DNA from: Lentzea fradiae
GTDB taxonomy: Bacteria > Actinomycetota > Actinomycetes > Mycobacteriales > Pseudonocardiaceae
Assembly (NCBI RefSeq): GCF_900100955.1
Contig: NZ_FNCC01000001.1
Location: forward strand, 558,001 to 622,000
Direction of reading: 5' to 3'
DNA length: 64,000 bases
Within the stretch, counting starts at the first letter, position 1, and each line of letters starts with the position of its first letter. The notes beneath the pieces are model-generated. The model saw only the letters and a list, made by a program, of their open reading frames with translations, was not told the origin of the DNA and searched no databases. Positions 1 to 64,000 of the stretch are shown piece by piece. A program made the position numbers and the translations under genes.

Positions 1-1
1 C

Positions 2-817
2 TACCAGGGCGAGGACCAGACCGCCTACGGCGACGACTTCAAACAGGTCAACGACGTCGGCGGCAGCGACCTCCAGCCGGTGATCAACCTGGTGAGGTGG
101 GTGGAGAACGCCTCGGACGAGGAGTTCGCCGCCGGACTCGGCGAGCGCCTCGACGTGGAGGCGTTCGCCCGGTACATCGCCCTGCAGAACGTGATGATGA
201 ACTTCGACGACATGGCGGGGCCCGGCAAGAACTACTACCTCTGGTACGACCGGGGGACGCGCAGGTTCACCGTCGTCAGCTGGGACATGAACCTCACGTT
301 CAGCGGCGACGCCACCGCCGGGCCGCACGACAGCACGGGCATGGGCATGGGCGGACGCCGCCAGGCCGGTCAGCAGCCGCAGGCCGGGCAACAGCCGCAA
401 GCCGGTCGGCAGCCGCAGGCCGGGCAGCCACCGAACGGCGTACAGCCGCCGGACGGCCAGCGGCCACCCGGCGGAATGCAGCCTCCGGCAGGCCGGCCCC
501 AGGCAGGCCAGCTGCCCCAGGCGGGGCAGCAGCCACCCGACGGCGCGGTCCGGATGGGCATGGGAGGGAACAAGCTCAAGGAACGCTTCCTGGCCACCGA
601 AGCGTTCAAGAAGGTCTACGAGGAGCAGTACCGCGCGGTCTACGCCGCCACCCTCGACGGCGGCAAGGCCGTGGAGACCCTCGACCGCATCGTCAGTGCC
701 TACCGCCTCAACCAGGGCGCCAAGGACGAGGTCGCCGCGGAGGCGGACGCGCTGAAGTCCACCCTGGACAAGCGGGTCACGGCGCTGAGCGCGCACGAGG
801 TCGTCCGGGGGAGCTGA
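2..817 (+). CDS. CotH kinase-family protein, 3' part (5' end outside window)
   Basis: The frame is open from the first bases of the window, so only the C-terminal ~271 residues are seen. The visible part has a helical segment with VEAFARYIALQNVMMNFDD, then GPGKNYYLWYD and FTVVSWDMNLTF. These are the conserved C-terminal elements of CotH spore-coat/secreted kinase-like proteins, where the late Asp (here in SWDMN) belongs to the metal/ATP site. After this comes a low-complexity Gln/Pro/Gly linker of degenerate QAGQQP units, roughly residues 92-180 of the visible part, and then a helical tail (KLKERFLATEAFKKVYEEQY). In the family the kinase-like fold phosphorylates protein or small substrates; here substrate and location are unknown. 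The Gln-Pro insert near the C-terminus is the only oddity. A strong hairpin follows the stop codon. Confidence 0.8.
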   Translation, partial: YQGEDQTAYGDDFKQVNDVGGSDLQPVINLVRWVENASDEEFAAGLGERLDVEAFARYIALQNVMMNFDDMAGPGKNYYLWYDRGTRRFTVVSWDMNLTFSGDATAGPHDSTGMGMGGRRQAGQQPQAGQQPQAGRQPQAGQPPNGVQPPDGQRPPGGMQPPAGRPQAGQLPQAGQQPPDGAVRMGMGGNKLKERFLATEAFKKVYEEQYRAVYAATLDGGKAVETLDRIVSAYRLNQGAKDEVAAEADALKSTLDKRVTALSAHEVVRGS

Positions 818-1140
818 CCGCCGAGCCGGACGGCCTCGCCGTCCGGCTCGCGGCGTTCCCGGAAGAGTGTCCACTGTGGCCGGTCGTGGCCGCGCCGGCG
901 ACTGGTTGCACGAATGCACAGATCCGTTGGTGCCGCCGAGCGTCCCCGTCACGACCGCCCGCCTGGCCGACCGATCGGCGTGCAGAAAAACTTCGCCGTC
1001 ATCGGGCCGCTGACCAGGCGCGACTCCCGTCTTGAGAGTCCTCGGGGAGATCGTTCGCGGAAAAAGAGTTGGTCTCATTTGAGCCGAAGTGTGACCACGT
1101 ACGTACTCCCGATCATGCACGGCATGAGCGAGGAGGACGG
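818..1140. other. Intergenic region, no gene seen
   Basis: This 323-nt gap holds the hairpin at its left end and the promoter region of the DUF1996 gene at its right end. The latter is less GC-rich (around 1055-1120) and leads to a good ribosome site GAGGAGG just before 1141. Short frames crossing it show no coding character. Confidence 0.5.
822..850 (+). terminator. Hairpin after the CotH-like gene
   Basis: Five bases after the stop there is a 12-bp perfect stem (GAGCCGGACGGC / GCCGTCCGGCTC) with a 3-nt loop, extended by one outer C-G pair. No T-run follows, as is usual for actinomycete terminators. Confidence 0.6.
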
Positions 1141-3000
1141 ATGACACACCGCGTAACCGACAGACGGAAGTTTCGCCTGATTGCTTCGTTGTCGGCGGTG
1201 GCCGTGGTCGCAGCGGGCACCGCCGCGGTGGCGCTCGCCGCCAATGACGGCGATCCGGCGCCGGTGAGCGCGTTCGTGCCCATTGAGCAGGTGAGCAAGA
1301 ACGTGGTGACGCCGAAGACCGGCCCCAACGGGGCGTCCGGCGTGTTCACCGTGGACTGTGGCACGAACGAGAACGGCAAGTTCAGTGCCGACAACCCGGT
1401 GGCGCAGCCGGGTTTGCAGCACGGTGCGCAGCACGTGCACGACTTCGTGGGCAACCTGTCCATCGCGGCGGACTCCACCGACGAGAGTCTGGAGGACTCG
1501 GAGACGACCTGCCGCAACGGCGACCGCTCTTCGTACTTCTGGCCGGTGGTGCGGATCAACCCGAACGCGAACCCCGCGGACGTCGGTTCCAGCCCGGACA
1601 AGATCAAGGAGACGGGCCCCGGTTCGGTGGCGTGTCCCAGCGTCCGCAAGCGGCTTCCCGCTGTGCCGCAGCGGGCCCGTGACGAGGTGAACCGCAACCT
1701 GCAGCAGCTTTCCCAGCAGGTCAAGGAAGCCAACGGCAAGATGGCCGCCAACCAGAACCCCGGCGACCCGAACTTCGTCAACAACACGATCCTCGGTCCG
1801 TTGCGCGCCAAGCGAGTCGCCACGCTCGACCGCATCGCGACCGCGGTCAGCCGCAACGGTCGCAAGGTGAACCTGACCTCTCTCGCCGAGTGCGACGTGC
1901 GCTTCGGCCACGGCAACCACGGTGGCGGGCACAGCAACCACTCGAAGCCGCGCAAGTTCGCCGGCCAGCCCGAGGCGCAGGACGCGGCCACGCCGACCAT
2001 CAAGTGCCCGTCGGTGCGCAGCGCCCTGCCGGGCGTGCCGGACCAGGCGCTCGACGAGGTGGACCGCGAGCTCGCGCTGCTGGACAAGCAGATCGCCGAG
2101 GCCAACCAGCGCATCGTGACCACCAAGGGCCAGGGCGGCCCGAACTTCATCGACAACGCGATCCTCGGACCGCTGCTCTCCAAGCGAGTCGCGACCCTCG
2201 ACCGCATCGCGATCGCCATCGGCCGCAACGCCGAGAGGCCGCAGGGTCTCGAGCGCTTCGCCAAGTGCAACCTCGGCAACGGCGGCGGCCAGGAGAACGA
2301 GGACCCCGAGGCGCCCGAGGTCCCCGAGGAGGGTGACAACGGCAACGGCGACAACGGGAACGGCAACAACAACGGCGGCAACAACAACGGCGGTGGCAAC
2401 ACGACCACTCCCGAGGCTCCGCCCCTGGCCGCTCCCACCGGCAAGAACCTCGAGCTCGTCGGCAACGTCGGCAAGATCGTCCGCCCGGCGCAGGTGAAGA
2501 TCGAGTACCGCGGCAACGCGACCAGCAAGGTCACCGCGATGCCGAAGTTCCTGAAGATGGTCACCGGTGACGCCAAGCCGACCAGCCGCGGTCCCGCGAA
2601 CGCCCGTGCGACGTGGACCTGCAGCGGCTTCGAGGACAGGCTGTCCGACAAGTACGTGATCTGCCCGCAGGGCAGCAAGGTCATGCGAGTCCACGACTTC
2701 GCGGGCTGCTGGGACGGTCAGAACGCCGACAGCGCGAACCACCGCGACCACGTCCGGTTCGCCGACCCGCAGTCCGGTGCCTGCCCGCAGGGCTTCAAGG
2801 CGATCCCGCAGCTGCGGATCAGCATCCTGTACGACATCTCCCGCGACGTCCAGCAGAAGGGCCAGTACCAGCTCGACGCCTTCCCGGAGGAGAACCACAA
2901 CCCGTTCTCCGACCACAACGACTTCGCCAACGTCAACTCCGACCAGACGATGGCCAAGATCGTGAAGTGCGTGAACGACGGGCGCCGCTGCAAGGAATGA
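1141..3000 (+). CDS. Secreted DUF1996 protein with an inserted duplicated module
   Basis: 619 residues. The ATG at 1141 was chosen because GAGGAGG lies just before it and it opens a signal peptide (basic start, then hydrophobic ASLSAVAVVAAGTAAVALAA). DUF1996 motifs are split. The N-terminal part (about residues 60-150) has HVHDFVGN and a Cys-containing YFWPV segment. The C-terminal part (about 440-619) has CSGF, RVHDFAGCWDG, NHRDHVRF, DAFPEENHNPF and SDHNDF. Between them lie two copies of a ~90-residue helical module starting CPSVR..LP.VP and containing ILGPL..KRVATLDRIA, each ending in a Cys, and then an acidic Asn/Gly-rich linker. DUF1996 proteins are secreted and found in fungi and actinomycetes; their activity is unknown to me. 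The paired Cys and His/Asp clusters fit an extracytoplasmic, possibly metal-binding protein. Confidence 0.85.
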   Translation: MTHRVTDRRKFRLIASLSAVAVVAAGTAAVALAANDGDPAPVSAFVPIEQVSKNVVTPKTGPNGASGVFTVDCGTNENGKFSADNPVAQPGLQHGAQHVHDFVGNLSIAADSTDESLEDSETTCRNGDRSSYFWPVVRINPNANPADVGSSPDKIKETGPGSVACPSVRKRLPAVPQRARDEVNRNLQQLSQQVKEANGKMAANQNPGDPNFVNNTILGPLRAKRVATLDRIATAVSRNGRKVNLTSLAECDVRFGHGNHGGGHSNHSKPRKFAGQPEAQDAATPTIKCPSVRSALPGVPDQALDEVDRELALLDKQIAEANQRIVTTKGQGGPNFIDNAILGPLLSKRVATLDRIAIAIGRNAERPQGLERFAKCNLGNGGGQENEDPEAPEVPEEGDNGNGDNGNGNNNGGNNNGGGNTTTPEAPPLAAPTGKNLELVGNVGKIVRPAQVKIEYRGNATSKVTAMPKFLKMVTGDAKPTSRGPANARATWTCSGFEDRLSDKYVICPQGSKVMRVHDFAGCWDGQNADSANHRDHVRFADPQSGACPQGFKAIPQLRISILYDISRDVQQKGQYQLDAFPEENHNPFSDHNDFANVNSDQTMAKIVKCVNDGRRCKE

Positions 3001-3052
3001 CCGGCGCCGGGTTCCGCCCCGATCCACGGGCGAACCAGCGGCAGTGACACAG

Positions 3053-3089
3053 GGTGGAGCGTTCCCGGCGGCGGGGCGCTCCACCTTTT
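3053..3089 (+). terminator. Rho-independent terminator after the DUF1996 gene
   Basis: A 9-bp stem GGTGGAGCG / CGCTCCACC with a 15-nt loop is followed directly by TTTTG, one of the few canonical U-tailed terminators in this window. Confidence 0.75.
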
Positions 3090-3166
3090 GTCGTGTAGCG
3101 CTGGGCGGGTGCCGTGCGATGTACCCGCCAAGACGCTCGCTGGTGCGACTTCAAGGGGGATGCCCT

Positions 3167-3748
3167 GTGCGGAGGATCAACGAACGCTTCGACAACGTGG
3201 CGCATCTGCACGACCTCGATCCCCGGTACGACTGGGAGAACGACGACGTGCGCGACCGCGTGGAGTTCGGTGAGAACCCGCAACGCGAATGGGTCCTGTT
3301 CGGCACCCGCGGGCGGCAGGCCCCGCGACAGCAAGCCTCGCGGCAGCGGATTCCGCGGCAGCAGGCCCCGCGCCAGCGGAAGGAAGGCTGGGTGGAGGCC
3401 GTCCACAACTGGATGAAGCGCAACCCGCACTCCAGCTACAGGACTTGCGCGGCCGCGCTGACCGGCATGGGGTACGCCGGGATCACCAGGGCGAAGGTGG
3501 CGAGCGTGCTGAACGAGCAACCGCCGAAGCCGACGGCGAAGAGCCAGCCGAAGTCCGCGGACAAGAAGCCGCTCAAGCCGGCGGCCAAGAAACCGCTCAA
3601 GGCCGCCAAGAAGGCCAAGCCGAGGACCGTCCCCCAGTACCGGCCGTACGTGCCGCGGCCCCGGCCGCCGGAGCCGCCCCTGGTGAAGATCAGGTACTGC
3701 GACGGCTGCGGACTGGCCGTCAGCGACAGCGGGGCCTGTCGCTGCTGA
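3167..3748 (+). CDS. Basic hypothetical protein with C-terminal zinc ribbon
   Basis: 193 residues from a GTG at 3167, preceded by AAGGGGGA at a good distance; earlier in-frame starts run through the upstream terminator. An acidic N-terminus (DPRYDWENDDVRDRVEF) is followed by Arg/Gln repeats (QAPRQQ, SRQR, PRQQ). Next is a ~40-residue helical segment (WVEAVHNWMKRNP...MGYAGITRAKVASVL) that looks like a small helix-turn-helix, then an Ala/Lys/Pro-rich tail and a terminal CDGC...CRC motif that could bind one zinc. Charge and layout suggest nucleic-acid binding; no known family was recognised. It stands alone between two terminated neighbours. Confidence 0.65.
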   Translation: MRRINERFDNVAHLHDLDPRYDWENDDVRDRVEFGENPQREWVLFGTRGRQAPRQQASRQRIPRQQAPRQRKEGWVEAVHNWMKRNPHSSYRTCAAALTGMGYAGITRAKVASVLNEQPPKPTAKSQPKSADKKPLKPAAKKPLKAAKKAKPRTVPQYRPYVPRPRPPEPPLVKIRYCDGCGLAVSDSGACRC

Positions 3749-3802
3749 TCCCCGGCAGCGACGGGCTCCGCCCACAGCACGCAGGCCACCGGCCGGAACC
3801 CG

Positions 3803-4054
3803 TCACATCCGGTCGAGCAGTCCCGCGACCTCCGCCGGATGCGCGGCCGGACCGGCCGACTCGGCCCCGTTGCTCCACCCGAGCTCCTCGTCCCAGCGCA
3901 GCACGGGCCCGCGCCCGGTGATCACCTGCCCGCGCTTCGGCCGGGTGGGGGACAGTTCCAGGACCACCTGGGCCACGTCCAGGCCCTGCTGCGCGAGCCG
4001 GTCGACGACCTCGTCGAAGTACCGGGTGACGGCGACCGCGGTGCTCTGGTGCAC
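3803..4054 (-). CDS. DUF6292 family small protein
   Basis: 83 residues. The GTG at 4054 is preceded by GAGGAGG with a 6-nt gap; longer frames to 4168 lack a ribosome site. The sequence TAVAVTRYFDEVVDRL followed by VVLELSPTRPKRGQVITGRG and LRWDEELGWS matches the compact alpha-beta DUF6292 proteins common in Pseudonocardiaceae. Function is unknown. It lies downstream of the MarR-type gene on the same strand with 120 nt between them, so it may share its transcript. Confidence 0.7.
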   Translation of the reverse strand: MHQSTAVAVTRYFDEVVDRLAQQGLDVAQVVLELSPTRPKRGQVITGRGPVLRWDEELGWSNGAESAGPAAHPAEVAGLLDRM

Positions 4055-4174
4055 GGGATGCCTCCTCGTGGGCCGGCTGGTCGCCACCACCTTCCGTCTC
4101 GCGGGGCAGCCGATCCAGGGGCCAAAGTCCCGAACCGCCAGGGTCCTGCACCAGGTGGAGTGGACCACCGAGGA

Positions 4175-4660
4175 TCAGGGCGCGGGCCGGAGGCGGGCGA
4201 CCGCGTCCGCGAGGTTCGCCTCCACCCTGGCCAGGCCCGCCAGCAAGGGGGCGACCTCGGCCTCGGTCATCTCGCCGACGGTCGCCACCTCCAGGTCGTG
4301 CCACATCTGCTCGATGCGTGCCCGCAGCTCCTCGCTCGCCGCGGTGGGGGCCACGAGGCTCGCCCTGCCGTCGGTGGGGTCGGGCACGCGTTCGACGAGG
4401 CCGGCCTTCTCCAGGCGCTGCACCATCCTGGTCATGGTGGGGGAGTCGGAGTCGAGCACCTCGATCAGCTCGGTCTGGCGCACCGGGCCCGAGTCCCACA
4501 GGTGCATGAGGAGGAGCTCCTGGCCGCGGTGCAGGCCGACGTCGCGCAGCAGGTGCCCCGCCAGCATCCGGTGCATCCGCGTCGCCCGGAACAGCTGGTG
4601 GCTGACCGGGCCCCGCGCCGCGGCGGAGGGGGTCTTGCGCACGCCTCGTTCTTGTCGCAC
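4175..4660 (-). CDS. MarR-family transcriptional regulator
   Basis: 161 residues from GTG 4660 (GGGGAG 12 nt upstream; GTG 4642 or the longer start at 4720 are possible). It has the MarR winged helix: QELLLMHLWDSGPVRQTELIEVL, recognition helix SPTMTRMVQRLEKAGLVER, and wing PDPTDGRASLVAPT with the conserved D-x-R. The C-terminal helix is the dimer arm. It is divergent from the NmrA-type oxidoreductase at 4806, and a long palindrome lies between them. It very likely represses that gene and itself until an unknown, perhaps electrophilic, ligand binds. Confidence 0.85.
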   Translation of the reverse strand: MRQERGVRKTPSAAARGPVSHQLFRATRMHRMLAGHLLRDVGLHRGQELLLMHLWDSGPVRQTELIEVLDSDSPTMTRMVQRLEKAGLVERVPDPTDGRASLVAPTAASEELRARIEQMWHDLEVATVGEMTEAEVAPLLAGLARVEANLADAVARLRPAP

Positions 4661-4739
4661 GCGTTCATGCTCCCCGCCGGTCGTGCGCCCGGCTCGCCCG
4701 GGATCGGTGACCCGGATCACAACGGCGTGCGGAATGATC

Positions 4740-4775
4740 GCGGAAACTTACCTGTCTAACTAGGTAAGTTGCCGC
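4740..4775. promoter_or_regulatory. MarR operator palindrome
   Basis: AACTTACCT and AGGTAAGTT form a perfect 9-bp inverted repeat with an 8-nt centre (4745-4770), extended outward by GCGG / CCGC. It sits in the divergent promoter region between the MarR gene and the NmrA-type gene and has the TTACC...GGTAA pattern typical of this kind of operator. Confidence 0.7.
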
Positions 4776-4805
4776 AAGGGTGGCGGACACACAAGGGGAG
4801 CGAAG

Positions 4806-5744
4806 ATGAGCGACAAGAAGATCATCGCGGTGCTGGGTGCGACGGGTGCGCAGGGCGGGGGACTGGTCCACGCCATCCTCGACGACGCCGACGGTCCCTT
4901 CCGGGTCAGGGCCATCACGCGTGACGCGGGGTCGTCGAAGGCGGCGGCGCTCGCCGAGCGCGGTGCCGAGGTCGTCGAGGCCACGCTGGCGGACGAGGAG
5001 TCGCTGCGGGCGGCGTTCGAGGGTGCCCACGGCGTCTTCATCGTCACGAACTTCTGGGAGACCTTCTCCGCCGACGTCGAACTGGCGCAGGCCGCGGCCG
5101 CCGCGCGGGCCGTCAAGGCGGCGGGGGTCTCCCACGTGGTCTGGTCGACGCTGGACGACACCCGCCCGGTCCTCCAGGGTCGCGTGCCGGTGCTCCAGGA
5201 GCGGTACACGGTGCCGCACTTCGACGCCAAGGCGGAGGCGGACGAGTTCTTCCGCGCGTCGGGGGTGCCGACCACGTTCCTGCGGACCACCTTCTACTGG
5301 GACAACTTCGCCACGCAGATGAAGCTGCAGCGCGGCGAGGACGGGAAGCTGGTGCTGGCGCTGCCGATGGGGGAGGCCAAGCTGTCCGGCATCGCGGCGG
5401 AGGACATCGGCCGCACCGCGCACGGCGTGTTCCTCGCCGGGGAGAAGTACCGCGGTGAGGTGGTCAGCATCGCCGGTGAGCACCTCACCGGCGCCCAGTA
5501 CGCCGACGCGTTCGCCGAGGTGCTGGGTGAGCCGGTGACGTACTACGCCGTGCCCCACGACGACTTCCGGGCGATGGGCCTGCCCGCGGGGGACGAGCTG
5601 GGCAACATGTTCCAGTTCTACACCGAGGGCGAGCGTGACTTCGTCGGTGCGCGTGACCTCGGCGCCGTCCGGGAGATCAACCCGCGGCTCAAGAACTTCC
5701 GCACCTGGCTGGAAGAGCACGCCGCGGAGGTGAAGCAGGGCTGA
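4806..5744 (+). CDS. NmrA/HSCARG-family NAD(P)-binding protein
   Basis: 312 residues; ATG at 4806 after AAGGGGAGC. The N-terminal Rossmann motif is VLGATGAQGGG (residues 9-19), followed by DAGSSKAAALAERGAEVVEA, the NmrA-type pattern for NADP binding, and GVFIVTNFWE. Proteins of this family sense the NADP(H) ratio or act as NADPH-dependent reductases/quinone reductases; no catalytic Tyr-x-x-x-Lys is obvious. Control by the divergent MarR-type protein points to induction by a small molecule. It ends 53 nt before the convergent cyclase gene. Confidence 0.85.
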   Translation: MSDKKIIAVLGATGAQGGGLVHAILDDADGPFRVRAITRDAGSSKAAALAERGAEVVEATLADEESLRAAFEGAHGVFIVTNFWETFSADVELAQAAAAARAVKAAGVSHVVWSTLDDTRPVLQGRVPVLQERYTVPHFDAKAEADEFFRASGVPTTFLRTTFYWDNFATQMKLQRGEDGKLVLALPMGEAKLSGIAAEDIGRTAHGVFLAGEKYRGEVVSIAGEHLTGAQYADAFAEVLGEPVTYYAVPHDDFRAMGLPAGDELGNMFQFYTEGERDFVGARDLGAVREINPRLKNFRTWLEEHAAEVKQG

Positions 5745-5797
5745 GCGCGGTCGCGTGCCCGGCCGGTGGAACACGTCCCCCGGCCGGACCGCCCGGC

Positions 5798-6745
5798 TCA
5801 CTTCACGGCGACGGGGTTCACCGGTGCGCCGACGGCGCCGGTGACCGGGATCGGGGCGGCGGTGAGCCAGAACGCGTGGGAACCGTCCTCTGCGCAGGCT
5901 TCTGCCAGCTCGTCGAGGTTCCACATCTCGCCCAGGAAGAGCCCGATGTGGGGGATCGCGACCTGGTGCAGCGGCTGGAAGGCGTCGTCGAACTCGTTGG
6001 GGCGCACCTCGCAGCCCCACGTGTCGGTGGCGAGGCCGGCGATCTCGGTGCGGTGCAACCAGTCCGCCGTCGAGAAGGACAGGCCGGGGGCAGGGCCTCC
6101 CGCGTACTCGCCCCAACCCTCGTCCAGCGCGCGGGTGAGACGGCCGGTGCGCACGCACAGCAGGTCGCCGCGCCGCACCTCCACGCCGTGTGCGGCGGCG
6201 GTCTCGGTGAGGTGCTGCTCGGTGATGGCGAACCCGTCCGGCAGCTGCCCGTCGCCGATGACGCGACCGACGTCCAGCAGGACTCCCCGGCCGGACAGGA
6301 GACCTCGCACGGTCTCGATGCCGGTCACGCCGTCACCGCGGCTGGTGACGACATCGCCTGCCCTGCGCCCGTTCCACGCGCGGCCGTGGTCGAAGATGTG
6401 GCCGAGCCCGTCCCAGTGCGTGGAGCACTGGAGCGGCATGGCGACGAAGTCGTCCGCCCCGCCGATGCCGTGCGGGAACCCCTGGGTGCCGTTCTCGGCG
6501 TCCAGTCCCGTGTCCAGCATGCTGTGCACCGGGTTGTTGCGGTTGCGCCAGCCCCGTTGCGGTCCGTCGGCGGAGTACGGCAGTGACAGGGAGAACGCGC
6601 GGCCGGTCCGCACGAGCTGTGCCGCGGCGACCCGGTCGGCGTCCCGGATGTGGTTGAGGGTGCCCAGAACGTCGTCCGGACCCCACCGCCCGACGTTGGA
6701 GCAACGGGTGGCGGCCGCGGCGATCGCGGTGGCGGCATCGGTCAT
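5798..6745 (-). CDS. Cyclase-family (KynB-like) metal hydrolase
   Basis: 315 residues; ATG at 6745 with GGAGAA upstream. It carries the metal-binding signature of the cyclase/kynurenine-formamidase family, here CSTHWDGLGHIFDHG (about residues 104-118), later GDLLCVRTG, and a C-terminal PHIGLFLGEMWNLDEL. Such enzymes hydrolyse amides, esters or lactones; the substrate cannot be read from sequence. It follows the LysR gene on the same strand (129 nt gap) and lies beside an aromatic-degradation operon, so a ring-cleavage lactone or an aryl formamide is a reasonable guess. Confidence 0.8.
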   Translation of the reverse strand: MTDAATAIAAAATRCSNVGRWGPDDVLGTLNHIRDADRVAAAQLVRTGRAFSLSLPYSADGPQRGWRNRNNPVHSMLDTGLDAENGTQGFPHGIGGADDFVAMPLQCSTHWDGLGHIFDHGRAWNGRRAGDVVTSRGDGVTGIETVRGLLSGRGVLLDVGRVIGDGQLPDGFAITEQHLTETAAAHGVEVRRGDLLCVRTGRLTRALDEGWGEYAGGPAPGLSFSTADWLHRTEIAGLATDTWGCEVRPNEFDDAFQPLHQVAIPHIGLFLGEMWNLDELAEACAEDGSHAFWLTAAPIPVTGAVGAPVNPVAVK

Positions 6746-6874
6746 CAGCTGTCACTTCTCCGGGACGGGACGACGAATCTCGCTGCCAGGTTCGCGGAGC
6801 GGCCGTCGCCGGGGAAGACACAACCGGTAATGATCGACATCGGTGCGGCCGATAGGCGCACGTCGCCGCGTGGT

Positions 6875-7837
6875 TCAGGAACCGGTCCGCAAGTCGGCTC
6901 CCGCTCGGGTGAACACACCGCGCAGCCACACGTGTTCGGCGTCGTGGGTGTGCGTGGGATGCCACCACATCGCTTCCACGAGCGGCACGACGTCCCACGG
7001 GCAGTCGAGCACGCGCAGCCGTTCGTCCCTCGCCAGGTGCCGCGCCAAGTGGCCCTGCACCAACGCGATCCGGTCGGTGCCGATGACGTAATAGGGCAGT
7101 GCGAGGAAGCTTTCCACGACGCACTGGACGCGCGGCGCGGCGCCGAGCAGCTGCAACTGCCTGCCGGCACCGGTGAACGCCGAAGCGCTGTGGTAGGTGA
7201 AGACCCACGGCAGGCGCTTGGCGTCGTCCATCGTCAACGACTCGCCGATGGTCTCCGCGTCGCGGTCGGCGATGACGACCCACGAGTCGGTGAACAGGTC
7301 GGCCGACGGCAGGTCGAACAGAACCCCGTGGGGGAGAAGGATTCCGTCGACGCCGCGCAGCGTCTCGGCCCCGGACTCGACCGCCGCCGGGCTGTGGTGC
7401 TCCAGCCGCAGCGTCACGGACGGGGCCTGCTCGGCGATCAGCTCGGTGACGCGCGGGCCCAGCACCGCCATCGGGTAGTCCGAGGCGAGGACCGTGAACG
7501 TGCGGCGTGAGGTCGCGGGCGTGAAGTCCGGCTCGCTGGCGAACACCCGCTCGACCCCGGCCAGCGCGAGACCCGTCCGCCTGCGCAGCTGCACGGCCAG
7601 CGGCGTCAGCTCGTAGACGTTGCCCGCACGGGTGAGGAGCGGGTCGTCGAAGTGGCGGCGCAACCGGGCGAGCGCTCCGGACAGCGCGGGCTGGGAGAGC
7701 CCCAGCCGTGCGGCCGCACGGGTGACCGACCGCTCCTCCAGCAGCACGTCCAGCGGGACGAGCAGGTTGAGGTCGAGGTTCGCCAGGTTCACCTCCGGCA
7801 GGGTAATCAGTTTCGCTGATATTGACCATAAGGACAT
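6875..7837 (-). CDS. LysR-family transcriptional regulator of the aromatic operon
   Basis: 320 residues. ATG at 7837 was chosen (AGGGAAG upstream); the open frame runs further back but through the divergent promoter. The N-terminal winged helix is classic LysR (LDLNLLVPLDVLLEERSVTRAA with LGLSQPALSGALARLRRHF, residues 20-65), followed by a periplasmic-binding-like effector domain. It is divergent from the five-gene catabolic operon starting at 7905; only 67 nt separate the starts, the standard LysR arrangement, so it most likely activates that operon in response to a pathway intermediate. Confidence 0.9.
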   Translation of the reverse strand: MSLWSISAKLITLPEVNLANLDLNLLVPLDVLLEERSVTRAAARLGLSQPALSGALARLRRHFDDPLLTRAGNVYELTPLAVQLRRRTGLALAGVERVFASEPDFTPATSRRTFTVLASDYPMAVLGPRVTELIAEQAPSVTLRLEHHSPAAVESGAETLRGVDGILLPHGVLFDLPSADLFTDSWVVIADRDAETIGESLTMDDAKRLPWVFTYHSASAFTGAGRQLQLLGAAPRVQCVVESFLALPYYVIGTDRIALVQGHLARHLARDERLRVLDCPWDVVPLVEAMWWHPTHTHDAEHVWLRGVFTRAGADLRTGS

Positions 7838-7904
7838 TTGGCTTCCCTGATAACCATTGGTAGCGGGATGGTGGTCCGCGTCAACGTCGACGGAAGGACC
7901 GCAC

Positions 7905-8867
7905 GTGGTCGCCCCTTTCGCTCTCGCCACCGTTTCGACGGCGCGCGGCACCGCCGAGGACTCGGAGGTGCCCGCCCTGGTCGTCGACATCGACGGCTCA
8001 CCGCGCTGGCACGACCTGTCCGGCACCGCCCCTTCGGTGCACGCCCTCCTGCGGGACTGGGACGCCGTCCTGCCGCGCCTGCGCGACCTCGCGGCGGAAG
8101 CGAAGACACCGCTGGACACCGAGGACCTGCGCGCCCCGCTCGCTCCCGGCCAGATCCTCCAGGCCGGCGCCAACTACCGCACGCACGTGATCGACCTGGC
8201 CGTCAAGCACTCGCCGGACCGTCCGGAGGACGAGGTCCGGGCTGAGGTCGGGGCCCTGATGGACCGCCGGATCACCGGTGGGGAGCCGTACATCTTCATC
8301 GGCCTGACCTCGTCGGTCACCGGCCCGTACGACGACGTCGTGCTGCCCGCGTACTCGCAGCAGCACGACTGGGAGCTGGAGCTGGCCGTCGTCATCGGCC
8401 GCGAAGCGTTCCAAGTGGACAGTGCGGACGCGTTGGCGCACGTCGCCGGGTACACGATCGCCAACGACCTCACGACCAGGGACCTGGTGTTCCGGCGGGA
8501 CATGCCGGAGATCGGCAGCGACTGGTTCCGCGCCAAGAACGCACCGGGCTTCACGCCGCTGGGTCCGTACCTCGTGCCCGCCGAGTTCGTGCCGGAGCAC
8601 CCGCGGGTGCGGCTGGATCTCAACGGCGAGGTGATGCAGGACGAGTCCACAAAGGACATGATCTTCGACGTCGCCGCGCTGGTGGCCGCGGCGTCCAGGA
8701 CCGCCGTGCTGCGACCGGGTGACCTGCTGCTCACCGGCAGCCCGGCGGGCAACGGCATGGCGCACGGCCGGTTCCTGCGCGCCGGTGACGTCATGACCGG
8801 TTCGGTCACCGGCCTCGGGACGCAGCGCACCCGAGTGGTGGCCCCGAAGACGGGAGAGGACGCATGA
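7905..8867 (+). CDS. Fumarylacetoacetate hydrolase-family enzyme (first of operon)
   Basis: 320 residues from GTG 7905 (GGAAGGA 8 nt upstream). FAH fold features: QAGANYRTHV, the metal-site acids in DWELELAVVIG and GYTIANDLTTRDLVFR, KNAPGFTPLGPY, and the C-terminal GDLLLTGSPAGNG. The family hydrates or hydrolyses C-C bonds of 2-oxo acids after meta cleavage of aromatic rings. Unlike many FAH enzymes there is a long N-terminal domain (about 90 residues). The stop overlaps the start of the monooxygenase gene (ATGA), showing translational coupling. Confidence 0.85.
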   Translation: MVAPFALATVSTARGTAEDSEVPALVVDIDGSPRWHDLSGTAPSVHALLRDWDAVLPRLRDLAAEAKTPLDTEDLRAPLAPGQILQAGANYRTHVIDLAVKHSPDRPEDEVRAEVGALMDRRITGGEPYIFIGLTSSVTGPYDDVVLPAYSQQHDWELELAVVIGREAFQVDSADALAHVAGYTIANDLTTRDLVFRRDMPEIGSDWFRAKNAPGFTPLGPYLVPAEFVPEHPRVRLDLNGEVMQDESTKDMIFDVAALVAAASRTAVLRPGDLLLTGSPAGNGMAHGRFLRAGDVMTGSVTGLGTQRTRVVAPKTGEDA

Positions 8868-9988
8868 GCGCCGTGCGGTCGGTGGGTGTCGTCGGCGGCG
8901 GGGTCGCGGGGTTCGCCTCCGCGATCCTGCTCGCGGAGGCGGGGGTGGAGGTCGACCTCGTCGACGCCAAGCCCGACCTCGGCGCGATCGGCTCCGGGAT
9001 CACGTTGCAGGGCAACGCGTTGCGCGTGCTGCACCGCCTCGGGGTGTGGGACGGCGTGCAGCGGCTCGGCTTCGGGTTCGACACGCTCGGTCTCCGCGCC
9101 CCCGACGGCACGGTCCTGGCCGTCATCCCGGACACCCGCACGGGCGGGACGGACCTGCCGGCGACCGTCGGCATGTACCGGCCCGACCTCGCGGTGCTCC
9201 TCGCCGCCCGCGCCACCGAGCTGGGGGTGCGGGTCAGGACGGGTGTCGCGGCGACGGCGCTGGCCCAGGACGGCGACACCGTCGATCTGTCCACTTCGGA
9301 CGGCGAGAGCAAGCGGTACGACCTGGTGATCGGCGCGGACGGCGTCCGGTCGTGGACGCGCGCCGCCGCCGGGGTCGAGCTCACCACCGAACCGGTCGGC
9401 ATGGGCATCTGGCGGGCCTTCACCCGGCGGCCCGAGTCGGTCACCCGCACCGACCTCACCTACGGCGGCGCGGCCTACATCGCGGGCTACTGCCCGACCG
9501 GCGAGGACTCCCTCTACGCCTACCTGGTCGAGGACGCGCAGGACCGCTCCGGGCTGAGCCCGGACGAGCGCCTCGCGACGATGCGCGCGTTGGCGGAGAA
9601 CTACGGCGGTCCCTGGGAGGACATCCGCGCGCACCTCACCGACCCGTCCCGCGTCCACTACACCTGGTTCGAGGAGCACCTGCTCGACGGACCCTGGCAC
9701 CGCGGCCGCGTCGTGCTGATCGGGGACGCCGTGCACTGCTGCCCGCCCACGCTCGCCCAGGGCGCGGCGCAGGCGCTGGAGGACGCCTTGGTCCTCAGCG
9801 AGCTGCTCACCACGCACGACTCTCTCGGCGACGACCTGTGGGCCGAGTTCTCCTCGCGTCGCCTGCCCCGCGTCCGCGCGGTCGTGGAGGGGTCGGTCCA
9901 GCTGTGCCGCTGGCTCCTCGCGGGGGAGCGCGGCGACACCCAGGCCCTGATCGGCCGGATCACCGGCATCCTCTCGGAGGCACCGTGA
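8864..9988 (+). CDS. FAD-dependent aromatic monooxygenase (salicylate hydroxylase type)
   Basis: 374 residues. FAD-binding GxGxxG is GVVGGGVAGFASAILLAEAG at the N-terminus; the NADPH/FAD DG motif is DLVIGADGVRS (about 150-160); the second FAD motif is GRVVLIGDAVHCCPPTLAQG (about 283-302). This is the full set of a group A flavoprotein hydroxylase and the length fits. It would insert oxygen into a phenolic or hydroxy-aromatic carboxylate, possibly with decarboxylation. Start overlaps the FAH gene and stop overlaps the amidohydrolase gene by 4 nt. Confidence 0.9.
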   Translation: MSAVRSVGVVGGGVAGFASAILLAEAGVEVDLVDAKPDLGAIGSGITLQGNALRVLHRLGVWDGVQRLGFGFDTLGLRAPDGTVLAVIPDTRTGGTDLPATVGMYRPDLAVLLAARATELGVRVRTGVAATALAQDGDTVDLSTSDGESKRYDLVIGADGVRSWTRAAAGVELTTEPVGMGIWRAFTRRPESVTRTDLTYGGAAYIAGYCPTGEDSLYAYLVEDAQDRSGLSPDERLATMRALAENYGGPWEDIRAHLTDPSRVHYTWFEEHLLDGPWHRGRVVLIGDAVHCCPPTLAQGAAQALEDALVLSELLTTHDSLGDDLWAEFSSRRLPRVRAVVEGSVQLCRWLLAGERGDTQALIGRITGILSEAP

Positions 9989-11004
9989 CAGACCAGCAGA
10001 ACGTCGCTGTCGTCGACGTGCACGCCCACTGCCTCGTCCCGGCCGTCGAGGAACTGGTCGCGGGACGGCCGGGGCTCGCCGAGCAGCAGGCGCTCGACGT
10101 CGTGCGGAACGGCGCCGAGTCCATGCGGGTGTCCGGAGTGATGGTCCGCGACGCGCTGCCGTCGCTCACCTCGGTCGAGCAACGGCTCGCGGACATGGAC
10201 GCCGCCGGTGTCGATGTGCAGGTCGTGTCGCCGTCCCCGTCGCACTACCACTACTGGGCCGATCCGGACCTGGCGACGCGGGTGTGCCGTGCGGCGAACG
10301 ACGGCCTCGCCGGGCTCGTCGCGTCGGCGCCCCACCGCTTGCAGGGCCTCGGTCTCGTGCCGCTGCAACATCCCGGCCTGTGCGCGGACCTGCTCGACCA
10401 CGCGGTGGGGCTCGGGCTCAAGGGCGTGGAGATCTCGTCGTTCGCGCCGGGGGTCGAACTGTCCGACGACCGGCTCGACCCGTTCTGGGCACGGGCGGCC
10501 GAGCTGGGAGCACTGGTGTTCCTGCACCCGTTCGGCTGCTCCCTCGACGCCCGGCTCGACCGCTTCTACCTGTCCAACACCGTCGGGCAGCCCGTGGAGA
10601 ACGCCGTGGCGCTCTCGCACCTGATCTTCGGCGGCGTGCTGGACCGCCACCCCGGGCTGCGGGTGCTGGCGGCGCACGGCGGTGGCTACCTGCCCACCTA
10701 CCTCGGGCGTTCCGACCACGCCTGGCAGGTGCGGCCGGAGGCGCGCGGCTGCGCGGAACCGCCGTCGAGCTACCTGCGCAGGCTGTGGTTCGACTCGCTC
10801 GTCCACACGCCGGGCGCACTGCGCGCGCTCGTCGCCGCGGCCGGGGCCGACCGCGTCCTCCTCGGCTCCGACCACCCCTTCGACATGGGCGTCGCCGACC
10901 CCGTCGCCCGCCTCGACGCCGCCGGCCTGGACCCGGCCGACCGCGCCGCGATCGCCGGCGGCACCGCACTGGAACTGGGGCTCGTCCCCGGGAAGGAGTC
11001 GTGA
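9985..11004 (+). CDS. Amidohydrolase-family (ACMSD-like) decarboxylase/hydrolase
   Basis: 339 residues from GTG 9985 within a GTGA overlap. The metal site is complete: VDVHAHC near residue 10, VFLHPFG about residue 175, LAAHGGGYLP about 230 and LLGSDHPFDMG about 290. This is the arrangement of ACMSD, gamma-resorcylate and 5-carboxyvanillate decarboxylases. Family knowledge says non-oxidative decarboxylation or hydrolysis of an aromatic or semialdehyde intermediate using a divalent metal. Placed between a hydroxylase and a ring-cleaving dioxygenase, decarboxylation of a hydroxylated benzoate to give a catechol is the simplest reading. Confidence 0.85.
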   Translation: MTDQQNVAVVDVHAHCLVPAVEELVAGRPGLAEQQALDVVRNGAESMRVSGVMVRDALPSLTSVEQRLADMDAAGVDVQVVSPSPSHYHYWADPDLATRVCRAANDGLAGLVASAPHRLQGLGLVPLQHPGLCADLLDHAVGLGLKGVEISSFAPGVELSDDRLDPFWARAAELGALVFLHPFGCSLDARLDRFYLSNTVGQPVENAVALSHLIFGGVLDRHPGLRVLAAHGGGYLPTYLGRSDHAWQVRPEARGCAEPPSSYLRRLWFDSLVHTPGALRALVAAAGADRVLLGSDHPFDMGVADPVARLDAAGLDPADRAAIAGGTALELGLVPGKES

Positions 11005-11942
11005 TGACCGAACGGCTCATCACCCACCTGCGCCACGTCGACCTCGCGGTGCCGGACCTGGCCTCGCAACGGTCGTTCTACACAGGACAGTGGGGCCTCA
11101 CCGAGGTCGCGACGGACACCGGTTTGTCGTTCCTCGCCGCGGAAGGCTCACCGGAGCAGTACGTCGTGCGGCTGCGCCAGGCCACCGACAAGAGGATCGA
11201 CCTCATCGCGTTCGGCGCGGCCACGCCCGCCGACGTCGACAAGCTGGCGCAAACGCTGGCGCGCAACGGGGTCAAGCTCGTCTCGGAGCCCGGCGCGGTC
11301 GTGACACCGGGCGGTGGCTACGGGTTCCGTTTCTTCGACAACGAGGGCCGCACCGTCGAGGTGTCCGCCGACGTCGCCCTGCGCGCGCACCGCAAGGTCG
11401 AGGAGGGCGAGTCGATCCCCGTCCGGCTCTCGCACGTCGTGATCAACTCGTTCGACCCGGAGGGCACCGTCGCCTTCTACGAACGCCACCTCGGGTTCGC
11501 GCTCTCCGACATCCTCACGCACCCCCGCATGGGCAACATGATGTGGTTCCTGCGCTGCAACGACTGGCACCACAGCTTCGCCGTCGCCCGCTGCCCGCAC
11601 CCGTCGCTGCACCACGCGAGCTTCGAGATGCGCGGCATCGACGAGTACATGCGCGGCACCGGCCGCCTGCTGCGCGCGGGCGTCGAGAAGATCTGGGGCC
11701 CCGGCAGGCACAAGGCGGGCAACAACACGTTCACCTACTTCCTCGACCCGCAGGGCAACACGGTCGAGTACACGACCGAGCTGGAACGCCTCGACGAGGA
11801 CACCTGGCACCCCGGGCTGCACGACATCACCGACCCCGCGGTGTCCGACCAGTGGGGCACCGCCAACCGCATGGACGAGTTCGTGGCCGCGAAGTCGTTC
11901 AACGACCCGGACCGGGGCCTCTTCCTGGCCCCGCCCGTCTGA
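11004..11942 (+). CDS. Two-domain VOC extradiol dioxygenase (catechol 2,3-dioxygenase type)
   Basis: 312 residues, start in an ATGA overlap. Two vicinal-oxygen-chelate domains: residues 5-125 (LRHVDLAVPDLASQRSFYTG), without a full metal triad, and residues 135-280. The second domain has the Fe(II) ligands His in LSHVVINS, His in PSLHHASFEM and Glu in NTVEYTTE, plus the proton-shuttle-type residues in DWHHSFAV. It cleaves a catecholic ring next to the diol. It follows the decarboxylase and precedes a second FAH enzyme, as expected for a meta-cleavage pathway. Confidence 0.9.
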   Translation: MTERLITHLRHVDLAVPDLASQRSFYTGQWGLTEVATDTGLSFLAAEGSPEQYVVRLRQATDKRIDLIAFGAATPADVDKLAQTLARNGVKLVSEPGAVVTPGGGYGFRFFDNEGRTVEVSADVALRAHRKVEEGESIPVRLSHVVINSFDPEGTVAFYERHLGFALSDILTHPRMGNMMWFLRCNDWHHSFAVARCPHPSLHHASFEMRGIDEYMRGTGRLLRAGVEKIWGPGRHKAGNNTFTYFLDPQGNTVEYTTELERLDEDTWHPGLHDITDPAVSDQWGTANRMDEFVAAKSFNDPDRGLFLAPPV

Positions 11943-12886
11943 TGCGGTTCGCCACCGTCGAGGAGCCCGGCGGCGCGGTCCGCTGCGGCGTCGTCGACGG
12001 GGACACCCTGCTGCGCCTGCCGGAGGGGACCAGCGTCCTGGAGCTGCTGCGGTCCGGCACGCTCCTCGACGCGGGGGCGGCGGCCGGTGACCCGATCTCC
12101 TTGGCGGGACTGCGGTTGCTGCCCCCGGTCGAGGCCCCGACCGTGCGGGACTTCGCGGCGTTCGAGGAGCACGTCGAAGGCATCGCGGGTGCGGTGGACG
12201 ACGCCTGGTACGCCGCGCCGACGTTCTACTTCACCAACCCGTACGGCCTCGTCGGCGCCCACGACGACGTCGCCGTCCCGCCGGGGTGCGAACGGCTGGA
12301 CTTCGAGCTGGAGGTAGCCGCCGTCATCGGCGTCGCGGGCTCCGACCTCACCCCCGGCGAGGCACGCCACCACATCGCCGGGTACACGATCCTCAACGAC
12401 TGGTCGGCCCGCGACCTCCAGTTCCGCGAGATGGCGGTCCGGCTGGGTCCCTGCAAGGGCAAGGACTTCGCGACGACGCTCGGCCCGTTCCTCGTCACCG
12501 CCGACGAGGTCGAGCCGCACCGCGACGCCGACGGGTTCCTCTCACTCGGCATGACCGTCGCCGTCAACGGCACGGAGATAGGCCGCGACCTGTTGTCCAA
12601 CATGAGTTGGCCGTTCGAGGACCTGGTCGCCTATGCGAGCCGTGGCACCGAGGTGCGTCCCGGTGACGTCCTCGGCTCGGGCACCTGCGGCAACGGCGGC
12701 TGCCTCGCCGAGCTGTGGGGACGCGGCCGGGACCTGCCGCCGCTCGTGCCCGGCGACGTCGTGACCATGACCGTCGACGGTCTCGGCACCATCGCCAACA
12801 CCGTCGTCGCGGGCGCCGACCCGCGCCCGATCCCGGTGGCACGCCGCCGGGGCCGGCGCAGGCCCTCAGGCCCCACGACGACGTGA
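11942..12886 (+). CDS. Fumarylacetoacetate hydrolase-family enzyme (last of operon)
   Basis: 314 residues, start in an ATGA overlap with the dioxygenase stop. FAH motifs: VRDFAAFEEHV, TFYFTNPYGLVG, metal acids in LDFELEVAAVIG and GYTILNDWSARDLQFRE, GKDFATTLGPFLVT, and VLGSGTCGNGGCLAELWG in place of the more common GTP-A-G loop. It is closer to true fumarylacetoacetases and 5-oxopent-3-ene hydrolases than the first FAH of the operon. Probable role: hydrolysis of the ring-fission product. The Arg-rich C-terminus (ARRRGRRRP) is unusual and may be disordered. Confidence 0.85.
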   Translation: MRFATVEEPGGAVRCGVVDGDTLLRLPEGTSVLELLRSGTLLDAGAAAGDPISLAGLRLLPPVEAPTVRDFAAFEEHVEGIAGAVDDAWYAAPTFYFTNPYGLVGAHDDVAVPPGCERLDFELEVAAVIGVAGSDLTPGEARHHIAGYTILNDWSARDLQFREMAVRLGPCKGKDFATTLGPFLVTADEVEPHRDADGFLSLGMTVAVNGTEIGRDLLSNMSWPFEDLVAYASRGTEVRPGDVLGSGTCGNGGCLAELWGRGRDLPPLVPGDVVTMTVDGLGTIANTVVAGADPRPIPVARRRGRRRPSGPTTT

Positions 12887-12949
12887 GGTGCGGACGGCCA
12901 CCGCCGTACGGGTGAGGACCTGCTGCGACAGCGCCTCCGGTGCTGCGCG

Positions 12950-13513
12950 CTACTCCTCGAACAGCAACGGCGTCACCTTCCGCGCCAACGCGAGCGGGTC
13001 ACCGTCCGGGCCGGGGTCGAGGTTCCCCGTGTTCCACAACGTCGCGAACCCGTGCACGAGCGACCACGCCGCGACGCCCGCGACCCGGCGGTCCGGACCG
13101 GTCCGTTCCCCCTCGACGTCCGCGACACCACCGGCGAGCGCGGCGCCTGCCCGCTCCCGTGCGGCGGTCAGGTCCGGGTCGTCGGGGTGGTGCAGGTCCG
13201 GCCGGAACATCACCTCGAAGTGCGCCTTGTGCTCCACGGCGAACCGCACGTAGGAGACGCCCAGCTCGGCGAAGGAACCGGTGCGGCCGCGGGTGTCGGT
13301 GAGCGTGTCGGCCAGGAGCGCGAACCCCTCGGCGGCGAGGGCGGTGAGCACGCCCGCCTTGTCCTTGAAGTGGTGCACGGGGCCGGCGTGCGAGACGCCG
13401 ACGCGGCGGGCCAGGTCGCGGAGGCTGATCCCGGCGGGGCCGTGCTCGGTGATCGCGTCGACGGCGGCGGCGAGGACGGCGCGGCGCAGGTCGCCGTGGT
13501 GGTACGGGGGCAC
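12950..13513 (-). CDS. TetR-family transcriptional regulator
   Basis: 187 residues from GTG 13513; the longer frame would start at a TTG inside the operator and is rejected. N-terminal HTH: HGDLRRAVLAAAVDAI, then AGISLRDLARRVGVSHAGPVHHFKDKAGVLTALA (TetR recognition helix with HHF). The C-terminal half resembles the WHG/TetR_C domain (YVRFAVEHKAHFEVMFRPD). It is divergent from a DoxX-type membrane protein gene; two tandem 21-bp palindromes lie between them. Confidence 0.88.
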   Translation of the reverse strand: MPPYHHGDLRRAVLAAAVDAITEHGPAGISLRDLARRVGVSHAGPVHHFKDKAGVLTALAAEGFALLADTLTDTRGRTGSFAELGVSYVRFAVEHKAHFEVMFRPDLHHPDDPDLTAARERAGAALAGGVADVEGERTGPDRRVAGVAAWSLVHGFATLWNTGNLDPGPDGDPLALARKVTPLLFEE

Positions 13514-13519
13514 GAGCCC

Positions 13520-13574
13520 GATCTTACCGTTGACAAGATCGGGCGGCCAGGTCAATCTTGTCAGTGACAAGATT
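13520..13574. promoter_or_regulatory. Two tandem TetR operators
   Basis: Site 2 (13554-13574) is a perfect 9-bp inverted repeat AATCTTGTC-AGT-GACAAGATT. Site 1 (13520-13540) is the imperfect version GATCTTACC-GTT-GACAAGATC. Both lie between the TetR start and the DoxX start with 34-bp spacing, so two dimers could bind about three helical turns apart. Confidence 0.75.
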
Positions 13575-13594
13575 CAGAACCGTGGGGGAATGGC

Positions 13595-14056
13595 ATGGCT
13601 CCGTTCATCGCTTTGGTCGTCGTCACGTCGGCGCTGCTGCTCATCGGCGCGTTCGGGGTGCGGCGGGTTGGTTCGTTGCCGGTCGCGTTGCGCGGCGGGC
13701 TGACGGTCATGTTCGTGCTGACCGGGGGCGCGCACTTCATCGGGATGCGCGAGGAGCTGATCTCGATGGTGCCGCCCGCGCTGCCCGCGCCCGGCCTGCT
13801 GGTCACGGTGACCGGCGTGCTGGAGCTCCTCGGCGCCGCAGGACTGCTGTGGTCGCGCACGGCCGGTTGGGCGGCGGCCGGGCTCACCGCGATGCTCGTC
13901 GCGATGTTCCCGGCGAACGTGCACAAGGCGCTCTCCGGGGACGTGCCGTGGGACGACCAGCTCGTGCCGCGCACGCTGATGCAGGTGGTCTTCCTGGCCG
14001 CCACCGTCACCGTCGCGCGGCACCACCTGAAGCGGCCGGAACTCGCGCGCCACTGA
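13595..14056 (+). CDS. DoxX-like small membrane protein
   Basis: 153 residues, ATG at 13595. Four hydrophobic segments (about residues 3-20, 34-52, 68-105, 125-142), with GGAHFIGMREELISMVPP after the second and GVLELLGAAGLL in the third, match the DoxX/DoxD-like family. Function in the family is poorly defined (quinone-linked redox or stress membrane proteins). Divergent TetR control suggests induction by a small molecule. Confidence 0.8.
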   Translation: MAPFIALVVVTSALLLIGAFGVRRVGSLPVALRGGLTVMFVLTGGAHFIGMREELISMVPPALPAPGLLVTVTGVLELLGAAGLLWSRTAGWAAAGLTAMLVAMFPANVHKALSGDVPWDDQLVPRTLMQVVFLAATVTVARHHLKRPELARH

Positions 14057-14092
14057 CGCGTCGTCCGGCCGCACTCGCCGGTGGATGCTTAA

Positions 14093-14126
14093 GGTGTGCT
14101 CCCCCGACCGAGTTCAGGAGCACACC
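14093..14126 (+). promoter_or_regulatory. Hairpin sequestering the ribosome site of the SUKH gene
   Basis: GGTGTGCTCC and GGAGCACACC form a perfect 10-bp stem with a 14-nt loop. The 3' arm contains the GGAG ribosome site and ends directly at the ATG at 14127. If transcribed, this stem hides the start region. Confidence 0.55.
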
Positions 14127-15386
14127 ATGCAGGCGGAACTGGCCGCTGTCGCGCACGACCTCGTCGCCGCGGTCGAACCCGGCTTCGGCCACCTGACGCT
14201 GCGCGCGTCCTGCGGCGGCGGCGGAAGCACCCACCGGCTGACGGCCGGACCGTCCGAACAGGACGTGTTCGCGCCGCTGGAGAGCCTGCGCGAGGTCGGT
14301 CTCGACCGGCCTGTCGTGTTCGAGATGCGGGTCGAGGAGAACGGCACCTTCCAGGCCGTCGCCACCAGGGACATCATCCAGGTCGCGTCCCTGCTCCCGC
14401 CGACGTACACGATCCTGCTGAAGCCGCCACCGCGGCGCGAGCGGCGGGAGGTGTCGACGCTCGCCGAGGTGGAGAGCGTGATCGGGGTGTCGCTGCCGCC
14501 GGAGCTGCACGACCTGCACGCGGGCCGGGCGCGGATCGACGAGGACATCACCCTGTACTCGCCCGACGACATCGTCCTGACGTGGCAGAGCTGCCTCTCG
14601 ACGGAGGAGGAAGACCCGCGCGACTGGGAGACCCCGGTGCTCTACGCGGGGCCGCCTGACGCCGTGCGGACCGTGCGGTTCCACCCGAGGTGGGTTCCGT
14701 TCGGCTACAACGACTGGGGTGACGCGCTGTGCGTCGACCTCGCGCCGGGGCCGCGCGGACGGGCCGGGCAGGTGGTCCAGCTCGCGGGTGAGGGGCCGCT
14801 GACCTACCTGGCCGACTCGGTCGCGGGCCTGGTGCTGCCGGACTCCTACCCTGGAACGAGAGGGCTGAAGGACAGCTTCACCGTGGCCGACCGCGGGCTG
14901 GAAGGGATCGCGGCGCTGCCGGAGACGGTGCAGTCGCTCACCTTGCGCGAACCGGGCGACCTCGACTTCGGGGTGCTCGCCCGGCTGTCCTCGTTGCGGG
15001 AGCTGCGGATCACGCGCGGCGGGTCCGTCCGCCTCGGCGCGCTGGCACACCTCCCGTTGCGGCGGCTGGAGGTGAGCGGGTACGAGATCGAGCTGCCGGT
15101 GTGCGAGACGATCACCGCTCTCGTGCTCGACGGCGCGTTCGTCGACCTGCCGCCGCTGCCGAACCTCCGCGTGCTCGACGTGTCCAAAGCGGAGGTGGAC
15201 GTCGAGTATCTGCCGGAGGTCGACTACCTGGTGATGAACGCCGCGCAGTGGCGGCGCTGCTCGACGAGTCCCGCCGCGGCCACGCTCACCGGGGAGTCCT
15301 CGCTGGCCGGTGCGCTCGCGTGGGCGCGGGAACGCGGCGTGGAGCTGCCGTACGAGGTGGTCAGCGGGCGGGTCTCGGCCACCTGA
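14127..15386 (+). CDS. SMI1/KNR4 (SUKH)-like protein with leucine-rich-like C-terminus
   Basis: 419 residues from ATG 14127 (CAGGAGC upstream). The N-terminal ~115 residues look like a separate alpha-beta domain. Around 115-255 is a SUKH-type domain (STLAEVESVIGVSLPPELHDLH and VPFGYNDWGDALCVDL, the usual 'gndgGd..cvDl' pattern). The C-terminal region has repeated LRELRI..GG, LRRLEVSGYE and LRVLDVSKAEV units that resemble short leucine-rich repeats. SUKH proteins are often immunity proteins of polymorphic toxins, but no toxin gene is adjacent. A second SUKH protein occurs at 40316. Confidence 0.7.
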   Translation: MQAELAAVAHDLVAAVEPGFGHLTLRASCGGGGSTHRLTAGPSEQDVFAPLESLREVGLDRPVVFEMRVEENGTFQAVATRDIIQVASLLPPTYTILLKPPPRRERREVSTLAEVESVIGVSLPPELHDLHAGRARIDEDITLYSPDDIVLTWQSCLSTEEEDPRDWETPVLYAGPPDAVRTVRFHPRWVPFGYNDWGDALCVDLAPGPRGRAGQVVQLAGEGPLTYLADSVAGLVLPDSYPGTRGLKDSFTVADRGLEGIAALPETVQSLTLREPGDLDFGVLARLSSLRELRITRGGSVRLGALAHLPLRRLEVSGYEIELPVCETITALVLDGAFVDLPPLPNLRVLDVSKAEVDVEYLPEVDYLVMNAAQWRRCSTSPAAATLTGESSLAGALAWARERGVELPYEVVSGRVSAT

Positions 15387-15419
15387 CGGCCCATTGGACC
15401 CGGCCTCACCGACACCGGC

Positions 15420-15643
15420 CGAGCACTCCGCCGCAGGCTCTGCCTCCTTCTCCCGCCAGCCACCCACCCGCGCGTCCCCCACCCAGGCGGTCCCGCCCAC
15501 TCCGCGTGACGCGGCTTGGGAACGCGGGGGCCCTACGTTTCCCTACATGGGACGTAGGGCCCCCGCGTACTACACGGGAAACACGAAAGAGAGTCGCGAA
15601 CCGGGCGGGGCGTTACGGACGGCAGTGACGGAAGCGTGCTTAG
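15420..15643 (+). repeat. Dispersed intergenic repeat, copy A
   Basis: A ~224-bp stretch nearly identical to the reverse complement of 49117-49336 (3' ~165 bp about 90 percent by eye, 5' ~60 bp more diverged). Its core is a perfect 17-bp stem, 15522-15538 with 15552-15568, preceded by a small CCGCG-TGA-CGCGG hairpin. It starts 34 nt after the SUKH stop and ends 10 nt before the histidine-kinase start. Between copies most base changes would alter amino acids in the shared open frame, so it is not a conserved protein. Confidence 0.85.
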
Positions 15644-15652
15644 GATGAGGCG

Positions 15653-16774
15653 GTGGTGGCGCTGCTGCGGTCGGTGTGGGACGAACCCCGTCCGGTGCGC
15701 GCGGCCGCGCGGCTGTGGTGGGACTGGGTGCTCGTCGCCGTGCTCCTGGGGCTCGCCGTGATCGAGGCGGTGGTCCGGTCCGAGCCGGGCGGGCTGGTCG
15801 TGGCGGTGGTGCTGCTGCCGTTGCTGCTGGTGCGCAGGGACAGGCCGCTGGTCGCGGTCGCCGCCGCGTTCTGCGTGGCCGGGGTCGCCGAGGTGGTGCT
15901 GGGGCGCGAGCCGGAGCTGAACGTCCTCGTCTTCATGGTGCTGTTCCCGTACGCCCTGTTCCGTTGGGGGTGCGGCCGGGAGGCGGTGCTCGGGGCGGCG
16001 GTCATGCTCGCCAAGATCGGGCTGTCGGCGGTGCTGGGGCACGTCGGCGCGGGTGACGCGGTGGCGGGGGTCGCCGTGCTGGGCGCGTCGGGTGCGCTCG
16101 GGGCGGCGGTGCGGTACCGGGCGAAGGCGCGGGCACGCGAGTTCGAACAGGTCAAGCTGCTCGAACGCGAACGGCTCGCGCGCGACCTGCACGACACGGT
16201 CGCGCACCACGTGTCGGCGATGGCGATCCGGGCCCAGGCGGGGCTCGCGACGGCGGCGGCACGGCCGGAGGCGGCCACCGAGGCGCTCCGGCTGATCGAG
16301 TCGGAGGCGTCACGGGCGCTCGCGGAGATGCGCACGATGGTGCGCGCCCTGCGCCGCACCGAGTCCGCGGACCTGGCACCCAGCCCGTCCGTCACCGACA
16401 TCGCGCTGCTCGCGAGCCCGGGACGACCGGGACCGGAGGTGGACGTGCGGATGGACGGAGACGTCGGCGAGCTCCCCAAATCGGTGGGGACAGCGCTCTA
16501 CCGCCTCGCCCAGGAGTCGGTCACCAACGCGCGGCGGCACGCCAGGAACGCCACCCGCATCGACGTCCTGGTGACCGTCGACGACACGGCGGCGCACCTG
16601 CGGGTGAGCGACGACGGCGACACCGGCGGCACCCGCGGGCCCGGCCGGGGACACGGGCTGATCGGCATGCGGGAGCGCGCCGACCTGCTCGGGGGCAGCT
16701 GCGAGGCGGGGCCCGGTCCCGGCCGGGGCTGGACCGTGACGGCCGTGCTGCCGCTGGCGGGAGCGGGCCGGTGA
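15653..16774 (+). CDS. NarL-type sensor histidine kinase
   Basis: 373 residues from GTG 15653 (GGATGAGG upstream). Four to five membrane helices (about residues 20-145), a short coiled region, then HisKA_3 with ERERLARDLHDTVAHHVSAM (phospho-His in LHDTVAHH) and a HATPase domain with YRLAQESVTNARRHA (N box), VSDDGDTGG (D/G1 box) and GRGHGLIGMRERADLLGG (G2 box). The short loops between helices suggest it senses a membrane signal. The stop overlaps the start of the response regulator (GTGA). The start lies just behind repeat copy A, which must contain or abut its promoter; TAGGAT at 15641-15646 could be a -10. Confidence 0.92.
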   Translation: MVALLRSVWDEPRPVRAAARLWWDWVLVAVLLGLAVIEAVVRSEPGGLVVAVVLLPLLLVRRDRPLVAVAAAFCVAGVAEVVLGREPELNVLVFMVLFPYALFRWGCGREAVLGAAVMLAKIGLSAVLGHVGAGDAVAGVAVLGASGALGAAVRYRAKARAREFEQVKLLERERLARDLHDTVAHHVSAMAIRAQAGLATAAARPEAATEALRLIESEASRALAEMRTMVRALRRTESADLAPSPSVTDIALLASPGRPGPEVDVRMDGDVGELPKSVGTALYRLAQESVTNARRHARNATRIDVLVTVDDTAAHLRVSDDGDTGGTRGPGRGHGLIGMRERADLLGGSCEAGPGPGRGWTVTAVLPLAGAGR

Positions 16775-17475
16775 GCGTCACCGTCGTCGTCGCCGACGAC
16801 CAGGAGATCGTCAGGACGGGACTGGCGATGATCCTCGGCGCCCAGCCGGGCATCGAGGTCGTCGGCGAGGCGCGGGACGGGCGGGAGGCCGTGGAGCTGG
16901 CCAGGCGGCTGCGCCCGGACGTGTGCCTGTTCGACGTCCGGATGCCCGGCCTCGACGGCATCGAGGCCACCCGCCTGCTCGCCGGCCCCGGTGGTCCCGC
17001 CGTCGTCGTGATCACCACGTTCGACCTCGACGAGTACGTCTACGCCGCCCTGCGCGCGGGCGCCAAGGGCTTCCTGCTCAAGGACGCCGGTCCCGACCTG
17101 CTCGCCCAGGCCGTGCACGCCGCGGCGGCCGGTGACGCGCTGATCGCCCCGAGCGTCACGGCCAGGCTGATCGAGGCGTTCGCCGACACCGCGCCCGCCG
17201 GTGCCGCCGCGCAGCCGGTCGACCCGCTGACCGAACGGGAGGAGCAGGTCCTGGCCGCCGTCGCGAGCGGGTGCACCAACAGCGAGGTGGCCAAGGAGCT
17301 GCACATCACGCTCAGCACGGTCAAGTCCCACATCACCAGCCTGATGGCCAAGATCGGCGCCAGGAACCGCGTCGAGATCGCGATCTGGGCCTACGAGACC
17401 AAGCGCGTGCGCGGCGGGGTGCGGCAGCGGTCAGCCGAAAGTACGACGACGGCGCCGGACCAACGGCCGGGATGA
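16771..17475 (+). CDS. NarL/LuxR-type response regulator
   Basis: 234 residues. Receiver domain: acidic pair VADDQE, phospho-Asp in LFDVRMPG (about residue 53), Thr in VITTFD and Lys in FLLKDA. C-terminal LuxR HTH: LTEREEQVLAAVASGCTNSEVAKEL then STVKSHITSLMAKI. It is the partner of the overlapping kinase gene. A Thr/Arg-rich tail follows the HTH. Likely targets include the DUF2306 and oxidoreductase genes immediately downstream, by position only. Confidence 0.93.
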   Translation: MSVTVVVADDQEIVRTGLAMILGAQPGIEVVGEARDGREAVELARRLRPDVCLFDVRMPGLDGIEATRLLAGPGGPAVVVITTFDLDEYVYAALRAGAKGFLLKDAGPDLLAQAVHAAAAGDALIAPSVTARLIEAFADTAPAGAAAQPVDPLTEREEQVLAAVASGCTNSEVAKELHITLSTVKSHITSLMAKIGARNRVEIAIWAYETKRVRGGVRQRSAESTTTAPDQRPG

Positions 17476-17529
17476 TCGCGGCCCTTCTTCCGATGAGCTG
17501 ACACCACCTCCCGCGCCACGATCTGGCGC

Positions 17530-18174
17530 ATGACCTCGACGACGACACGGGACCGGCTCATCCCGGCCGCCATCATCCTGTTCAGCCTCGTCCCGGTGCT
17601 CGGCGGCGCGCTCCGGCTGGCCGAACTGGGCGGCGGCGCGGACATCACGCCGGACAACGCGCGGTTCTTCGCCTCACCGCTGCCCGTGGTGCTGCACGCC
17701 GTCACCGTGAGCGTGTACAGCGTCCTCGGGGCCTTCCAGTTCGCACCCGGTTTCCGCCGCCGCAGACCGGGGTGGCACCGCGCGGCAGGACGCGTTCTGG
17801 TCCTTTGTGGACTCCTGGGGGCGTTGTCCGGCCTGTGGATGACGGTCCTCTACCCGAAACCGGCCGACGTCGGCGCGTTCCTCACCGGAGTCCGCCTGGT
17901 GTTCGGCACCGCCTGGGCGGTGTTCATCGTGTTCGGCGTCGCCGCCATCCGCCGCGGGGACGTCGCCGGGCACCGCGCGTGGATGGTCCGCGCCTTCGCG
18001 ATCGGTCTCGGCGCGGGCACGCAGGCCGTCGCGCTCGGGTCGTGGATCGCCGCCTCCGGCCCGCTCGGCCAGCTCACCAAAGCCGTGCTGATGCTCGGTT
18101 CCTGGCTCGTCAACCTCGCCATGGCGGAGTGGGTCGTCCGCCGCCCGGCCCTCGTGAAGGGGAACGCCCGATGA
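17530..18174 (+). CDS. DUF2306 membrane protein
   Basis: 214 residues, ATG 17530. Six hydrophobic helices; conserved PLPVVLHAVTVSVYSVLGAFQF, WHRAAGRVLVLCGLLGALSGLWM and GHRAWMVRAFAIGLGAGTQA with regularly placed His residues, as in DUF2306 and related cytochrome-b561-like families. This could be a haem-binding redox protein, but that is inference. The stop overlaps the start of the quinone-oxidoreductase gene, so the two are one transcript. Confidence 0.8.
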   Translation: MTSTTTRDRLIPAAIILFSLVPVLGGALRLAELGGGADITPDNARFFASPLPVVLHAVTVSVYSVLGAFQFAPGFRRRRPGWHRAAGRVLVLCGLLGALSGLWMTVLYPKPADVGAFLTGVRLVFGTAWAVFIVFGVAAIRRGDVAGHRAWMVRAFAIGLGAGTQAVALGSWIAASGPLGQLTKAVLMLGSWLVNLAMAEWVVRRPALVKGNAR

Positions 18175-19157
18175 AGGCGATCGTGCAGGACAGGTACGGC
18201 TCACCGGACTCGCTGGAGCTCCGCGACGTGGAGCCACCCACCGCCTCCGGCACCGAGGTGCTCGTGCGCGTGCGCGCCGCCTCGGTCAACGCCTACGACT
18301 GGCACGTGATGCGCGGAGATCCTTACCTGGCAAGGCTCACCGGGATCGGCGTGACCGGCCCCGGCAGGAAGGTCCGCGGCCGCGACTTCGCCGGCACGGT
18401 CGAGGCGGTCGGACGGGACGTGCGGCGCTTCCGCCCCGGCGACGAGGTGTTCGGCGACCTCGGCACCGCGGACGGGGCGTTCGCCGAGTACGTGTCCGTG
18501 CCCGAGGACCTCGTGGAGACCAAGCCCGCCACCTGGACGTTCGAGCAGGCGGCGGCGGTACCGCTGGCCGGGTTGACCGCGCTGAAAGGCTTGCGCGACA
18601 CCGGAAAGCTCCGGCCGGGCCGGCACGTCCTGATCAACGGGGCGTCCGGCGGCGTCGGAACGTTCGCGGTGCAGATCGCGAAGGCCCTGGGCGCCACCGT
18701 GACCGCCGTGTGCAGCGCCCGCAACGCTGGGCTGGTCGCGTCCGTCGGTGCCGATCACGTCATCGACTACACGCGGGAAGACTTCACCCGTGGCGGCATC
18801 CGGTACGACCTCGTCTTCGACCTGGTGGGCAACCACTCGCTGACCGGGTTGCGCCGGGCGCTCACCCCCGGTGGAACGGCCGTGCTGTCCGGCGGGGGAG
18901 TGTTCGACGGTGGCAGCCTCACGGGCCCCATGTGGTTGATGATGAAGGCGAAGCTGGTGGCGCCGTTCGTGCGGCAGCAACTGGTCGTGCTCACGACCGC
19001 TCCGGATCGCGAGGCGCTCACGGCACTGCGGCAGCTCGCCGAGGCGGGCGACCTCACCCCGGTCATCGACCGCACCTACCGGCTCGACGAGGTGCGTGAC
19101 GCCCTCCGCTACGTCGAGACCGACCACGCCCGCGCGAAGGTCGTGATCACGATGTGA
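18171..19157 (+). CDS. Zinc-independent NAD(P)-dependent alcohol dehydrogenase / quinone oxidoreductase (MDR family)
   Basis: 328 residues, ATG in an ATGA overlap. GroES-like N-domain (MKAIVQDRYGSPDSLELRDV, GRDFAGTVEAVGRDV, FRPGDEVFGDL) and Rossmann motif HVLINGASGGVGTFAVQIAK (about 144-163), then GADHVIDYTRED. No structural-zinc Cys cluster, so it is the quinone-reductase-like branch. It reduces quinones or enones with NADPH in the family. Coupled to the DUF2306 protein, suggesting a membrane redox function. Confidence 0.88.
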   Translation: MKAIVQDRYGSPDSLELRDVEPPTASGTEVLVRVRAASVNAYDWHVMRGDPYLARLTGIGVTGPGRKVRGRDFAGTVEAVGRDVRRFRPGDEVFGDLGTADGAFAEYVSVPEDLVETKPATWTFEQAAAVPLAGLTALKGLRDTGKLRPGRHVLINGASGGVGTFAVQIAKALGATVTAVCSARNAGLVASVGADHVIDYTREDFTRGGIRYDLVFDLVGNHSLTGLRRALTPGGTAVLSGGGVFDGGSLTGPMWLMMKAKLVAPFVRQQLVVLTTAPDREALTALRQLAEAGDLTPVIDRTYRLDEVRDALRYVETDHARAKVVITM

Positions 19158-19161
19158 GCGG

Positions 19162-20010
19162 TCAGCGGGTCTCGCTCACCAGGGACCCGCGCAGCGCGTC
19201 GAGCTGGTCGGCGCCACGGGTCCCCGGCGCCGCCGTGTACGTGACGATCCGCAGGTCTGCGCCGGGCACGGTCAGCACGTCGCAGTCCAGCGTCACGTCG
19301 CCCAGCTCCGGGTGGCCGATCGTCTTCAGATCCCCGGCCAGCTGCTCGATCCCCGCCACCGGCCACAGCTCGCAGAAGAACGGCGACGTCTCGCGCAGGT
19401 CGTCCACGAGCGCGCGCAGGCCGGGGTCGGCGGGGTAGCGGGACAGGGCCTCGCGCAGGTCGGCGACGATCGAGGTCTCGAACGCGTACGGCCCGGCCGC
19501 CGACGTGATCGGGCGCAGGGACCAGCGGCCCTCGCCCGTGCCGAAGAGAGCACGCGCGAGGTTGCGTTCGGCGGGGGGCAGGACGGACGGGTCGCCGTGC
19601 AGCGCTGTCCACATGTCGTTCCACCACAGCAGGCTCCAGTCGGCGGCGAACACGCCGATGGGGAGGTCGCCGAGCCGGTCCACGAGCCGGTGGACGCTCG
19701 GTGGCACGCGGGTGCCGACGGTGCGGTCGCGGGGCGCGAGCAGGCCGGCCGCGCGGAAGAGCTGGTCGCGTTCGGTGGTGGTGAGCCGCAGTGCGCGGGC
19801 GACGGCCGCGACCACCTGGGGCGACGGGTTCGTGGCGCGGCCCTGCTCCAGGCGCAGCACGTACTCGACGGACAGGCCCGCCAGCTCGGCGAGCTCCTCG
19901 CGGCGCAGTCCCGGTGCGCGCCTGCGGGCTGACCGCGGGTAGCCCGCCTCCGCCGGGTCGAGCCGGTCGCGCCAGCCGCGCAGCAGGGCGCCGAAGGTCA
20001 GGTCGCTCAC
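19162..20010 (-). CDS. XRE-family regulator with MmyB-like ligand domain
   Basis: 282 residues from GTG 20010, preceded by GGAGGA, the start overlapping the stop of the SRPBCC gene (GTGA). N-terminal HTH: LRREELAELAGLSVEYVLRLEQGRATNPSPQVVAAVARAL. C-terminal PAS-like MmyB domain: VHRLVDRLGDLPIGVFAADWSLLWWNDMWTAL-type segment, then the FFCELW and HPELGDVTLDCDVL patterns. The MmyB domain is reported to bind fatty-acid-like ligands. It is co-transcribed with a lipid-fold SRPBCC protein. Confidence 0.9.
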   Translation of the reverse strand: MSDLTFGALLRGWRDRLDPAEAGYPRSARRRAPGLRREELAELAGLSVEYVLRLEQGRATNPSPQVVAAVARALRLTTTERDQLFRAAGLLAPRDRTVGTRVPPSVHRLVDRLGDLPIGVFAADWSLLWWNDMWTALHGDPSVLPPAERNLARALFGTGEGRWSLRPITSAAGPYAFETSIVADLREALSRYPADPGLRALVDDLRETSPFFCELWPVAGIEQLAGDLKTIGHPELGDVTLDCDVLTVPGADLRIVTYTAAPGTRGADQLDALRGSLVSETR

Positions 20011-20513
20011 TCCTCCATGATCGCACCGGGCATCTCGTGCGTCTCGTGCACCACGGTCACCATGCGGGCCAGCGCCGCGCGCATGTAGCGGGTCCACAGC
20101 GGCTTGAACGGCCCGGCGACGATCCAGCGGCGGCCCCGCAGCGGCCGGAAGTCGTACGTCCACCGGATCGACGTGCCGCTGCCGTCCGGCAGGAACGACC
20201 ACTCGCCGCGCACGCCGGAGACCAGCTTGGCCAGCACGTTGGTGAACCCGCTCAGCTCGTAGGCGAACCCGTGCCCCGGCACGACCTCGGTGAGCTGTTC
20301 GGCGGCGTGGGAACCGTCGGTGAACCAGGTCTCGCGGGACTCTCCCCGCCGGTCCCAGTCGCCGGTCTGCTCGCGCACCCCGGCGACGCCCGGGAACGGG
20401 CCCCAGCGCTGGAACACCAGGGAGAGGTCGATCGGCACGATCACCCGGTGGGTGTGCGCGGGGCTGGTCGTCGTGCGGGCGAAAACGGTGATCGGAACGC
20501 TCTTCGTCGTCAT
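20007..20513 (-). CDS. SRPBCC (START-like) lipid-binding-fold protein
   Basis: 168 residues from ATG 20513. Helix-grip fold pattern: DLSLVFQRWGPFPGV, AAEQLTEVVPGHGFAYELSGF, GEWSFLPDGSGTSIRWTYDFRP, and a long C-terminal helix. The family binds hydrophobic ligands or acts as polyketide cyclase-like proteins. First gene of a two-gene operon with the XRE/MmyB regulator, so ligand binding by both proteins may be related. Confidence 0.8.
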   Translation of the reverse strand: MTTKSVPITVFARTTTSPAHTHRVIVPIDLSLVFQRWGPFPGVAGVREQTGDWDRRGESRETWFTDGSHAAEQLTEVVPGHGFAYELSGFTNVLAKLVSGVRGEWSFLPDGSGTSIRWTYDFRPLRGRRWIVAGPFKPLWTRYMRAALARMVTVVHETHEMPGAIMEE

Positions 20514-20544
20514 GTCCGAAGCTTGGGGCGTTGTTCGTGCCGCA

Positions 20545-20558
20545 GGCAGATACCTGCC
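20545..20558. promoter_or_regulatory. Candidate operator before the SRPBCC-XRE operon
   Basis: GGCAG-ATAC-CTGCC is a short inverted repeat 32 nt upstream of the SRPBCC start, in the promoter position. It is a plausible XRE binding site; nothing else supports it. Confidence 0.3.
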
Positions 20559-20649
20559 AGTACCCACCCTCACGTCTCGTGCGTGAGAGGGTGCGGGACG
20601 ACGGCTTTCCGACGATCGCAGCTCACGTGTCCCAAGGGGAGGTTTTCTT

Positions 20650-22125
20650 TTGACAGGCCGGGTGACCGAGTCCGTCGAGCGGGCCGAGGACGTCCTGGCC
20701 CTGGCCCGGTTGGCCGCGGAGCCGGACGCGGTGGGCGCGATGCTCGACTGGCTCGCGGACCGCACCCGCGGCACGGCGGCGTTGCTCGACGGCGAGGGCA
20801 GGACCCTGGCGACGCCCGCGAGACGGCCCGCTCCCGATCCGCCCGTGCTGGCCGGGGCCGCCGCCTCGGTGGCGGAGATGCGCCGTGACGGCACGTCCTC
20901 CGCGGTCGTCGAAGGCGAGTCCGGCGCGGTCGACGTCGTCCGGCTGGGCGCCGGAGCGGGGCCGTACCTGGTCGTGACGCACCGGGCGCAACGGCGCGGC
21001 GGGGTGCAGCTCACCGACGCCGCCCGCATCCTCGGCCTGTCCTGGCGCGCGGCCGAGGCCGACCGCACCCGCCGCCGGGTCGCGGCGGCGGAGGCGCGCA
21101 ACCGCGAGGCCGTGCTCCACCTGCTCATGATCGGCAGCTTGGCCGCCGCGCGGCGGATCGCCGCGACCCTGGGGCCCCGGCTGCCCGACGCGGCGCGCGT
21201 GCTGGTCGTGGAGTGCCCGGCGGGCCGGCGCCTCGAGGTGGCCGGTCAGGTCGACAGCTTCGCCCGCGGGCGCGCGTGGATCGTGCCCTGTCCCGTCCGG
21301 CCGGGACACCTCATCGCGCTCGTGCCCCCCGACCCGCCCGGCCGCGCCCGCCCGCAGCTGGAGCTGCTGGTCGCCGGGCACGTGCCGGAGGCGCGGGTCG
21401 GCGCGAGCCGGGAGGTGCCGCTGCACGACACCGCCGCCGGGTACGAGCAGGCGTTCCACGCCCTCGCGGTGGCACGCGGCGTGCCCGGCCGGTACGCCCG
21501 GTTCGACCGGCACACCGACCTGGCGCCGTTCCTCGGCGACCGCGGCTTCGCCTGGGCCGCCGGGTTCCTGGCGCCGTGCCTCACGCACGTGCCCGCCCGG
21601 CGCGCCGACCCCGGCGCCGAGGAGCTCCTGGCCACGCTGAACTCGTGGCTCACCTTCGACACCGGTGCCAGCCGCCACCTCAAGATCCACCGCAACACGC
21701 TGTCCGCACGGCTGCGCGTCCTCGACGACCTGCTCGGCCTGGACCTCACCCGTGTCGCCGACCAGTCGGCGGCCTGGCTCGCCCTGCGCCTGCACGTCGC
21801 CCGGCCGCACCCGGCCGCACCACCGGACGTGGACGAACCGGGCGCGCTCGGCGACCTGCTCGCGACTGAGGCCGCCGTCGTCTGGGCGCGGTCGCTGGTG
21901 CGTCCGGTGCGTGAGGCGGGGCTCCCGGCCGCAACGGAGACGGTGCGGGCCTGGCTGCGTGCCGACACCAGGCTGAGCACCACCGCGTCGGCGCTCGGCA
22001 TCTCCGCGCCCGCCGCCCGCAAGCGGCTGACCAGGGTCGAACACGCGCTCGGCCGGTCCCTGCTGCACTCGCCCAGCGTGCGACACGAGCTGTGGCTCGC
22101 GCTGCGGGCGCTCGGCGAGCTCTGA
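20650..22125 (+). CDS. PucR/CdaR-like regulator with two C-terminal HTH motifs
   Basis: 491 residues. TTG 20650 is the best start (AGGGGAGG eight bases upstream); GTG 20662 is the alternative. N-terminal ~150 residues form a GAF-like sensor, then a long helix (ADRTRRRVAAAEARNREAVLHLLM), a GGDEF-like CdaR middle region, and two successive PucR-type HTH units: HLKIHRNTLSARLRVLDDLLGLDLT (about 345) and STTASALGISAPAARKRLTRVEHALGRSL (about 440). A doubled HTH is unusual; the second may have arisen by duplication or serve dimer contacts. No target is adjacent in an obvious operon. Confidence 0.8.
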   Translation: MTGRVTESVERAEDVLALARLAAEPDAVGAMLDWLADRTRGTAALLDGEGRTLATPARRPAPDPPVLAGAAASVAEMRRDGTSSAVVEGESGAVDVVRLGAGAGPYLVVTHRAQRRGGVQLTDAARILGLSWRAAEADRTRRRVAAAEARNREAVLHLLMIGSLAAARRIAATLGPRLPDAARVLVVECPAGRRLEVAGQVDSFARGRAWIVPCPVRPGHLIALVPPDPPGRARPQLELLVAGHVPEARVGASREVPLHDTAAGYEQAFHALAVARGVPGRYARFDRHTDLAPFLGDRGFAWAAGFLAPCLTHVPARRADPGAEELLATLNSWLTFDTGASRHLKIHRNTLSARLRVLDDLLGLDLTRVADQSAAWLALRLHVARPHPAAPPDVDEPGALGDLLATEAAVVWARSLVRPVREAGLPAATETVRAWLRADTRLSTTASALGISAPAARKRLTRVEHALGRSLLHSPSVRHELWLALRALGEL

Positions 22126-22614
22126 CCCCGTTCACTGGTCAGCGGGAAACCGCCGCGGCCGATCACTGTGCAGTTCGTGACTCGCCCGGCCGGGTGGAGC
22201 CTCGTTACGGTCGAACCGGCCGCCGGGGGGGCGGTGGCCGGGCCGGAGGTAGCAGGGGGAGCTCCGCACAGGAGCGGCTCCGGCCGTGGCGGGAACGGCC
22301 GTCCGACCGGCCGCACAGGTGGGGGTCTGCGACGGCGAGGGTCCGGACGGCGTTCCCGCCCCGACAACGGTCCGCGAGATCATTGTTCGCACCTGATCAT
22401 CTCGGGTTTCCAGGAATGGGACGCGGAATTTGACTGGACCATTCGGGAAACTCGTCGCGGCCGGGTCCTGGGGCGCGAAAAATATCGACAACGCGTGACC
22501 ATCAGGCGTGAGACGCGGTTACTCGCCGTATTATTCCGCGTCCGGTCATAACGCCGCGACCCGCTGTGGCGATACGTGCAGTGCCGGTGCCGCCGCCACG
22601 CAGGGGAGAAGCGG
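22126..22614. other. Intergenic region upstream of the LuxR-type regulator
   Basis: 489 nt without a convincing gene. The right half (22440-22560) is clearly richer in A+T (AAAAATATCG, TATTATTCCG) than the surroundings and is probably the promoter region of the large regulator at 22615. No palindrome stands out. Confidence 0.45.
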
Positions 22615-25119
22615 ATGAACAATTCGGTCGTGGCTTCCAGCGTGGAATCCGCCCGTCGTTTGTTCGCGGACAGCGAGGCCGCCAGAACGCTGTGCGAGGA
22701 GCTGGCCGCGGACCGGCGGACCGCCAGGGTCGTCACCGTCTCCGGCCCCGGCGGCACCGGCAAGAGCACGCTGCTCGCCCTGCTCTCCTCGATCACCGAC
22801 GACGCCGTCTTCGTCGACGACGCCCACGAGCTCGGCGAAGCCGAGATGACCCGGCTCGCACGACTGGCCGGCGACCGCGACACCACGCTCGTCGTCGCGC
22901 ACCGCCCGTGGCCCGTCGTAGCGGGCCTGAACTCGCTCCCGCTGACCCAGCACCCCGTCCTCCTGGAACCGCTCAGCCGCGCCGCGACCGCCCACCGCAT
23001 AGCCGAGCACGTGCGGACCTCCCCTCCACACGCCCTGGTCGACGACGTGTGGCGGCGGACCGGCGGCATCCCGTCGCTGGTCATCCCGGTTGCCGAGGCG
23101 TTGCGCGACGGCGACCGAGTCCCCGCCGACGTGATGGACGAGGTCCACCGCATGGCCGGCCGCGTCCCCGCCCCGGCGCTGCGGGTGCTGGCGGCGGTGG
23201 CACTCGGCTGCCCGCCCGGCCTGCTGACCGCCGTGCTGGGTGTGCCGTCGCCGGAAGCCGCGGTGGAGTGCGCGCGGGCGACCGGCCTGCTCACCGCCGA
23301 CGGGACGCTCGTCGAACTGGCCAGGGAGGCGGTGCTGGACCGGCTGCCGGTGGCGCAGCGGTGGGACGTCGAGGACCGGCTGGCGCTCACCCGGCCGGCG
23401 CGGCGCGGGCCGGTGGGGGACGCGGTGCGGGCGGGGGGAGTGCCGGGCCATGACCTGGCGGGGGTGCTGCGGCTGCCGGTGAACGGCGCCGACGGCTCAG
23501 CGGATGCGGTCGGGCTGCCGGTGGACGGTGTGTCCGGCCATGATCCCGCGAACGTGGTGCGGTTGCCGGTGGCGGGCCAGGGCCCGGCAGGTGGCGTGTC
23601 CGGCCTGGGCTCGGCGAATGTGGTGACGCTGCCGGTGAACGGCGCGTCCGGCAGCCCGGCGGACGCGGTGACGCTGGACGCCCGGCGGGCCGAGGAGGCT
23701 GTCCTGGCCGGGGACCTCGACGCCGCGCTGGCGCTCGCCGAACCGGCGTTGGAGCACCCGGACGTGCCGACGCGGGCGCTGGCCGCGGCGGTGAGCGCCA
23801 CGGCGCTGGCCCACCGGGGCATGGCCGCCGAGAGCGCCGCGCTCTACCAGTGGCCGGAGCCGTCGGCGAGCGCTGTGCCGTTGCTGGTCGGGCTGGGCAG
23901 GCTCGCCGAGGCCGAGCTGGTGACCGGTGCGGCGGTGGCGGACCACCCGACTGTCGACGGTGCGGTGCGCGATCTGATGGCGCGCGGGGTGCTGGACTCG
24001 GTGACCGGGTCGCCGGTGTCGGCTTTGTCGGAGTTGTTGCGGGCCGCCGCGTTGCTGGGGCAGGGGGGACGCACGGCGCTGCTGCCGGACACCCCCGCCG
24101 CGCTCGCGGCGCTGGTCGCGGTGCACCTCGGGGAGCTGGACATCGCCGCGGCCGTGCTCAGCGGAGCGAACGCCGGGCTCGGTGAACAGAAGCGGCACGT
24201 GTTGTTGCTCAGCTGGATCTCGATGGTGCGCGGGGAGTTCGAACGGGCGGGGGCCGGGCTGCGGGAGGTGGGACCCGGGCCGTTGGCCGACCCGCGGGAC
24301 GAGCTGTTCGCCGCGGCGATCGAGATCGGCATCGCCCGCAGGCTGGGCGCGCACGCCGGGGTGGCCGAGGCGTGGCCGCGGGCCAGGGACGCGGTCATGC
24401 GGTACCCGGTCGACCTGTACGTGCTTTTGCCGATCGGGGAGATCGCCGTCGCCGCCGCCCGGCTGCACGCCGACACGTGGACCGCGCCGCACCTGGAGGG
24501 CGCGGAGGAACTGCTGGAGCGCATCGGGCATCCGCCGTTGTGGTCGGCGCCGTTGCACTGGTACGGCACGCTGGCCGCCATCGCCGCCGACTCACCGGCA
24601 CGGGCGGCGCACCACGCGTCGGTGTTGCGGAAGGCGGCCGGCTGCGGCATTCCGCTGGCCGAGACCCTCGCCGAGGCGGCCCACTGCTGGCTGCGGGTGC
24701 TGGGCGGCGACGTCGACCCGCGTGCCGTCGAGCACGCCGCACGCGGCCTGAACGCCGCCGGGCTGGTCTGGGAGGCCGCGCAGCTCGCGGGGGAGGCGGC
24801 CATCCGCACCCCGGACCGCCGCACCATGACCGCGCTGCTGACGTGCGCCCGGTCGTTGCGGGAACGGACGAAGGAACCCGCGCCCGGCGGCAAGCCCGAC
24901 GCCGGCCTGAGCAGGCGCGAGGTCGAGGTGGCCGAGCTGCTGCTCGCGGGCATGACGCACCGGGAGATCGGCGAGAAGCTCTTCATCTCCGCCAAGACCG
25001 TGGAGCACCACGTCGCCCGCATCCGGCGGCGGATCGGCGCGGGCAACCGGGCGGACCTGCTGGCACAGCTGAAGGTCTGCCTCGCCGCCCGGAACGACGA
25101 CCAGCTCAGTCGTCGCTGA
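22615..25119 (+). CDS. Large P-loop LuxR-type regulator (IniR-like) of the iniBAC-like locus
   Basis: 834 residues from ATG 22615 (CAGGGGAGAAG upstream). N-terminal STAND-type ATPase: Walker A GPGGTGKST (residues 44-52), Walker B region AVFVDDAHELGE, a helical middle, and a C-terminal LuxR HTH (LSRREVEVAELLLAGMTHREIG, then SAKTVEHHVARIRRRIGAGN). Between about residues 272 and 355 lies a low-complexity linker of three degenerate repeats built on GHD.A.V.RLPV.G. Size, domain order and place beside dynamin/IniB genes resemble mycobacterial IniR, the regulator of iniBAC; this is inference from memory of that protein. It is convergent with and overlaps the IniC-like gene by 14 nt. Confidence 0.82.
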   Translation: MNNSVVASSVESARRLFADSEAARTLCEELAADRRTARVVTVSGPGGTGKSTLLALLSSITDDAVFVDDAHELGEAEMTRLARLAGDRDTTLVVAHRPWPVVAGLNSLPLTQHPVLLEPLSRAATAHRIAEHVRTSPPHALVDDVWRRTGGIPSLVIPVAEALRDGDRVPADVMDEVHRMAGRVPAPALRVLAAVALGCPPGLLTAVLGVPSPEAAVECARATGLLTADGTLVELAREAVLDRLPVAQRWDVEDRLALTRPARRGPVGDAVRAGGVPGHDLAGVLRLPVNGADGSADAVGLPVDGVSGHDPANVVRLPVAGQGPAGGVSGLGSANVVTLPVNGASGSPADAVTLDARRAEEAVLAGDLDAALALAEPALEHPDVPTRALAAAVSATALAHRGMAAESAALYQWPEPSASAVPLLVGLGRLAEAELVTGAAVADHPTVDGAVRDLMARGVLDSVTGSPVSALSELLRAAALLGQGGRTALLPDTPAALAALVAVHLGELDIAAAVLSGANAGLGEQKRHVLLLSWISMVRGEFERAGAGLREVGPGPLADPRDELFAAAIEIGIARRLGAHAGVAEAWPRARDAVMRYPVDLYVLLPIGEIAVAAARLHADTWTAPHLEGAEELLERIGHPPLWSAPLHWYGTLAAIAADSPARAAHHASVLRKAAGCGIPLAETLAEAAHCWLRVLGGDVDPRAVEHAARGLNAAGLVWEAAQLAGEAAIRTPDRRTMTALLTCARSLRERTKEPAPGGKPDAGLSRREVEVAELLLAGMTHREIGEKLFISAKTVEHHVARIRRRIGAGNRADLLAQLKVCLAARNDDQLSRR

Positions 25120-26551
25120 GCCGGTTCACGACTCCCTCGCACGTGCGCACCACCACGCGCGCCAGGTCGATGAACGCCCTGCTGGACAACGGGCTCTCGG
25201 CCCACCGCTGCCAGCGCGCCAGGGTGTCGAGCGCCGCCTGGCGTTGTGCCTCACGACCGGCGTCCGGGCGCAGCGCCAGACGGGACCACGGAGCACCGCC
25301 CTCGCCACCGAGCAGCCGTTCCGCCTCCGCTTTCGCCTCCGCGGGCATCTGCACCGCACCGGAACGGAGGACGCCGATCGTGCGCAGCTCCGCGAGCTCG
25401 TGCGCGTCCGCGAGCAGGCGTTCCACAGTGGACAGCAGCCGGGCCGACTCCGGGCACTTCCGCTCCCGCAGCACGGTGTCGAGCGCCAGCAGCGCCGACC
25501 GGGCCTTCAGCAGGTCGCGCCGTTCGGCGAACAGCACCGAGAGCGTCTCCCGCAGCTCGTCCAGGCCGCTGCGCCGCACCAGCTCGGCCGACAGCCGCGG
25601 CGGGTCGTCGAAACCCTGCCGGATCAGCACCGTGGCGAGCCGGATGCCGAAGAGCCCGAACCGGGAGAGCAGCGCCGCGTGCCCCTCGCCCGCCCGCGTG
25701 AAGCGGTCCACGGACAGCAACGCGGACTCCAGCTCGTTCCTGGGCGCGGCGGCCAGCGCGGCGAGCGCCGTGAACTCGTCCTGCCGCAGCGTGCGGGCCG
25801 TCTGCGCGATCAGTCCCGCCACCGGGACGACGGTCTGGCACAGCTTGCGCAGCCGCGGGTCGGCGCGGTAGCGCTGGGCGATCTGCCGCGCCGACATCAG
25901 CGAGTCGATGCGGCCGACACCCATCTCGTCCGCCCGCGACAGCACGGCGATCGTGTTGACCGGGGTCGCCCGCGCCGCCCCGCGGTCCTGAAAGGACTCC
26001 AGCAGCCTCAGGTCCGCGCGGTGCAGGTGCCGCATCAGGTAGATCACGGCGTCCGCCTCACCGGGGGCGTCCTCCGGCGCCAGGAACCGGACGGCGGACG
26101 CGGCGATCTCCTCCGAGACCGACGCGATGCCGGGCGTGTCGATGAGCGTCGTGTCGCGCAGGCCCTGCGTCGGCCAGTCGACGGTGAGCCGGTCGACGGA
26201 CTCGGGCGCCGCGCCGAGGTCGATGCGCAGCGCGCCGCCGTCACGGCTCACCGGCAGCTGCCGCGGCGGCCCTTCCTTCGGGTGCAGGGTGATGCGCGGG
26301 CTGTGGCCGTGCCGGTACCAGGTCACCACCCGCGTGCACTCGCCGGAGTCCGTGGGCGCGATCTCCTCGCCCACCAACGCGTTGAGCAGCGTGGACTTGC
26401 CCGCCTTGACCTTGCCGGAGATCGCGACGCGCAACGGCTCGTCCATCCGGTCGAGCTGGCGGCGCAGCAGGTCCGCGGTCTCCTGGTCGTCCCGGTGCGC
26501 CTCGATCGCCTCGCGCAGCACCGACCGCACCTCTCCCGTCAGGCTGCTCAC
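25106..26551 (-). CDS. Dynamin-like GTPase, IniC-like
   Basis: 481 residues; GTG 26551 overlaps the stop of the upstream GTPase gene (4 nt). GTPase motifs: P-loop SGKVKAGKST (about 45-54), switch Thr in TRVVTW, DTPG (about 140), and SRAD as the base-recognition motif (about 206). The remainder is helical stalk-like sequence. Bacterial dynamins remodel or stabilise membranes. Length fits mycobacterial IniC (slightly under 500) and the gene is third in the same order iniB-iniA-iniC. No clear membrane helix. Confidence 0.85.
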   Translation of the reverse strand: MSSLTGEVRSVLREAIEAHRDDQETADLLRRQLDRMDEPLRVAISGKVKAGKSTLLNALVGEEIAPTDSGECTRVVTWYRHGHSPRITLHPKEGPPRQLPVSRDGGALRIDLGAAPESVDRLTVDWPTQGLRDTTLIDTPGIASVSEEIAASAVRFLAPEDAPGEADAVIYLMRHLHRADLRLLESFQDRGAARATPVNTIAVLSRADEMGVGRIDSLMSARQIAQRYRADPRLRKLCQTVVPVAGLIAQTARTLRQDEFTALAALAAAPRNELESALLSVDRFTRAGEGHAALLSRFGLFGIRLATVLIRQGFDDPPRLSAELVRRSGLDELRETLSVLFAERRDLLKARSALLALDTVLRERKCPESARLLSTVERLLADAHELAELRTIGVLRSGAVQMPAEAKAEAERLLGGEGGAPWSRLALRPDAGREAQRQAALDTLARWQRWAESPLSSRAFIDLARVVVRTCEGVVNRLSDD

Positions 26552-28347
26552 GAGGCGGACCCGACCGGCTCGGCCAGCGCGTCCGCGGCGGCCGCGAGGT
26601 GCGCGACGCGCTTCAGCTCCGCCCGCACGTCCAGCAGCCGCTTGTCGCGTTCCTCCCTGCCCGCCTCGGCCGCGCTCTGCGCCGACCTGATCGACTCGCC
26701 GAGCGACCGGGACAGCTCACCGGCACGGGTGGTGAAGTGGTCGCGCAGGTCGCGCTGCAACTCGCGCAGCAGGTCGCGGGAATCCTTGCCCAGCTGGAAG
26801 ACCACGTCGTCCAGCGACCGCCGCACCGCGGCCTTGGCGTCGGCGCGCCGCTTCTCCAGCATGCGTTTCCGTTCGTCCTTCACGACCTTGCCGCCCAGCA
26901 GCACACCGGCCGCGAGGGACAGCGGGTTCAGCAGCGCCAGCCCGCCCACCGTGCTCAGCATGCCGACCATCAGCGTGCCGCCGTAGCCGCCGCGGACGCC
27001 CACCAGCAGCTTCTTGCCGAAGCCGAAGCTCTCCGGCGCGTCGAACGCCAGCGGGACCGCGCGGCCGAGCGTGCTGTCCGGGTCGCGCGAGTGCAGGTCG
27101 GGCAGCACCTCGCCGCCCTCGTCGGCGAAGTGCTCGCCGACCTGCCCCGCAAGCCATCGGGCGCGCTGGTGCGTCCAGACGAACGTCGCCGACGCCGCGG
27201 CCGACACCCGTTGCCGCACCCAGCCGGCGAACTGCTCCTCGACCAGCGCCGGGTCGATCCCGTCCAGCTCGGCCTCCGCCTCCCTGGTGATCTGCCGCAT
27301 CCGGTCGCGCAGGTCGAACTCGACGTCGGAGATGAGGTCGGCGATGCCGTCGCCGAGCGTCTGCTGCCAGCGCGCGGACCGTTCCCGCAACGCGTCCGCG
27401 CGCTGCTTGGCGACCTGCAACCCGCCCACCAGGTCCGTGGCGCCCTCCGGGTCGCGCAACGCCGTCAGCTCCGCCTCCATCGACGTCGTCAGTTGCAGCA
27501 CCACCGCCCGCACGTCGTGCGCGACGGACCGCCGCGCCAGGTCGGCGGCCCTGCCCACGATGCGTTCGCGCAGGTGCGTGAGCAGCTCGGGGAACCCCGA
27601 CTCCTGGTTGAGCGCCTGGTCGGTCGTCCGGACGGCGTGCAGCCGCAGCGTGGACGACACCGGGAACAGCTCGGCCGGGACGTCGGCGGTGGCGAGGTGG
27701 GCGCGGTCGCGGTCGGCGACACGCCGCCAGTCCGGGTACAGGTCGATCTTGGTCAGCACGCACACCACCGTCGGGCACACCCGCGCCGCCTGACGGAGGA
27801 ACTCCAGCTCGGTCGCCGTGTACTCCTGCGCGGCGTCGGACACCACGACCACCGCGTCCGCGGCGGGCAGCGCGGCCATCGTGACGGCGCCGTGCACCGA
27901 GCCCAGCCCGCCGACGCCGGGAGTGTCCACCAGGCACAACCCGCCGGCGAGCACCGACCTGGGCAGGCCCACCTCCGCCTCCCGCAGCCCGCGCCGGTTG
28001 CCCGGGTTGCCGGCCTCGGACACGTGGTCCTCCAGCCGGTCCACCGCGACCCCGGTGCGGGAGCCGTCCTCGCCCACGAGCGTGGCACCGGGCTCGTCCG
28101 CGTACCGCACGGCCACCGGCACCGCGGTCGCGACGTCGTCGTCCACCGGGCACACCGGCGCGTTCACGATCGCGTTGACCAGCTGGCTCTTGCCCTGCTT
28201 GAACTCACCGACGACGAGGACGCGCACGGCCGGGTCCAGCAACCGGTGCCTCGTGAGCGCCAGCCGGGCCGCGAGGTCCTCGCGCCGGTAGGCGTCCACC
28301 GCCTTCAGCGCGAGGTCGACGACCTCGATGGGCGTGCGTGTGCTCAC
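26548..28347 (-). CDS. Dynamin-like GTPase, IniA-like
   Basis: 599 residues from GTG 28347 with AAAGGAG upstream; the open frame to 28428 has no ribosome site. P-loop GEFKQGKS (about 49-56), switch region DDVATAVPV, DTPGVGGLG (about 143) and TKID (about 199). Around 455-485 a hydrophobic stretch (GGTLMVGMLSTVGGLALLNP) forms the membrane paddle-like segment seen in IniA-type dynamins; the C-terminus is coiled-coil rich. It probably works as a heterotypic pair with the overlapping IniC-like gene in envelope-membrane protection. Confidence 0.85.
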   Translation of the reverse strand: MSTRTPIEVVDLALKAVDAYRREDLAARLALTRHRLLDPAVRVLVVGEFKQGKSQLVNAIVNAPVCPVDDDVATAVPVAVRYADEPGATLVGEDGSRTGVAVDRLEDHVSEAGNPGNRRGLREAEVGLPRSVLAGGLCLVDTPGVGGLGSVHGAVTMAALPAADAVVVVSDAAQEYTATELEFLRQAARVCPTVVCVLTKIDLYPDWRRVADRDRAHLATADVPAELFPVSSTLRLHAVRTTDQALNQESGFPELLTHLRERIVGRAADLARRSVAHDVRAVVLQLTTSMEAELTALRDPEGATDLVGGLQVAKQRADALRERSARWQQTLGDGIADLISDVEFDLRDRMRQITREAEAELDGIDPALVEEQFAGWVRQRVSAAASATFVWTHQRARWLAGQVGEHFADEGGEVLPDLHSRDPDSTLGRAVPLAFDAPESFGFGKKLLVGVRGGYGGTLMVGMLSTVGGLALLNPLSLAAGVLLGGKVVKDERKRMLEKRRADAKAAVRRSLDDVVFQLGKDSRDLLRELQRDLRDHFTTRAGELSRSLGESIRSAQSAAEAGREERDKRLLDVRAELKRVAHLAAAADALAEPVGSAS

Positions 28348-28374
28348 CCACGTCTCCTTTCTGGACACGCGAGT

Positions 28375-28409
28375 CCGCGTCACCCCTCGGTGGAGCCGGG
28401 GTGACGCGG
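28375..28409 (-). terminator. Attenuator-like hairpin between the IniB-like and IniA-like genes
   Basis: CCGCGTCACCCC and GGGGTGACGCGG form a perfect 12-bp stem with an 11-nt loop in the 138-nt gap. It could end part of the transcripts so that the IniB-like protein is made in excess of the GTPases. Confidence 0.5.
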
Positions 28410-28485
28410 GCTCGTCACGTGGTCCCAAGGGGACGACATCTCCCAGGACGCCGCCACTCGGAACGATGGCTGGTCCGGCGAGTCG

Positions 28486-29709
28486 TCAGATGACCACCAC
28501 GTCCACGTCGAGCTCGTTGTCGGACAGGATGTCCGTGCTTGTGTTGAGCGAGTCGTCGATGGTGAAGGAGTCCTCGACGTCGACGCTGGAGTCCGGGTTG
28601 AAGGAGTCGTTGACGCTCGCGTCGGGGTTGAACGAGTCGTTGATGCTCGCGTCGGGGTTGAACGAGTCGTTGATGCTCGCGTCGGGGTTGAACGAGTCGT
28701 TGATGCTCGCGTCGGTGTTGGTGGTGGTCTCGACCTCGCTCGTGAACGAGTCCTCGACGGTGAACGAGTCCTCGATATCGACCTCGACGCTGTTGTCGAC
28801 GCTGTTGTCGATGTTGTTCTCGACCTCCGTCTCGACCTCGCTGGTGAACGAGTCGTCGATGTCGACGTCCGGGTTGTAGGAGTCGTTCGTGCTGTTGTCC
28901 TGGTTGTACGAGTCGTTGGTGCTGTTGTCCTGGTTGTAGGACCCGTTGGTGTTGTACGACCCGTTGGTGCTGTTGTCGCTGTTGTCGGTGTCGTGCGAGT
29001 CGACCTGCGTGGTCGTGCTGCCGTTGGTCGCGACCGCGACGTTGCCGGAGCCGAAGTTGTCGACATCGGTGGAGGAGTCGTTGGCCTCGTAGTTGCCGGT
29101 GGCCGTCCCGTCGCCGACCACGACGGCACCACCGGTCGTCGCCGAGGCGGAGCCCACGTGGTTGACGTTGTTGCCGTGGCCGACGACGTTGCGGTCACCC
29201 GTGGTCACGGGGCCGTCGATGTCGTCGCCGGCGGCCACGGCGCCCTCGCCGGACGCGATCACCGGGTCGTTGTCGAACCACTGCAGGACGTCGCCCTGCG
29301 CCCAGATGTTCTGGTTCACCGAGTTGTCCAGCACGGTGTTGTGGCTGTCGCTCCACGAGTAGTGCTGCGTGATGTAGTTGATCTCCCGGATGGCCCCGTC
29401 CATGCCGTCGTGGTCGTGGCCGCCACTTCCGCCGTGGCCGCCGCCGTGGGAGGGCGGCGGCGGGGGCGGCGGGGTGTGGTGCACCTGCATGCTGTTGCCG
29501 CCGCCGTTCAGCTCGCGGGCGAACGAGTTGCTCTGCGCGGTCTGCACGTTGTCCACGATCAGCGGTCTCGCGTCGCGGACGTCGTCGCCGCAGAGGTCCT
29601 CGAACCCGTTGTCCCGCAGCATCTGCTGCGGCTGGGCGTGGAACTCGGCGCGCGCTTCCTCGTTGCTCAGCAGGCTGAGGATGAACTGGAGAAGGCTCAT
29701 GTTGGTCAT
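28486..29709 (-). CDS. IniB N-terminal-domain protein with Asn/Asp/Ser-rich repeats
   Basis: 407 residues from ATG 29709 (GTG 29718 possible; no strong ribosome site, perhaps leaderless). Residues 1-50 are the IniB N-terminal domain: SLLQFILSLLSNEEARAEF then a short helix ending DNGFEDLCGDDV. A Pro7 and Gly/His stretch follows. The last ~200 residues are repeats rich in N, D, S and T: TNDSYNQDNS units and then a 10-residue DASINDSFNP unit in four copies. No signal peptide is evident. Mycobacterial IniB is Gly-rich rather than Asn-rich, so the tail is a lineage-specific solution. It heads the dynamin operon and is divergent from the Hsp70-like gene. Confidence 0.8.
   Translation of the reverse strand: MTNMSLLQFILSLLSNEEARAEFHAQPQQMLRDNGFEDLCGDDVRDARPLIVDNVQTAQSNSFARELNGGGNSMQVHHTPPPPPPPSHGGGHGGSGGHDHDGMDGAIREINYITQHYSWSDSHNTVLDNSVNQNIWAQGDVLQWFDNDPVIASGEGAVAAGDDIDGPVTTGDRNVVGHGNNVNHVGSASATTGGAVVVGDGTATGNYEANDSSTDVDNFGSGNVAVATNGSTTTQVDSHDTDNSDNSTNGSYNTNGSYNQDNSTNDSYNQDNSTNDSYNPDVDIDDSFTSEVETEVENNIDNSVDNSVEVDIEDSFTVEDSFTSEVETTTNTDASINDSFNPDASINDSFNPDASINDSFNPDASVNDSFNPDSSVDVEDSFTIDDSLNTSTDILSDNELDVDVVVI
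28591..28710 (-). repeat. 30-bp tandem repeat inside the IniB-like gene
   Basis: Three identical 30-bp copies (28621-28650, 28651-28680, 28681-28710) and one diverged copy (28591-28620). Each encodes the 10-residue DASINDSFNP unit. Identity at third positions shows recent expansion. Confidence 0.95.
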
Positions 29710-29984
29710 CGGAGGCACCCATCTGCTCGGAGGCTGATGACGGTACGTAGCGCGCCCGGCCGCGCCATCGGGATGACGCCCCAGTTCGCGGTGATGACCC
29801 GTTGGGGGCTTCGGCTGCTCCGTTAGGGGATCGCGCTGAGCGCAATTAGGGGACGAACAGGCTAATGAGCGCGCCCTTTCGGTCGATGTGGTGGGTGGGG
29901 CAACGGCGATGTCGTCGCACGACGTGACGGCTCCGCCGATGACTTTCCGTGATTTCCCGGTGCTTGATCGGAGGCGACGCGCGG
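29710..29984. promoter_or_regulatory. Divergent promoter region of the IniB-like operon and Hsp70-like gene
   Basis: 275 nt. It contains two direct repeats TTAGGGGA (29823-29830 and 29846-29853, 23 bp apart) flanking the palindrome GCGCT-G-AGCGC (29833-29843). The composite is the best candidate site for the IniR-like regulator. Confidence 0.45.
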
Positions 29985-31787
29985 ATGTCCTACGTGCTTG
30001 GTGTCGACCTGGGAACGACCTTCACCGCGGCCGCGGTCTGCCGGAAGGCCGCGGGGGAGTGGGGGAAGGCCGAGGTGCTGCCGCTCGGTTCGAGGGGGAG
30101 CGCGACGGGGTCGGTGCTGTTCCTCGGCGCCGACGGGTCGGTGCTGGTGGGCGAGGCGGCCGAGCGGCGCGCGCTGACCGACCCGCAGGCGGTCGCCAGG
30201 GAGTTCAAGCGCCGCATCGGCGACCGCACGCCGCTGCTGGTCGGCGGCCGGCCGCACACCGCCCACGCGCTGGCGGCCCGGCTGGCCAGATGGGTCGTCG
30301 ACCGCGCCACCGAACGGGAGGGCGGCTCGCCCGACAGGCTCGCCGTCACGCACCCCGCCGGGTGGGGCGAGCACAAGAAAGGACTGTTCGCCGAGGCGCT
30401 GGCCGGCGTGGGGCTGGGCGACGCCGTCCTGGTGCCCGAACCCGCCGCCGCCGCGTTCGAGTACGGCGCCGCCGAACGCGTCGAGGCCGGCCGCACCGTG
30501 GCCGTCTACGACCTGGGCGGCGGCACGTTCGACGCCGCCGTGCTGCGCAAGGTGGACGACAGCCGGTTCGAGCTGCTCGGCGAACCCGCCGGCGCCGAAC
30601 GCCTGGGCGGTGTCGACTTCGACGAGGCGGTCTTCGAGCACGTGCGGGCGATGTTCGCCGACGGGCTCGGCGACCTCGCCCCCGACGACGAGGTGGCGAT
30701 GTCCGCCGCGGCACGGTTGCGCCGGGAGTGCACCGAGGCGAAGGAGGCGCTGTCCACCGACACCGAGGTCACGATTCCCGTGCTGCTGCCCGGCGTGCAG
30801 GCGCGGGCGCGGATGACCCGCGGCGAGTTCGAGGCGCTGGTCCGCCCGGCGCTGGAGGAGACCGTCGAGCTGCTGCGCGGCACGGTCCGGTCGGCGGGGC
30901 TGGCCGAGGCGGACCTCGACGCGGTCCTGCTGGTCGGCGGTTCCTCGCGGATACCGCTGGTGAGCCAGCTGCTGTCGGACCAGCTGGGCCGAGCGGTCGT
31001 CGTCGACTGCGACCCCAAGAGCACCGTCGCGCTGGGCGCGGCCAGGAGCGTCGTGCCCGTCGAGGAGGCCGCGGTCCCGGTGACCGCCGCCGCGGAGCCG
31101 CCGCCCAGGCCGGAGGTGGCCGACATCCCGCTCGTGCTGACACCACCCGAGCGCCGCCGGAAGCTGCTGCGCCCCAGGGTTCTCGTCGGTGCGGCGGTGC
31201 TCGCGGCGGGCGGGATCGTGCTCGCGGGCGGACTCCCGGTCGCGGTCGTCCCCAACGGACTCACGTCGCCGTCGACCGCCCCCGCCGCTCAGGCGCCGGG
31301 GGACCAGCCGCAGACGCAGAAGCAGAGCACGCCCGTGGCGCAGACGCAGCAGGGCCGGCCGAACCCCGTGGCCCAGCCCGGCAATCGCAAGGCGAGGGGC
31401 GGGCCCAACATCCCGGACGAGGGCCTCACGTCCAACGAGCCCGCGGCTCCCGGCGCGACCACGACCTCGCGGACCTCCACCACGACGTCGCAGGTGTCCG
31501 CCCGGCACGACACCACGGGTACCGCGCAGGACCGGAGCGAGGAACCGGCTCAAGATCCGACCGAGGACCCGGCCCAGGATCCCACTCAAGATCCGACCCA
31601 AGAGCCGCCGATGGACACGCCCCCTGTTCAGGAGCCGCCGTCCGTGACGCAGGAGCCGCCGCCGGTCGACCCGGCGACGACCACGCAGGACCCCGTGCCG
31701 ACGACCCAGGACCCGGTGCCCACCACCACCCAGGAACCGCCGGTCACGAGCGAGGAGCCGCCGGCGGATCCGGCGCCGACGACCTGA
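29985..31787 (+). CDS. Membrane-anchored Hsp70-like ATPase with Pro/Thr-rich exterior tail
   Basis: 600 residues from ATG 29985 (GGAGGCG upstream). Residues 1-370 are an Hsp70/actin-fold ATPase: DLGTTFTAAA, PAGWGEHKK, YDLGGGTFDAAVL, GGVDFDEA and LLVGGSSRIPLV. The usual substrate-binding beta domain and lid are absent. Instead residues about 396-420 form one transmembrane helix (VLVGAAVLAAGGIVLAGGLP) followed by ~180 residues of low-complexity QDPTQEPP/TTTQ sequence, presumably outside the cell. This layout suggests a signalling or scaffold ATPase, not a chaperone. It is divergent from the IniB-like gene and shares its regulatory region. Confidence 0.88.
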   Translation: MSYVLGVDLGTTFTAAAVCRKAAGEWGKAEVLPLGSRGSATGSVLFLGADGSVLVGEAAERRALTDPQAVAREFKRRIGDRTPLLVGGRPHTAHALAARLARWVVDRATEREGGSPDRLAVTHPAGWGEHKKGLFAEALAGVGLGDAVLVPEPAAAAFEYGAAERVEAGRTVAVYDLGGGTFDAAVLRKVDDSRFELLGEPAGAERLGGVDFDEAVFEHVRAMFADGLGDLAPDDEVAMSAAARLRRECTEAKEALSTDTEVTIPVLLPGVQARARMTRGEFEALVRPALEETVELLRGTVRSAGLAEADLDAVLLVGGSSRIPLVSQLLSDQLGRAVVVDCDPKSTVALGAARSVVPVEEAAVPVTAAAEPPPRPEVADIPLVLTPPERRRKLLRPRVLVGAAVLAAGGIVLAGGLPVAVVPNGLTSPSTAPAAQAPGDQPQTQKQSTPVAQTQQGRPNPVAQPGNRKARGGPNIPDEGLTSNEPAAPGATTTSRTSTTTSQVSARHDTTGTAQDRSEEPAQDPTEDPAQDPTQDPTQEPPMDTPPVQEPPSVTQEPPPVDPATTTQDPVPTTQDPVPTTTQEPPVTSEEPPADPAPTT

Positions 31788-31802
31788 TCCGGTCGGGGAG
31801 GG

Positions 31803-31841
31803 AACGCGGTGGACAGTCCTGTCCGGACTGTCCACCGCGTT
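31803..31841. terminator. 17-bp perfect hairpin (bidirectional terminator 1)
   Basis: AACGCGGTGGACAGTCC pairs perfectly with GGACTGTCCACCGCGTT around a 5-nt loop. It lies between the convergent Hsp70-like and superoxide dismutase genes; both arms end in AA/TT, so it can act in both directions. Confidence 0.8.
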
Positions 31842-31851
31842 CGCCTGTGCG

Positions 31852-31887
31852 ACGGGTCCTCGCCTCCCGCGGGAGACGAGGACCCGT
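31852..31887. terminator. Second hairpin (bidirectional terminator 2)
   Basis: ACGGGTCCTCG / CGAGGACCCGT with an inner CTCCC-GC-GGGAG stem, 10 nt after the first hairpin. It is a tandem terminator pair insulating the two convergent genes. Confidence 0.7.
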
Positions 31888-31941
31888 GACGGCAGCCGGG
31901 TGGTTTGTCGGAGCACCCACTGCCGGGATTCGGGGCGTGTC

Positions 31942-32571
31942 CTACTTGGACGGTGCGTGGAGCCCGCTGCCGCCGGCCCTGGCGGCGTCGAAGCGGCGGG
32001 TCACGTCGGCCCAGTTCACCAGGGACCACAGCTTCTGGACGTAGTCGGGCCGCACGTTGCGGTACTGCAGGTAGTACGCGTGCTCCCAGGCGTCGAAGAC
32101 GAGCACGGGGGTGGTGTTCATGCCGACGTTGCCGTGGTGGTCGTAGACCTGTTCCACGACCAGGCGCTGCGACAGCGGCTCCCAGGCCAGCACGCCCCAG
32201 CCGGAGCCCTGCACGAGGGACGTCGCGGCGCTCAGCTGCTTGGAGAAGGCGTCGAACGAGCCGAAGTGCTCGTCGATGGCCGCCGCGAGCTCGCCGTCGG
32301 GGCGGTCGCCGCCGTCGGGGCTGAGGTTGTCCCAGAACATCGTGTGCAGGACGTGTCCGGACAGGTTGAAGGCGAACGTCTTCTCCAGGCCGACGATGCC
32401 GGAGTAGTCGTCCTTCTCGCGGGTCTCGGCGAGGCGTTCGAGCATGTCGTTGGCGCCCTTGACGTAGGCCGCGTGGTGCTTGCTGTGATGCAGCTCCAGG
32501 ATCTCGCCGGTGATCGCGGGCTCCAGCGCCGCGTAGTCGTAGGGCAGGTCCGGCAGCACGTACTGGGTCAT
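31942..32571 (-). CDS. Superoxide dismutase (Fe/Mn family)
   Basis: 209 residues from ATG 32571 (CGGAGAG upstream). Starts [19 protein letters not shown]; metal ligands His in [11 protein letters not shown] (about 27), His in [14 protein letters not shown] (about 74-78), Asp and His in [13 protein letters not shown] (about 160-164). [11 protein letters not shown] is the expected second-shell region. Length matches the family. It would dismutate superoxide in the cytoplasm; metal choice is not certain from sequence. It is divergent from the B12-riboswitch/nrdAB unit. Confidence 0.93.
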
Positions 32572-32809
32572 GGGCTCTCCGAGAACGACTTCGTGGTGGC
32601 TGTTGCAACTCTTTCGCAATTGCAGATCATTGGCAAGTAGGTGATCGACCGCGACTGCCTTGATGACTTCAGTGTTTGCTGAAAACGCACCTTGCGTCCC
32701 GCGCGGCCGCCGGGGTGAGGACAAGATCGGGGACGTTGCTCCGACCAGGCGACACGCCCACAAGATGTGGGTGTCGATCAAGTCCGGCCGCCCATGTATT
32801 GTGCCGCGA

Positions 32810-32993
32810 AGCTGGTTCGGCCGGTCCTCCAGATCGGTCGTCGCAAGAGGGAACCCGGTGTGAGTCCGGGACTGCCCCGCAGCGGTGAGTGGGAACGAAA
32901 GCCGTCATCGAGCACTGGACGCCGAAGGTCCGGGAAGCGACGGCCGGTAGGAGCCTGTCGGCAGGCACGCCCACGAGTCCGAAGACCTGCCAG
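32810..32993 (+). promoter_or_regulatory. Cobalamin (adenosylcobalamin) riboswitch controlling nrdAB
   Basis: The conserved aptamer core is present: GGGAACCCGGTGTGAGTCC followed by GGGACTGCCCCGCAGCGGTGA (the B12 box region), and downstream GAGTCCGAAGACCTGCC closing the P3-P6 core. It lies on the + strand 127 nt before nrdA. Coenzyme B12 should turn off the oxygen-dependent class Ia reductase when a B12-dependent class II enzyme can serve, as known in Streptomyces. A GC hairpin lies immediately after the aptamer. Confidence 0.93.
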
Positions 32994-32995
32994 CA

Positions 32996-33021
32996 CCCCG
33001 CACGCGAGCACGTGTGCGGGG
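32996..33021 (+). terminator. Hairpin in the expression platform of the riboswitch
   Basis: CCCCGCAC / GTGCGGGG, 8 bp with a 10-nt loop, three bases after the aptamer. It could be the regulated terminator or part of a switching stem. Confidence 0.45.
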
Positions 33022-33119
33022 CGTCCAGGGCCCCGAGGGAGGGCGGGAGGACGTGGCGGTCGCGCGCGCCCGTCTGCTCCTCGCTGCTCTCGTGGCCCCG
33101 AGCTCGCGAGGAGAGAGCT

Positions 33120-35456
33120 GTGACGGCGGTCGGCACAGTCGCCACCACCATGCGCGTCAAGAAACGCGACGGTTCGCTGGAACCGGTCGACCTGGACAAG
33201 ATCGTGCGCGCCGTGGAGCGCTGCACGTCCGGTCTGCACGACGTCGACCCGTTGCGGGTCGCCACCAAGACGATCAGCGGCCTGTACGACGGCGCCACCA
33301 CCGAGGAGCTGGACCGGCTGTCGATCCGGACGGCGGCCTCGCTCGTCGCGGAGGAGCCCGAGTACTCCAAGCTCGCGGCGGGTCTGCTCGCCGCGTACAT
33401 CGAGAAGGAAGTGCGCCGTGAGGGCGTGCTGTCGTTCAGTCAGAGCATCGCGCTCGGTCATGCCGAGGGCCTGATCGGCGACGTCACGGCGGAGTTCGTC
33501 GCGGCCAACGCCCGCGAGCTCGACGACGCGATCGACGCGGACGGGGACCGCGGGTTCGAGTACTTCGGCCTGCGCACGGTCTACGACCGCTACCTGTTGC
33601 GCCACCCCGTGAAGCGGTCGGTGATCGAACGGCCGCAGTACTGGCTGCTGCGCGTGGCGTGCGGCCTGTCCCGCACCGCCGCCGAGGCCGTCGGCTTCTA
33701 CCGGCTGATGTCGTCGCTGGCGTACCTGCCCAGCTCACCGACGTTGTTCAACTCCGGCACGGTGCACACCCAGATGTCGTCGTGCTACCTGCTGGACTCG
33801 CCGCGCGACGAGCTGGAGTCGATCTACGACCGGTACCGGCAGATCGCGCGGCTGTCGAAGTTCGCCGGCGGCATCGGCGTGCAGTGGTCACGGGTTCGTT
33901 CGCGCGGTGCGTTGATCCGCGGCACGAACGGCCATTCCAACGGGATCGTGCCGTGGTTGCGCACGCTCGACGCGTCGGTCTCCGCGGTCAACCAGGGCGG
34001 CCGGCGCAAGGGTGCGGCGTGCGTGTACCTGGAGACGTGGCACCCGGACGTCGAGGAGTTCCTGGAGCTGCGCGACAACACCGGGGAGGACGCGCGCCGC
34101 ACGCACAACCTCAACCTGGCCAACTGGATCCCGGACGAGTTCATGCGCCGCGTCGAGGCGGACGGGGAGTGGTCGCTCATCGACCCGGACGAGGTGCCGG
34201 AGCTGACCGACCTGTGGGGTGACGAGTTCGACCGCGTCTACCGGGCCGCGGAGGAGGCGGGCCGGGTCGTCCGGACGGTGAAGGCCCGTGACCTCTACGG
34301 GCGGATGGTCCGCACGCTCGCCCAGACCGGCAACGGGTGGATGACGTTCAAGGACACGGCGAACCGCACGTGCAACCAGACGGCGTCGCCGGAGAACGTC
34401 GTGCACCTGTCGAACCTGTGCACGGAGATCCTCGAGGTGACCAGCGACGAGGAGACCGCGGTCTGCAACCTCGGCTCGGTCAACCTCGGTGCGCACGTCT
34501 CCGGTGGCGGAATGGACTGGGAACGCCTGCGCGCCACCGTCCGCACGGCCGTGGTGTTCCTCGACCGCGTGATCGACATCAACTACTACCCGACCGAGCA
34601 GGCGGCGCGGTCCAACCCGCGGTGGCGTCCGGTGGGCCTGGGCGTCATGGGGTTGCAGGACGTGTTCTTCCGGCTGCGCCTGCCGTTCGACTCGCCGGAG
34701 GCGCGGGAGCTGTCGACGCGCATCGCCGAGGAGGTCTACCTGACGGCGCTGGAGTCGTCGGCCGAGCTGGCCGCCGCGGCGGGCGCGCATCCGGCGTTCG
34801 CGGAGACCCGTGCGGCCAAGGGGGACCTCCAGCCGGACCTGTGGGGCGTCACGCCCACGCAGACCGAGCGCTGGGCCTCGCTGCGGGAACGCGTCAGCCT
34901 GCACGGGCTGCGCAACTCGCTGCTGGTGGCCATCGCGCCGACGGCGACGATCGCCTCGATCGCGGGCTGCTTCGAGTGCATCGAGCCGCAGGTGTCGAAC
35001 ACGTTCAAGCGCGAGACGTTGTCCGGCGAGTTCTTGCAGGTCAACTCGTACCTGGTGCGGGAGCTCAAGTCCCGCGGCCTGTGGACGGAGGCGGTCCGCG
35101 CCCGGCTCAAGCAGGACGACGGCTCCGCGCAGGGCCTCACCGAGCTGCCCGAGGACGTGCGCGCGTTGTTCCGCACCGCCTGGGAGCTTCCGCAGAAGGC
35201 GCTGATCGACCTCGCGGCGGCTCGCGGCCCGTACGTCGACCAGAGCCAGTCGCTGAACCTGTTCGTCGCGTCGCCGACGATCGGGAAGCTCTCGTCGATG
35301 TACCTCTACGCCTGGAAAGCCGGGCTCAAGACCACGTACTACCTGCGCTCCCGCCCGGCGACGCGCATCCAGCAGGCCACGGTCCCCGCGGTCGCGCCGA
35401 CCGAGGCCGTCGCCTGCTCCCTGGAGAACCCCGAGTCCTGCGAGGCATGCCAGTGA
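33120..35456 (+). CDS. nrdA: Class Ia ribonucleotide reductase, large subunit
   Basis: 778 residues from GTG 33120 (GAGGAGAG upstream); the frame is open back to 32889 but that part is the riboswitch. ATP-cone at residues 11-95 (MRVKKRDGSLEPVDLDKIVRAV). Catalytic features: SSCYLLDS (first redox Cys), NLCTEI with the radical Cys, CNLGSVNL, PTATIASIAGCFECIEP, and the redox tail ending CEACQ. It reduces ribonucleoside diphosphates with NrdB. The stop overlaps the nrdB start (GTGA). Expression is expected to fall when coenzyme B12 is abundant. Confidence 0.96.
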   Translation: MTAVGTVATTMRVKKRDGSLEPVDLDKIVRAVERCTSGLHDVDPLRVATKTISGLYDGATTEELDRLSIRTAASLVAEEPEYSKLAAGLLAAYIEKEVRREGVLSFSQSIALGHAEGLIGDVTAEFVAANARELDDAIDADGDRGFEYFGLRTVYDRYLLRHPVKRSVIERPQYWLLRVACGLSRTAAEAVGFYRLMSSLAYLPSSPTLFNSGTVHTQMSSCYLLDSPRDELESIYDRYRQIARLSKFAGGIGVQWSRVRSRGALIRGTNGHSNGIVPWLRTLDASVSAVNQGGRRKGAACVYLETWHPDVEEFLELRDNTGEDARRTHNLNLANWIPDEFMRRVEADGEWSLIDPDEVPELTDLWGDEFDRVYRAAEEAGRVVRTVKARDLYGRMVRTLAQTGNGWMTFKDTANRTCNQTASPENVVHLSNLCTEILEVTSDEETAVCNLGSVNLGAHVSGGGMDWERLRATVRTAVVFLDRVIDINYYPTEQAARSNPRWRPVGLGVMGLQDVFFRLRLPFDSPEARELSTRIAEEVYLTALESSAELAAAAGAHPAFAETRAAKGDLQPDLWGVTPTQTERWASLRERVSLHGLRNSLLVAIAPTATIASIAGCFECIEPQVSNTFKRETLSGEFLQVNSYLVRELKSRGLWTEAVRARLKQDDGSAQGLTELPEDVRALFRTAWELPQKALIDLAAARGPYVDQSQSLNLFVASPTIGKLSSMYLYAWKAGLKTTYYLRSRPATRIQQATVPAVAPTEAVACSLENPESCEACQ

Positions 35457-36481
35457 CCACTTTGGACAGCACCACCCGCCGCCACGCCCTGCTCGACCCC
35501 GGCATGGACCTCACGCTGCGGCCGATGCGCTACCCGTTGTTCTACGACCGGTTCCGCGACGCGATCAAGAACACCTGGACCGTCGAGGAGGTCGACCTGC
35601 ACTCCGACCTCGCCGACCTCGGCAAGCTCTCGGAGGCCGAACGGCACCTCGTCAACCGGCTCGTGGCGTTCTTCGCGACCGGGGACACGATCGTCGCGAA
35701 CAACCTGGTGCTCAACCTGTACGAGCACGTGAACGCCCCCGAGGCGCGGCTCTACCTGTCACGGCAGCTGTTCGAGGAGGCCGTGCACGTCCAGTTCTAC
35801 CTGACGCTGCTCGACACCTACCTGCCCGACGAGAACGACAGGGCGGAGGCGTTCGCCGCCGTCGAGACGATCCCGTCGATCCGCGCCAAGGCCGAGTTCT
35901 GCTACAAGTGGATCGACTCGATCTCCTCGCTCACGGAGTTGCGCACCCGTGAAGACCGGCGGTCGTTCCTGCTCAACCTGATCTGCTTCGCGGCGTGCAT
36001 CGAGGGCCTGTTCTTCTACGGCGCCTTCGCGTACGTGTACTTCCTGCGTTCGCGCGGGTTGCTGAACGGGCTCGCGTCGGGCACCAACTGGGTGTTCCGC
36101 GACGAGTCGATGCACATGGCGTTCGCCTTCGACGTGGTGGACACGGTGCGCCGCGAGGAACCCGACCTGTTCGACGACGCGTTGTACGACCAGGTGAAGG
36201 AGATGCTGCGCGAGGCGGTCGACGCCGAAGTGCAGTTCGCGGAGGACCTGCTCGGTGGCGGGGTCGCCGGGATGTCGGTGGCGGACATGCGGTCCTATTT
36301 GGAGCATGTCGCCGACCGGCGGTTGCAGGTGCTCGGCATCGAACCGGTCTACGGCTCCAAGAACCCGTTCGCGTTCATGGAGCTGCAGGACGTGCAGGAG
36401 CTGTCGAACTTCTTCGAGCGCCGGGTCTCGGCCTACCAGGTCGCGGTGAGCGGCACGGTGGCGTTCGACGAGGAGTTCTGA
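35453..36481 (+). CDS. nrdB: Class Ia ribonucleotide reductase, small (radical) subunit
   Basis: 342 residues. Ferritin-like di-iron protein: ligands in the GDTIVAN region, RQLFEEAVHVQFYLTLLD (Glu, His; Tyr of the radical in HVQFY), ECY/IRAKAEFCYKW and FRDESMHMAF. The Tyr at the radical position is present, so this is a conventional tyrosyl-radical enzyme. It partners with NrdA by the 4-nt overlap. Unlike the Streptomyces nrdABS operon, no third same-strand gene follows; a terminator hairpin and an opposite-strand AraC-type gene come next. Confidence 0.96.
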   Translation: MTTLDSTTRRHALLDPGMDLTLRPMRYPLFYDRFRDAIKNTWTVEEVDLHSDLADLGKLSEAERHLVNRLVAFFATGDTIVANNLVLNLYEHVNAPEARLYLSRQLFEEAVHVQFYLTLLDTYLPDENDRAEAFAAVETIPSIRAKAEFCYKWIDSISSLTELRTREDRRSFLLNLICFAACIEGLFFYGAFAYVYFLRSRGLLNGLASGTNWVFRDESMHMAFAFDVVDTVRREEPDLFDDALYDQVKEMLREAVDAEVQFAEDLLGGGVAGMSVADMRSYLEHVADRRLQVLGIEPVYGSKNPFAFMELQDVQELSNFFERRVSAYQVAVSGTVAFDEEF

Positions 36482-36496
36482 GCCGTGGCGTATTGG

Positions 36497-36520
36497 GGGC
36501 CGGGGCGGACGCCCCGGCCC
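36497..36520. terminator. Hairpin between nrdB and the convergent AraC-type gene
   Basis: GGGCCGGGGC / GCCCCGGCCC, 10 bp with a 4-nt loop, followed by TCCTT on the + strand. Confidence 0.65.
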
Positions 36521-36539
36521 TCCTTCGCGGTATCACCGG

Positions 36540-37493
36540 TCATCCGTTGCGCAACGCCTCCAGTGTGACGCCGCGCCGCCGCCGGACCAGCTCCCGCAAC
36601 GTGCCGGCGTTGCGGTACCCGACTCGTCCAGCGATGGCGTCCGCGCTGAGCGTGGTGGTGCGCAACAGGTGCGTCGCCTCGTCGAGCCGGATGTCCTGGA
36701 TGAAGTCGAGCGGTGACTTGCCCAGGACCGTCTGCGCGGTGCGTTGCAGGGTGCGTGTGCTGACGCCCAGGGCACGGGCGGCATGGGTGAGCGGCGGCGG
36801 GTCGGCGAGGTGCGCCCGTGCCCACCGTTCGAAGGCGGTCATCAGCGGGTCCGCCCGCGCCAGCTGGGTGGGGAGGGCGAACGCGGCCTGCGACGGCCGG
36901 TCGCCGATCAGCAGGTAGCGGGCGACCAGGTCGGCGAGGTCGAGGCTGCGCTGCCGCACGATCCACAGCGCCAGGTCGATGTGCGCGAAGGCCGCTCCGG
37001 CGGTGGTGCGGTGGTCCTCGTCGACCAGCGTCCGCGAGTCCTCCAGCTCGACGGACGGGTAGCGCTGCCGGAAGGCGGGGCCCAGCCACCAGCTCGTCGT
37101 GGCCCGCCTGCCGTCCAGCACCCCTGCCTCGGCGAGGAAGAACGCGCCGCTGCATGCCGCCGCCAACGCGGTTCCGGTGGCGGCGGCGGACGTCGCCAGG
37201 TCGAGGACCCAGGCGTGGGCGGGGTCGCGCATCGCCGCCACGACCTGCTCCGGTGTCCGGAACCCGACCGCGGGCAGGACGACGAGGTCCACATCGGACT
37301 CCAGCTCCGTGACCGGGACGGTGGTCAGGACGAGTCCGTTGCCCGTGCGGACCTCCGTTCCCGCGCCGACCACCGTCACCGAGGTGAGCTGCCCGTCGCC
37401 CGCGCTGAGCGCGTTCGCGGCGCCCAGCACGTCCATGATCGCCGCGAACCCGGAGTCGAACGTGCCGTCGATGGCCGCTACCGCGATGCGCAT
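36540..37493 (-). CDS. GlxA-family (DJ-1/PfpI + AraC) transcriptional regulator
   Basis: 317 residues from ATG 37493. N-terminal DJ-1/PfpI domain (residues 1-185) with the nucleophile-elbow ACSGAFFLAEAGVLDGRRATTSWW. C-terminal AraC DNA-binding domain with two HTHs: ARALGVSTRTLQRTAQTVLGKSPLDFIQDIRLDEA-type segment and ADAIAGRVGYRNAGTLRELVRRRRG. It is divergent from the small monooxygenase gene at 37609 and probably controls it. Position after nrdAB recalls nrdS of Streptomyces, but strand and domain type differ. Confidence 0.9.
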   Translation of the reverse strand: MRIAVAAIDGTFDSGFAAIMDVLGAANALSAGDGQLTSVTVVGAGTEVRTGNGLVLTTVPVTELESDVDLVVLPAVGFRTPEQVVAAMRDPAHAWVLDLATSAAATGTALAAACSGAFFLAEAGVLDGRRATTSWWLGPAFRQRYPSVELEDSRTLVDEDHRTTAGAAFAHIDLALWIVRQRSLDLADLVARYLLIGDRPSQAAFALPTQLARADPLMTAFERWARAHLADPPPLTHAARALGVSTRTLQRTAQTVLGKSPLDFIQDIRLDEATHLLRTTTLSADAIAGRVGYRNAGTLRELVRRRRGVTLEALRNG

Positions 37494-37498
37494 GTCGC

Positions 37499-37521
37499 AA
37501 ACGATACTCAGAACGTCGTTT
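37499..37521. promoter_or_regulatory. Inverted repeat between the GlxA-type gene and the monooxygenase gene
   Basis: AAACGA-N11-TCGTTT lies six bases before the regulator start. It is a possible autoregulatory or divergent-control site. Confidence 0.35.
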
Positions 37522-37608
37522 ACGCCACTCCTCGCAGCCCTGCCGGTCTCCTAACTTGATCAGCGAGCCGGGACACCAGGTCCGCGGCGAGCGAAAGAGG
37601 AGATCGTC

Positions 37609-37914
37609 ATGGCGCTGAAGCTCGGTGTGCTGGCCCTGCTGACCGCGGAGAAGGGCAAGGAGGCGGAGCTGGCCGCCTTCCTCAAGTCCGGCCGCGACGT
37701 CGTCGAGGACGAGCCGGGCACCAAGGTCTGGTACGGCTTCCAGGTCGACGAGTCGACGTTCGGCATCTTCGACGCCTTCGACGACGAGGAGGCACGACAG
37801 GCCCACCTCACCGGCAAGATCCCCGCCGCACTGTCCGAAGTGGCCTCCGGCCTGCTCGCCACGGCCCCGGACATCCGCGCGGTCGACGTGCTCACGTTCA
37901 AGCACACCGCCTGA
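37609..37914 (+). CDS. Antibiotic-biosynthesis monooxygenase (ABM)-fold protein
   Basis: 101 residues, ATG with AAAGAGGAG upstream. A ferredoxin-like dimeric alpha-beta barrel pattern: LGVLALLTAEKGKEAELAAFL, EPGTKVWYGFQVDESTFGIFDAF, then a short helix and IRAVDVLTFKH. Family members oxidise aromatic substrates without cofactor or degrade haem; many small ones have unknown roles. Divergent from a GlxA-type regulator, three bases from the convergent nitronate-monooxygenase-like gene. Confidence 0.8.
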   Translation: MALKLGVLALLTAEKGKEAELAAFLKSGRDVVEDEPGTKVWYGFQVDESTFGIFDAFDDEEARQAHLTGKIPAALSEVASGLLATAPDIRAVDVLTFKHTA

Positions 37915-37917
37915 GGG

Positions 37918-38898
37918 TCAGGCGCCGGGCTGCCAGGAGGCGAGCAACGACGACCGCGCCTCCTCGTACTGCGCGGCCAGCTGCTCGACCAGCTCCGCCA
38001 CCGTCGAACGGCGCCGGATGGCGCCGATGCCCTGACCGGAACCCCAGATGTCGCGCCACGCCTTGGCTTCGGTGTTCCCGCCGGAGCCGAAGTTCATGAC
38101 GGACGGGTCGGACTCGGGCAACGCGTCGGGGTCGAGTCCCGCGGCGGCGATGCTGCCGCGGAGGTAGTTGCCGTGGACGCCGGTGAACAGGTTGCTGTAG
38201 ACGATGTCGCGGGCGGTGCTGTCGACGATCATCTGCTTGTACGCGTCGGCCGTGCGCGCCTCCTCGGTGGCGAGGAACGCCGAGCCGACGTACGCGAGGT
38301 CGGCACCGGCCGCCTGCGCGGCGAGCACCGCGCGTCCGTGCGCCAGCGCCCCGGACAGCAGCAGCGGTCCGTCGAACCACTGCCGGATCTCCTGCACCAG
38401 CGCGAAAGGCGACTGCGTGCCGGCGTGGCCACCCGCTCCGGCGGCGACGGCGATGATGCCGTCGGCGCCCTTGTCGACGGCCTTGCGGGCGAACTCGTTC
38501 GTGATGACGTCGTGCAGCACGATGCCGCCGTACGAGTGCACCGCGTCGTTGATCTCGGGCCGCGCGCCCAGCGACGTGATCACGATCGGCACCTTGTGCT
38601 CGACGATGACCTGCATGTCCTGGTCGAGCCGGTCGTTCGAGCGGTGGACGATCTGGTTGACGGCGTAAGGCGCGACGAACCGGTCGGGGTGCTCGGCGCG
38701 GTACTTGTCGTTCTCCTCGTCGATCTGCTGGAGCCAGTCGGCCAGCAGCGACGCCGGACGCGCGTTGAGCGCGGGGAACGACCCGATGACGCCCGCCCGG
38801 CACTGCGCCCCGACGAGCTCGGGCCCTGAGCAGAGGAACAGCGGCGACGCCACGACCGGCACGCGGAGGTCGCCTGCGAGAGCTGGGGGCAGTGCCAT
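37918..38898 (-). CDS. Nitronate monooxygenase-like FMN oxidoreductase
   Basis: 326 residues from ATG 38898 (GAAAGGA upstream; GTG 38913 is less likely). TIM-barrel FMN enzyme: VVASPLFLCSGPELVGAQCRAG, VITSLGARPE, GIIAVAAGAGGHAG (phosphate/His region), PLLLSGALAHGRAVLAAQAAGADLAYVGSAFLAT-type FMN-phosphate motifs. It oxidises nitronates or enoyl-type substrates with O2. Divergent from a PadR gene; the large palindrome at 38958 lies between. Confidence 0.88.
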   Translation of the reverse strand: MALPPALAGDLRVPVVASPLFLCSGPELVGAQCRAGVIGSFPALNARPASLLADWLQQIDEENDKYRAEHPDRFVAPYAVNQIVHRSNDRLDQDMQVIVEHKVPIVITSLGARPEINDAVHSYGGIVLHDVITNEFARKAVDKGADGIIAVAAGAGGHAGTQSPFALVQEIRQWFDGPLLLSGALAHGRAVLAAQAAGADLAYVGSAFLATEEARTADAYKQMIVDSTARDIVYSNLFTGVHGNYLRGSIAAAGLDPDALPESDPSVMNFGSGGNTEAKAWRDIWGSGQGIGAIRRRSTVAELVEQLAAQYEEARSSLLASWQPGA

Positions 38899-38957
38899 CG
38901 GGAGTCCTTTCACGGGGAGTGCGCACCGCAGGGGTGCCTACTGGACAGTAACCAGCC

Positions 38958-38993
38958 GCGGCCGTTTATGCAACGAGTTGCACAAACGGCCGC
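38958..38993. promoter_or_regulatory. 36-bp palindrome, PadR operator candidate
   Basis: GCGGCCGTTT and AAACGGCCGC flank the inner inverted repeat TGCAAC-GA-GTTGCA. The whole 36 bp is nearly perfectly symmetric and sits between the divergent oxidoreductase and PadR starts. Confidence 0.75.
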
Positions 38994-39024
38994 GCCGCCG
39001 TGGTCGACCTCCTAGGATGAACGG

Positions 39025-39576
39025 GTGTCACTGCGGTTCGCGATCATCACCTCGTTGCTGGAGCGAGAGGCCACGGGGCTGGAGCTGACGCGCCGCTTCG
39101 ACCGCTCCTTCGGCTACTTCTGGCCCGCGTCGCACCAGCAGATCTACCGCGAGCTGCGCAGCCTGCTGGACGCCGGGCTCATCGAGGAGAAGGGCGACCC
39201 CGCCAGGCCGGGACGCGGCCAGCCGCGCGTGGTCGGCGTCACGGAGGAGGGCGTCGCGAGCCTGCGGCGGTGGATCGGCGAGCTCGACGAGCCCCGCCCC
39301 GAACGGTCCTCGCTCGCGGTCCGGATCCGTGCCGCGGCGGCGACCGGTGAGCTCGGCGGCGTCGAGGACGCGGTGAGGCGCCACCTGGCGGCGCACACCG
39401 CGACCCTGGAGACCTACCGCGAGATCGAGCGCCGCGACTTCGCCGACCGGCTGCTCGACGCCGAGGGGGAGCTGCACCACCTCGTCCTGCGGTCCGGGCT
39501 GGCGAACGAGCAGGCGTGGATCGGGTGGTGCGAAGACGCCTTGGAGCTCCTCCAACGCCTGCGCCGCTCCGAGTAG
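39025..39576 (+). CDS. PadR-family transcriptional regulator
   Basis: 183 residues from GTG 39025. PadR winged helix: AIITSLLEREATGLELTRRFDRSFGYFWPASHQQIYRELRSLLDAGLIEE (residues 5-55) with wing GRGQPRVVGVTEEG. C-terminal dimer helices follow (VRRHLAAHTATLETYREIERRDF). It probably represses the divergent oxidoreductase gene through the palindrome at 38958. PadR proteins usually respond to phenolic or drug-like ligands. Confidence 0.9.
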   Translation: MSLRFAIITSLLEREATGLELTRRFDRSFGYFWPASHQQIYRELRSLLDAGLIEEKGDPARPGRGQPRVVGVTEEGVASLRRWIGELDEPRPERSSLAVRIRAAAATGELGGVEDAVRRHLAAHTATLETYREIERRDFADRLLDAEGELHHLVLRSGLANEQAWIGWCEDALELLQRLRRSE

Positions 39577-39714
39577 ACCCGGCTCGTTGTCCGAAACCGA
39601 AAACCGGTGACCCGCGGTTGTCGGGAACGGACAACCGGTCCGGTCCCGTGCCGCGGCACCCTGGAACCAGGTGCTCCGGACTTCGGGCACGACGGTCTCA
39701 CAGGAAGGGTCGAC

Positions 39715-39912
39715 ATGAGCTCCAGCCAGGCAGGACCACACCTCGCGCCCATCGGTGACGGGCCGGTCGTGGCCGACGACGGGGCGCGCGTCGCGCTGCT
39801 GTGGGACGAACCCGCTCACGTGACCGCCGAGATCCCCTCGCCAAGGCACGACGTGGTCGAGGTCTGGGGTCATGGCTCGTTCCCGGCCAGCGACCCGCCC
39901 GCCAACTGGTAG
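39715..39912 (+). CDS. Small protein ending in the SFPASDPP motif
   Basis: 65 residues; ATG 39715 after AGGAAGG. No known fold. It ends GHGSFPASDPPANW; a terminal SFPASDPP(A/S)W segment recurs at the C-terminus of many otherwise unrelated small bacterial proteins (my recollection), which suggests a conserved docking or processing tail. The rest is acidic and Pro/Val-rich. It stands alone downstream of PadR with 138 nt between. Confidence 0.6.
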   Translation: MSSSQAGPHLAPIGDGPVVADDGARVALLWDEPAHVTAEIPSPRHDVVEVWGHGSFPASDPPANW

Positions 39913-40315
39913 CCCGCCCTACGCCGGTTCCACCCGCAGCGTCACGGTCCGGTTGAGCGCGGGATCGGCGCTCGCGTGCGGCAGGTCCGCCTGCTCTGCC
40001 GACCGCAGCACGAACGCGGCCGGTGGCTGCTCACCCGCCTCGGCGAGCACCTCGGCCGCTGCCGCCGTCGAACCGCCGGTCGCCGGGGTCGCACGGACCG
40101 TGCACCGGGAGCTGAAGTCCGTCCGGCTGGTTCGGGACGTGCTGACGGACGGTGGTCTGTCCGAACCGGACGGTCGCGGCCGAGCGGGAGGGGGATCTGG
40201 CGCTTCCGCCCGTCACGTGAGGCATGTGCCCACAAGCCGACCGGGGTCCGGACGTACACTCCGGACCCGGTCAGGACGAGAGCATCCGCCTGCCGGGTGA
40301 CATCGGGAGGCGGTA
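39913..40315. other. Intergenic region before the tandem-SUKH gene
   Basis: 403 nt. The left part holds the possible remnant on the minus strand. The right part (40200-40315) is presumably the promoter of the SUKH gene, ending in the ribosome site GGGAGGCGG before 40316. Confidence 0.45.
39919..40050 (-). pseudogene. Possible small gene or gene remnant
   Basis: A minus-strand frame ending at 39919 reads as coding-like Ala/Glu-rich sequence (VLAEAGEQPPAAFVLRSAEQ, then LNRTVTLRVEPA). The frame is open to about 40213, but the only usual start is GTG 40050 without a ribosome site. It could be the C-terminal remnant of a lost gene. Weak call. Confidence 0.25.
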
Positions 40316-41473
40316 GTGGTGCACGAGGCGGTACGTCGGCTCGCGGAGGCGACGGGGTGGACCGGACGGTCCTACGTGGACACGGACTGGAACGTCGTGC
40401 ACGCGAAGCTAGGATTCGAGCTGCCGTCCGACTACCGCGACCTGCACGCGGTCTTCCCGCCCGGCTCGTTCTGCGCGGCGGGTGTCCTGAACGGCGTGAT
40501 GGTCCAGCCGCCGTACCGGGTGGACGGGGAGCCGGACCTGCTGCACCAGTTCGAGGTCGAGGCGCAGGAGACCGAGGACTGGCGGCGGGAGCACCCGGAG
40601 GACGTGCCGGAGGGCATGGTCCCGTGGGCGCGCGGGGATCGCGAGGGGCTGTTCTGGGTGCGCCGGTCGCCCGACCCGGAGCAGTGGACCGTCGCGGTCT
40701 CCAGCGCCGGGATCTGGGGGGATGACGACGCGCCGGTGGTGGAGGAGTTCGACTGCGGTGCGGCCGAGTTCCTCCTCGGCTTCGTGACCGGCCGCCTGCA
40801 CAGCCGGGTGCTCGGACCGGTCGAGCCCGATGGCGGTGCCGCGGGGTTCCGGCCGATCGACGAGGCGGAGTGGCTCGGCTTCTGCGAGGTCAGCTCGCCG
40901 ACCCTGCGCAAGGTCTCGCTGCCCGCGCGGGACGGCGGGAACCTGGCCGAGGTGCTCGGGTGGTCCGGCACACCGAAGTGGCTGCCGGACTGGGACGTCG
41001 CGGAGAGGCTCCTCGGCCTGGCGTTGCCGGGCGACTACAAGGAGCTGCTCAGCACGGTGCCCGTCGGTGTCTACGCCGGCACGGTGCTGCTCGGACCTCC
41101 GACGCCCAAAGGCCACCAAAACGACCTGCTCGCCGAGCACCGCGCGTTCATGTCGGAGCTGAGGACCAGGGCCGACGACCTGCCGTACGCGGTCTTCCCG
41201 GAACTTCCAGGGCTGCTGCCGTGGGCCGAGTTCAGCCACCGGATGGCCGGTGAGCTGTTCTGGCTGGCGGACGAGGGTGACCCGGACTCCTGGCCGGTGG
41301 TGGTGCGCGGCGCGGACGGCAACTGGGAGGAGTTCGACGTCGGGGTGGCCGCCTTCCTGGCCGCGCTGGTGCGCGACGAGCTGCCCAGCGAGCTGGTCGC
41401 GTACAAGCCGGGTGCGCCCGCCTATCGGACGCTCCAGGACCTGCCGGGGGCACCGAGTAACACCGGCAGCTAG
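40316..41473 (+). CDS. Tandem SMI1/KNR4 (SUKH) protein
   Basis: 385 residues from GTG 40316. Two related halves. The first (residues 5-165) has LGFELPSDYRDLHAVFPPG, VPEGMVPWARGDREGLFWVRR and EQWTVAVSSAG. The second (about 205-365) has LGLALPGDYKELLSTVPVG, LPGLLPWAEFSHRMAGELFWLADEG and DSWPVVVRGADGNWEEFD. Both follow the SUKH pattern of a domain ending in an extended strand with Trp/Asp. SUKH proteins are commonly immunity or adaptor proteins; there is no neighbouring toxin. The internal duplication is clear in sequence order. Confidence 0.82.
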   Translation: MVHEAVRRLAEATGWTGRSYVDTDWNVVHAKLGFELPSDYRDLHAVFPPGSFCAAGVLNGVMVQPPYRVDGEPDLLHQFEVEAQETEDWRREHPEDVPEGMVPWARGDREGLFWVRRSPDPEQWTVAVSSAGIWGDDDAPVVEEFDCGAAEFLLGFVTGRLHSRVLGPVEPDGGAAGFRPIDEAEWLGFCEVSSPTLRKVSLPARDGGNLAEVLGWSGTPKWLPDWDVAERLLGLALPGDYKELLSTVPVGVYAGTVLLGPPTPKGHQNDLLAEHRAFMSELRTRADDLPYAVFPELPGLLPWAEFSHRMAGELFWLADEGDPDSWPVVVRGADGNWEEFDVGVAAFLAALVRDELPSELVAYKPGAPAYRTLQDLPGAPSNTGS

Positions 41474-41529
41474 AAGGGTCGCGCCGCAACGGTTGACCTT
41501 CCAGTGGCTGCAAGGTCGAGGATTCCTCC

Positions 41530-42456
41530 GTGGACGAAAGCACTGAACTCCTCACCATCGGCCAGCTGGCCCGCCGGACGGGCCTGTCGGCGCGCACGCT
41601 GCGGTTCTGGTCGAACGAGGGCGCCATCACCCCTGCGGGCCGCACGGCGAGCGGCTACCGCCTCTACGACTCCGAGTGCGTCGCCCGCGTCGAGCTGGTC
41701 CGGACCTTGCGGGAGCTGGGTTTCGGGCTCGACGACGTGCGCAGGGTGCTGGAGCGCCAGGTCACCGTCGCCGAGGTCGCCTCCGCGCACGTGGCGGCGA
41801 TCGACGCGCAGATCCGTTCCCTCAAGGTGAGCAGGGCCGTCCTGTCGACCGTGGCGAAACGCCGCTCCACCACCGAGGAGACAGCACTGATGAACCGGCT
41901 TGCGCGTCTGTCCGCCGCCGACCGGCTGCGGATCGTCGAGGAGTTCAAGGAGGAGGTGTTCGGCCGGCTCGACCTCGAACCCCGGCTGCGCGACCGGGTC
42001 CGCGAGCTCACCGTCGACCTGCCCGACGATCCCTCGCCCGACCAGGTCGACGCCTGGGTCGAGCTGGCGGAGCTCGTGCGGGACCCGGGTTTCCGCGACC
42101 GGATGAGGACCTTCCTGGAGCTCAGCCTCCCCGTGTCCGGTCAGACGGCGAAGCCGCCCGGCGCGAACATCTGGTGGGCTCGTCAGGTCGTGCAGGACGT
42201 CGCGGAGGCCAGGTCCCGCGGCACGGAGCCCGGCGACCCCGCCGCGGCGGAGCTGGTCGCGGCCTGCTTCCCGGATGCCGATCTCAGCGCGGTGCTGCGG
42301 TCGGTGGAGGCCGGGATCGCGGCCGGGGCGGAGCGGTACCGCTCGCTCGTCGGTCGTGTGCAGGGCAGGCGCGCCGCGCCGGAGGCCACCGAGGAGCTGC
42401 ACTGGCTGGCCGAGGCCCTCCGCGCGGCCGTCGACCGCGAAACCGGTCTGCGGTAG
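41530..42456 (+). CDS. MerR-family transcriptional regulator
   Basis: 308 residues from GTG 41530. MerR HTH and wing: LLTIGQLARRTGLSARTLRFWSNEGAI, GYRLYDSECVARVELVRTLRELGFGLDDVRRVL. A dimer helix follows, then a ~180-residue helical C-terminal domain (LMNRLARLSAADRLRIVEEF onward) of the type found in large MerR regulators; it is likely ligand-binding. No Cys metal site. No obvious target in the immediate operon. Confidence 0.88.
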   Translation: MDESTELLTIGQLARRTGLSARTLRFWSNEGAITPAGRTASGYRLYDSECVARVELVRTLRELGFGLDDVRRVLERQVTVAEVASAHVAAIDAQIRSLKVSRAVLSTVAKRRSTTEETALMNRLARLSAADRLRIVEEFKEEVFGRLDLEPRLRDRVRELTVDLPDDPSPDQVDAWVELAELVRDPGFRDRMRTFLELSLPVSGQTAKPPGANIWWARQVVQDVAEARSRGTEPGDPAAAELVAACFPDADLSAVLRSVEAGIAAGAERYRSLVGRVQGRRAAPEATEELHWLAEALRAAVDRETGLR

Positions 42457-42484
42457 CCGCGGCGGTCCACTGAGGACAGCCGGG

Positions 42485-43201
42485 TCAGGGGCGGCGGGCG
42501 AGGTAGACGGTGTTGGTGGAGTCGGTGCCCTGCAACCGGTTGGGGAAGCGGACGACCTCGGCGCGCACGTCGGTGAAGGCCGTCGCGAGCGTGTCCGCGT
42601 ACTCGGTCTCCGGCGGGTCGTTCGACCACAGCGCGAAGATCCCGTCCGGCCGGAGCAGCTCCGCGAGGCGCCGCACGCCCTCGGGCGCGTAGAAGTCGGC
42701 GTTGTCCGGGTGCAGCAGGTGCCGCGGGGAGTGGTCGATGTCCACCACGATCGCGTCGAACGTCCTGCCGGGCAGCTCCGGGTCGAACCCCCGCCCGGAG
42801 CGCAGCATCGCGAAGAGGTCGCCGTGGACGAGCCGGCACCGCGGGTCGGCCGCCAGCGCCTCCCCGCCGGGGACCAGGCCCTGGCGGTGCCAGTCGATCA
42901 CCTCGCCGAGGGCGTCGACGACCACGAGCGAGCTGACGCGCGGATCTTCCAGCACGGTCTGCGCGGTGTAGCCGAGGCCGAGGCCGCCCACGGCCACGTC
43001 CAGCGAGGCGCCGGGCAGCCCGGCGAGCGCGAGGCGGGCCAGCTCCACCTCGGCGACGGTGAACAGGCTCGACATCAGGAACTCGTCGCCGAGCTTGACC
43101 TCGTGGATCTCCTCGCCGGTGCCGGGGTCGACCCGGCGGCGCAGGGTGAGCTCGCCCAGCGGCGTGCGGTGGTACGCGAGTTCCCGGAAGCGTGAGCTCA
43201 T
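42485..43201 (-). CDS. Spermidine-synthase-fold SAM-dependent enzyme
   Basis: 238 residues from ATG 43201 (GGAGG 14 nt upstream). The nucleotide-binding motif VAVGGLGLGYTAQTVL and VVVDALGEVIDWHR (binding Asp), then LVHGDLFAML and FDAIVVDIDHSP, are the spermidine/spermine-synthase-like methyltransferase fold. The usual catalytic Asp of true aminopropyltransferases is replaced by the DIDHSP context, so methyl transfer or a non-polyamine role is more likely. It is divergent from the small-peptide operon at 43381 and could belong to it. Confidence 0.75.
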   Translation of the reverse strand: MSSRFRELAYHRTPLGELTLRRRVDPGTGEEIHEVKLGDEFLMSSLFTVAEVELARLALAGLPGASLDVAVGGLGLGYTAQTVLEDPRVSSLVVVDALGEVIDWHRQGLVPGGEALAADPRCRLVHGDLFAMLRSGRGFDPELPGRTFDAIVVDIDHSPRHLLHPDNADFYAPEGVRRLAELLRPDGIFALWSNDPPETEYADTLATAFTDVRAEVVRFPNRLQGTDSTNTVYLARRP

Positions 43202-43380
43202 GCGGCGGCACAGTACCTCCCGGCCCGGGACCCGTTCGGGCGACCCCTTCCGGCGATACCGCCCATCGGTTTTTTCGCGCACCATTCGGAGCAATCGAAT
43301 TTTGGAGCGCCGTTGGAGATTTCTTGGAATGGGCGGGCAGACTCCTCGATGTCAGTTGAACAGCGGAGGGAGGAACTCTC

Positions 43381-43482
43381 ATGAAGCCCCAGGCGAAGAT
43401 GAAGCGCATCACGATTCGCAAGGTGGGTCCGGTCCGCCTCACGGCGGCCGCCTGCTCGCAGTACAACGTCAAGCCGGCCTAA
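43381..43482 (+). CDS. 33-residue peptide, candidate RiPP precursor
   Basis: ATG 43381 with a strong ribosome site GGAGGGAGG eight bases before it; too short to stand out as a normal gene. The peptide begins MKPQAKMKRITIRK (basic, leader-like) and ends VRLTAAACSQYNVKPA, with a single Cys and Tyr. It is followed after ten bases by a 13-bp perfect hairpin and then by a PqqD-domain membrane protease, the classical layout of a precursor gene expressed in excess over its processing enzymes. Precursor status is inferred from layout; the peptide family was not recognised. Confidence 0.75.
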   Translation: MKPQAKMKRITIRKVGPVRLTAAACSQYNVKPA

Positions 43483-43492
43483 GGCGCGACGC

Positions 43493-43524
43493 GGACGCGC
43501 CGGGCCACCGCGCCCGGCGCGTCC
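43493..43524 (+). terminator. Attenuator hairpin behind the peptide gene
   Basis: GGACGCGCCGGGC and GCCCGGCGCGTCC form a perfect 13-bp stem with a 6-nt loop between the peptide stop and the protease gene. No U-tract. Expected to stop most transcripts after the peptide and let some read through. Confidence 0.75.
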
Positions 43525-43550
43525 GACCTGACACCAGGGGAGGAGACGGC

Positions 43551-44759
43551 GTGACCGAGATCGACCTCGACCGGCCGGTGCCGCTGCACCCGCTGGTGTT
43601 CCTGGAGGACGGCGACGAGGTGACGATCGGCCGTCCCGACATCGACTCGTACGGCATGTTCCCCGGTGAGGGCGCCGCGCTCGTGCGCAGGCTGGTCGAA
43701 GGCGACACCCCGCGCGAGGCCGCGGCGTGGTTCGAGCGCGAGTACGGCGAGGAGGTCGACATCGAGGACGTCCTCGCGGGCCTCGACGAGCTCGACCTGG
43801 TGCGCAGGACGGGGGAGGAGATCGTCGCCACCACCGCTCCCGTGCGGTTCGGGCGGCTCGGCGCCGCGTTGTTCTCGCCCTTCGCGTGGGCCGCCTACGC
43901 CGTTCTGGCGGGGTGGGCGTTGTTCGTGATGGTGGCGAACGCGGATTTGCGGCCGACCTACCACAACATTTTCTTCTCCGATTACTACATGGTCATCCAG
44001 GTCGGGCTGTTCCTGGCCGCCATTCCCCTTCTTTTTCTGCACGAGTCGTTCCACGCGCTCGCGGGACGAAGGCTCGGCGTCCGGTCGCGGTTGCGGATCG
44101 GCAGACGCCTCTACTTCATCGTCCTGGAGACGTCGCTCGACGGTCTCGTGGCCGTGCCACGCGCGAAGCGGTACCTGCCGATCGTCGCGGGGCTGCTGGC
44201 CGACGTCCTCGGCATCGCCGCGTGCACCGTCGCCGCCGACCTGACGCGCCACCCGGACGGCTCGCTGTCGGGTGCCGGGAGGTTCCTGCTGGCCGTGGCG
44301 TTCGCCGCGCTGCTGCGGGTCATCTGGCAGTTCTTCCTCTACCTGCGCACGGACGTCTACGTCCTCGTCAGCACGGTGCTGGGCTGCGTCGACCTGCACG
44401 GGGCCGCGATGCGGATCGTGAAGAACAGGTTCCGGCGGCTGGCCGGCAAGCCGGAGGAGGACGAGTCGGTGCTGCACCCGGTCGACCGGCAGGTGGCGCG
44501 CTGGTACTCGTGGCTCGTCGTCGTCGGGTACACCGCGAGCCTCACGACGTTCGCGCTCGCGGGTGCCCCGGTGCTCTACCGGTTCGTCACCGGTGTCCTC
44601 GGGCGGCTCACGGGTGACGGCGTGCCGACGGCCCAGCTGCTCGACTCGATCGTCTTCGGCGGTGTCGCGCTCGCGCAAGGCGCCGTGCTCGGCTGGCTGA
44701 TGGTCAGGGAACGCGTGCGGGCGCGCCGCGACCGTCGCCTGCACCACGTCATTCACTGA
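43551..44759 (+). CDS. PqqD-like domain + M50 (site-2-type) membrane metalloprotease
   Basis: 402 residues from GTG 43551 (GGGGAGGAG upstream). Residues 1-95 form a PqqD/RRE-like domain (HPLVFLEDGDEVTIGRPDI, GEGAALVRRLVEGDTPREAAAWF, VLAGLDELDLV) that in peptide pathways binds precursor leaders. The rest has about six membrane helices with HESFHAL (zinc HExxH, residues 163-167) and LLADVLG as the probable third-ligand helix. This resembles YydH-type S2P proteases of RiPP clusters. It probably cleaves the peptide encoded upstream within or at the membrane. Thirteen bases separate it from the TPR gene. Confidence 0.85.
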   Translation: MTEIDLDRPVPLHPLVFLEDGDEVTIGRPDIDSYGMFPGEGAALVRRLVEGDTPREAAAWFEREYGEEVDIEDVLAGLDELDLVRRTGEEIVATTAPVRFGRLGAALFSPFAWAAYAVLAGWALFVMVANADLRPTYHNIFFSDYYMVIQVGLFLAAIPLLFLHESFHALAGRRLGVRSRLRIGRRLYFIVLETSLDGLVAVPRAKRYLPIVAGLLADVLGIAACTVAADLTRHPDGSLSGAGRFLLAVAFAALLRVIWQFFLYLRTDVYVLVSTVLGCVDLHGAAMRIVKNRFRRLAGKPEEDESVLHPVDRQVARWYSWLVVVGYTASLTTFALAGAPVLYRFVTGVLGRLTGDGVPTAQLLDSIVFGGVALAQGAVLGWLMVRERVRARRDRRLHHVIH

Positions 44760-44772
44760 AAGGACGCACCCC

Positions 44773-46857
44773 ATGGACAGCCGCTACTGGATCCGCGCCG
44801 ACCGGCGGCGCGACCGGGCCCACGCCCTCGCCGCACTGGACCTGCCGCCGGTCTGGGCGGTCCTCGACGCCCACCGGCGGCTGCGCGGACCGTACACGGC
44901 TGCCGGGACGCTGCTCCGGCAGATCGCCGACGACCTGCTGCGGCGGTGCCCCGAGCTGGGGGAGCGGCACAACATCGAGCTGCTGACCAGCACGCCGGAG
45001 CTGGCGGGCCGGGTGCCGAGCGCCTGGCACACGCTGGAGTGGGCGGTGCAGGACAACGAGCGCACCCGCTACTACTCCCGCCTGCACACCCGCAACATCG
45101 CCAACGGCCTGGCCGAGCTGCTGCGCGACTACCTGGCCGCCCTCGGCGGTGGGCCGCGCACGCTCGTGTTCGAGAACGCCCACGAGGCCGACCCGTCCGA
45201 CCAGGAGCTCATCGCCGTGCTGCTGCGCCGCGGCGACCTCCCCGGCCTCTGCGTCGTCGTGGGCACGAGCCGGGAGCCGCTCGTGGACCCGCGTGGCGAG
45301 ATCGACGTGTCGCTGGCGGCGACGATCGCCGCGTGCGCCGAGGTCGTCGAGGCGCAGGCAGGCGAGGACGAGCCGCTGCCGGAGAACCCCGCCCAGACCT
45401 ATGTGGACAGTGACGGCACGGCGGACGACCCGCGGCTGCTCGCCGCCTACCTCGACCTGCCCGCCGAGGCCCGTGCGGCACTGCACGACGCGAGGGCCGA
45501 GCTGCTCTCGGCCGAGGACGGGTTCTCGTTGCGCCTCGGCGCCATCCCGTACCACCTGGAGCACGGCAGCGACCCGGCGGGAGCGGGCGCGCAGGCGCTG
45601 CGGGTCGCGCTGGACCACTGCCACAAGGTCGGGCTCTACCAGGGCGCCGCGGAGCACGGCCTGCGCGGCCGGGCGGTGGCGGACCGCGAGGCCGACCCGG
45701 ACCTGTGGTGGCACCTCACCTTCCAGACCGGCATCGTGCTGGCCGCCGTCGGCCGTGCCGCCGAGGCCGACGCGCTGTACCTGGAGGGGCGCTCGGCCTC
45801 GACCGACCCGGCCGTCCAGCTGGAGCTCGCGTACTCGACGGCCATGCTGCACGCCCGGCACTACCCGGAGGCCGAACGCGACTACGTCCGTGCGAGGGCG
45901 TGGATGAACCTCGCCATCGCCATCGCGTCGCAGCTCGACGACCCGAAGAAGGAAGCGTTCCAGTCGGTCTTCACCCGCAACGGCCTCGCGCTGGTCGAGG
46001 TGCGGGAACGGAAGCCGGAGGTGGCGCTCGCCCTGGTGAACGAGGGGATGGAGCGGCTCGACCGCGAGCTCGACGCGGACGAGCACCGGCTGCACCGCCT
46101 GGTGCTGCGCTACAACCGGGCGCAGGTCTACGGCGCGATGGGCCGCCTGGACGAGGCGCTCGCCGACTACAGCTACGTCCTCGAACGCGACCCGAACTTC
46201 CCCGAGCACCACTTCAACGTCGGCAACGTGCTGCGCCGGCTCGGCCGCGTCGAGGAGGCGATCGAGGCGTACCAGGAGGCGCTGCGCCTCTCCCCGCCGT
46301 TCCCCGAGGCGTACTACAACATCGGAGACTCCCGGCTCGCGCTCGGCGACGTCGAGGGCGCGATGGCGGACTTCGGCTACGTCATCGAGCTGGACCCGAA
46401 GCACGTGGACGCCAGGATCAACCGCGCGGGCCACCTGCTGGACCAGGGCGACGCCGAGGGCGCGTGGCGCGACGTCTCCGCCGCGCTCGAGGTCGCGCCG
46501 GACAACGCGCACCTGTTGTGCCTCAAGGGCCAGCTGCTCGCCGAGAAGGACGAGTACGCGGCGGCGTCCGAGGCGCTGGAGGAAGCGGTGCGGCGCAACG
46601 ACGGGTTGGCCGAGGCGTGGGCGATCCGCGGCACGATCGCGGTGGCCTCCGGCGAGCTGAACGCCGCGATCAACTACCTGAGCAGGGCGATCACGCTCGA
46701 CGACAACCCGGAGGTCCGCTACAACCGCGCGATCGCCTACGAGGAGTCCGGTGAGCTGGCCGCGGCGATCCTCGACTACGACGCGGTCCTCGCGGTGAGC
46801 GACGACGAGGACGCGAGGCAGCGCAGGGAACTCTGCGCCGCGGCGGCAGTGAGCTAG
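44773..46857 (+). CDS. TPR protein with degenerate STAND-like N-terminus
   Basis: 694 residues, ATG after AAAGGACGC. Residues 1-230 resemble the first half of a STAND/AAA ATPase. They keep a Walker-B-like TLVFENAHEADPSDQELIAVLLRR and VVVGTSREPL, but the region where Walker A should be reads RRLRGPYTAAGTLLRQ, with no GK[ST]. From about 290 to 690 come eight or more TPR units (for example AQVYGAMGRLDEALADYSYV, NVLRRLGRVEEAIEAYQEAL). It is probably a scaffold or regulator of the peptide pathway; loss of ATP binding is visible, its role is inferred. Ten bases separate it from the flavin reductase. Confidence 0.8.
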   Translation: MDSRYWIRADRRRDRAHALAALDLPPVWAVLDAHRRLRGPYTAAGTLLRQIADDLLRRCPELGERHNIELLTSTPELAGRVPSAWHTLEWAVQDNERTRYYSRLHTRNIANGLAELLRDYLAALGGGPRTLVFENAHEADPSDQELIAVLLRRGDLPGLCVVVGTSREPLVDPRGEIDVSLAATIAACAEVVEAQAGEDEPLPENPAQTYVDSDGTADDPRLLAAYLDLPAEARAALHDARAELLSAEDGFSLRLGAIPYHLEHGSDPAGAGAQALRVALDHCHKVGLYQGAAEHGLRGRAVADREADPDLWWHLTFQTGIVLAAVGRAAEADALYLEGRSASTDPAVQLELAYSTAMLHARHYPEAERDYVRARAWMNLAIAIASQLDDPKKEAFQSVFTRNGLALVEVRERKPEVALALVNEGMERLDRELDADEHRLHRLVLRYNRAQVYGAMGRLDEALADYSYVLERDPNFPEHHFNVGNVLRRLGRVEEAIEAYQEALRLSPPFPEAYYNIGDSRLALGDVEGAMADFGYVIELDPKHVDARINRAGHLLDQGDAEGAWRDVSAALEVAPDNAHLLCLKGQLLAEKDEYAAASEALEEAVRRNDGLAEAWAIRGTIAVASGELNAAINYLSRAITLDDNPEVRYNRAIAYEESGELAAAILDYDAVLAVSDDEDARQRRELCAAAAVS

Positions 46858-46867
46858 GGGAGACGCC

Positions 46868-47386
46868 GTGACCGCAACGGAGGACGTGGCCGCCGGACTT
46901 GCGGTGGCCACGTTCACCGACGCCATGAGCAGGCTCGTCTCCGGCCTCGCCGTCGTCACCACCCGGCAGGACAACGGCACGCCGTGCGGGCTGCTCGTCT
47001 CCTCGATCTGCTCCTACAGCGTGAACCCGCCGTCCGTGCTGGTCGTCGTCGACCACGCGTCACGGTGCCACGAACCGTTGAGGCGCAGCACGGAGTTCGG
47101 CGTGCACCTGCTCGGCATCGCACAGGAACGCACCGCGCGGACCTTCGCGAGCAGAGGAGCCGACAAGTTCGCCGACGTGGCCTGGGAGTGGGACGGCTCC
47201 GTGCCGCGGTTGTGCCCGGCGCCCATCTACCTGCGGTGCACCACCACCGCGCTGTTCGGGCACGGCGACCACACCGTGCTGATCGGTGAGGTGACGCGCA
47301 CCGAGGTGGAGGACGCCGAGCCGCTCGTCTTCTACCGCCGCCTGCTCGACTGGCGGCTACGGGGAACCGGTGCCCGCCGGCGGTAG
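46868..47386 (+). CDS. Flavin reductase-like (FMN-binding split-barrel) protein
   Basis: 172 residues from GTG 46868 (AGGGGAGA upstream). The split-barrel pattern is complete: RLVSGLAVVTTRQDNGTPCGLLVSSICSYSVNPPSVLVVV, FGVHLLGIAQERTARTFA, and GDHTVLIGEVTRTEVED. In the family it reduces free flavin for a partner monooxygenase or binds FMN to oxidise a substrate directly. No separate monooxygenase is present, so either it acts alone on the peptide or supports an unlinked enzyme. Its 3' end overlaps the convergent SARP gene by 30 nt. Confidence 0.85.
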   Translation: MTATEDVAAGLAVATFTDAMSRLVSGLAVVTTRQDNGTPCGLLVSSICSYSVNPPSVLVVVDHASRCHEPLRRSTEFGVHLLGIAQERTARTFASRGADKFADVAWEWDGSVPRLCPAPIYLRCTTTALFGHGDHTVLIGEVTRTEVEDAEPLVFYRRLLDWRLRGTGARRR

Positions 47387-48205
47387 CCCGGAGAGCGCCC
47401 GTTCGTGCCGGTGCGCCCGGTCGAACGGGTCCTCGCCGTTGAGGATCAGCTGGTGCAGCGCCTTGAGTCGCGGCCCCGGCTCGATGCCCGCCTGGTTGGA
47501 CAGCAACCGGTAGGCCCTGGCGTAGGCCGTCAAGGCGTCCGCGCGCCGTTCCGCCTGGCACAGCGCCAGCATCAGCTGCTCGTGGAACCTCTCCCAGCAC
47601 GGGTAGGTCTGGCATAGCTCTTCCAGGTCGAACACGGCCAGGTGCCCGTCACCGGCGCACAGCATCACGTCGAACCGGTTGCGCAGCAGCTCCAGGTACT
47701 CCTTCTCCAGCCGGGTGACGTCGTGGTCGAACATCCCCGTGTCGTTGAGGTCCGCCAGCGGCGACCCCCGCCACAGGCACAGGGCGGTCGTGAACTTCTC
47801 CCTCGCGGTCCGGCAGTCACCCGCGGCCATCGCCACCTGGCCCTGCCTCGACAGCTCCCGGAACCGCGTCAGGTCGAGCTGGTGCGGCTCCAGGCGGAGC
47901 ACGTAGCCGGAGGGACGCGTGCTCAGCACGGGGTGCGAGGCCCGTGACCGGCCCCAGCCGGGCGTGAGCACCCGCCGCACGGCCGTGACGTACCCGTGCA
48001 GGGCCGCGACCGCTGACCGGGGAGCGTCACGGGACCAGAGCTGGTCCACGATGCGACTGGTCGGAACGAACTCGTTGGCGTGCAACGCGAGCAGTGCCAG
48101 CAGCGCCCGTTGCTTGGGCGCTGACGGTGTGCAGCGCCGGGCGCCTCTTGTGACTTCGAACGTGCCCAGGACCCGGAAGTGCGGCGGTTCATCTTCCGTT
48201 GCCAC
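47357..48205 (-). CDS. SARP-family (AfsR/BTAD) pathway regulator
   Basis: 282 residues from GTG 48205 with GGAGGTGAG upstream. N-terminal OmpR-type winged helix (FRVLGTFEVTR, PKQRALLALLALHANEFVPTSRIVDQLW, LHGYVTAVRRVL, GYVLRLEPHQLDLTRFREL) followed by a BTAD domain of helices (LEKEYLELLRNRFDVML, WERFHEQLMLALCQAERRADALTAYARAYRLL). It is the typical small SARP of secondary-metabolite clusters, and lies convergent with the peptide operon. It is the best candidate activator of that operon. Confidence 0.92.
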   Translation of the reverse strand: MATEDEPPHFRVLGTFEVTRGARRCTPSAPKQRALLALLALHANEFVPTSRIVDQLWSRDAPRSAVAALHGYVTAVRRVLTPGWGRSRASHPVLSTRPSGYVLRLEPHQLDLTRFRELSRQGQVAMAAGDCRTAREKFTTALCLWRGSPLADLNDTGMFDHDVTRLEKEYLELLRNRFDVMLCAGDGHLAVFDLEELCQTYPCWERFHEQLMLALCQAERRADALTAYARAYRLLSNQAGIEPGPRLKALHQLILNGEDPFDRAHRHERALSGLPPAGTGSP

Positions 48206-48613
48206 CTGCTCACCTCCTTCCGTTATGTCGGACTGCGAGTGTCAACCAGGTGCCGACCGTTAGGTAGGGCCCTCACCGAAACTGCCGGTGCGCGTGGAAT
48301 GGCTTGCAACGCAAAGGATTCGGCATTCAGCCCACCCGTCACCCGACTGGCTCGCCGACCCGACAGACGGCGTGGTCCGAACGCCGGTCAAATGGGGCCG
48401 TCCGATGTAACGGGCGCGGACTCCGCGCGGCGTGCGGCGGTTTCGGGCGGCAGTAATCCATCCACAGTGGACTCTGCCGGTATCGGCAGGACGTGACCCG
48501 GTCGGCGCAACCTGTTGACACGCGCCCGAGTTCAGTGGCCGTTCACTCCGCGTCCAGACCGCGGGAGCACCGTGACCGCAGTGGTCCTCGACAACTTTGG
48601 AGGTGCTCCACAG
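48206..48613. other. Intergenic region between the SARP gene and a secreted-protein gene
   Basis: 408 nt with no credible gene. TTGACA at 48515-48520 could be the -35 of the secreted-protein promoter, though no good -10 is seen at the right distance. GGAGGT precedes the start at 48614. Confidence 0.4.
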
Positions 48614-49120
48614 ATGTTCCGGAAACTGGCGGCATCACTGGCGACGGCACTGGTCGCCGCGGCATCCGTCGCGCTACCCGCCGCGCCCGCACAGGCGGAG
48701 CCGGTCCGTGCCGGCACCGGAGACGGCCCTGTCGTCTTCACCAGGTCCACCGGCCTGGGCATGCAGGACGTGATCACCTGCACCGGCACCTCGGACAACC
48801 CGCACAACTCCTCCGGCACCCCGAGCGCCGTCACGGGCAAGTCGCGCAGCTCCTGCACGGCACCCGTCGCCGAGATCCGCGCCCAGGCGGAGCTGTGGCG
48901 CTACCTGGAGGGCTACGGCTTCGTCCAGACGGCCATCGGCTCGCTCGCCGCCGCCCCCAACTCCGCGGGCCCCATGCCGTCCACCGCCTTCGACATCTGC
49001 CAGGGGCGCCTCGCCTACTGGGTGACAGTCGGACGCCACACCTTCTACGCGCCACCCGGCTACTCGCCGCCCAAGATCACGCTCGTGACCGAGACGCCCC
49101 CTGTCGGCGTGAACTGCTAG
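48614..49120 (+). CDS. Secreted hypothetical protein
   Basis: 168 residues from ATG 48614 (TTTGGAGGTG upstream). Signal peptide MFRKLAASLATALVAAASVALPAAPAQA, cut after AQA. The mature part has four Cys (ITCTG, SSCTAP, DICQG, GVNC), likely two disulfides, and WRYLEGYGFVQTAIGSL with a C-terminal YWVTVGRHTFYAPPG. No known family. The TAG stop lies within the first bases of repeat copy B. Confidence 0.75.
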   Translation: MFRKLAASLATALVAAASVALPAAPAQAEPVRAGTGDGPVVFTRSTGLGMQDVITCTGTSDNPHNSSGTPSAVTGKSRSSCTAPVAEIRAQAELWRYLEGYGFVQTAIGSLAAAPNSAGPMPSTAFDICQGRLAYWVTVGRHTFYAPPGYSPPKITLVTETPPVGVNC

Positions 49121-49336
49121 GCACGCTTCCAGAACTGCTGTCCGTAACACCCCGCTCCGTTCGCAACTCTCTTTCGTGTTTCCCGTGTAGGACGCGGGGC
49201 CCCTACGTACCATGTACGGAAACGTAGGGCCCCCGCGTTCCCAAGCCGCGTCACGCGGAGTGGGCGGGACCGCCTGGGTGGGTGACACGCGGGCGGGTGT
49301 GTGGCGGAGAGGGACAGCGCTTCCGGCGGAGTGCTC
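49117..49336 (-). repeat. Dispersed intergenic repeat, copy B (inverted relative to copy A)
   Basis: Reverse complement of 15420-15643 with few changes and no indels in the conserved half. The 17-bp stem is at 49192-49208 / 49222-49238, with one G-G mismatch from a C-to-G change. The copy spans the whole gap between the convergent stop codons at 49118-49120 and 49335-49337. As in copy A, it lies directly downstream of a gene read in the repeat's own direction (here the minus-strand gene at 49335). Confidence 0.85.
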
Positions 49337-49649
49337 AGTCCCCTGACTGGCTCAACGCGTCGAGGCCGTCCTGCCACCGCTGCCGCCGTTCGCCCGCCGA
49401 CTGCTCCCACCACGGGGTGCCCCGCTCCCCGAGGGCGGTCTTCGCGAGGTGCACCCGTGCGCGAGCTTCCCGCTCCGCCTCGGCGTCCTGGGCGCGCAGG
49501 GCGGCCCCGACGTCCCTGCGCGCCGCCATCAGGAGGCGGCGCAGCCGTGCCGCGGCCTCGGGCGGGATCTCGGGGTCGGTCGCCCGCCACCGCCTGCCGT
49601 CGATGACGACGAAGTGCCCGTCCGGCGTGTGCTCCTGCTCAGCCACCAC
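49335..49649 (-). CDS. Small conserved actinobacterial protein
   Basis: 104 residues from GTG 49649 (GTG 49646 possible; weak ribosome site). The order GHFVVIDGRRWRATDPEIPP, ARLRRLLMAARRDVGAAL and ARVHLAKTALGERGTPWW is a pattern I recognise from a widespread actinomycete small-protein family of unknown function. It is helical and highly charged, probably cytosolic. Its stop codon lies at the edge of repeat copy B. Confidence 0.7.
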   Translation of the reverse strand: MVAEQEHTPDGHFVVIDGRRWRATDPEIPPEAAARLRRLLMAARRDVGAALRAQDAEAEREARARVHLAKTALGERGTPWWEQSAGERRQRWQDGLDALSQSGD

Positions 49650-49867
49650 CCCAGGATCGCACCGATCCGGGGGCCGGGCAGCGAGGCCGTTCCGCTCGGG
49701 CCTCGTGGAACACCATGTCCACTGTGGAACAACAGGCCCACGTCGCCGAGCGGCGTGCGTCTGGCTGACCGCCGGTCCATTCCGGACTTCCCGCGGCGGC
49801 GCCACCGGTGATCCACCATCGTGTCATTTTTCCGCACCAAACCGCGGAAGTGCCCGATACTCGGCCG

Positions 49868-50539
49868 ATGGGCATCACTCGACGTGTCTTCGTCAGCGGC
49901 GCGGTGGCAGCGCCTCTCGTCGCGCAGCTGGGCGTCACGGGGGTCGCGCACGCGGCCGCCCCCGGCGACCAGAGGCTCACCGCGCTGGACGGGCTGGCGG
50001 AGCTGCGGCTGACGGACGTCGCGCGCACCAGGCTCGCGGACAACGGCATCCAGGTTCAGGCGGTCGCACCGGCCACGCCGATCACCGGCGCCGACGGCAC
50101 GACGGTGGAGGGCGTCAAGCTCACCCCGGAGTACGCCACCGGCACGGTCACCGCCCTCGGGCAGCCCGGGCAGGGCAGCGGGCGGGCGCTCGGCGGGATC
50201 GTGCTGTCGAACTCGGTGGCGCGCATGGAGATGGCGGGCATGCGGGTCCTGCTGCCCGAAGGCGTGGTGTTCGGCTTCCTGAAGGTGGACGACGACTGGG
50301 TGGGCGAGCTGCCGCTGTACGCGGCGGACCCGGCCACGATGAGGGTCGACCTGCAGGCGGGGGCGCCGGGCCAGCCCGTCGTGGTGCGGGGCAACCGCAT
50401 CCAGGCCAAGCCGACCCGGGAGGGCGTCGAGGCGTTCACCGACGCGTTCGGCGTCGCCCTGTTCACCACCGACGACGTGGTGTTCGCCGCGGCGGTCCAG
50501 GGCAACGCCTGGCCGTTGCCCACCCTCCCGGGCGTCTGA
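49868..50539 (+). CDS. Tat-type secreted hypothetical protein
   Basis: 223 residues from ATG 49868. The start MGITRRVFVSGAVAAPLVAQLG is a twin-arginine-like signal followed by ...AHAAAPGD, a clear cleavage site. The mature part repeats TPITGADGTTVEGVKLTPEYATGTV and GRALGGIVLSNSVARMEMAGM; no catalytic motif was recognised. Its stop is three bases from the convergent aldehyde-dehydrogenase gene. Confidence 0.7.
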   Translation: MGITRRVFVSGAVAAPLVAQLGVTGVAHAAAPGDQRLTALDGLAELRLTDVARTRLADNGIQVQAVAPATPITGADGTTVEGVKLTPEYATGTVTALGQPGQGSGRALGGIVLSNSVARMEMAGMRVLLPEGVVFGFLKVDDDWVGELPLYAADPATMRVDLQAGAPGQPVVVRGNRIQAKPTREGVEAFTDAFGVALFTTDDVVFAAAVQGNAWPLPTLPGV

Positions 50540-50542
50540 CGG

Positions 50543-52141
50543 TCAGCGCGGGCCCAGCGTCGTCTCCCTCGGGTCGGTCCTCGTGGTCGCGATGGCGACG
50601 ACCTGGAGGCGGCTGGCGCGCAGGAACGGGTAGGCGGCCTCGCCGTGGGTCCCGCCGCTGTGCCCGGTCCCGCCGAGGCCGGGCAGGAACGGGGCGTGGC
50701 CCAGGTGTGAGTCGTTGACCTTGAGCGTGCCGCCGTTGCGCACCTCCGCCGTGAACCGCCGGATCACCTCGGGGTCCTCGGTCCACAGCGAGTTGCGCAG
50801 GCCGTAGACGTTGCCGTTGAGGAACTCGATGCCGCGGTCGAGCAGGTCGGGGCAGTCCTCGGGCACCACGACCGACAGCAGCGGGAAGAACGTCTCGTCG
50901 CGCACGGCGGGGACGGCGGCGGCCCGTTCGAAACCGTCGACGCGCAGCACGGTCGGTTCGATGAACAGGCCCCGCGGGTCGGGTTCGCCGCGCAGGTCCA
51001 CCTGGCGGCCACCGCAGATCTTCGTGGCGCCCGCGGCGAGCGAGTCCTTCAGGCAGCGGTTGAACGCCGTGGAGCGCAGCACGGGGCTCAGCACGGTGTC
51101 CGACAGCTCGGGGTCACCGGGGCGCAGCTCGGAGGCCGCGACCGCGAGCCGGTCGAGCAGCTCGTCGGCGATGGCGGGGTGGGCGACCACGTACTTCGGG
51201 CTGAAGCACAGCTGGCCGGAGGCGTAGAACGCCTCGGTCAGCGCCGCGGTGGCGTAGCCGAGGTCGGCGTCCCGCCACACCAGCACGCCGTCGTTGCCGG
51301 ACAGCTCCAGGATCGCCCTCTTGCCGCGTTCGACGCACTGGCGTTCCAACGCGAGACCGTGCTCGCTGGAGCCGAAGTAGTAGACGGTGTCGACCAGCGG
51401 GCTTTCCACCCACTGCCGCAGCGTGACCTCGAAGTCGGCGCACACCACGTTGAGCGTTCCCGGCGGGGCGTTCCGCTTCTCCAGCGCCGGGATGATGATC
51501 TCGTGCAGCGCGTAGCTCAGCGAGGTGGCGCAGCTGCGCGGCACGCGGATCACCACGGCGTTGCCCGTGGACACCACGAGCAGGGCGGCCAGGCCGAGCA
51601 ACGGCGTGTTGGCGGCAGGGGCGACGCAGACGACCCCGTCGGGCTGGCGTTGCAGCACGATCCGGTGCCGGTCCGTCGTGATCTCCTGGTGCAGCTGCGA
51701 CCGGGCGTGCTCGAGGCCGTCCGGCCGGTACAGGTGCTCCAGCACGTCGAGCTGCGCCTCAGCCAGCCGCCGCGGGCAGCCCTCCATGCGCAGGATGCGG
51801 GCCAGCTCCTCGCGGTGCGCCAGGAACCCCGAGTACAGGTCCTCGGAGCAGCCGAGCCGGTCCTCCAGTGTCATGGCCTGCAACAGCGGCACCGCGTCCG
51901 CCGCAGCCCGCAGAGCGGCATTCCCCAGCTCCGGGGTGGCCAACGCGACCGAGCACAGCACGTACGGGTGGGCGTGCAGCTCCTCCTCACTGCCCTCGCG
52001 CAGCAGACGGGACAGCCTCGCCGTCTCGGCGCCCACCGGGTCCAGGACGGTGCGCACGCTCATGCCGTAGGCCCGCTCGTCGGTGTCGATGCGCTCACCC
52101 CCGACGTAGAGGGGGAAGTGGCGGACAGCGGTCTGGGTCAT
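50543..52141 (-). CDS. Aldehyde dehydrogenase-superfamily protein coupled to the PKS
   Basis: 532 residues; ATG 52141 overlaps the PKS stop (ATGA). ALDH fold: VVCVAPAANTPLLGLAALLVVSTGNAVVIRVP (cofactor loop), ALHEIIIPALEKRNAPPGTLNVV, LELSGNDGVLVW (general-base Glu position), YASGQLCFSPKYVV (catalytic Cys about residue 312) and ETFFPLLSVV. The long N-terminal ~130 residues and the ELSGND variant depart from common ALDHs and resemble acyl-thioester-reducing members. Coupled translation suggests it releases or oxidises/reduces the PKS product; reductive release as an aldehyde is attractive because the PKS has no thioesterase. This role is inferred. Confidence 0.82.
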   Translation of the reverse strand: MTQTAVRHFPLYVGGERIDTDERAYGMSVRTVLDPVGAETARLSRLLREGSEEELHAHPYVLCSVALATPELGNAALRAAADAVPLLQAMTLEDRLGCSEDLYSGFLAHREELARILRMEGCPRRLAEAQLDVLEHLYRPDGLEHARSQLHQEITTDRHRIVLQRQPDGVVCVAPAANTPLLGLAALLVVSTGNAVVIRVPRSCATSLSYALHEIIIPALEKRNAPPGTLNVVCADFEVTLRQWVESPLVDTVYYFGSSEHGLALERQCVERGKRAILELSGNDGVLVWRDADLGYATAALTEAFYASGQLCFSPKYVVAHPAIADELLDRLAVAASELRPGDPELSDTVLSPVLRSTAFNRCLKDSLAAGATKICGGRQVDLRGEPDPRGLFIEPTVLRVDGFERAAAVPAVRDETFFPLLSVVVPEDCPDLLDRGIEFLNGNVYGLRNSLWTEDPEVIRRFTAEVRNGGTLKVNDSHLGHAPFLPGLGGTGHSGGTHGEAAYPFLRASRLQVVAIATTRTDPRETTLGPR

Positions 52142-55100
52142 CGGTTTTCCTCGGTCTTGAAGTAGGTGGCCAGCGACCTGGCCAGGTCGTCGATGCCGCT
52201 GCTCGCGACCACGCGCATCAGCGGGATGTCCCTGTTGAACCGGCGCCGCATCTTGGTGATCAGCTCGGCGCTCATCAGCGAGTCCACGCCGAGCTGGTCC
52301 AGCGGCCGGTTGCGGTCGATGCGGTCCGGGTGGACGCCGAGCACCTGGGCGAGCGTGCTCACGACGGCGTCGGCGATCAGCACGGCCGCCTCCTCCTGCG
52401 AGGCTTCCCGCAGCCGGTCGAGCAGGTCGTCGTACTCGTCGTCCCCGGTCTGCTCCCCGCCGGCGAGCTCACCCAGGCGCGGCGTCGTCAGGTGGGCGTA
52501 GAGCCTGCGCACCAGCTCCGTGTCGCGGCTCCACACCAGCGAGACCGCCGCAGCGCGCTCGCCGACCAGCTCGTCCAGCGCCCTGCGGACCTCGTGCAGC
52601 GGCAGCAGTCCCATGCCCGCCCTGGTGACGGTCCTCGCGGTGGCCTCGTTGCGGGCCACGTAGCCCACCTCGTCCAGCGCGCCCCAGACGATCGTCTGCC
52701 CGGTCAGCCCACGGGCCCGCCGCGCCCTCGCCAGCGCCTCCAGGAACAGGTTCGCCGCGCAGTAGGCGGCCTGCCCCGCGTTGCCGAACACAGCCGCCGC
52801 CGAGGAGAACATCAGGAACAGGTCGAGGTCGTGGCTCTCGGTCACCCGGTCCAGCACCAGAGCGCCCGCCATCTTCGGGGCGAGCACAGCCTTGAACCGC
52901 TCGGTGGTCAGGTCGGTGGTCATCACGTCGTCGAGCACCATCGCCGCGTGCACCACCCCGCGCAGCGGTGCCCCGGTGCCGTCGATGGCCCCGACCAGCT
53001 CGCGCATCGCGGTCTCGTCGGTGACGTCGGCGGCGTGCACCGACACCGTGACGCCCCGCGCGGTCAGCTCGGTGACGAGGTCCTCGGCGCCGGGCACGGC
53101 CAGGCCGCGCCGGTTGACCAGGGCGACGTGCCGTGCCCCGCGACTGGCCAGCCAGCGGGTCGTCTCCGCGCCGAAACCACCGGCGCCGCCGGTGACCAGG
53201 TAGGTGCCCGCCGGGTCGAGGGTGACGGCGGGAGGCGTGGAGTCCTCGACGGGCGGGCGCCGGTCGAGGGAGATGACCAGCTTGCCGATGTGCCGGGAGT
53301 GCTGGATGGACCGGAACGCGTCGGTCACCCGCGTGCTCGGGAAGACCCGGTACGGCACCGGCCAGCAGCCGCCGGACCTGACCTGGTCGAGGATCCGGTC
53401 CTGCTGGGGCGCGAGCGCGTCGAGCCGGTGCCTGCCCAGCTGGTCGATGTCCACGGCGAAGTAGCTGATGTTGTTCCGGAACAGGCGGAGCGAGACGTTG
53501 CGGTCGCCGTAGAGGTCGCGTTTGCCGAGCTCGACGAACCGCCCGCCCAGCCGCAGCAGCTCCAGGCTGCGGCTGATGAACTCGCCGCCCAGCGAGTTGA
53601 GCACCACGTCGACGCCCTGCCCGCCGGTGACCGCCAGCACGTCCGGCGCGAAGGCCGGGCTGCGGGAGTCGAAGACGTGCTCGACGCCCAGCAGCCGCAG
53701 GAAGTCCCGCTTCTCCTCGGTGCCCGCGGTGGCGACCACCGTCGCGCCGCGCAGGCGGGCGACCTGGATGGCGGCCAGCCCGACACCGCCCGCGGCCCCG
53801 TGGACCAGCACGACCTCGCCCGCGCGGAGCTGGGCGAGGTGGCCCAGGCCGTACTGGGCGGTGAGGAACGCGGTGGGGGCGCCGCTGCCGGAGACCATGT
53901 CGCACCCCGGCGGCACGGGCCCGACCAGGTTCTGGTTCGACACGACGTGCGAGGCGAGCGCGCCCGCCATGAACCCGCACACCTGGTCGCCCGGCCGGAA
54001 CCTGGTCACGCCGGGACCGGTGGCGACGACCGTCCCGGTGCACTCGCCGCCGAGCCGGGTCCCGCCCATCCCGTTCGCCATCACCCAGTCCGGCAGCATG
54101 CCGATCGCGATCAGCCCGTCGCGGTAGTTCAGCCCGGCGGTGTGGACCTCGACGAGCACCTCCTCCCGCCCGGGTTCCGGCATCTCCGCGGACACCCACG
54201 CCAGCCGGAAGGCGGGGCCGGGGTCGCGCACGACGAGCCGGTACGGCGTGGCCGGGTCCCCGGCGGGGGCGGGGGGCAGGTCCAGCAGCCGGGGCACGAA
54301 CCGGCCCTGCGCGGTGAGCACCACCTCGTCCTCGGCGGACGGGTCCAGCAGCTCGCGGACGAGGCCGTCGAGCGGGGCGGCGCGGTCCAGCGAGATCCGG
54401 CGGACGCCCAGGGTGTTGTGCTCGGCGGCGAGAGTGCGCGTGGCGCCCCACAGGGCGGCGTCGACGGGGTCGGTCGCGGCCTCGGGCGCCGGGTGCGCCC
54501 CGGACGGCCTGCCGACCAGCCACAGCCGGGCGTCCGCCGCGGCGGGCAGCGCACCCGCGCTGACCGCGAGCGCGCGGACCAGGTCGAACCGGCGGGAGGT
54601 GGCCTCGACGGCGGAGGCGGGACGCGTGTCGTTCGCCGCGAGCACCACGACCACGTCGGTCGTGGTCCCGTCGAACCCTGCGGCCTCCGCGACCTCGCAC
54701 GCCCACCCGGCCGCGTCCGCGCCGCACTCGGTCAGCCGTGCGACGAGCGCGTCGGCCAGCTCGGCCTCGGTGCCGTCCTCCGGCACGACCACCACGCGCC
54801 CGCACTGCGGAACGGGCAGCGGAGTGGGCAACGCCGTGGGACGCGGAGCCCGTTCGGCCACGGTCACCGAGTACGGACCGTCGTCCAGCACCGTCGTGGA
54901 AGCCGCGAACCCTTGTGACGCCAGCACTTCCCGCCACCGCGCCGGGGACAGCAGCGGCGAGTCCGGGCGCAGGCCGGGGTCGGTCGCCGGCCAGAAGCCG
55001 GGCAGCAGGCCGAACGGCAGGGCCAGGGCGAGCGGGTCGTGCGCCTCCACCAGCAGCAGCCGGCCGTGGTCGGTCAGCGCCTCCGCCAGCGCGGCCACCG

Positions 55101-58100
55101 CCGCCCGTACGTCCCCGGCCGCGTGCAGCGCGGTGCCCGCCACCACCAGGTCGGCCGTGCCGGGCTCCACCTCCGGCCGGTTCAGGTCCAGCTCCCGGTA
55201 CTCGACGAAGTCGTAGCGGCCGAACCGGGCGGCGGCCGCGGTGACGGCGGTCTGCGAGACGTCGGTGAACGTGTAGTGCGTGCGGTCCGGTGGCAGGAGA
55301 GGCAGCAGCGCGGCGGTCAGCGCCCCCGTCCCGCCCCCGACCTCCAGCACCCGCAACGGCCGGTCGGACGGCCACGCCTCGGCCAGCGCGCGCACGACCT
55401 CCGCCGCGGCCCGGTGGTACGGGCGCAGCGTCGGTGACAGCTCCTGGTGGTGGGCCAGGGTGTCGCTGCCGTGGGTGGGGTGCAGCAGGTCCACGACGTC
55501 GCGCTCGCCCCGCAGCAGCTCGGCCAGGTGCAGGCCGGCCCGGCCGGTGAGGGTGAGCTCGGGGGCGTGCTCGGGGAAGTCGGCGACCAGCCGCTCGAAC
55601 TCCGGCTCGGGACAGGGGAGCATCCGCCACCGCGTCCTGCCCTGGAACTCGCCCAGCCACTCCAGCCGCCCCTGGTCGGCGGCGAGACCGGTCAGCGCGG
55701 CGAGCAGCCGGGTGAGGCCGGGGCGCACCCCGGCGGCGAGCAGGTCGTCGGTGAAGAAGACCTCGGCCCCGTCGAGCAGCGTCCGGAACGCGCGCAGGGT
55801 GAACGAGGTGACCATCGCCAGCCGCCTGCGGTGGAACTCCTCGTAAGCGGGGTCGAGCCGTTCCTCCGTGACCGGCAGCGGGCAGCTCACCGCAGCGGCC
55901 GGCGCCGGTCCGCGCGGAGCGGCGCGCAGCGCGGTGGCCTGGCGGCGGACCCCGCGCTTGCCCGGCAGGTCCACCCGCAGGAACCGGCAGTCGAGCAGCT
56001 CCAGCAGGACCGCGCCCGACTCGTCGGTCATCGTGATGTCGGCCGTGGCGGAGGTGCCGGAGATGGCCCGGCAGCGGAAGTGCACGGCGCCCGTGACCGC
56101 CGGGGCACCCCACAGCCGCGCGGAGCCGACCGCCACCGGCAGGTACGAGTCGTCCGCGGTGACCACGCCGCGCAGCATCCTGCCGAGCTGCACCGCGGCC
56201 TGCGGGGCCGCGTCGGTCCAGGCCGGGTGCGCGTGGAACCCGGACAGGTCCAGGTGCGAGCAGTCGTAGTCGGCCAGCACCTCCATGCCGTCGACCCACA
56301 GCCGGGAGAGCACCAGGAACTCGGAGCCGTAGCCCAGGCCGAGCCGTTCGGCGTCGGCGTAGTGCGCCGCCCTGTCGACGTGCCTGCCGCGTTCGGCGAA
56401 GCGGGCCCGCATCGCCGCCAGGTCGAGCGGCGGCGGTGCGGCGTCCACCCGGCGGCGCACCCGGCCGCGCGCGTGGGTCTGCCAGTGGCGGTTGTCGCTG
56501 TTCCTGGTGGCCACCCGGAACACACCGTCCTCTTCGGACAGTGACACCTGCAGCGCCGGCAGCGCCACGTCGTCGTCCGGTTCGACCATCGGCCTGGTGA
56601 TGTGCAGCTCGCACACCTCGGCCGGTCCGTCCAGCACGAGCTGTCCCGCCGCCCAGCCCATCTCCAGGTACCCGGCGGCGGGCATGATGGCGGCACCGCC
56701 CGCCCGGTGGCCCCGCAGCCACGGCAGCCGCGCCGGGTCCACGGTGGACTGCCAGGTCGGGTCGGACACCGCCGCCCGGTCGCCGAGCAGCACGTGGTCG
56801 GGCGCGCTCCCGGAGCGGCTCCACTTGTACTTGTCGCCGACGAAGAACCGCTCGCGCTGCCACGGGTAGCGGGGGAGCGGCACGACCCTGCCCCGCCGCG
56901 GGAAGTGGTGCTCCTCCGGGACGTCCGCACCGGCGGCCAGCGCCGCCTCGACCGCCGTCCGCAGGGCCACCGGTCCCGGCTCGGCCATCGTCAGGGTCGG
57001 CAGCACGGCGACGACGCCGTCCCCCGCCGACCGCTTGAGGTAGGTCTGCAGCACCGGGCGCGGGCCGATCTCGACGAACGTGTCGAACCCCGCGGCCAGC
57101 AGGTGCCCGGTGGCTTGGGCGAACAGGACGGGTTCGCGGATGTTGCGCCACCAGTACCGCGCGTCCATCCGGCCGGTCGGCAGCGGCCCGCCGGAGACCG
57201 TGGAGACGAACTCGGTGGTGGGCGGTTTCGGCGCCAGGTCGGCCAGCGCCTCCAGCACGCCGGTCCGCAACGGGTCCATCGCCGCGCTGTGGAACGGGTA
57301 GTCGAGGTCGAGCGGGCGGCAGAACACCTCGCGCTCGCCGAGCCGGTCGGCCAGGTCGCGCAGGTCCTCGCGCGGACCGGCGACCGTGACGTCGGCGGGG
57401 CTGTTGACCCCGGCGATCTCGACGCGCCCGTCGTACCGCGCGAGCAGCTCCCCGGTCTCCTCCTGCGAGAGGTTGACCGCGGCCATGCCGCCGGTGCCCG
57501 CGGTCTCCGCCTGCGCCCGGCTGCGGGCCACCACGAGCTCGACGGCCTGCGGCAGGTCGTAGATCCCGGCGACGAACGCCGCGGCGATCTCACCGACGCT
57601 GTGCCCGTACACCGCCTGGGGCCGCAGGCCCTGTGCCGCCAGCACCGCGGCGACGCCGATCTGCACCGCGAACAGGACCGGTTGCACCACCCTCGTGTCG
57701 CCCAGGCGCGACTCGGCGGCCCGCAGCTCGTCGGCGACCCGCCAGCCCACCAGCGGTTCCAGCAGGGCGTCGGTCTCGGCGACCACCCCGGCGAACACGG
57801 GGTCGCCGAGCAGCCCCGCCGCCATGCCCTGCCAGGTCGCGCCGTGCCCGGAGAAGGCGAACGCCACCTTGCCGTGCTCGGTCGCGCGCTGAGCAGCGCC
57901 CGGCTCGGCCAGCCGCCGGCGTGCCTCCTCCGCCGTGCTCGCCAGCACCACTCGCCGGAGGGCGTGCTTGCCGCGCCGCCAGGTCGTGTAGGCCAGGTCC
58001 GGGAAGTCGCGGCAGTCCGCCAGTCGTTCGTCCATTGTGGACAAGGCGGCGGCCAAGGCGGCCTCGGTGTGCCCGGACACCACGACCGGCACCACCTTCT

Positions 58101-59403
58101 CGCCCCTGCGCGGAACCGGTGGCGTCTCCGGTGGCGCTCCGAGGACCACGTGCACGTTCGTGCCGCCGAACCCGAAGGAGCTGACACCGGCGAGGGTGCC
58201 GTCACCGGCGGGCCGCAGCCGGTCGACGGTGGTCAGCCCCAGTCCGTCGAAGTCGATGTCCGCGTTGCGCGGGCTCGCGTGCGGCGTCGGCGGGATCTGC
58301 CGGTGCCGCAGCACCAGCAGCGCCTTGCACAGGCCCGCCATGCCGGAGGCAGGTTCGAGGTGCCCCAGGTTGCCCTTGACGGACCCGATCGGCAGCGGCT
58401 CGCCCGACCGCCGCACCCCCAGCGCGGTGCCGATGGCCCGGCACTCCGCCGGGTCGCCGATCGGCGTCCCGGTGCCGTGCGCCTCCAGGTAGACGAGCTC
58501 GTCCGGGTCCAGGCCGAACCGCTCGTACACCTGGCGCAGCAGGCTTTCCTGGGCCTGCGCGCTGGGCAGCACCAGTCCCGCGGTGTGTCCGTCGCTGTTG
58601 GTGCCGGAGCCCTCGACGACCGCGTGCACCCGGTCGCCGTCGGCCTGCGCGTCCGCCAGCCGCTTGAGCACCAGCACCCCGGCGCCCTCCGCGCGCACGT
58701 ACCCGTCGGACTCCGCCGAGAACGGGCGGCAGCGCCCGGTCGGCGACAGGAACCCCGCCTTGGCGAACCCGATGAACGTCATGGGGTTGAACAGCAGGTT
58801 CACCCCGGCGGCGAAGGCGACCCCGCTGCCGCCGTTGCGCAGGTGCTCGCAGGCCAGGTGCACGGCGTTGAGCGCGGAGGCGCACGCCGTGTCCACCTTC
58901 AGGCTCGGGCCGTGCAGGTCGAGCTGGTAGGACAGCCGGTTCGCCGTGTTGGACAGCGCAGAGCCGGAGTTGGTGTACGGGCCGATCATCTCCGGCGCCG
59001 CCATCAGCTGGCCCGCGTAGTCCATGACGGACGCGCCGACGAACACCGCGCTGTCGGAGCCCCGCAGCGACGCGGGGGCGATGCCGGCGTCGTCGAGCGC
59101 CTCGATCCCCAGCTCCAGCAGCAGCCTCTGCTGCGGGTCGATGCTCAGCGCCTCGCGGGGGCTGATGCCGAAGAAGTCCGCGTCGAACCCGGCGACGTCG
59201 TCGAGGTAGCCGCCGGCGAACGTGTAGGACCGGCCGGGGCGCAGCTGGTTGGTGTCGTGGAACCGGTCGAGGTCGAACCGCTCCGGTGGCGGCGGGCCGA
59301 CCACCTCGCGCCCGTCGGACAGCAGGGCCCACAGGCCGTCCAGGTCGGCGACGCCACCGGGGAAGCGGCAGGCCACACCGACGATCGCGATCTTGTCAGA
59401 CAT
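52138..59403 (-). CDS. Single-module highly reducing type I polyketide synthase with C-methyltransferase
   Basis: 2421 residues from ATG 59403. Domains: KS 1-430 (VDTACASA, Cys174; EAHGTGT; KGNLGHLE); AT about 500-830 (GHSVGEIAAA Ser600; YPFHS specificity loop, not a clear methylmalonyl YASH); DH about 870-1150 (HRAGGAAIMP at about 897; HPAWTDAAPQ); MT about 1250-1480 (LEVGGGTGALTAAL); a structural KR-like region; ER about 1720-2060 (AGLNYRDG, HGAAGGVGLAA); KR about 2065-2250 (VTGGAGGFG, Ser and Tyr in FSSAAAVFGNAGQAAYCAAN, LDD B-type motif); ACP (LGVDSLMSAEL, Ser about 2374). All sites look intact. There is no loading module and no thioesterase. This is the layout of fungal highly reducing PKSs, suggesting iterative synthesis of a C-methylated, largely reduced chain. 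Confidence 0.93.
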   Translation of the reverse strand: MSDKIAIVGVACRFPGGVADLDGLWALLSDGREVVGPPPPERFDLDRFHDTNQLRPGRSYTFAGGYLDDVAGFDADFFGISPREALSIDPQQRLLLELGIEALDDAGIAPASLRGSDSAVFVGASVMDYAGQLMAAPEMIGPYTNSGSALSNTANRLSYQLDLHGPSLKVDTACASALNAVHLACEHLRNGGSGVAFAAGVNLLFNPMTFIGFAKAGFLSPTGRCRPFSAESDGYVRAEGAGVLVLKRLADAQADGDRVHAVVEGSGTNSDGHTAGLVLPSAQAQESLLRQVYERFGLDPDELVYLEAHGTGTPIGDPAECRAIGTALGVRRSGEPLPIGSVKGNLGHLEPASGMAGLCKALLVLRHRQIPPTPHASPRNADIDFDGLGLTTVDRLRPAGDGTLAGVSSFGFGGTNVHVVLGAPPETPPVPRRGEKVVPVVVSGHTEAALAAALSTMDERLADCRDFPDLAYTTWRRGKHALRRVVLASTAEEARRRLAEPGAAQRATEHGKVAFAFSGHGATWQGMAAGLLGDPVFAGVVAETDALLEPLVGWRVADELRAAESRLGDTRVVQPVLFAVQIGVAAVLAAQGLRPQAVYGHSVGEIAAAFVAGIYDLPQAVELVVARSRAQAETAGTGGMAAVNLSQEETGELLARYDGRVEIAGVNSPADVTVAGPREDLRDLADRLGEREVFCRPLDLDYPFHSAAMDPLRTGVLEALADLAPKPPTTEFVSTVSGGPLPTGRMDARYWWRNIREPVLFAQATGHLLAAGFDTFVEIGPRPVLQTYLKRSAGDGVVAVLPTLTMAEPGPVALRTAVEAALAAGADVPEEHHFPRRGRVVPLPRYPWQRERFFVGDKYKWSRSGSAPDHVLLGDRAAVSDPTWQSTVDPARLPWLRGHRAGGAAIMPAAGYLEMGWAAGQLVLDGPAEVCELHITRPMVEPDDDVALPALQVSLSEEDGVFRVATRNSDNRHWQTHARGRVRRRVDAAPPPLDLAAMRARFAERGRHVDRAAHYADAERLGLGYGSEFLVLSRLWVDGMEVLADYDCSHLDLSGFHAHPAWTDAAPQAAVQLGRMLRGVVTADDSYLPVAVGSARLWGAPAVTGAVHFRCRAISGTSATADITMTDESGAVLLELLDCRFLRVDLPGKRGVRRQATALRAAPRGPAPAAAVSCPLPVTEERLDPAYEEFHRRRLAMVTSFTLRAFRTLLDGAEVFFTDDLLAAGVRPGLTRLLAALTGLAADQGRLEWLGEFQGRTRWRMLPCPEPEFERLVADFPEHAPELTLTGRAGLHLAELLRGERDVVDLLHPTHGSDTLAHHQELSPTLRPYHRAAAEVVRALAEAWPSDRPLRVLEVGGGTGALTAALLPLLPPDRTHYTFTDVSQTAVTAAAARFGRYDFVEYRELDLNRPEVEPGTADLVVAGTALHAAGDVRAAVAALAEALTDHGRLLLVEAHDPLALALPFGLLPGFWPATDPGLRPDSPLLSPARWREVLASQGFAASTTVLDDGPYSVTVAERAPRPTALPTPLPVPQCGRVVVVPEDGTEAELADALVARLTECGADAAGWACEVAEAAGFDGTTTDVVVVLAANDTRPASAVEATSRRFDLVRALAVSAGALPAAADARLWLVGRPSGAHPAPEAATDPVDAALWGATRTLAAEHNTLGVRRISLDRAAPLDGLVRELLDPSAEDEVVLTAQGRFVPRLLDLPPAPAGDPATPYRLVVRDPGPAFRLAWVSAEMPEPGREEVLVEVHTAGLNYRDGLIAIGMLPDWVMANGMGGTRLGGECTGTVVATGPGVTRFRPGDQVCGFMAGALASHVVSNQNLVGPVPPGCDMVSGSGAPTAFLTAQYGLGHLAQLRAGEVVLVHGAAGGVGLAAIQVARLRGATVVATAGTEEKRDFLRLLGVEHVFDSRSPAFAPDVLAVTGGQGVDVVLNSLGGEFISRSLELLRLGGRFVELGKRDLYGDRNVSLRLFRNNISYFAVDIDQLGRHRLDALAPQQDRILDQVRSGGCWPVPYRVFPSTRVTDAFRSIQHSRHIGKLVISLDRRPPVEDSTPPAVTLDPAGTYLVTGGAGGFGAETTRWLASRGARHVALVNRRGLAVPGAEDLVTELTARGVTVSVHAADVTDETAMRELVGAIDGTGAPLRGVVHAAMVLDDVMTTDLTTERFKAVLAPKMAGALVLDRVTESHDLDLFLMFSSAAAVFGNAGQAAYCAANLFLEALARARRARGLTGQTIVWGALDEVGYVARNEATARTVTRAGMGLLPLHEVRRALDELVGERAAAVSLVWSRDTELVRRLYAHLTTPRLGELAGGEQTGDDEYDDLLDRLREASQEEAAVLIADAVVSTLAQVLGVHPDRIDRNRPLDQLGVDSLMSAELITKMRRRFNRDIPLMRVVASSGIDDLARSLATYFKTEENR

Positions 59404-59617
59404 CCGGCCATGATGTCGCCGCCGCGGTGCACGACCCGTCCCGAAGCGGGGGTTCACCCGAACCTCCACTCCACCAGGTGACATCCAGGCGTTGATCACC
59501 ACCCGAACGGCTGGAGCGGGGGCTCGCCGGGTTTCCGTCGTACCGGGGCGCCCCGAAGTGCGTCTCACTTCGCACTTTTCCGGCCCCTGCGGCGAATCCG
59601 GACCTAGTGTGGTGATC
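59404..59617. promoter_or_regulatory. Divergent promoter region of the PKS and serine-hydrolase genes
   Basis: 214 nt. TAGTGT at 59605-59610 is a good -10 placed 7 bases before the ATG at 59618, so the serine hydrolase mRNA is probably leaderless. No clear PKS ribosome site other than GGCCGG. Confidence 0.4.
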
Positions 59618-60760
59618 ATGACCGAGATCCGGGGCAGCAACGACGCCCGATTCGACTCCGTGCGGTCCGCTCTCGAACAGAACGTGGCCTCCGGCGAGGA
59701 ACTGGGCGCGTCGCTGGTCCTCGACATCGACGGCGAGGTCGTCGTCGACCTCTGGGGCGGCTTCCGCGACCAGGCCCGCACCACCCCGTGGGACGAGCAC
59801 ACGATCACCAACGTGTGGTCGACGACGAAGACCGTCACCAGCCTGGCGGCGCTGATGCTCGTCGACCGCGGCGAGCTCGACCTCCGCGCGCCGGTCGCGA
59901 AGTACTGGCCGGAGTTCGCCGCGGCGGGCAAGCAGGACGTCGAGGTGCGCCACCTGCTGTCGCACACCTCCGGCGTCGCCGGGTTCGACCAGCCCGTCCT
60001 GCTGCGGGACCTCTACGACTGGGACGAGGCCACCGCCAGGCTGGCCGCGCAGGCCCCGTGGTGGACGCCGGGGACCGCCTCCGGCTACCACGCGTCGAAC
60101 TACGGCCACCTGGTCGGCGAGGTCGTCCGCAGGGTGAGCGGCAAGCCGCTCAAGCGGTTCGTCGCCGAGGAGATCGCCGGGCCGCTGGGCGCCGACTTCC
60201 AGATCGGCGCCGCCGAGCGGGACTGGGACCGGATCGCGGACGTGGTCCCGCCGCCCCCGGTGCCGTTCGACTTCGCCGCGCTGCCCGCGGACAGCGTGGT
60301 CGTCAGGAGCCTGACCGGCCCCGTCATCAAGGCCGAGGACGCCAACAGCCCCGACTGGCGCCGTGCGGACATCGGCGCGGCGAACGGCCACGGCAACGCC
60401 CGTTCCGTCGCACGCGTGCTGTCCGTCCTCGCGCGCGGTGGTGAGGTCGACGGCGTCCGCCTGCTCGGTCCCGCCACGATCGACCTGATCTTCGACGAGC
60501 AGGCGAACGGCGTCGACCTCGGTCTCGGCATCCCGCTGCGCTGGGGCGTCGGCTACGGCCTCCCCGGCACCCTCGACTGGGTTCCCGCCGGGAAGGTCTG
60601 CTTCTGGGGTGGCTGGGGCGGGTCGGTGGTCATCGCGGACCTGGAGCGGCGCCTGACCATCGCGTACGTGATGAACAGGATGGCTCCCGGCATCATCGGC
60701 TCCGACCGGAGCGGCACGTACGTCAAGGCCATCTACGACGCACTCGGCCACGACGCCTGA
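59618..60760 (+). CDS. Serine hydrolase, class C beta-lactamase/EstB family
   Basis: 380 residues from ATG 59618, probably leaderless. Catalytic STTK in NVWSTTKTVTSLAAL (about residue 70), the Tyr motif in SGYHASNYGHLVGEVV, and the C-terminal WGGWGGSVV replacing KTG, typical of esterases of this group. No signal peptide, so it is cytosolic and more likely an esterase than a beta-lactamase. Divergent from the PKS; it could hydrolyse the polyketide thioester or ester, but nothing in sequence proves a link. Confidence 0.88.
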   Translation: MTEIRGSNDARFDSVRSALEQNVASGEELGASLVLDIDGEVVVDLWGGFRDQARTTPWDEHTITNVWSTTKTVTSLAALMLVDRGELDLRAPVAKYWPEFAAAGKQDVEVRHLLSHTSGVAGFDQPVLLRDLYDWDEATARLAAQAPWWTPGTASGYHASNYGHLVGEVVRRVSGKPLKRFVAEEIAGPLGADFQIGAAERDWDRIADVVPPPPVPFDFAALPADSVVVRSLTGPVIKAEDANSPDWRRADIGAANGHGNARSVARVLSVLARGGEVDGVRLLGPATIDLIFDEQANGVDLGLGIPLRWGVGYGLPGTLDWVPAGKVCFWGGWGGSVVIADLERRLTIAYVMNRMAPGIIGSDRSGTYVKAIYDALGHDA

Positions 60761-60820
60761 CCAGGCGATTTCCCGCTCGCTTCCGACAGGTCGCGGAAAA
60801 ATCGTCCGCTCGTGCAGCCG

Positions 60821-60854
60821 CCATCCGCACTGGAAATGATTTCAGTGCGGATGG
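60821..60854. terminator. Hairpin after the serine-hydrolase gene
   Basis: CCATCCGCACTG and CAGTGCGGATGG form a 12-bp perfect stem, continued by AAAT/ATTT with one unpaired G. It lies in an A+T-rich gap and would end the upstream transcript. Confidence 0.7.
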
Positions 60855-61051
60855 ATATGGGCAGAAGAATTTCTCGACGCGTATCGCAACCCCTTCTATG
60901 TCGTGAAACACAGGAATCTGTCACCTTCTGTAGCGACGTGTTCACCAGGGGAGATGTGAGCATGAACACTGGTCTGTGACATCCTCGTGTTCGTTTCGTA
61001 ATGTGGCCCGCCGTGTGATCATGCCCCGTCCCCAACGCAAGGTGTTCCCGA

Positions 61052-61714
61052 ATGTCGGGCCGACATAGAGCGAACCAGACCCCCAGCAGGAAGCTGCCCG
61101 TCGCAGTCGCCGCCACCCTCACCGCGGGTGTCGTCGCGACCTTCTGGGTGGTCCGCGCCACCGACCAGGAGGTCGATCCGGCCGGAGCGGCCGCCCTTCT
61201 GACCGCGCCGTCGACCTCGGTCAGCCAGGAGCTGACGTCCGTCACGACGTCGACCACGGCGCCGTCGTCCTCGGAGACTCCGACGACCACGACGGAACCG
61301 CCGGTGACCACGACGACCGTCGAGACCACCACGCCGCCACCGCCTCCGCCCCCGCCGCCCTGCCCGACCACGCTGGCGGGCGTGAAGCCGCACGTGGCGC
61401 AGGTCGGCCACCACCTCGCCGGCAAGTTCGGCGTCGACGACATCGGCGGCGCGACCGGCCGCGGCGGCTCGGGCGACCACCCGACCGGCCTGGCGCTCGA
61501 CTTCATGGTCGACACGGCCACCGGCAACGCACTGGCCGAGCACGTGCTGGCCAACCGCAAGGCGTACGGCGTCACCTACGTGATCTGGCTCCAGCGCTAC
61601 AACGACGGCAGCGGCTGGTCGGCGATGGAGGACCGGGGCACCCCCACGGCCAACCACATGGACCACGTGCACGTGTCGTTCGCGGCGAACGCGACCGTCA
61701 ACGTCACCTGCTGA
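61052..61714 (+). CDS. Secreted/anchored M15-like (ARB_07466-type) domain protein
   Basis: 220 residues from ATG 61052. One N-terminal hydrophobic segment (PVAVAATLTAGVVATFWVV), a Thr/Ser/Pro linker ending in Pro9, then a C-terminal domain (from about residue 105) with SGDHPTGLALDFMVD and MDHVHVSF. The HxxGxxxD plus HxH pattern is the zinc site of LAS/M15-like peptidases found in this secreted domain family. It probably acts on peptidoglycan outside the membrane. The preceding 291-nt gap is unusually A+T-rich and has a tiny ORF (MNTGL, 60963-60980) with its own AGGGGAG site. Confidence 0.82.
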   Translation: MSGRHRANQTPSRKLPVAVAATLTAGVVATFWVVRATDQEVDPAGAAALLTAPSTSVSQELTSVTTSTTAPSSSETPTTTTEPPVTTTTVETTTPPPPPPPPPCPTTLAGVKPHVAQVGHHLAGKFGVDDIGGATGRGGSGDHPTGLALDFMVDTATGNALAEHVLANRKAYGVTYVIWLQRYNDGSGWSAMEDRGTPTANHMDHVHVSFAANATVNVTC

Positions 61715-61738
61715 CCGGTCCCGGCCGAGCGGGTGCCC

Positions 61739-61912
61739 TCACCAGGCCCACGGCGGCTGCCCGGGTGACGGACCACAGGCGCTCGCGGGCCATGGCGTCG
61801 TGAGCGCTTTCACGGGTCGCTCGTGTTCGTCCACGTAGATGCCGGTCGCGACGTCGTCCGTCCGGTCGGCGTCCACCCGCGCGGCGGGCACTCGGACGCA
61901 CGTCACGTCCAC
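61739..61912 (-). CDS. Possible small protein coupled to the DUF3040 gene
   Basis: 57 residues from GTG 61912, eight bases after the DUF3040 stop, with CGGGAG upstream. The sequence (VDVTCVRVPAARVDADRTDD, then TGIYVDEHERPVKALTTPW, ending GQPPWAW) shows normal codon use and the spacing suggests coupling. No family recognised; it may be spurious. Confidence 0.35.
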   Translation of the reverse strand: MDVTCVRVPAARVDADRTDDVATGIYVDEHERPVKALTTPWPASACGPSPGQPPWAW

Positions 61913-61920
61913 GGCTCCCG

Positions 61921-62217
61921 TCACGGTCTTCCGCGCAGGTCGCGCCACGCCCTGAACGCCACCAGCACCGGGAACGCCGCCGTGATGAGGGCTCCCAGCA
62001 CGATGAGCACGACGGACCCGACCGAGGCACCTCCCGCCAGCGTCGACAGCCCCACCGTGTAGGCCGACAGCAGCAGCACCACGGACATGGCCTTGCGCGA
62101 CAACCGCTGGTGCGGCGGGGGCGTGCGCGTCAGCCGGGCGACGAACGCCGGGTCCTCCTCTGCCAGCTGGTCCTCGATCTCCTGCAACTGGCGCATCTCG
62201 TTCTCGGGAAGTCCCAC
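61921..62217 (-). CDS. DUF3040 small membrane protein
   Basis: 98 residues from GTG 62217 (GGAGGTGGT upstream). Starts LPENEMRQLQEIEDQLAEEDPAFVARL, the DUF3040 signature, then two membrane helices (AMSVVLLLSAYTVGLSTLAGG and VGSVVLIVLGALITAAFPVLV). Function unknown; common in actinomycetes, often near cell-envelope genes. It sits downstream of the NB-ARC/TPR gene on the same strand. Confidence 0.85.
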   Translation of the reverse strand: MGLPENEMRQLQEIEDQLAEEDPAFVARLTRTPPPHQRLSRKAMSVVLLLSAYTVGLSTLAGGASVGSVVLIVLGALITAAFPVLVAFRAWRDLRGRP

Positions 62218-62303
62218 TCGACCACCACCTCCTCCACAGACAACGCACGGCACCCCGCACATGTCGCACCACGGGCCGCATTTGTTCTGCCGGGGAGAAC
62301 GCG

Positions 62304-64000
62304 TCAACCGCGCGAGCGCTTGCCGCGGCTGGCGCTCCGGAACTGGCGCCACAACTGCTTCGCCTTCCGTTCGTGCCCGCCTTCGAGGAAGGCGGCCTCG
62401 GCGGCGTGCAGGTGGTGCTGCACCTCGTCCTGCCGGTCGCCGTCGTACGCGATCAACGCGAGGTGCTTGTGGGCGCGTCCGACCAGGTCGTGGCGGCCGA
62501 TCGCCGCGGAGGTCTCGACGCAGCCCGAGAAGTGCCCGGCAGCGCTTTCCTGTTGTCCCGCCGCTTCGGCGAGCACACCGAAGCTGTAGAGGACCTGGGC
62601 CTCGCCGGTGCGGGATCCGGCGCCGCGGTGCCGGGCCAGCGCCTCGTCGTAGAGCCGCCACGCCGTGTCGAAGTCCTTGTGGCGCCAGGAAAGCAGCCCG
62701 AGGTTGTGCAACGCCGTGCCGAGGCTCTCGTCGTCGCCGAGTTCGCGGCTGAGCGAGGCAGCCGCTTTCAACCGGATGCGGGCCTCCTCGTCGTGGCCGA
62801 CCTCGCGGTGCAGACGGCCCAGTCCGAGCAGAGCCTGGACCTCGGCCTTCCGGTCGCCCAGGCTCACTGCGGCGTCCAAGGCCATCTCGTGGATGCCGAA
62901 CCCCTCCGCCGACGTGCTGCGGCTGAAGAAGAAGTGCAGGAACGTGTCCAGGGACGACGTCAGGCGCAGCACCTGCTCGTGACGGCCGGTCCGGTGTGCG
63001 AGCGCGATGATGGCGACGATGGCGGCGCGTTCGGTTCGCAACCAGTCGTGGGCACGCTTGCGCGCCTCGCCGCGGGGGTGCTGTCGCGAGGCTTGCTCCG
63101 TCGCCGCGACGTAGTGGTCGACCAAGCGGGTGAGGGCGGCGTCGCGCACGTCCTCCGCCTCGGCTTCGCAGTGCTCCGACGCGTACAGCCGCAGCAGGTC
63201 GTGGAAGCGGAACCAGCCGGGCGCCCCGCCGTTCTCGATCATGTGCGCGCGCCGGAGGTCTTGCAACAGCTTCCGCGTCTCCTGCGGTGACAGTCCGGCC
63301 AGTGCCGTGGCGGCCTGGACGCTGATGCGGGGGCCGGGGTGGAGCGACAGCAACCGGAACAGCCGCCGTTCCCCGGCCGCGAGCCTGGCGTGGGAGAGGT
63401 CGAACGCCGCACGGACGGCGAGGTCGTCGTAGCTCAGCTCGGCCAGTCGTGCCTCCCGCAGCAGCACGACGAGCTCCGTGAGCGGAAGCCCGGGATCGTC
63501 GGACAGCAGGGCGGCGACGATGCCGAGCGCGAGCGGCAACCGTCCGCACAGCTCGGCGACCTCGTGCGCGGGCTCCGGGGCGTCGGTGACGCGGGTGTCG
63601 GCGGGATCGGTGGCGCGCAACAGGTTCGCGAGCATCTCCACCGCGTCGTCGGCGGGCAGCACGTCGATCTCCACGCGCCGCGCGCCTTGCAGGTCTGCGA
63701 GCGTGTGCCTGCTCGTCACGAGCACGCGGTGCCGGTTTCCCGCGGGCAGCAGCGGCCGGACCTGGTCGGACGACGACGCGTTGTCCAGCACCAGCAGCAT
63801 CGGTTCGCGCTTCGCGAGCCGCGACCGGTACAGGACTTCCCGTTCCTGCTGCGAGTCCGGCACCCGCGGCACTCCCAGCGCGCCGAGGAACGTGGCCAGC
63901 GCGGCCTGCGCGTCGACGCGGGAGCCGTAGCCCTGGAGGTCGACGAACAGCACACCGCCGGGAAACCGTCTGATGGCGTCGTGGGCGGCCTTGACCGCCA
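62304..64000 (-). CDS. NB-ARC/TPR regulator, C-terminal part (5' end outside window)
   Basis: The frame runs off the right end; 565 residues are visible. It begins inside the NB-ARC ATPase: VLFVDLQGYG, LLVLDNASSSDQVRPLLP (Walker B-like), HRVLVTSRHTLADLQ (sensor), then CGRLPLALGIVAALL (GLPLA motif), winged-helix FRLLSLHPGPRISVQAATALAGL and FHDLLRLYASEHC (MHD-like). The C-terminal half is TPR repeats (LGRLHREVGHDEEARIRLKAA and so on). This is the usual tail of AfsR-like SARP or XRE-NB-ARC-TPR regulators; the DNA-binding part would lie beyond 64000. Confidence 0.85.
   Translation of the reverse strand, partial: AVKAAHDAIRRFPGGVLFVDLQGYGSRVDAQAALATFLGALGVPRVPDSQQEREVLYRSRLAKREPMLLVLDNASSSDQVRPLLPAGNRHRVLVTSRHTLADLQGARRVEIDVLPADDAVEMLANLLRATDPADTRVTDAPEPAHEVAELCGRLPLALGIVAALLSDDPGLPLTELVVLLREARLAELSYDDLAVRAAFDLSHARLAAGERRLFRLLSLHPGPRISVQAATALAGLSPQETRKLLQDLRRAHMIENGGAPGWFRFHDLLRLYASEHCEAEAEDVRDAALTRLVDHYVAATEQASRQHPRGEARKRAHDWLRTERAAIVAIIALAHRTGRHEQVLRLTSSLDTFLHFFFSRSTSAEGFGIHEMALDAAVSLGDRKAEVQALLGLGRLHREVGHDEEARIRLKAAASLSRELGDDESLGTALHNLGLLSWRHKDFDTAWRLYDEALARHRGAGSRTGEAQVLYSFGVLAEAAGQQESAAGHFSGCVETSAAIGRHDLVGRAHKHLALIAYDGDRQDEVQHHLHAAEAAFLEGGHERKAKQLWRQFRSASRGKRSRG

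What the first reader, a model, noticed from the sequence alone, without database searches (positions are those of the whole stretch)
15420..15643. Dispersed ~220-bp non-coding repeat, copy A, with a perfect 17-bp stem
It is about 90 percent identical over the conserved 165 bp to the reverse complement of 49117-49336, 34 kb away. Both copies follow a gene in the same relative orientation and end in the same GCGTGC(T/C)TAG. Of about eleven differences in the longest shared frame, roughly eight change the amino acid, arguing against a protein. It may be a mobile non-autonomous element, a processed 3'-UTR module or a small RNA.
Basis: seen in the sequence. Interest (0 to 1): 0.72.

Follow-up and report, generated by a model that had tools for sequence, protein, structure and literature searches.

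The report
Stop-codon-targeting IS630 MITE with hairpin
The repeat is one of about 85 copies of a small transposase-less jumping element in a Lentzea genome that lands on the stop codons of genes, gives each gene a new stop, and brings along a large hairpin that may end transcription from both sides.

Summary
The two window copies belong to a family of 85 full-length copies in this genome; none of 23 other genomes of the genus has the full element.

It is a MITE of the IS630/Tc1-mariner group. Its imperfect terminal inverted repeats, AGCRC-N4-CCAGARGTNCTGTCC, match intact 1.16-kb IS630-family elements in Lentzea, Kutzneria and Saccharothrix. All 13 such elements examined are flanked C-TA|IS|TA-G, as are most young MITE copies in a relative. 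The target is therefore CTAG with TA duplicated. Because the repeat starts with A, insertion at a TAG stop rebuilds a stop (TAA) on each side.

At three loci, relatives show the ancestral state: convergent genes whose stops overlap in CTAG. 48 of 77 copies lie between convergent genes, 1 of 77 between divergent genes.

Each copy carries a strong symmetric hairpin; relatives have similar ends around other hairpins. I infer that retained copies work as bidirectional transcription ends. No cognate transposase was found in this genome. Termination itself is untested.

The parts
15422..15640 (+). MITE copy A (219 bp), between two codirectional genes; left target bases decayed to CG, right target bases TA followed by G
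   Evidence: L098
15422..15445 (+). 5' terminal inverted repeat of copy A, imperfect
15522..15568 (+). central symmetric hairpin of copy A: perfect 17-bp stem, 13-nt loop
15576..15596 (+). conserved internal box GGGAAACACGAAAGAGAGTCG (mean column identity 0.95 over 77 copies)
15612..15640 (+). 3' terminal inverted repeat of copy A, including conserved GTTACGGAC
15641..15642 (+). TA of the target-site duplication on the right of copy A, followed by G
49120..49335 (-). MITE copy B (216 bp), exactly between the stop codons of two convergent genes
   Evidence: L099
49335..49337 (-). stop codon TGA of the left gene, straddling the target bases and the first A of the terminal repeat
49118..49120 (+). 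stop codon TAG of the convergent gene: target TA plus the outermost base of the element
49192..49238 (-). central hairpin of copy B (17-bp stem with one mismatch)
14085..15386 (+). gene upstream of copy A, ends 35 bp before the element
15653..16774 (+). gene downstream of copy A; the frame reads like a sensor histidine kinase (by eye, not searched)
48515..49120 (+). convergent gene ending at copy B (start codon uncertain)
49335..49805 (-). gene ending at the other edge of copy B (start codon uncertain)

Best explanation
It is a non-autonomous transposable element (MITE) of the IS630/Tc1-mariner group. Shown by sequence: its terminal repeats AGCRC-N4-CCAGARGTNCTGTCC match those of IS630-family elements; these and related MITEs sit in the dinucleotide TA inside CTAG, with TA duplicated. 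In this high-GC genome CTAG is strongly depleted, and many of the remaining sites are stop codons, among them overlapping stops of convergent genes. Because the element begins with A, insertion at C-TA-G leaves C-TA|A...T|TA-G, so each flanking gene keeps a stop codon (TAA, later often TGA or TAG) at its old position. Inferred: a transposase acting in trans moved it; such insertions cost little and survive; the cargo, a strong symmetric hairpin, then ends or processes transcripts arriving from either side, so copies are kept as bidirectional 3' ends. Also inferred: the family amplified in this species and its cognate transposase was later lost; relatives still hold related ones.
For: Copy number: 85 full-length copies here at 95-201 bits, best score in 23 other same-genus genomes 60 bits. 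Related autonomous elements: an IS630 transposase (NF033545, 158 bits against a cut-off of 100; DDE_3) lies between ends matching the MITE ends at 17-18 of 24 and 22-23 of 29 positions (at most 1 in 200,000 shuffles as good). Target: 13 of 13 full IS copies are flanked C-TA and TA-G; in relative G022, 25 of 32 flanks of 16 MITE copies are TA and the other 7 differ by one transition. Empty sites: at L106, 5 of 9 relatives with the same convergent partner have both stops overlapping in CTAG, with the same C-terminal lengths; at L104, 4 of 12 with CTAG and 2 more with another 4-base overlap; at L119, 8 relatives with CTAG overlap, partner recognised by its tail by eye. A different element with similar ends lies at the L106 junction in G016. 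Position: 27 of 66 left genes and 22 of 58 right genes have a stop exactly one base into the repeat; convergent 48 of 77 against 40 of 315 background pairs, divergent 1 of 77 against 80 of 315. Genus-wide ends: 167 pattern hits against 6 for the reversed pattern over 24 genomes. CTAG depletion: 7 in the window against 162 expected from base composition.
Against: In this genome TA itself is intact at few edges: 11 of 64 left and 16 of 62 right scored edges, so the TA duplication rests mainly on younger copies in relatives and on the IS. No cognate transposase is in this genome: best matches 27% identity, or 41% over 74 aa. 18 of 77 copies lie between ++ genes, including copy A, and a minority are tens to hundreds of bases from any stop. 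At L119 the left gene here is one residue longer than in relatives. The gene calls are from my own simple caller. The hairpin lacks a T-run after it (read by eye), and stem covariation is weak. Termination is not demonstrated.
Confidence: 0.85

Rival explanations
1. A vertically inherited genus-wide intrinsic terminator (or other 3'-UTR module) that only looks dispersed, kept similar by concerted evolution and not by transposition.
For: The central hairpin ACGCGGGG...CCCCGCGT alone occurs downstream of genes in other Lentzea species, sometimes at what look like orthologous sites in several species (L136, L143, L162).
Against: The full element is confined to this genome; three loci are empty in relatives; the ends match IS630 ends and the target is CTAG. 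Another species, G009, has its own family absent from the rest.
Confidence: 0.07
2. A REP/REPIN-type palindrome moved by a RAYT (Y1) transposase.
For: High copy number, palindrome, enrichment at 3' ends and between convergent genes.
Against: Defined terminal inverted repeats shared with DDE IS630 elements, and a TA target duplication in relatives, which Y1 transposition is not known to make (the last point recalled). No RAYT was searched for.
Confidence: 0.02
3. A selfish MITE only: it accumulates at stop codons because CTAG is there and insertion is tolerated there, and the hairpin has no function for the host.
For: Target choice alone puts such elements at stops: 8 of 26 edges of autonomous IS copies and 17 of 31 edges of young G022 MITEs look like gene ends. 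Convergent enrichment of IS630 and of RUP is already reported (passages in PMC9208149 and PMC3049150).
Against: Internal boxes (0.93-0.95) and the outer stem arm (0.998) are better conserved than the outer 3' motif (0.81) over 77 old copies, which is odd for decaying junk. Different species carry different strong hairpins in similar ends.
Confidence: 0.3

Closest known systems
RUP, repeat unit of pneumococcus (proposed to be moved in trans by IS630-Spn1)
   Same: Short non-autonomous repeat, about 100 copies, ends like an IS630-family element, TA target; over-represented between convergent genes (passages read in PMC2229807 and PMC3049150)
   Different: RUP is 107 bp, and the passages read report no exact fit to stop codons; here 216-219 bp with a strong central hairpin and a CTAG target at stops; the cognate IS is missing from this genome
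IS630 (Shigella sonnei) and ISY100
   Same: TA target duplication (PMC2170065, passages); IS630 prefers 5'-CTAG-3' (title of Tenzen and Ohtsubo 1991 in the reference lists of PMC2170065 and PMC6811581; the paper itself is not held)
   Different: Those are autonomous; this element codes for nothing
SPRITE of Streptococcus pneumoniae
   Same: Repeat resembling a terminator, most enriched between convergent genes near CDS ends, proposed to be co-opted as terminator (passages read in PMC3049150)
   Different: SPRITE has a T-rich tract and no known IS relative; this element has IS630 ends and no T-tract
MITEPsy1 of Pseudomonas syringae
   Same: MITE inserting at CTAG or YTAA (passage read in PMC3189936)
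   Different: Four-base duplication, 100 bp, proposed parent ISPsy2

Membership tests
MITE of the IS630/Tc1-mariner group | short, no transposase gene | tested here: met
   216-219 bp
MITE of the IS630/Tc1-mariner group | terminal inverted repeats | tested here: met
   5' and 3' consensus ends match at 17 of 24, 0 of 200,000 shuffles as good; imperfect
MITE of the IS630/Tc1-mariner group | ends similar to an autonomous IS of the family | tested here: met
   22-23 of 29 and 17-18 of 24 matches to the IS ends in L235; transposase NF033545
MITE of the IS630/Tc1-mariner group | TA target-site duplication | tested here: inconclusive
   in this genome's old copies TA is intact at only 27 of 126 scored edges; clear in related MITEs (25 of 32 flanks) and in IS copies (13 of 13 elements)
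MITE of the IS630/Tc1-mariner group | multiple dispersed copies with empty sites in relatives | tested here: met
   85 copies; three empty-site loci
MITE of the IS630/Tc1-mariner group | mobilised by the transposase in trans | not testable with these tools
   needs a transposition assay; no cognate transposase in this genome
Intrinsic (Rho-independent) terminator | GC-rich hairpin | tested here: met
   z -5.6 to -6.3
Intrinsic (Rho-independent) terminator | T-run directly after the hairpin | tested here: not met
   sequence reads CCCCGCGTACTACACGGG after the stem
Intrinsic (Rho-independent) terminator | terminates transcription | not testable with these tools
   no RNA data
Known structured RNA (Rfam) | match to a family model | tested here: not met
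   only a cobalamin riboswitch elsewhere in the window at gathering threshold
REP/REPIN with RAYT | Y1 (RAYT) transposase in the genome | not tested
   none searched for

The most novel reading that the evidence does not exclude
A group of IS630-type MITEs in Lentzea acts as a delivery system for bidirectional transcription ends. The shared ends aim at overlapping stop codons and rebuild both stops, while the hairpin cargo is exchanged between families, so that each species builds its own set of 3' ends for convergent genes. The conserved boxes beside the hairpin would then be binding sites of a host termination or RNA-processing factor.
Probability: 0.35. Interest if true: 0.78.

Novelty: new variant of a known kind. 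Interest (0 to 1): 0.56.

Why it matters
It shows in DNA how a transposon can be nearly harmless by design: a CTAG target and an end that starts with A let it land on a stop codon, even on two overlapping ones, and leave both genes with a stop. It also offers a natural series of insertions and empty sites to test whether mobile elements supply bacterial genes with new transcription ends, and whether convergent genes gain from being separated.

Tried and rejected
Structured RNA from Rfam: no match at the repeat. Wide presence: an exact box pattern found nothing in 84,980 GTDB species, own genome possibly left out. Terminal repeats as simple stop-codon copies (early reading): replaced by TA duplication plus a repeat starting with A, after the G016 and G022 copies and the IS flanks. 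The IS630 copies in this genome as the partner: L215 has other ends and lies in CTAG; L214 has other ends too, as read by eye from its printed sequence; their transposases are distant. Stem covariation as proof of RNA function: weak. A 13-base stretch in G010 between two CTAGs resembles an excision footprint, but I could not test it.

Rows dropped: one search fetched 20 of the 22 relatives matched (not G008, G023); model R1 was built from 41 of 77 copies; context and conservation were counted on 77 of 85 copies; one search scored target bases only where the end repeat was recognised (64 and 62 of 77); one search counts the 16 of 17 fetched G022 stretches in which both ends were found; one search used these 16, one edge too short. 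At L119 my script's partner test failed for the relatives because of a one-residue length difference, and I recognised the partner by its tail by eye. The conservation script looked for the right stem arm by a word that also occurs in the left arm, so I quote only the outer left arm.

Full report
Observation. Copy A has a perfect 17-bp stem, copy B the same stem with one mismatch. The stem folds far better than shuffles. They are two of many: a box pattern finds 77 sites in this genome and none with the reversed control, and a covariance model built from 41 copies finds 85 full-length matches at 95 bits or more (counted from the listing). In the 23 other genomes of the genus the best score is 60 bits. 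A plain DNA search of 39 relatives matched 11 of them, ten at the central hairpin and one (G021) over 30 bases elsewhere.

Anatomy. All 77 copies fetched align from end to end. Mean pairwise identity of the core is 0.75, none at 0.98 or above, so the family is old. From outside in there are: an end AGCRCTSCGCCAGAGGTYCTGTCC; a C-rich arm with a GTGTCA box; a box GCGTGACGTGGCT; the hairpin; a box GGGAAACACGAAAGAGAGT; and GTTACGGACAGC leading into the other end. The two ends are inverted repeats of each other, 17 of 24 positions. Internal boxes (0.93-0.95) and the outer left stem arm (0.998) are better kept than the outer 3' motif (0.81).

Where it sits. With a simple codon-usage gene caller, 48 of 77 copies lie between convergent genes, 28 between codirectional genes and 1 between divergent genes; the background in the same loci is 40 convergent and 80 divergent of 315 neighbouring pairs. 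The stop codon falls exactly one base into the end repeat for 27 of 66 left genes and 22 of 58 right genes. Copy B is such a case on both sides; copy A lies 35 bp behind its upstream gene and 12 bp before the next start codon.

How it got there. At locus L106 the genes on both sides have orthologues in relatives. Nine of the 20 relatives fetched have the same convergent partner, and in five of these the two stop codons overlap in CTAG, with unchanged C-terminal lengths. At L104, 12 relatives have the same partner: four with CTAG overlap and two with another four-base overlap; at L119, eight relatives show CTAG overlap, with the partner recognised by its tail by eye. One relative, G016, carries at the L106 junction another element with similar ends, CTAAGCACCTGGCCGGAAGTCCTGTCC...GGTGCTTAG, around an unrelated 26-bp hairpin.

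The parent. The end pattern, with up to 2 mismatches, has 167 hits in the 24 Lentzea genomes against 6 for the reversed pattern. Some pairs of such ends lie 1.16 kb apart and enclose one gene. The product is an IS630-family transposase. All 13 full copies examined, in Lentzea, Kutzneria, a Saccharothrix MAG and a record named Nocardia sp. NRRL S-836, are flanked by C-TA and TA-G. Sixteen MITEs of 171-438 bp in G022 show TA at 25 of 32 flanks, the other 7 differing by one transition. Thus the target is TA in CTAG. The first base of the element is A, so C-TA-A is read as stop TAA on each side. This accounts for the CTRAG...CTYAG borders seen here: TAA has often turned into TGA or TAG. The cognate transposase was not found in this genome.

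Why at stops. CTAG occurs 7 times in the 64-kb window against 162 expected from base composition; 3 of the 7 are at stop codons. In the 77 loci outside the elements, 23 of 75 CTAG sites are at stops, 36 intergenic and 16 inside genes. So target choice and survival together may suffice for the position. Edges of autonomous IS copies look like gene ends in 8 of 26 cases, of young G022 MITEs in 17 of 31.

Function. Shown: each copy places a strong, symmetric hairpin behind genes. Inferred: it ends or processes transcripts from both sides. Against a textbook intrinsic terminator is the missing T-run, and stem covariation is weak (4 of 17 pairs with a change on both sides, 10 of 17 invariant; covariation score reached by 11 of 500 shuffles). 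For a role are the conserved inner boxes, and the fact that other species carry other strong hairpins in similar ends, as in G016. I put the MITE identity at about 0.95, the stop-codon mechanism at about 0.85 and a host-useful transcription-end role at about 0.55.

Known or new. IS630 preference for CTAG with TA is in print (cited titles in PMC2170065 and PMC6811581; passages read), as are IS630-linked MITEs (RUP; passages of PMC2229807 and PMC3049150), enrichment of IS630 and RUP between convergent genes (passages of PMC9208149 and PMC3049150), and a terminator-like repeat, SPRITE (PMC3049150). I found no paper in the held library on a MITE that rebuilds stop codons, or on MITEs in Lentzea (listings, with passages of the likely ones). 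The library lacks most subscription journals.

Noticed in passing
window 32796-33008 (+): Cobalamin riboswitch, Rfam RF00174, 98 bits.
   Followed up: no
L158, L164-L168 (G009): Another Lentzea species has its own family of about 180-bp elements with related ends and a hairpin; near full-length copies were found only in that genome of 24.
   Followed up: partly
L315-L331 (G022): Closely similar, probably young MITEs of 268 and 355-438 bp with similar ends; some fold as almost one long palindrome.
   Followed up: partly
L333, L239 and the L106 junction in G016: Copies with a 26-bp perfect hairpin (GTTGATGAGGGGAGCTTTCATAAACC) instead of the ACGCGGGG hairpin; part of that hairpin sequence occurs in a G022 element, L321, which suggests cargo exchange.
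   Followed up: partly
L036, L039, L031-L057: The ACGCGGGG...CCCCGCGT hairpin occurs close behind genes in several Lentzea species without the full element, sometimes followed by GGAAACACG.
   Followed up: partly
L215, L214 (this genome): Other IS630-like loci with different ends; the ends of L215 lie in CTAG.
   Followed up: partly
L202 (G010), junction behind the L106 orthologue: Two CTAG sites separated by 13 bases that resemble both ends of the element, possibly an excision or deletion footprint.
   Followed up: no

Follow-up and report, generated by a model that had tools for sequence, protein, structure and literature searches.

An operon that begins with a very short open reading frame is present in the actinomycete Lentzea fradiae (Pseudonocardiaceae). 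It lies in a 64,000-nt stretch of DNA, termed here the window (positions 558,001–622,000 of contig NZ_FNCC01000001.1, assembly GCF_900100955.1), and positions given below are those of the window. The features of the locus are:

43300..43328, + strand: candidate SARP-type operator, heptamers TTTTGGA, CGTTGGA and TCTTGGA with an exact 11-bp period
43338..43343, + strand: -10-like element CAGACT (putative function), 9 nt after the last repeat, conserved in the Lentzea upstream alignment
43365..43373, + strand: ribosome-binding site GGAGGGAGG, assigned from sequence
43381..43482, + strand: precursor peptide gene, 33 aa, MKPQAKMKRITIRKVGPVRLTAAACSQYNVKPA
43493..43524, + strand: RNA hairpin, perfect 13-bp stem (43493–43505 pairs with 43512–43524)
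43551..44759, + strand: predicted RRE (PqqD-like)-M50 site-2-type protease, 402 aa, GTG start
44773..46857, + strand: TPR protein, 694 aa; N-terminal part STAND-like, no P-loop
46868..47386, + strand: flavin reductase, accessory (PF01613, E-value = 8e-31)
47357..48205, - strand: SARP-family regulator (Trans_reg_C + BTAD; BTAD E-value = 3e-36), convergent

The gaps are 13 nt between the M50 and TPR genes and 10 nt between the TPR and flavin reductase genes. A previous sequence-only reading of this DNA had described a tight operon, with a 33-residue peptide gene that has a good ribosome site, a 13-bp perfect hairpin after that gene and a convergent pathway-type SARP. These observations are real and are confirmed by the coordinates and by the presence of the peptide at 33 of 33 other loci (see below). 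An Rfam search of the region gave no match. A spermidine-synthase-like gene upstream was considered as a cluster member and rejected, as its distance is variable and it is found at only two of nine Lentzea loci.

The hairpin is found at the same place in other genera. It has compensatory changes at 4 of the 13 pairs, and 99% of cells are paired, versus 30%–52% in slid controls. This comparative evidence shows that compensatory changes have preserved the hairpin. The label "attenuator" given to it previously does not hold as such: a scan for T-tailed terminators gave none, the hairpin having no T-run, no alternative hairpin was seen, and partial termination or 3′-end protection fit equally well.

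The three TTGGA heptamers look like a SARP operator. They are kept in nine aligned Lentzea sequences, and comparable triple repeats are present at three other loci (L047, L059 and L094), each with an adjoining SARP-type gene. A SARP-type gene is found within 5 kb at 12 of 24 non-Lentzea loci, where about 8% would be expected. The combination of a SARP gene with heptamer repeats of 11-bp period upstream of a -10-like element is that expected of a SARP-regulated operon, as judged from the nt sequence. A sigma-70 promoter scan of the region gave no hit. The operator repeats were absent from the sequence-only reading.

Conservation of the peptide, the protease and the TPR protein

The protease–TPR gene pair is present at 33 other loci, in Lentzea, other Pseudonocardiaceae, three further families and on one Streptomyces plasmid. 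A matching short open reading frame precedes the protease gene at all 33 (E-values 1e-16 to 1e-8 at 32 loci and 4e-4 at L065, the Streptomyces plasmid copy), which is more than expected by chance. The order of the three genes is constant, and the M50 and TPR distances show a correlation of 0.97. Thus the invariant unit consists of the peptide, the RRE-M50 protein and the TPR protein. Other biosynthetic genes (LanM, thiopeptide-type, PQQ, NRPS) adjoin the trio at some loci, while at minimal loci, e.g. L049, L050 and L060, no modifying enzyme can be recognised, which leaves post-translational modification of the peptide putative. Neither a conserved transporter (exporter or importer) nor linked metal-transport genes were found across the loci. 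Another group of TPR relatives (L100–L113) was rejected as further members, because neither an M50 match nor a peptide of this family was found near them.

The 33 loci and the window give 27 distinct peptides, of 25–41 aa by most start calls and with no transmembrane helix. The leader is conserved and the tail varied. In the window peptide the leader region is MKPQAKMKRITIRKVGPVRLT; the leader motif ITIRKVGPVRLT is encoded by nt positions 43408–43443 and the variable tail AAACSQYNVKPA by positions 43444–43479. The leader consensus from the 33 other loci is I-x-[VI]-R-[KR]-x-G-x-[VI]-[RK]-L-T. The conserved block stops at LT; the core proposed in the sequence-only reading, VRLT..AC..Y, joins parts of the leader and the tail. 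Tails are 10–18 aa long and differ strongly between genera, yet 26 of 27 distinct tails have both Cys and Tyr, with a Cys–Tyr spacing that is not fixed and, in some, runs of CC, CCC or CCCC.

Among ten distinct Lentzea peptide-gene sequences the codon changes are mostly synonymous, and the leader amino acids are kept over 40%-identity distances despite silent codon changes. By a pattern search only, the motif DNA is found once in the 8.5-Mb genome. The peptide has no match in Pfam or NCBIfam. RiPP systems are characterized by ribosomally made precursors in which the leader is conserved and the core varies, encoded beside the processing enzymes, and this is the arrangement seen here. On these comparisons the 33-aa gene encodes a real precursor-type peptide. 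The proposal of a RiPP-type precursor survived the check for a conserved peptide upstream of homologous proteases.

The window M50 protein also has no match in Pfam or NCBIfam; some of its relatives weakly match PF02163 and PF05402. An AlphaFold model (pLDDT 84.7) was compared using Foldseek. The N-terminal part (residues ~10–85, nt positions 43578–43805) displays a predicted RRE fold, a domain found in proteins of RiPP pathways, with lasso-peptide leader-binding proteins (B1, in leader-bound structures) as the best matches and PqqD among the others. The body is site-2-protease-like, with HExxH, and matches RseP-type site-2 proteases. Foldseek gave modest E-values (0.1 or higher), and the assignment is based on the probabilities and on agreement between matches. 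The HESFH sequence is at residues 164–168 (nt positions 44040–44054) and D218 is the candidate third ligand; H164, E165, H168 and D218 are invariant in 19 M50 homologues. Together with the hydrophobic segments present in the protein, these are the predicted features of a site-2 protease, i.e. HExxH and a third Asp ligand in membrane helices. The fusion of a leader-binding-type PqqD domain to an HESFH site-2 protease, previously proposed, is thus supported at the level of fold.

At every trio locus the TPR gene comes next after the M50 gene, in line with the association previously noted. Pfam shows TPR models and a weak AAA_16 region, and the structural model (pLDDT 88.7) is an OGT-like TPR superhelix. 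The TPR half of the earlier STAND/TPR label stands; the STAND half needs a qualifier, since the Walker A P-loop of STAND NTPases (GK[S/T], searched for in the N-terminal 250 residues) is absent from 11 TPR homologues.

Three flavoenzyme families occur at the loci: flavin reductase, OYE (from a family that mycofactocin systems also employ) and an EpiD/MrsD-like flavoprotein. The flavin reductase gene adjoins the TPR gene in Lentzea and at 7 of 24 non-Lentzea trio loci; the remaining 17 lack it in the position after the TPR gene. Two nearly equal tails are found with it (L046, SAACECYHVEV) and without it (L047, SAACECYHIEV). Co-occurrence extends to the TPR gene at all trio loci, but the flavin reductase is optional, and the suggestion that it oxidises Cys or Tyr as the core enzyme was rejected because many lineages lack it and its presence does not track the tail sequence. 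The EpiD/MrsD-like flavoprotein (E-value = 2e-21 to MrsD) is encoded at three loci of one clade (L054, L056 and L058), whose peptides are the only ones with a C-terminal Cys; the peptide of the L054/L056 type ends in GYCTPCC.

Proposed pathway and alternative explanations

The best explanation, with a probability of about 0.7, is a RiPP-type maturation system under SARP control, in which peptides with a leader of a new family would be recognised by an RRE and cleaved at the membrane. This is based on the conserved leader and variable tail, the RRE fold, the site-2-protease body with invariant zinc-site residues, the constant order of the trio, the SARP repeats and the enrichment of SARP-type genes, and also on the restriction of the EpiD/MrsD-like flavoprotein to Cys-ending peptides and the presence of the trio beside other biosynthetic genes. 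Weighing against it are the minimal loci, the modest Foldseek values, the origin of all three Cys-ending loci in a single clade and the missing EpiD active-site His in their flavoprotein. The previous interpretation is thus partly supported: the RiPP-type precursor, the RRE-protease and the TPR/SARP link are retained, but not the flavin reductase as oxidising enzyme.

Binding of the SARP to the TTGGA triple repeat would turn on the transcript, giving many copies of the peptide and fewer of the enzymes past the hairpin. The segment I-x-V-R-K-x-G-x-V-R-L-T would act as leader, bound by the N-terminal RRE predicted in the M50 protein. The membrane HExxH site may cut near the LT/tail junction and free a Cys/Tyr tail of 10–18 residues. 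The TPR protein may hold or deliver the peptide; this is the weakest step. Tail chemistry would differ by lineage, with flavin reductase, OYE and the EpiD/MrsD-like protein as add-ons. As no transporter is conserved, release of the peptide may depend on the protease, as has been proposed for the epipeptide protease EpeP.

The RRE-M50-TPR system was not found in the open papers searched, including RRE-Finder, the 2025 RRE survey, decRiPPter and a RiPP protease review. The statement that the combination matches no nameable RiPP class thus holds for Pfam, NCBIfam and the open papers searched. More tentatively, and with rather less than even odds, the loci may represent an undescribed Actinomycetota RiPP class, defined by its new type of leader and by fusion of the RRE to a site-2 protease. 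The TPR protein, either an enzyme or a scaffold, would here assist a Cys/Tyr-based modification, which lineage-specific flavoenzymes would then diversify.

Alternatively, the M50 protein could mature an unmodified signal, as in the Rgg/SHP-Eep or RRNPP pheromone systems, with the TPR protein as intracellular receptor acting directly or via the SARP. The short peptide, M50 processing and TPR superhelix that make up the minimal unit are shared with these systems, several loci lack a modifying enzyme, and a TPR/BTAD regulator is nearby at half of the loci. However, Pfam shows no HTH or other DNA-binding domain in the TPR protein, which thus has neither the DNA-binding nor the Rap-type output domain of an RRNPP receptor. 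Neither exporter nor importer is conserved, an RRE-type leader is not known from pheromone propeptides, and the invariant Cys and Tyr and the CC/CCCC runs fit chemistry better than signalling; some loci also encode flavoenzymes of the EpiD/MrsD-like and OYE kinds. A pheromone is considered unlikely.

Less probable still is that the tail, perhaps oxidised or cross-linked, acts together with the linked flavoenzymes as a redox cofactor (compare mycofactocin and PQQ) or as a metal binder, and not as an antibiotic. The near-constant Cys and Tyr, the CCC/CCCC runs, the three flavoenzyme families and the membership of the OYE in a family shared with mycofactocin systems would agree with this, but the Cys–Tyr spacing varies, tails are strongly unlike between genera, many lineages have no flavoenzyme and metal-transport genes are not linked. 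That the short open reading frame and conserved hairpin upstream of the operon form a translation-coupled attenuator (e.g. Cys- or Tyr-sensing, given the Cys/Tyr-rich end) with a functionless peptide is highly improbable, as an attenuator would need regulatory codons only, whereas leader residues are kept through silent codon changes and an RRE-bearing protein always follows, and there is neither T-run nor alternative hairpin.

In a RiPP-type maturation system, such a fusion of an RRE with an intramembrane-type enzyme would reveal the route by which a soluble leader peptide reaches a site-2 protease, and the near-universal Cys and Tyr in tails of 10–18 residues pose a concrete chemical puzzle. 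The leader motif together with RRE-M50 and TPR provides a ready search key. Genome mining that starts from enzymes would overlook this peptide family, since it lacks a classic modifying enzyme as a marker and Pfam and NCBIfam do not recognise the M50 protein. The SARP operator would offer a direct way to activate the pathway.

Comparison with known systems

Lasso peptide B1/B2 proteins (PDB 5v1u, 6jx3) give the best structural match to the RRE fold and also couple an RRE to a leader peptidase; a conserved Thr near the leader end is shared as well. The leader motif itself differs, and B2 is a transglutaminase-like C96 protease whereas the peptidase here is of the M50/S2P membrane type. Neither the Asn-synthetase-like cyclase (C) nor a C96 protease (B2) is present in the window operon or in the homologous neighbourhoods read.

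EpeP (epipeptide) and TglG and TmoG (pearlin) are likewise membrane M50 proteases acting on short ribosomal peptides (PMC10885120). Their pathways differ from the one described here, which has an RRE-protease fusion and a TPR partner and lacks both the radical SAM epimerase and the PEARL tRNA-ligase. A radical SAM gene, as in epipeptide and sactipeptide systems, is absent from the window operon, with single ones only near L052 (PQQ) and L061. A PEARL/LanB-type protein is also absent from the operon, the only one being in a thiopeptide-type cluster neighbouring L057. In the RiPP-type TMcin system the S2P-clan protease TmcP (DUF3267) likewise removes the leader, but the TMcin precursor has a transmembrane helix (PMC13252029).

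The flavoprotein at the three Cys-ending loci resembles the HFCD peptidyl-cysteine decarboxylases EpiD, MrsD and CypD and has the PxMNxxMW motif. It differs from EpiD in that the active-site His is Pro, and it is absent from the window.

Homologous RRE-M50 proteins are also encoded at L062–L064 and L122–L137, where a ThiF adenylyltransferase or a DUF6879 protein is found in place of the TPR protein. At L063 and L064 an 18-aa peptide, TIEVRKVESVKAT, displays a similar leader pattern with tails of 3–5 residues.

The peptide gene and its partners

Re-reading of the sequence confirmed the gene positions first proposed, and the observation in the window stands. The features are (basis in brackets):

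43381-43482, + strand: short precursor-type peptide gene (sequence)
43493-43524, + strand: hairpin (compensatory changes, recurrence)
43551-44759, + strand: M50 protease gene (fold model, homologues)
44773-46857, + strand: TPR protein gene (homology, model)
46868-47386, + strand: flavin reductase gene (sequence)
47357-48205, - strand: SARP gene (sequence)

The SARP gene overlaps the flavin reductase gene by 30 nt, tail to tail. Adjoining it (48614-49120) is an open reading frame for a 168-aa protein, predicted to be secreted and with several Cys, which lacks a counterpart in the related Lentzea loci.

DNA upstream of M50 homologues was covered in nine Lentzea loci (L036-L044; L-numbers denote homologous loci in other genomes) and in 17 more from the same family (L045-L061, with other Lentzea among them). 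Outside the family, coverage extended to six loci belonging to three other families (L094-L099) and to a plasmid of Streptomyces (L065). All 33 loci carrying the M50-TPR pair display a matching short open reading frame upstream of the protease; this check had been suggested along with the sequence-only reading. HMM E-values are 1e-16 to 1e-8 for 32 loci and 4e-4 for L065, and are optimistic because the HMM was seeded with 15 short peptides taken from the surveyed loci. The first peptides were spotted before the HMM, by listing open reading frames with a ribosome site upstream of the protease. The leader block I-x-[VI]-R-[KR]-x-G-x-[VI]-[RK]-L-T is almost invariant and the tail beyond it is variable. 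Codon changes among ten distinct Lentzea sequences are mostly silent, and a single copy of the motif DNA is present in the 8.5-Mb home genome. Judged by sequence, the peptide is real and conserved.

Tails are 10-18 residues long. At least one Cys plus at least one Tyr is found in 26 of 27 tails of distinct peptides (these are related, and are not 26 independent events); the one tail that lacks the combination is that of L065, which lies on an IS-rich plasmid. Tail residues are 13.5% Cys and 8.5% Tyr; in neighbouring proteins encoded in the window the corresponding shares are 1.3% and 3.1%. Asp and Glu are absent from 23 of the 27, and from tail to tail Cys and Tyr come in different orders and at different distances.

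The M50 protein of the window is unrecognised by sequence libraries; among its relatives, a few give weak matches to Peptidase_M50 and PqqD. The AlphaFold model (pLDDT 84.7) has an N-terminus of three strands and three helices. Foldseek places this part closest to leader-binding proteins of lasso peptides, in structures that include the leader peptide (5v1u, 5v1v and 6jx3; probability 0.98-1.00, TM-score on target 0.66-0.71), with PqqD and SkfB ranking next. The membrane part matches RseP. The Foldseek E-values, at 0.1 and above, are modest, so what carries the RRE assignment is the probability together with the concordance of several RRE structures. All 19 protease sequences share H164, E165, H168 and D218. 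The protease is predicted to join an RRE fold to an S2P fold.

In all trio loci (peptide, RRE-M50 and TPR genes) the gene after that for the M50 protein encodes the TPR protein. The correlation between M50 and TPR distances is 0.97, as would be expected under co-inheritance of the two genes. The TPR protein had been read as STAND/TPR. The TPR part holds, the model being an OGT-type superhelix. The N-terminal part has a weak likeness to AAA_16 and lacks a P-loop in 11 of 11 homologues, so that the protein is unlikely to be an ATPase. TPR proteins 38-45% identical to it occur elsewhere in the class (L100-L113) with neither an M50 gene nor a VRLT peptide close by; the TPR family therefore extends beyond the peptide system.

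The trio system is patchy in distribution. The protease is found at 83-91% identity in nine named Lentzea genomes, the basis on which the window's genome is assigned to this genus. RRE-M50 of the trio type is found in 13 of 24 Lentzea-genus genomes, and strong matches (E below 1e-139) in 8 of 395 sampled genomes of the class, the window's genome included.

Regulatory sequences and neighbouring genes

Directly upstream of the peptide, TTTTGGA-like heptamers are repeated three times with a period of exactly 11 bp; CAGACT comes next, and both are conserved across the Lentzea set. SARP operators are built in this way, and we take the arrangement to be a putative one. Triple repeats of different sequence are present in L047, L059 and L094, each adjoined by a SARP-type gene; several other SARP-linked loci show no triple repeats standing out upstream. 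Of the 24 non-Lentzea loci, 12 have a SARP-type gene no more than 5 kb away, whereas the 49 BTAD matches in the genome would predict about 8%. In Streptomyces, small SARPs show a strong association with biosynthetic clusters (PMC12224297).

Compensatory changes preserve the hairpin at 4 of its 13 pairs, and a hairpin is present at the corresponding position in nearly every lineage. It has no T-run, and may act as a partial terminator or as a stabiliser.

A flavin reductase gene follows the TPR gene in the Lentzea loci and 7 of 24 others. An Old-Yellow-Enzyme-type flavoprotein (PF00724) takes this slot in four loci of another family, and the remaining trio loci have neither there. The tail SAACECYH[VI]EV occurs with the reductase in L046 and without it in L047. 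Thus the reductase does not define the pathway, and the earlier suggestion that it may oxidise Cys or Tyr is not upheld: it is optional and decoupled from the tail. As the core enzyme of the pathway the flavin reductase is rejected, and its proposed chemistry is not strengthened.

Cys-ending peptides occur only in L054, L056 and L058 (p=3e-4, but the three loci are one clade). These carry a flavoprotein gene in divergent orientation (L054:7079-7669, L056:9440-9988, L058:7027-7629); its product matches MrsD and EpiD and contains PxMNxxMW. Pro stands where EpiD has its active-site His, so a standard oxidative decarboxylation cannot be taken for granted.

Other biosynthetic genes stand near some trios. 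In L052 (2535-5471) a PqqD gene (NCBIfam TIGR03859) is just upstream of the SARP gene and trio, with PqqC, PqqE and PqqB genes judged by sequence appearance. A thiopeptide-type cluster with a Lant_dehydr_C protein adjoins the L057 trio (10435-12790); its precursor weakly matches the thiomuracin/GE37468 family. LanM-type lanthipeptide synthetases (one checked by Pfam) with precursor-like short genes are near the trios of L053 (12446-16328), L056 (13369-16869) and L058 (431-3658).

Proposed working and known systems

Sequence or model shows a conserved precursor with its conserved partners, the RRE and S2P folds, operator-like repeats and a structured RNA. In the proposed working the RRE would bind the leader, the M50 site would cleave near the LT/tail junction, and the TPR protein may hold or deliver the peptide. 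The hairpin would set the peptide-to-enzyme ratio, and lineage-specific flavoenzymes may modify the tail. The strongest rival is a pheromone system working like RRNPP, whose parts the minimal unit (short peptide, M50 protease, TPR superhelix) also resembles. An independent test adds strength to the RiPP-type reading. The trio would work like a RiPP system; strict membership means a modified product, and the evidence here consists of sequences and models.

Farther RRE-M50 relatives pair with ThiF adenylyltransferases (L063:6244-7464, L064:6765-7983, L062:9343 on the - strand) or adjoin DUF6879 genes (L127:1414-3297, L128:796-2706, L135:813-2640; Pfam check on L127). The latter three loci yielded no matching short peptide. 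The ThiF-paired loci have peptides of 18-28 aa (MTIEVRKVESVKATGNDA, MTIEVRKVESVKATGFEV, MKLTIKRIENTRLTGSCHPTLVASGCDS) and are possibly a second undescribed RiPP-type system. The 18-residue peptides of L063 and L064 consist of MTIEVRKVESVKATG then NDA or FEV; standing beside distant RRE-M50 relatives, they make it likely that a leader superfamily extends beyond the trio loci.

None of the open papers found describes an M50 protein that is fused to an RRE and partnered by a TPR protein, and M50 is unmentioned in the main text of the RRE-Finder and decRiPPter papers. Pearlin and epipeptide pathways include M50 proteases (PMC10885120), which they have in common with the trio. The TMcin leader is removed by an S2P-clan protease (PMC13252029), and the protease of the trio is predicted to be of this type too.
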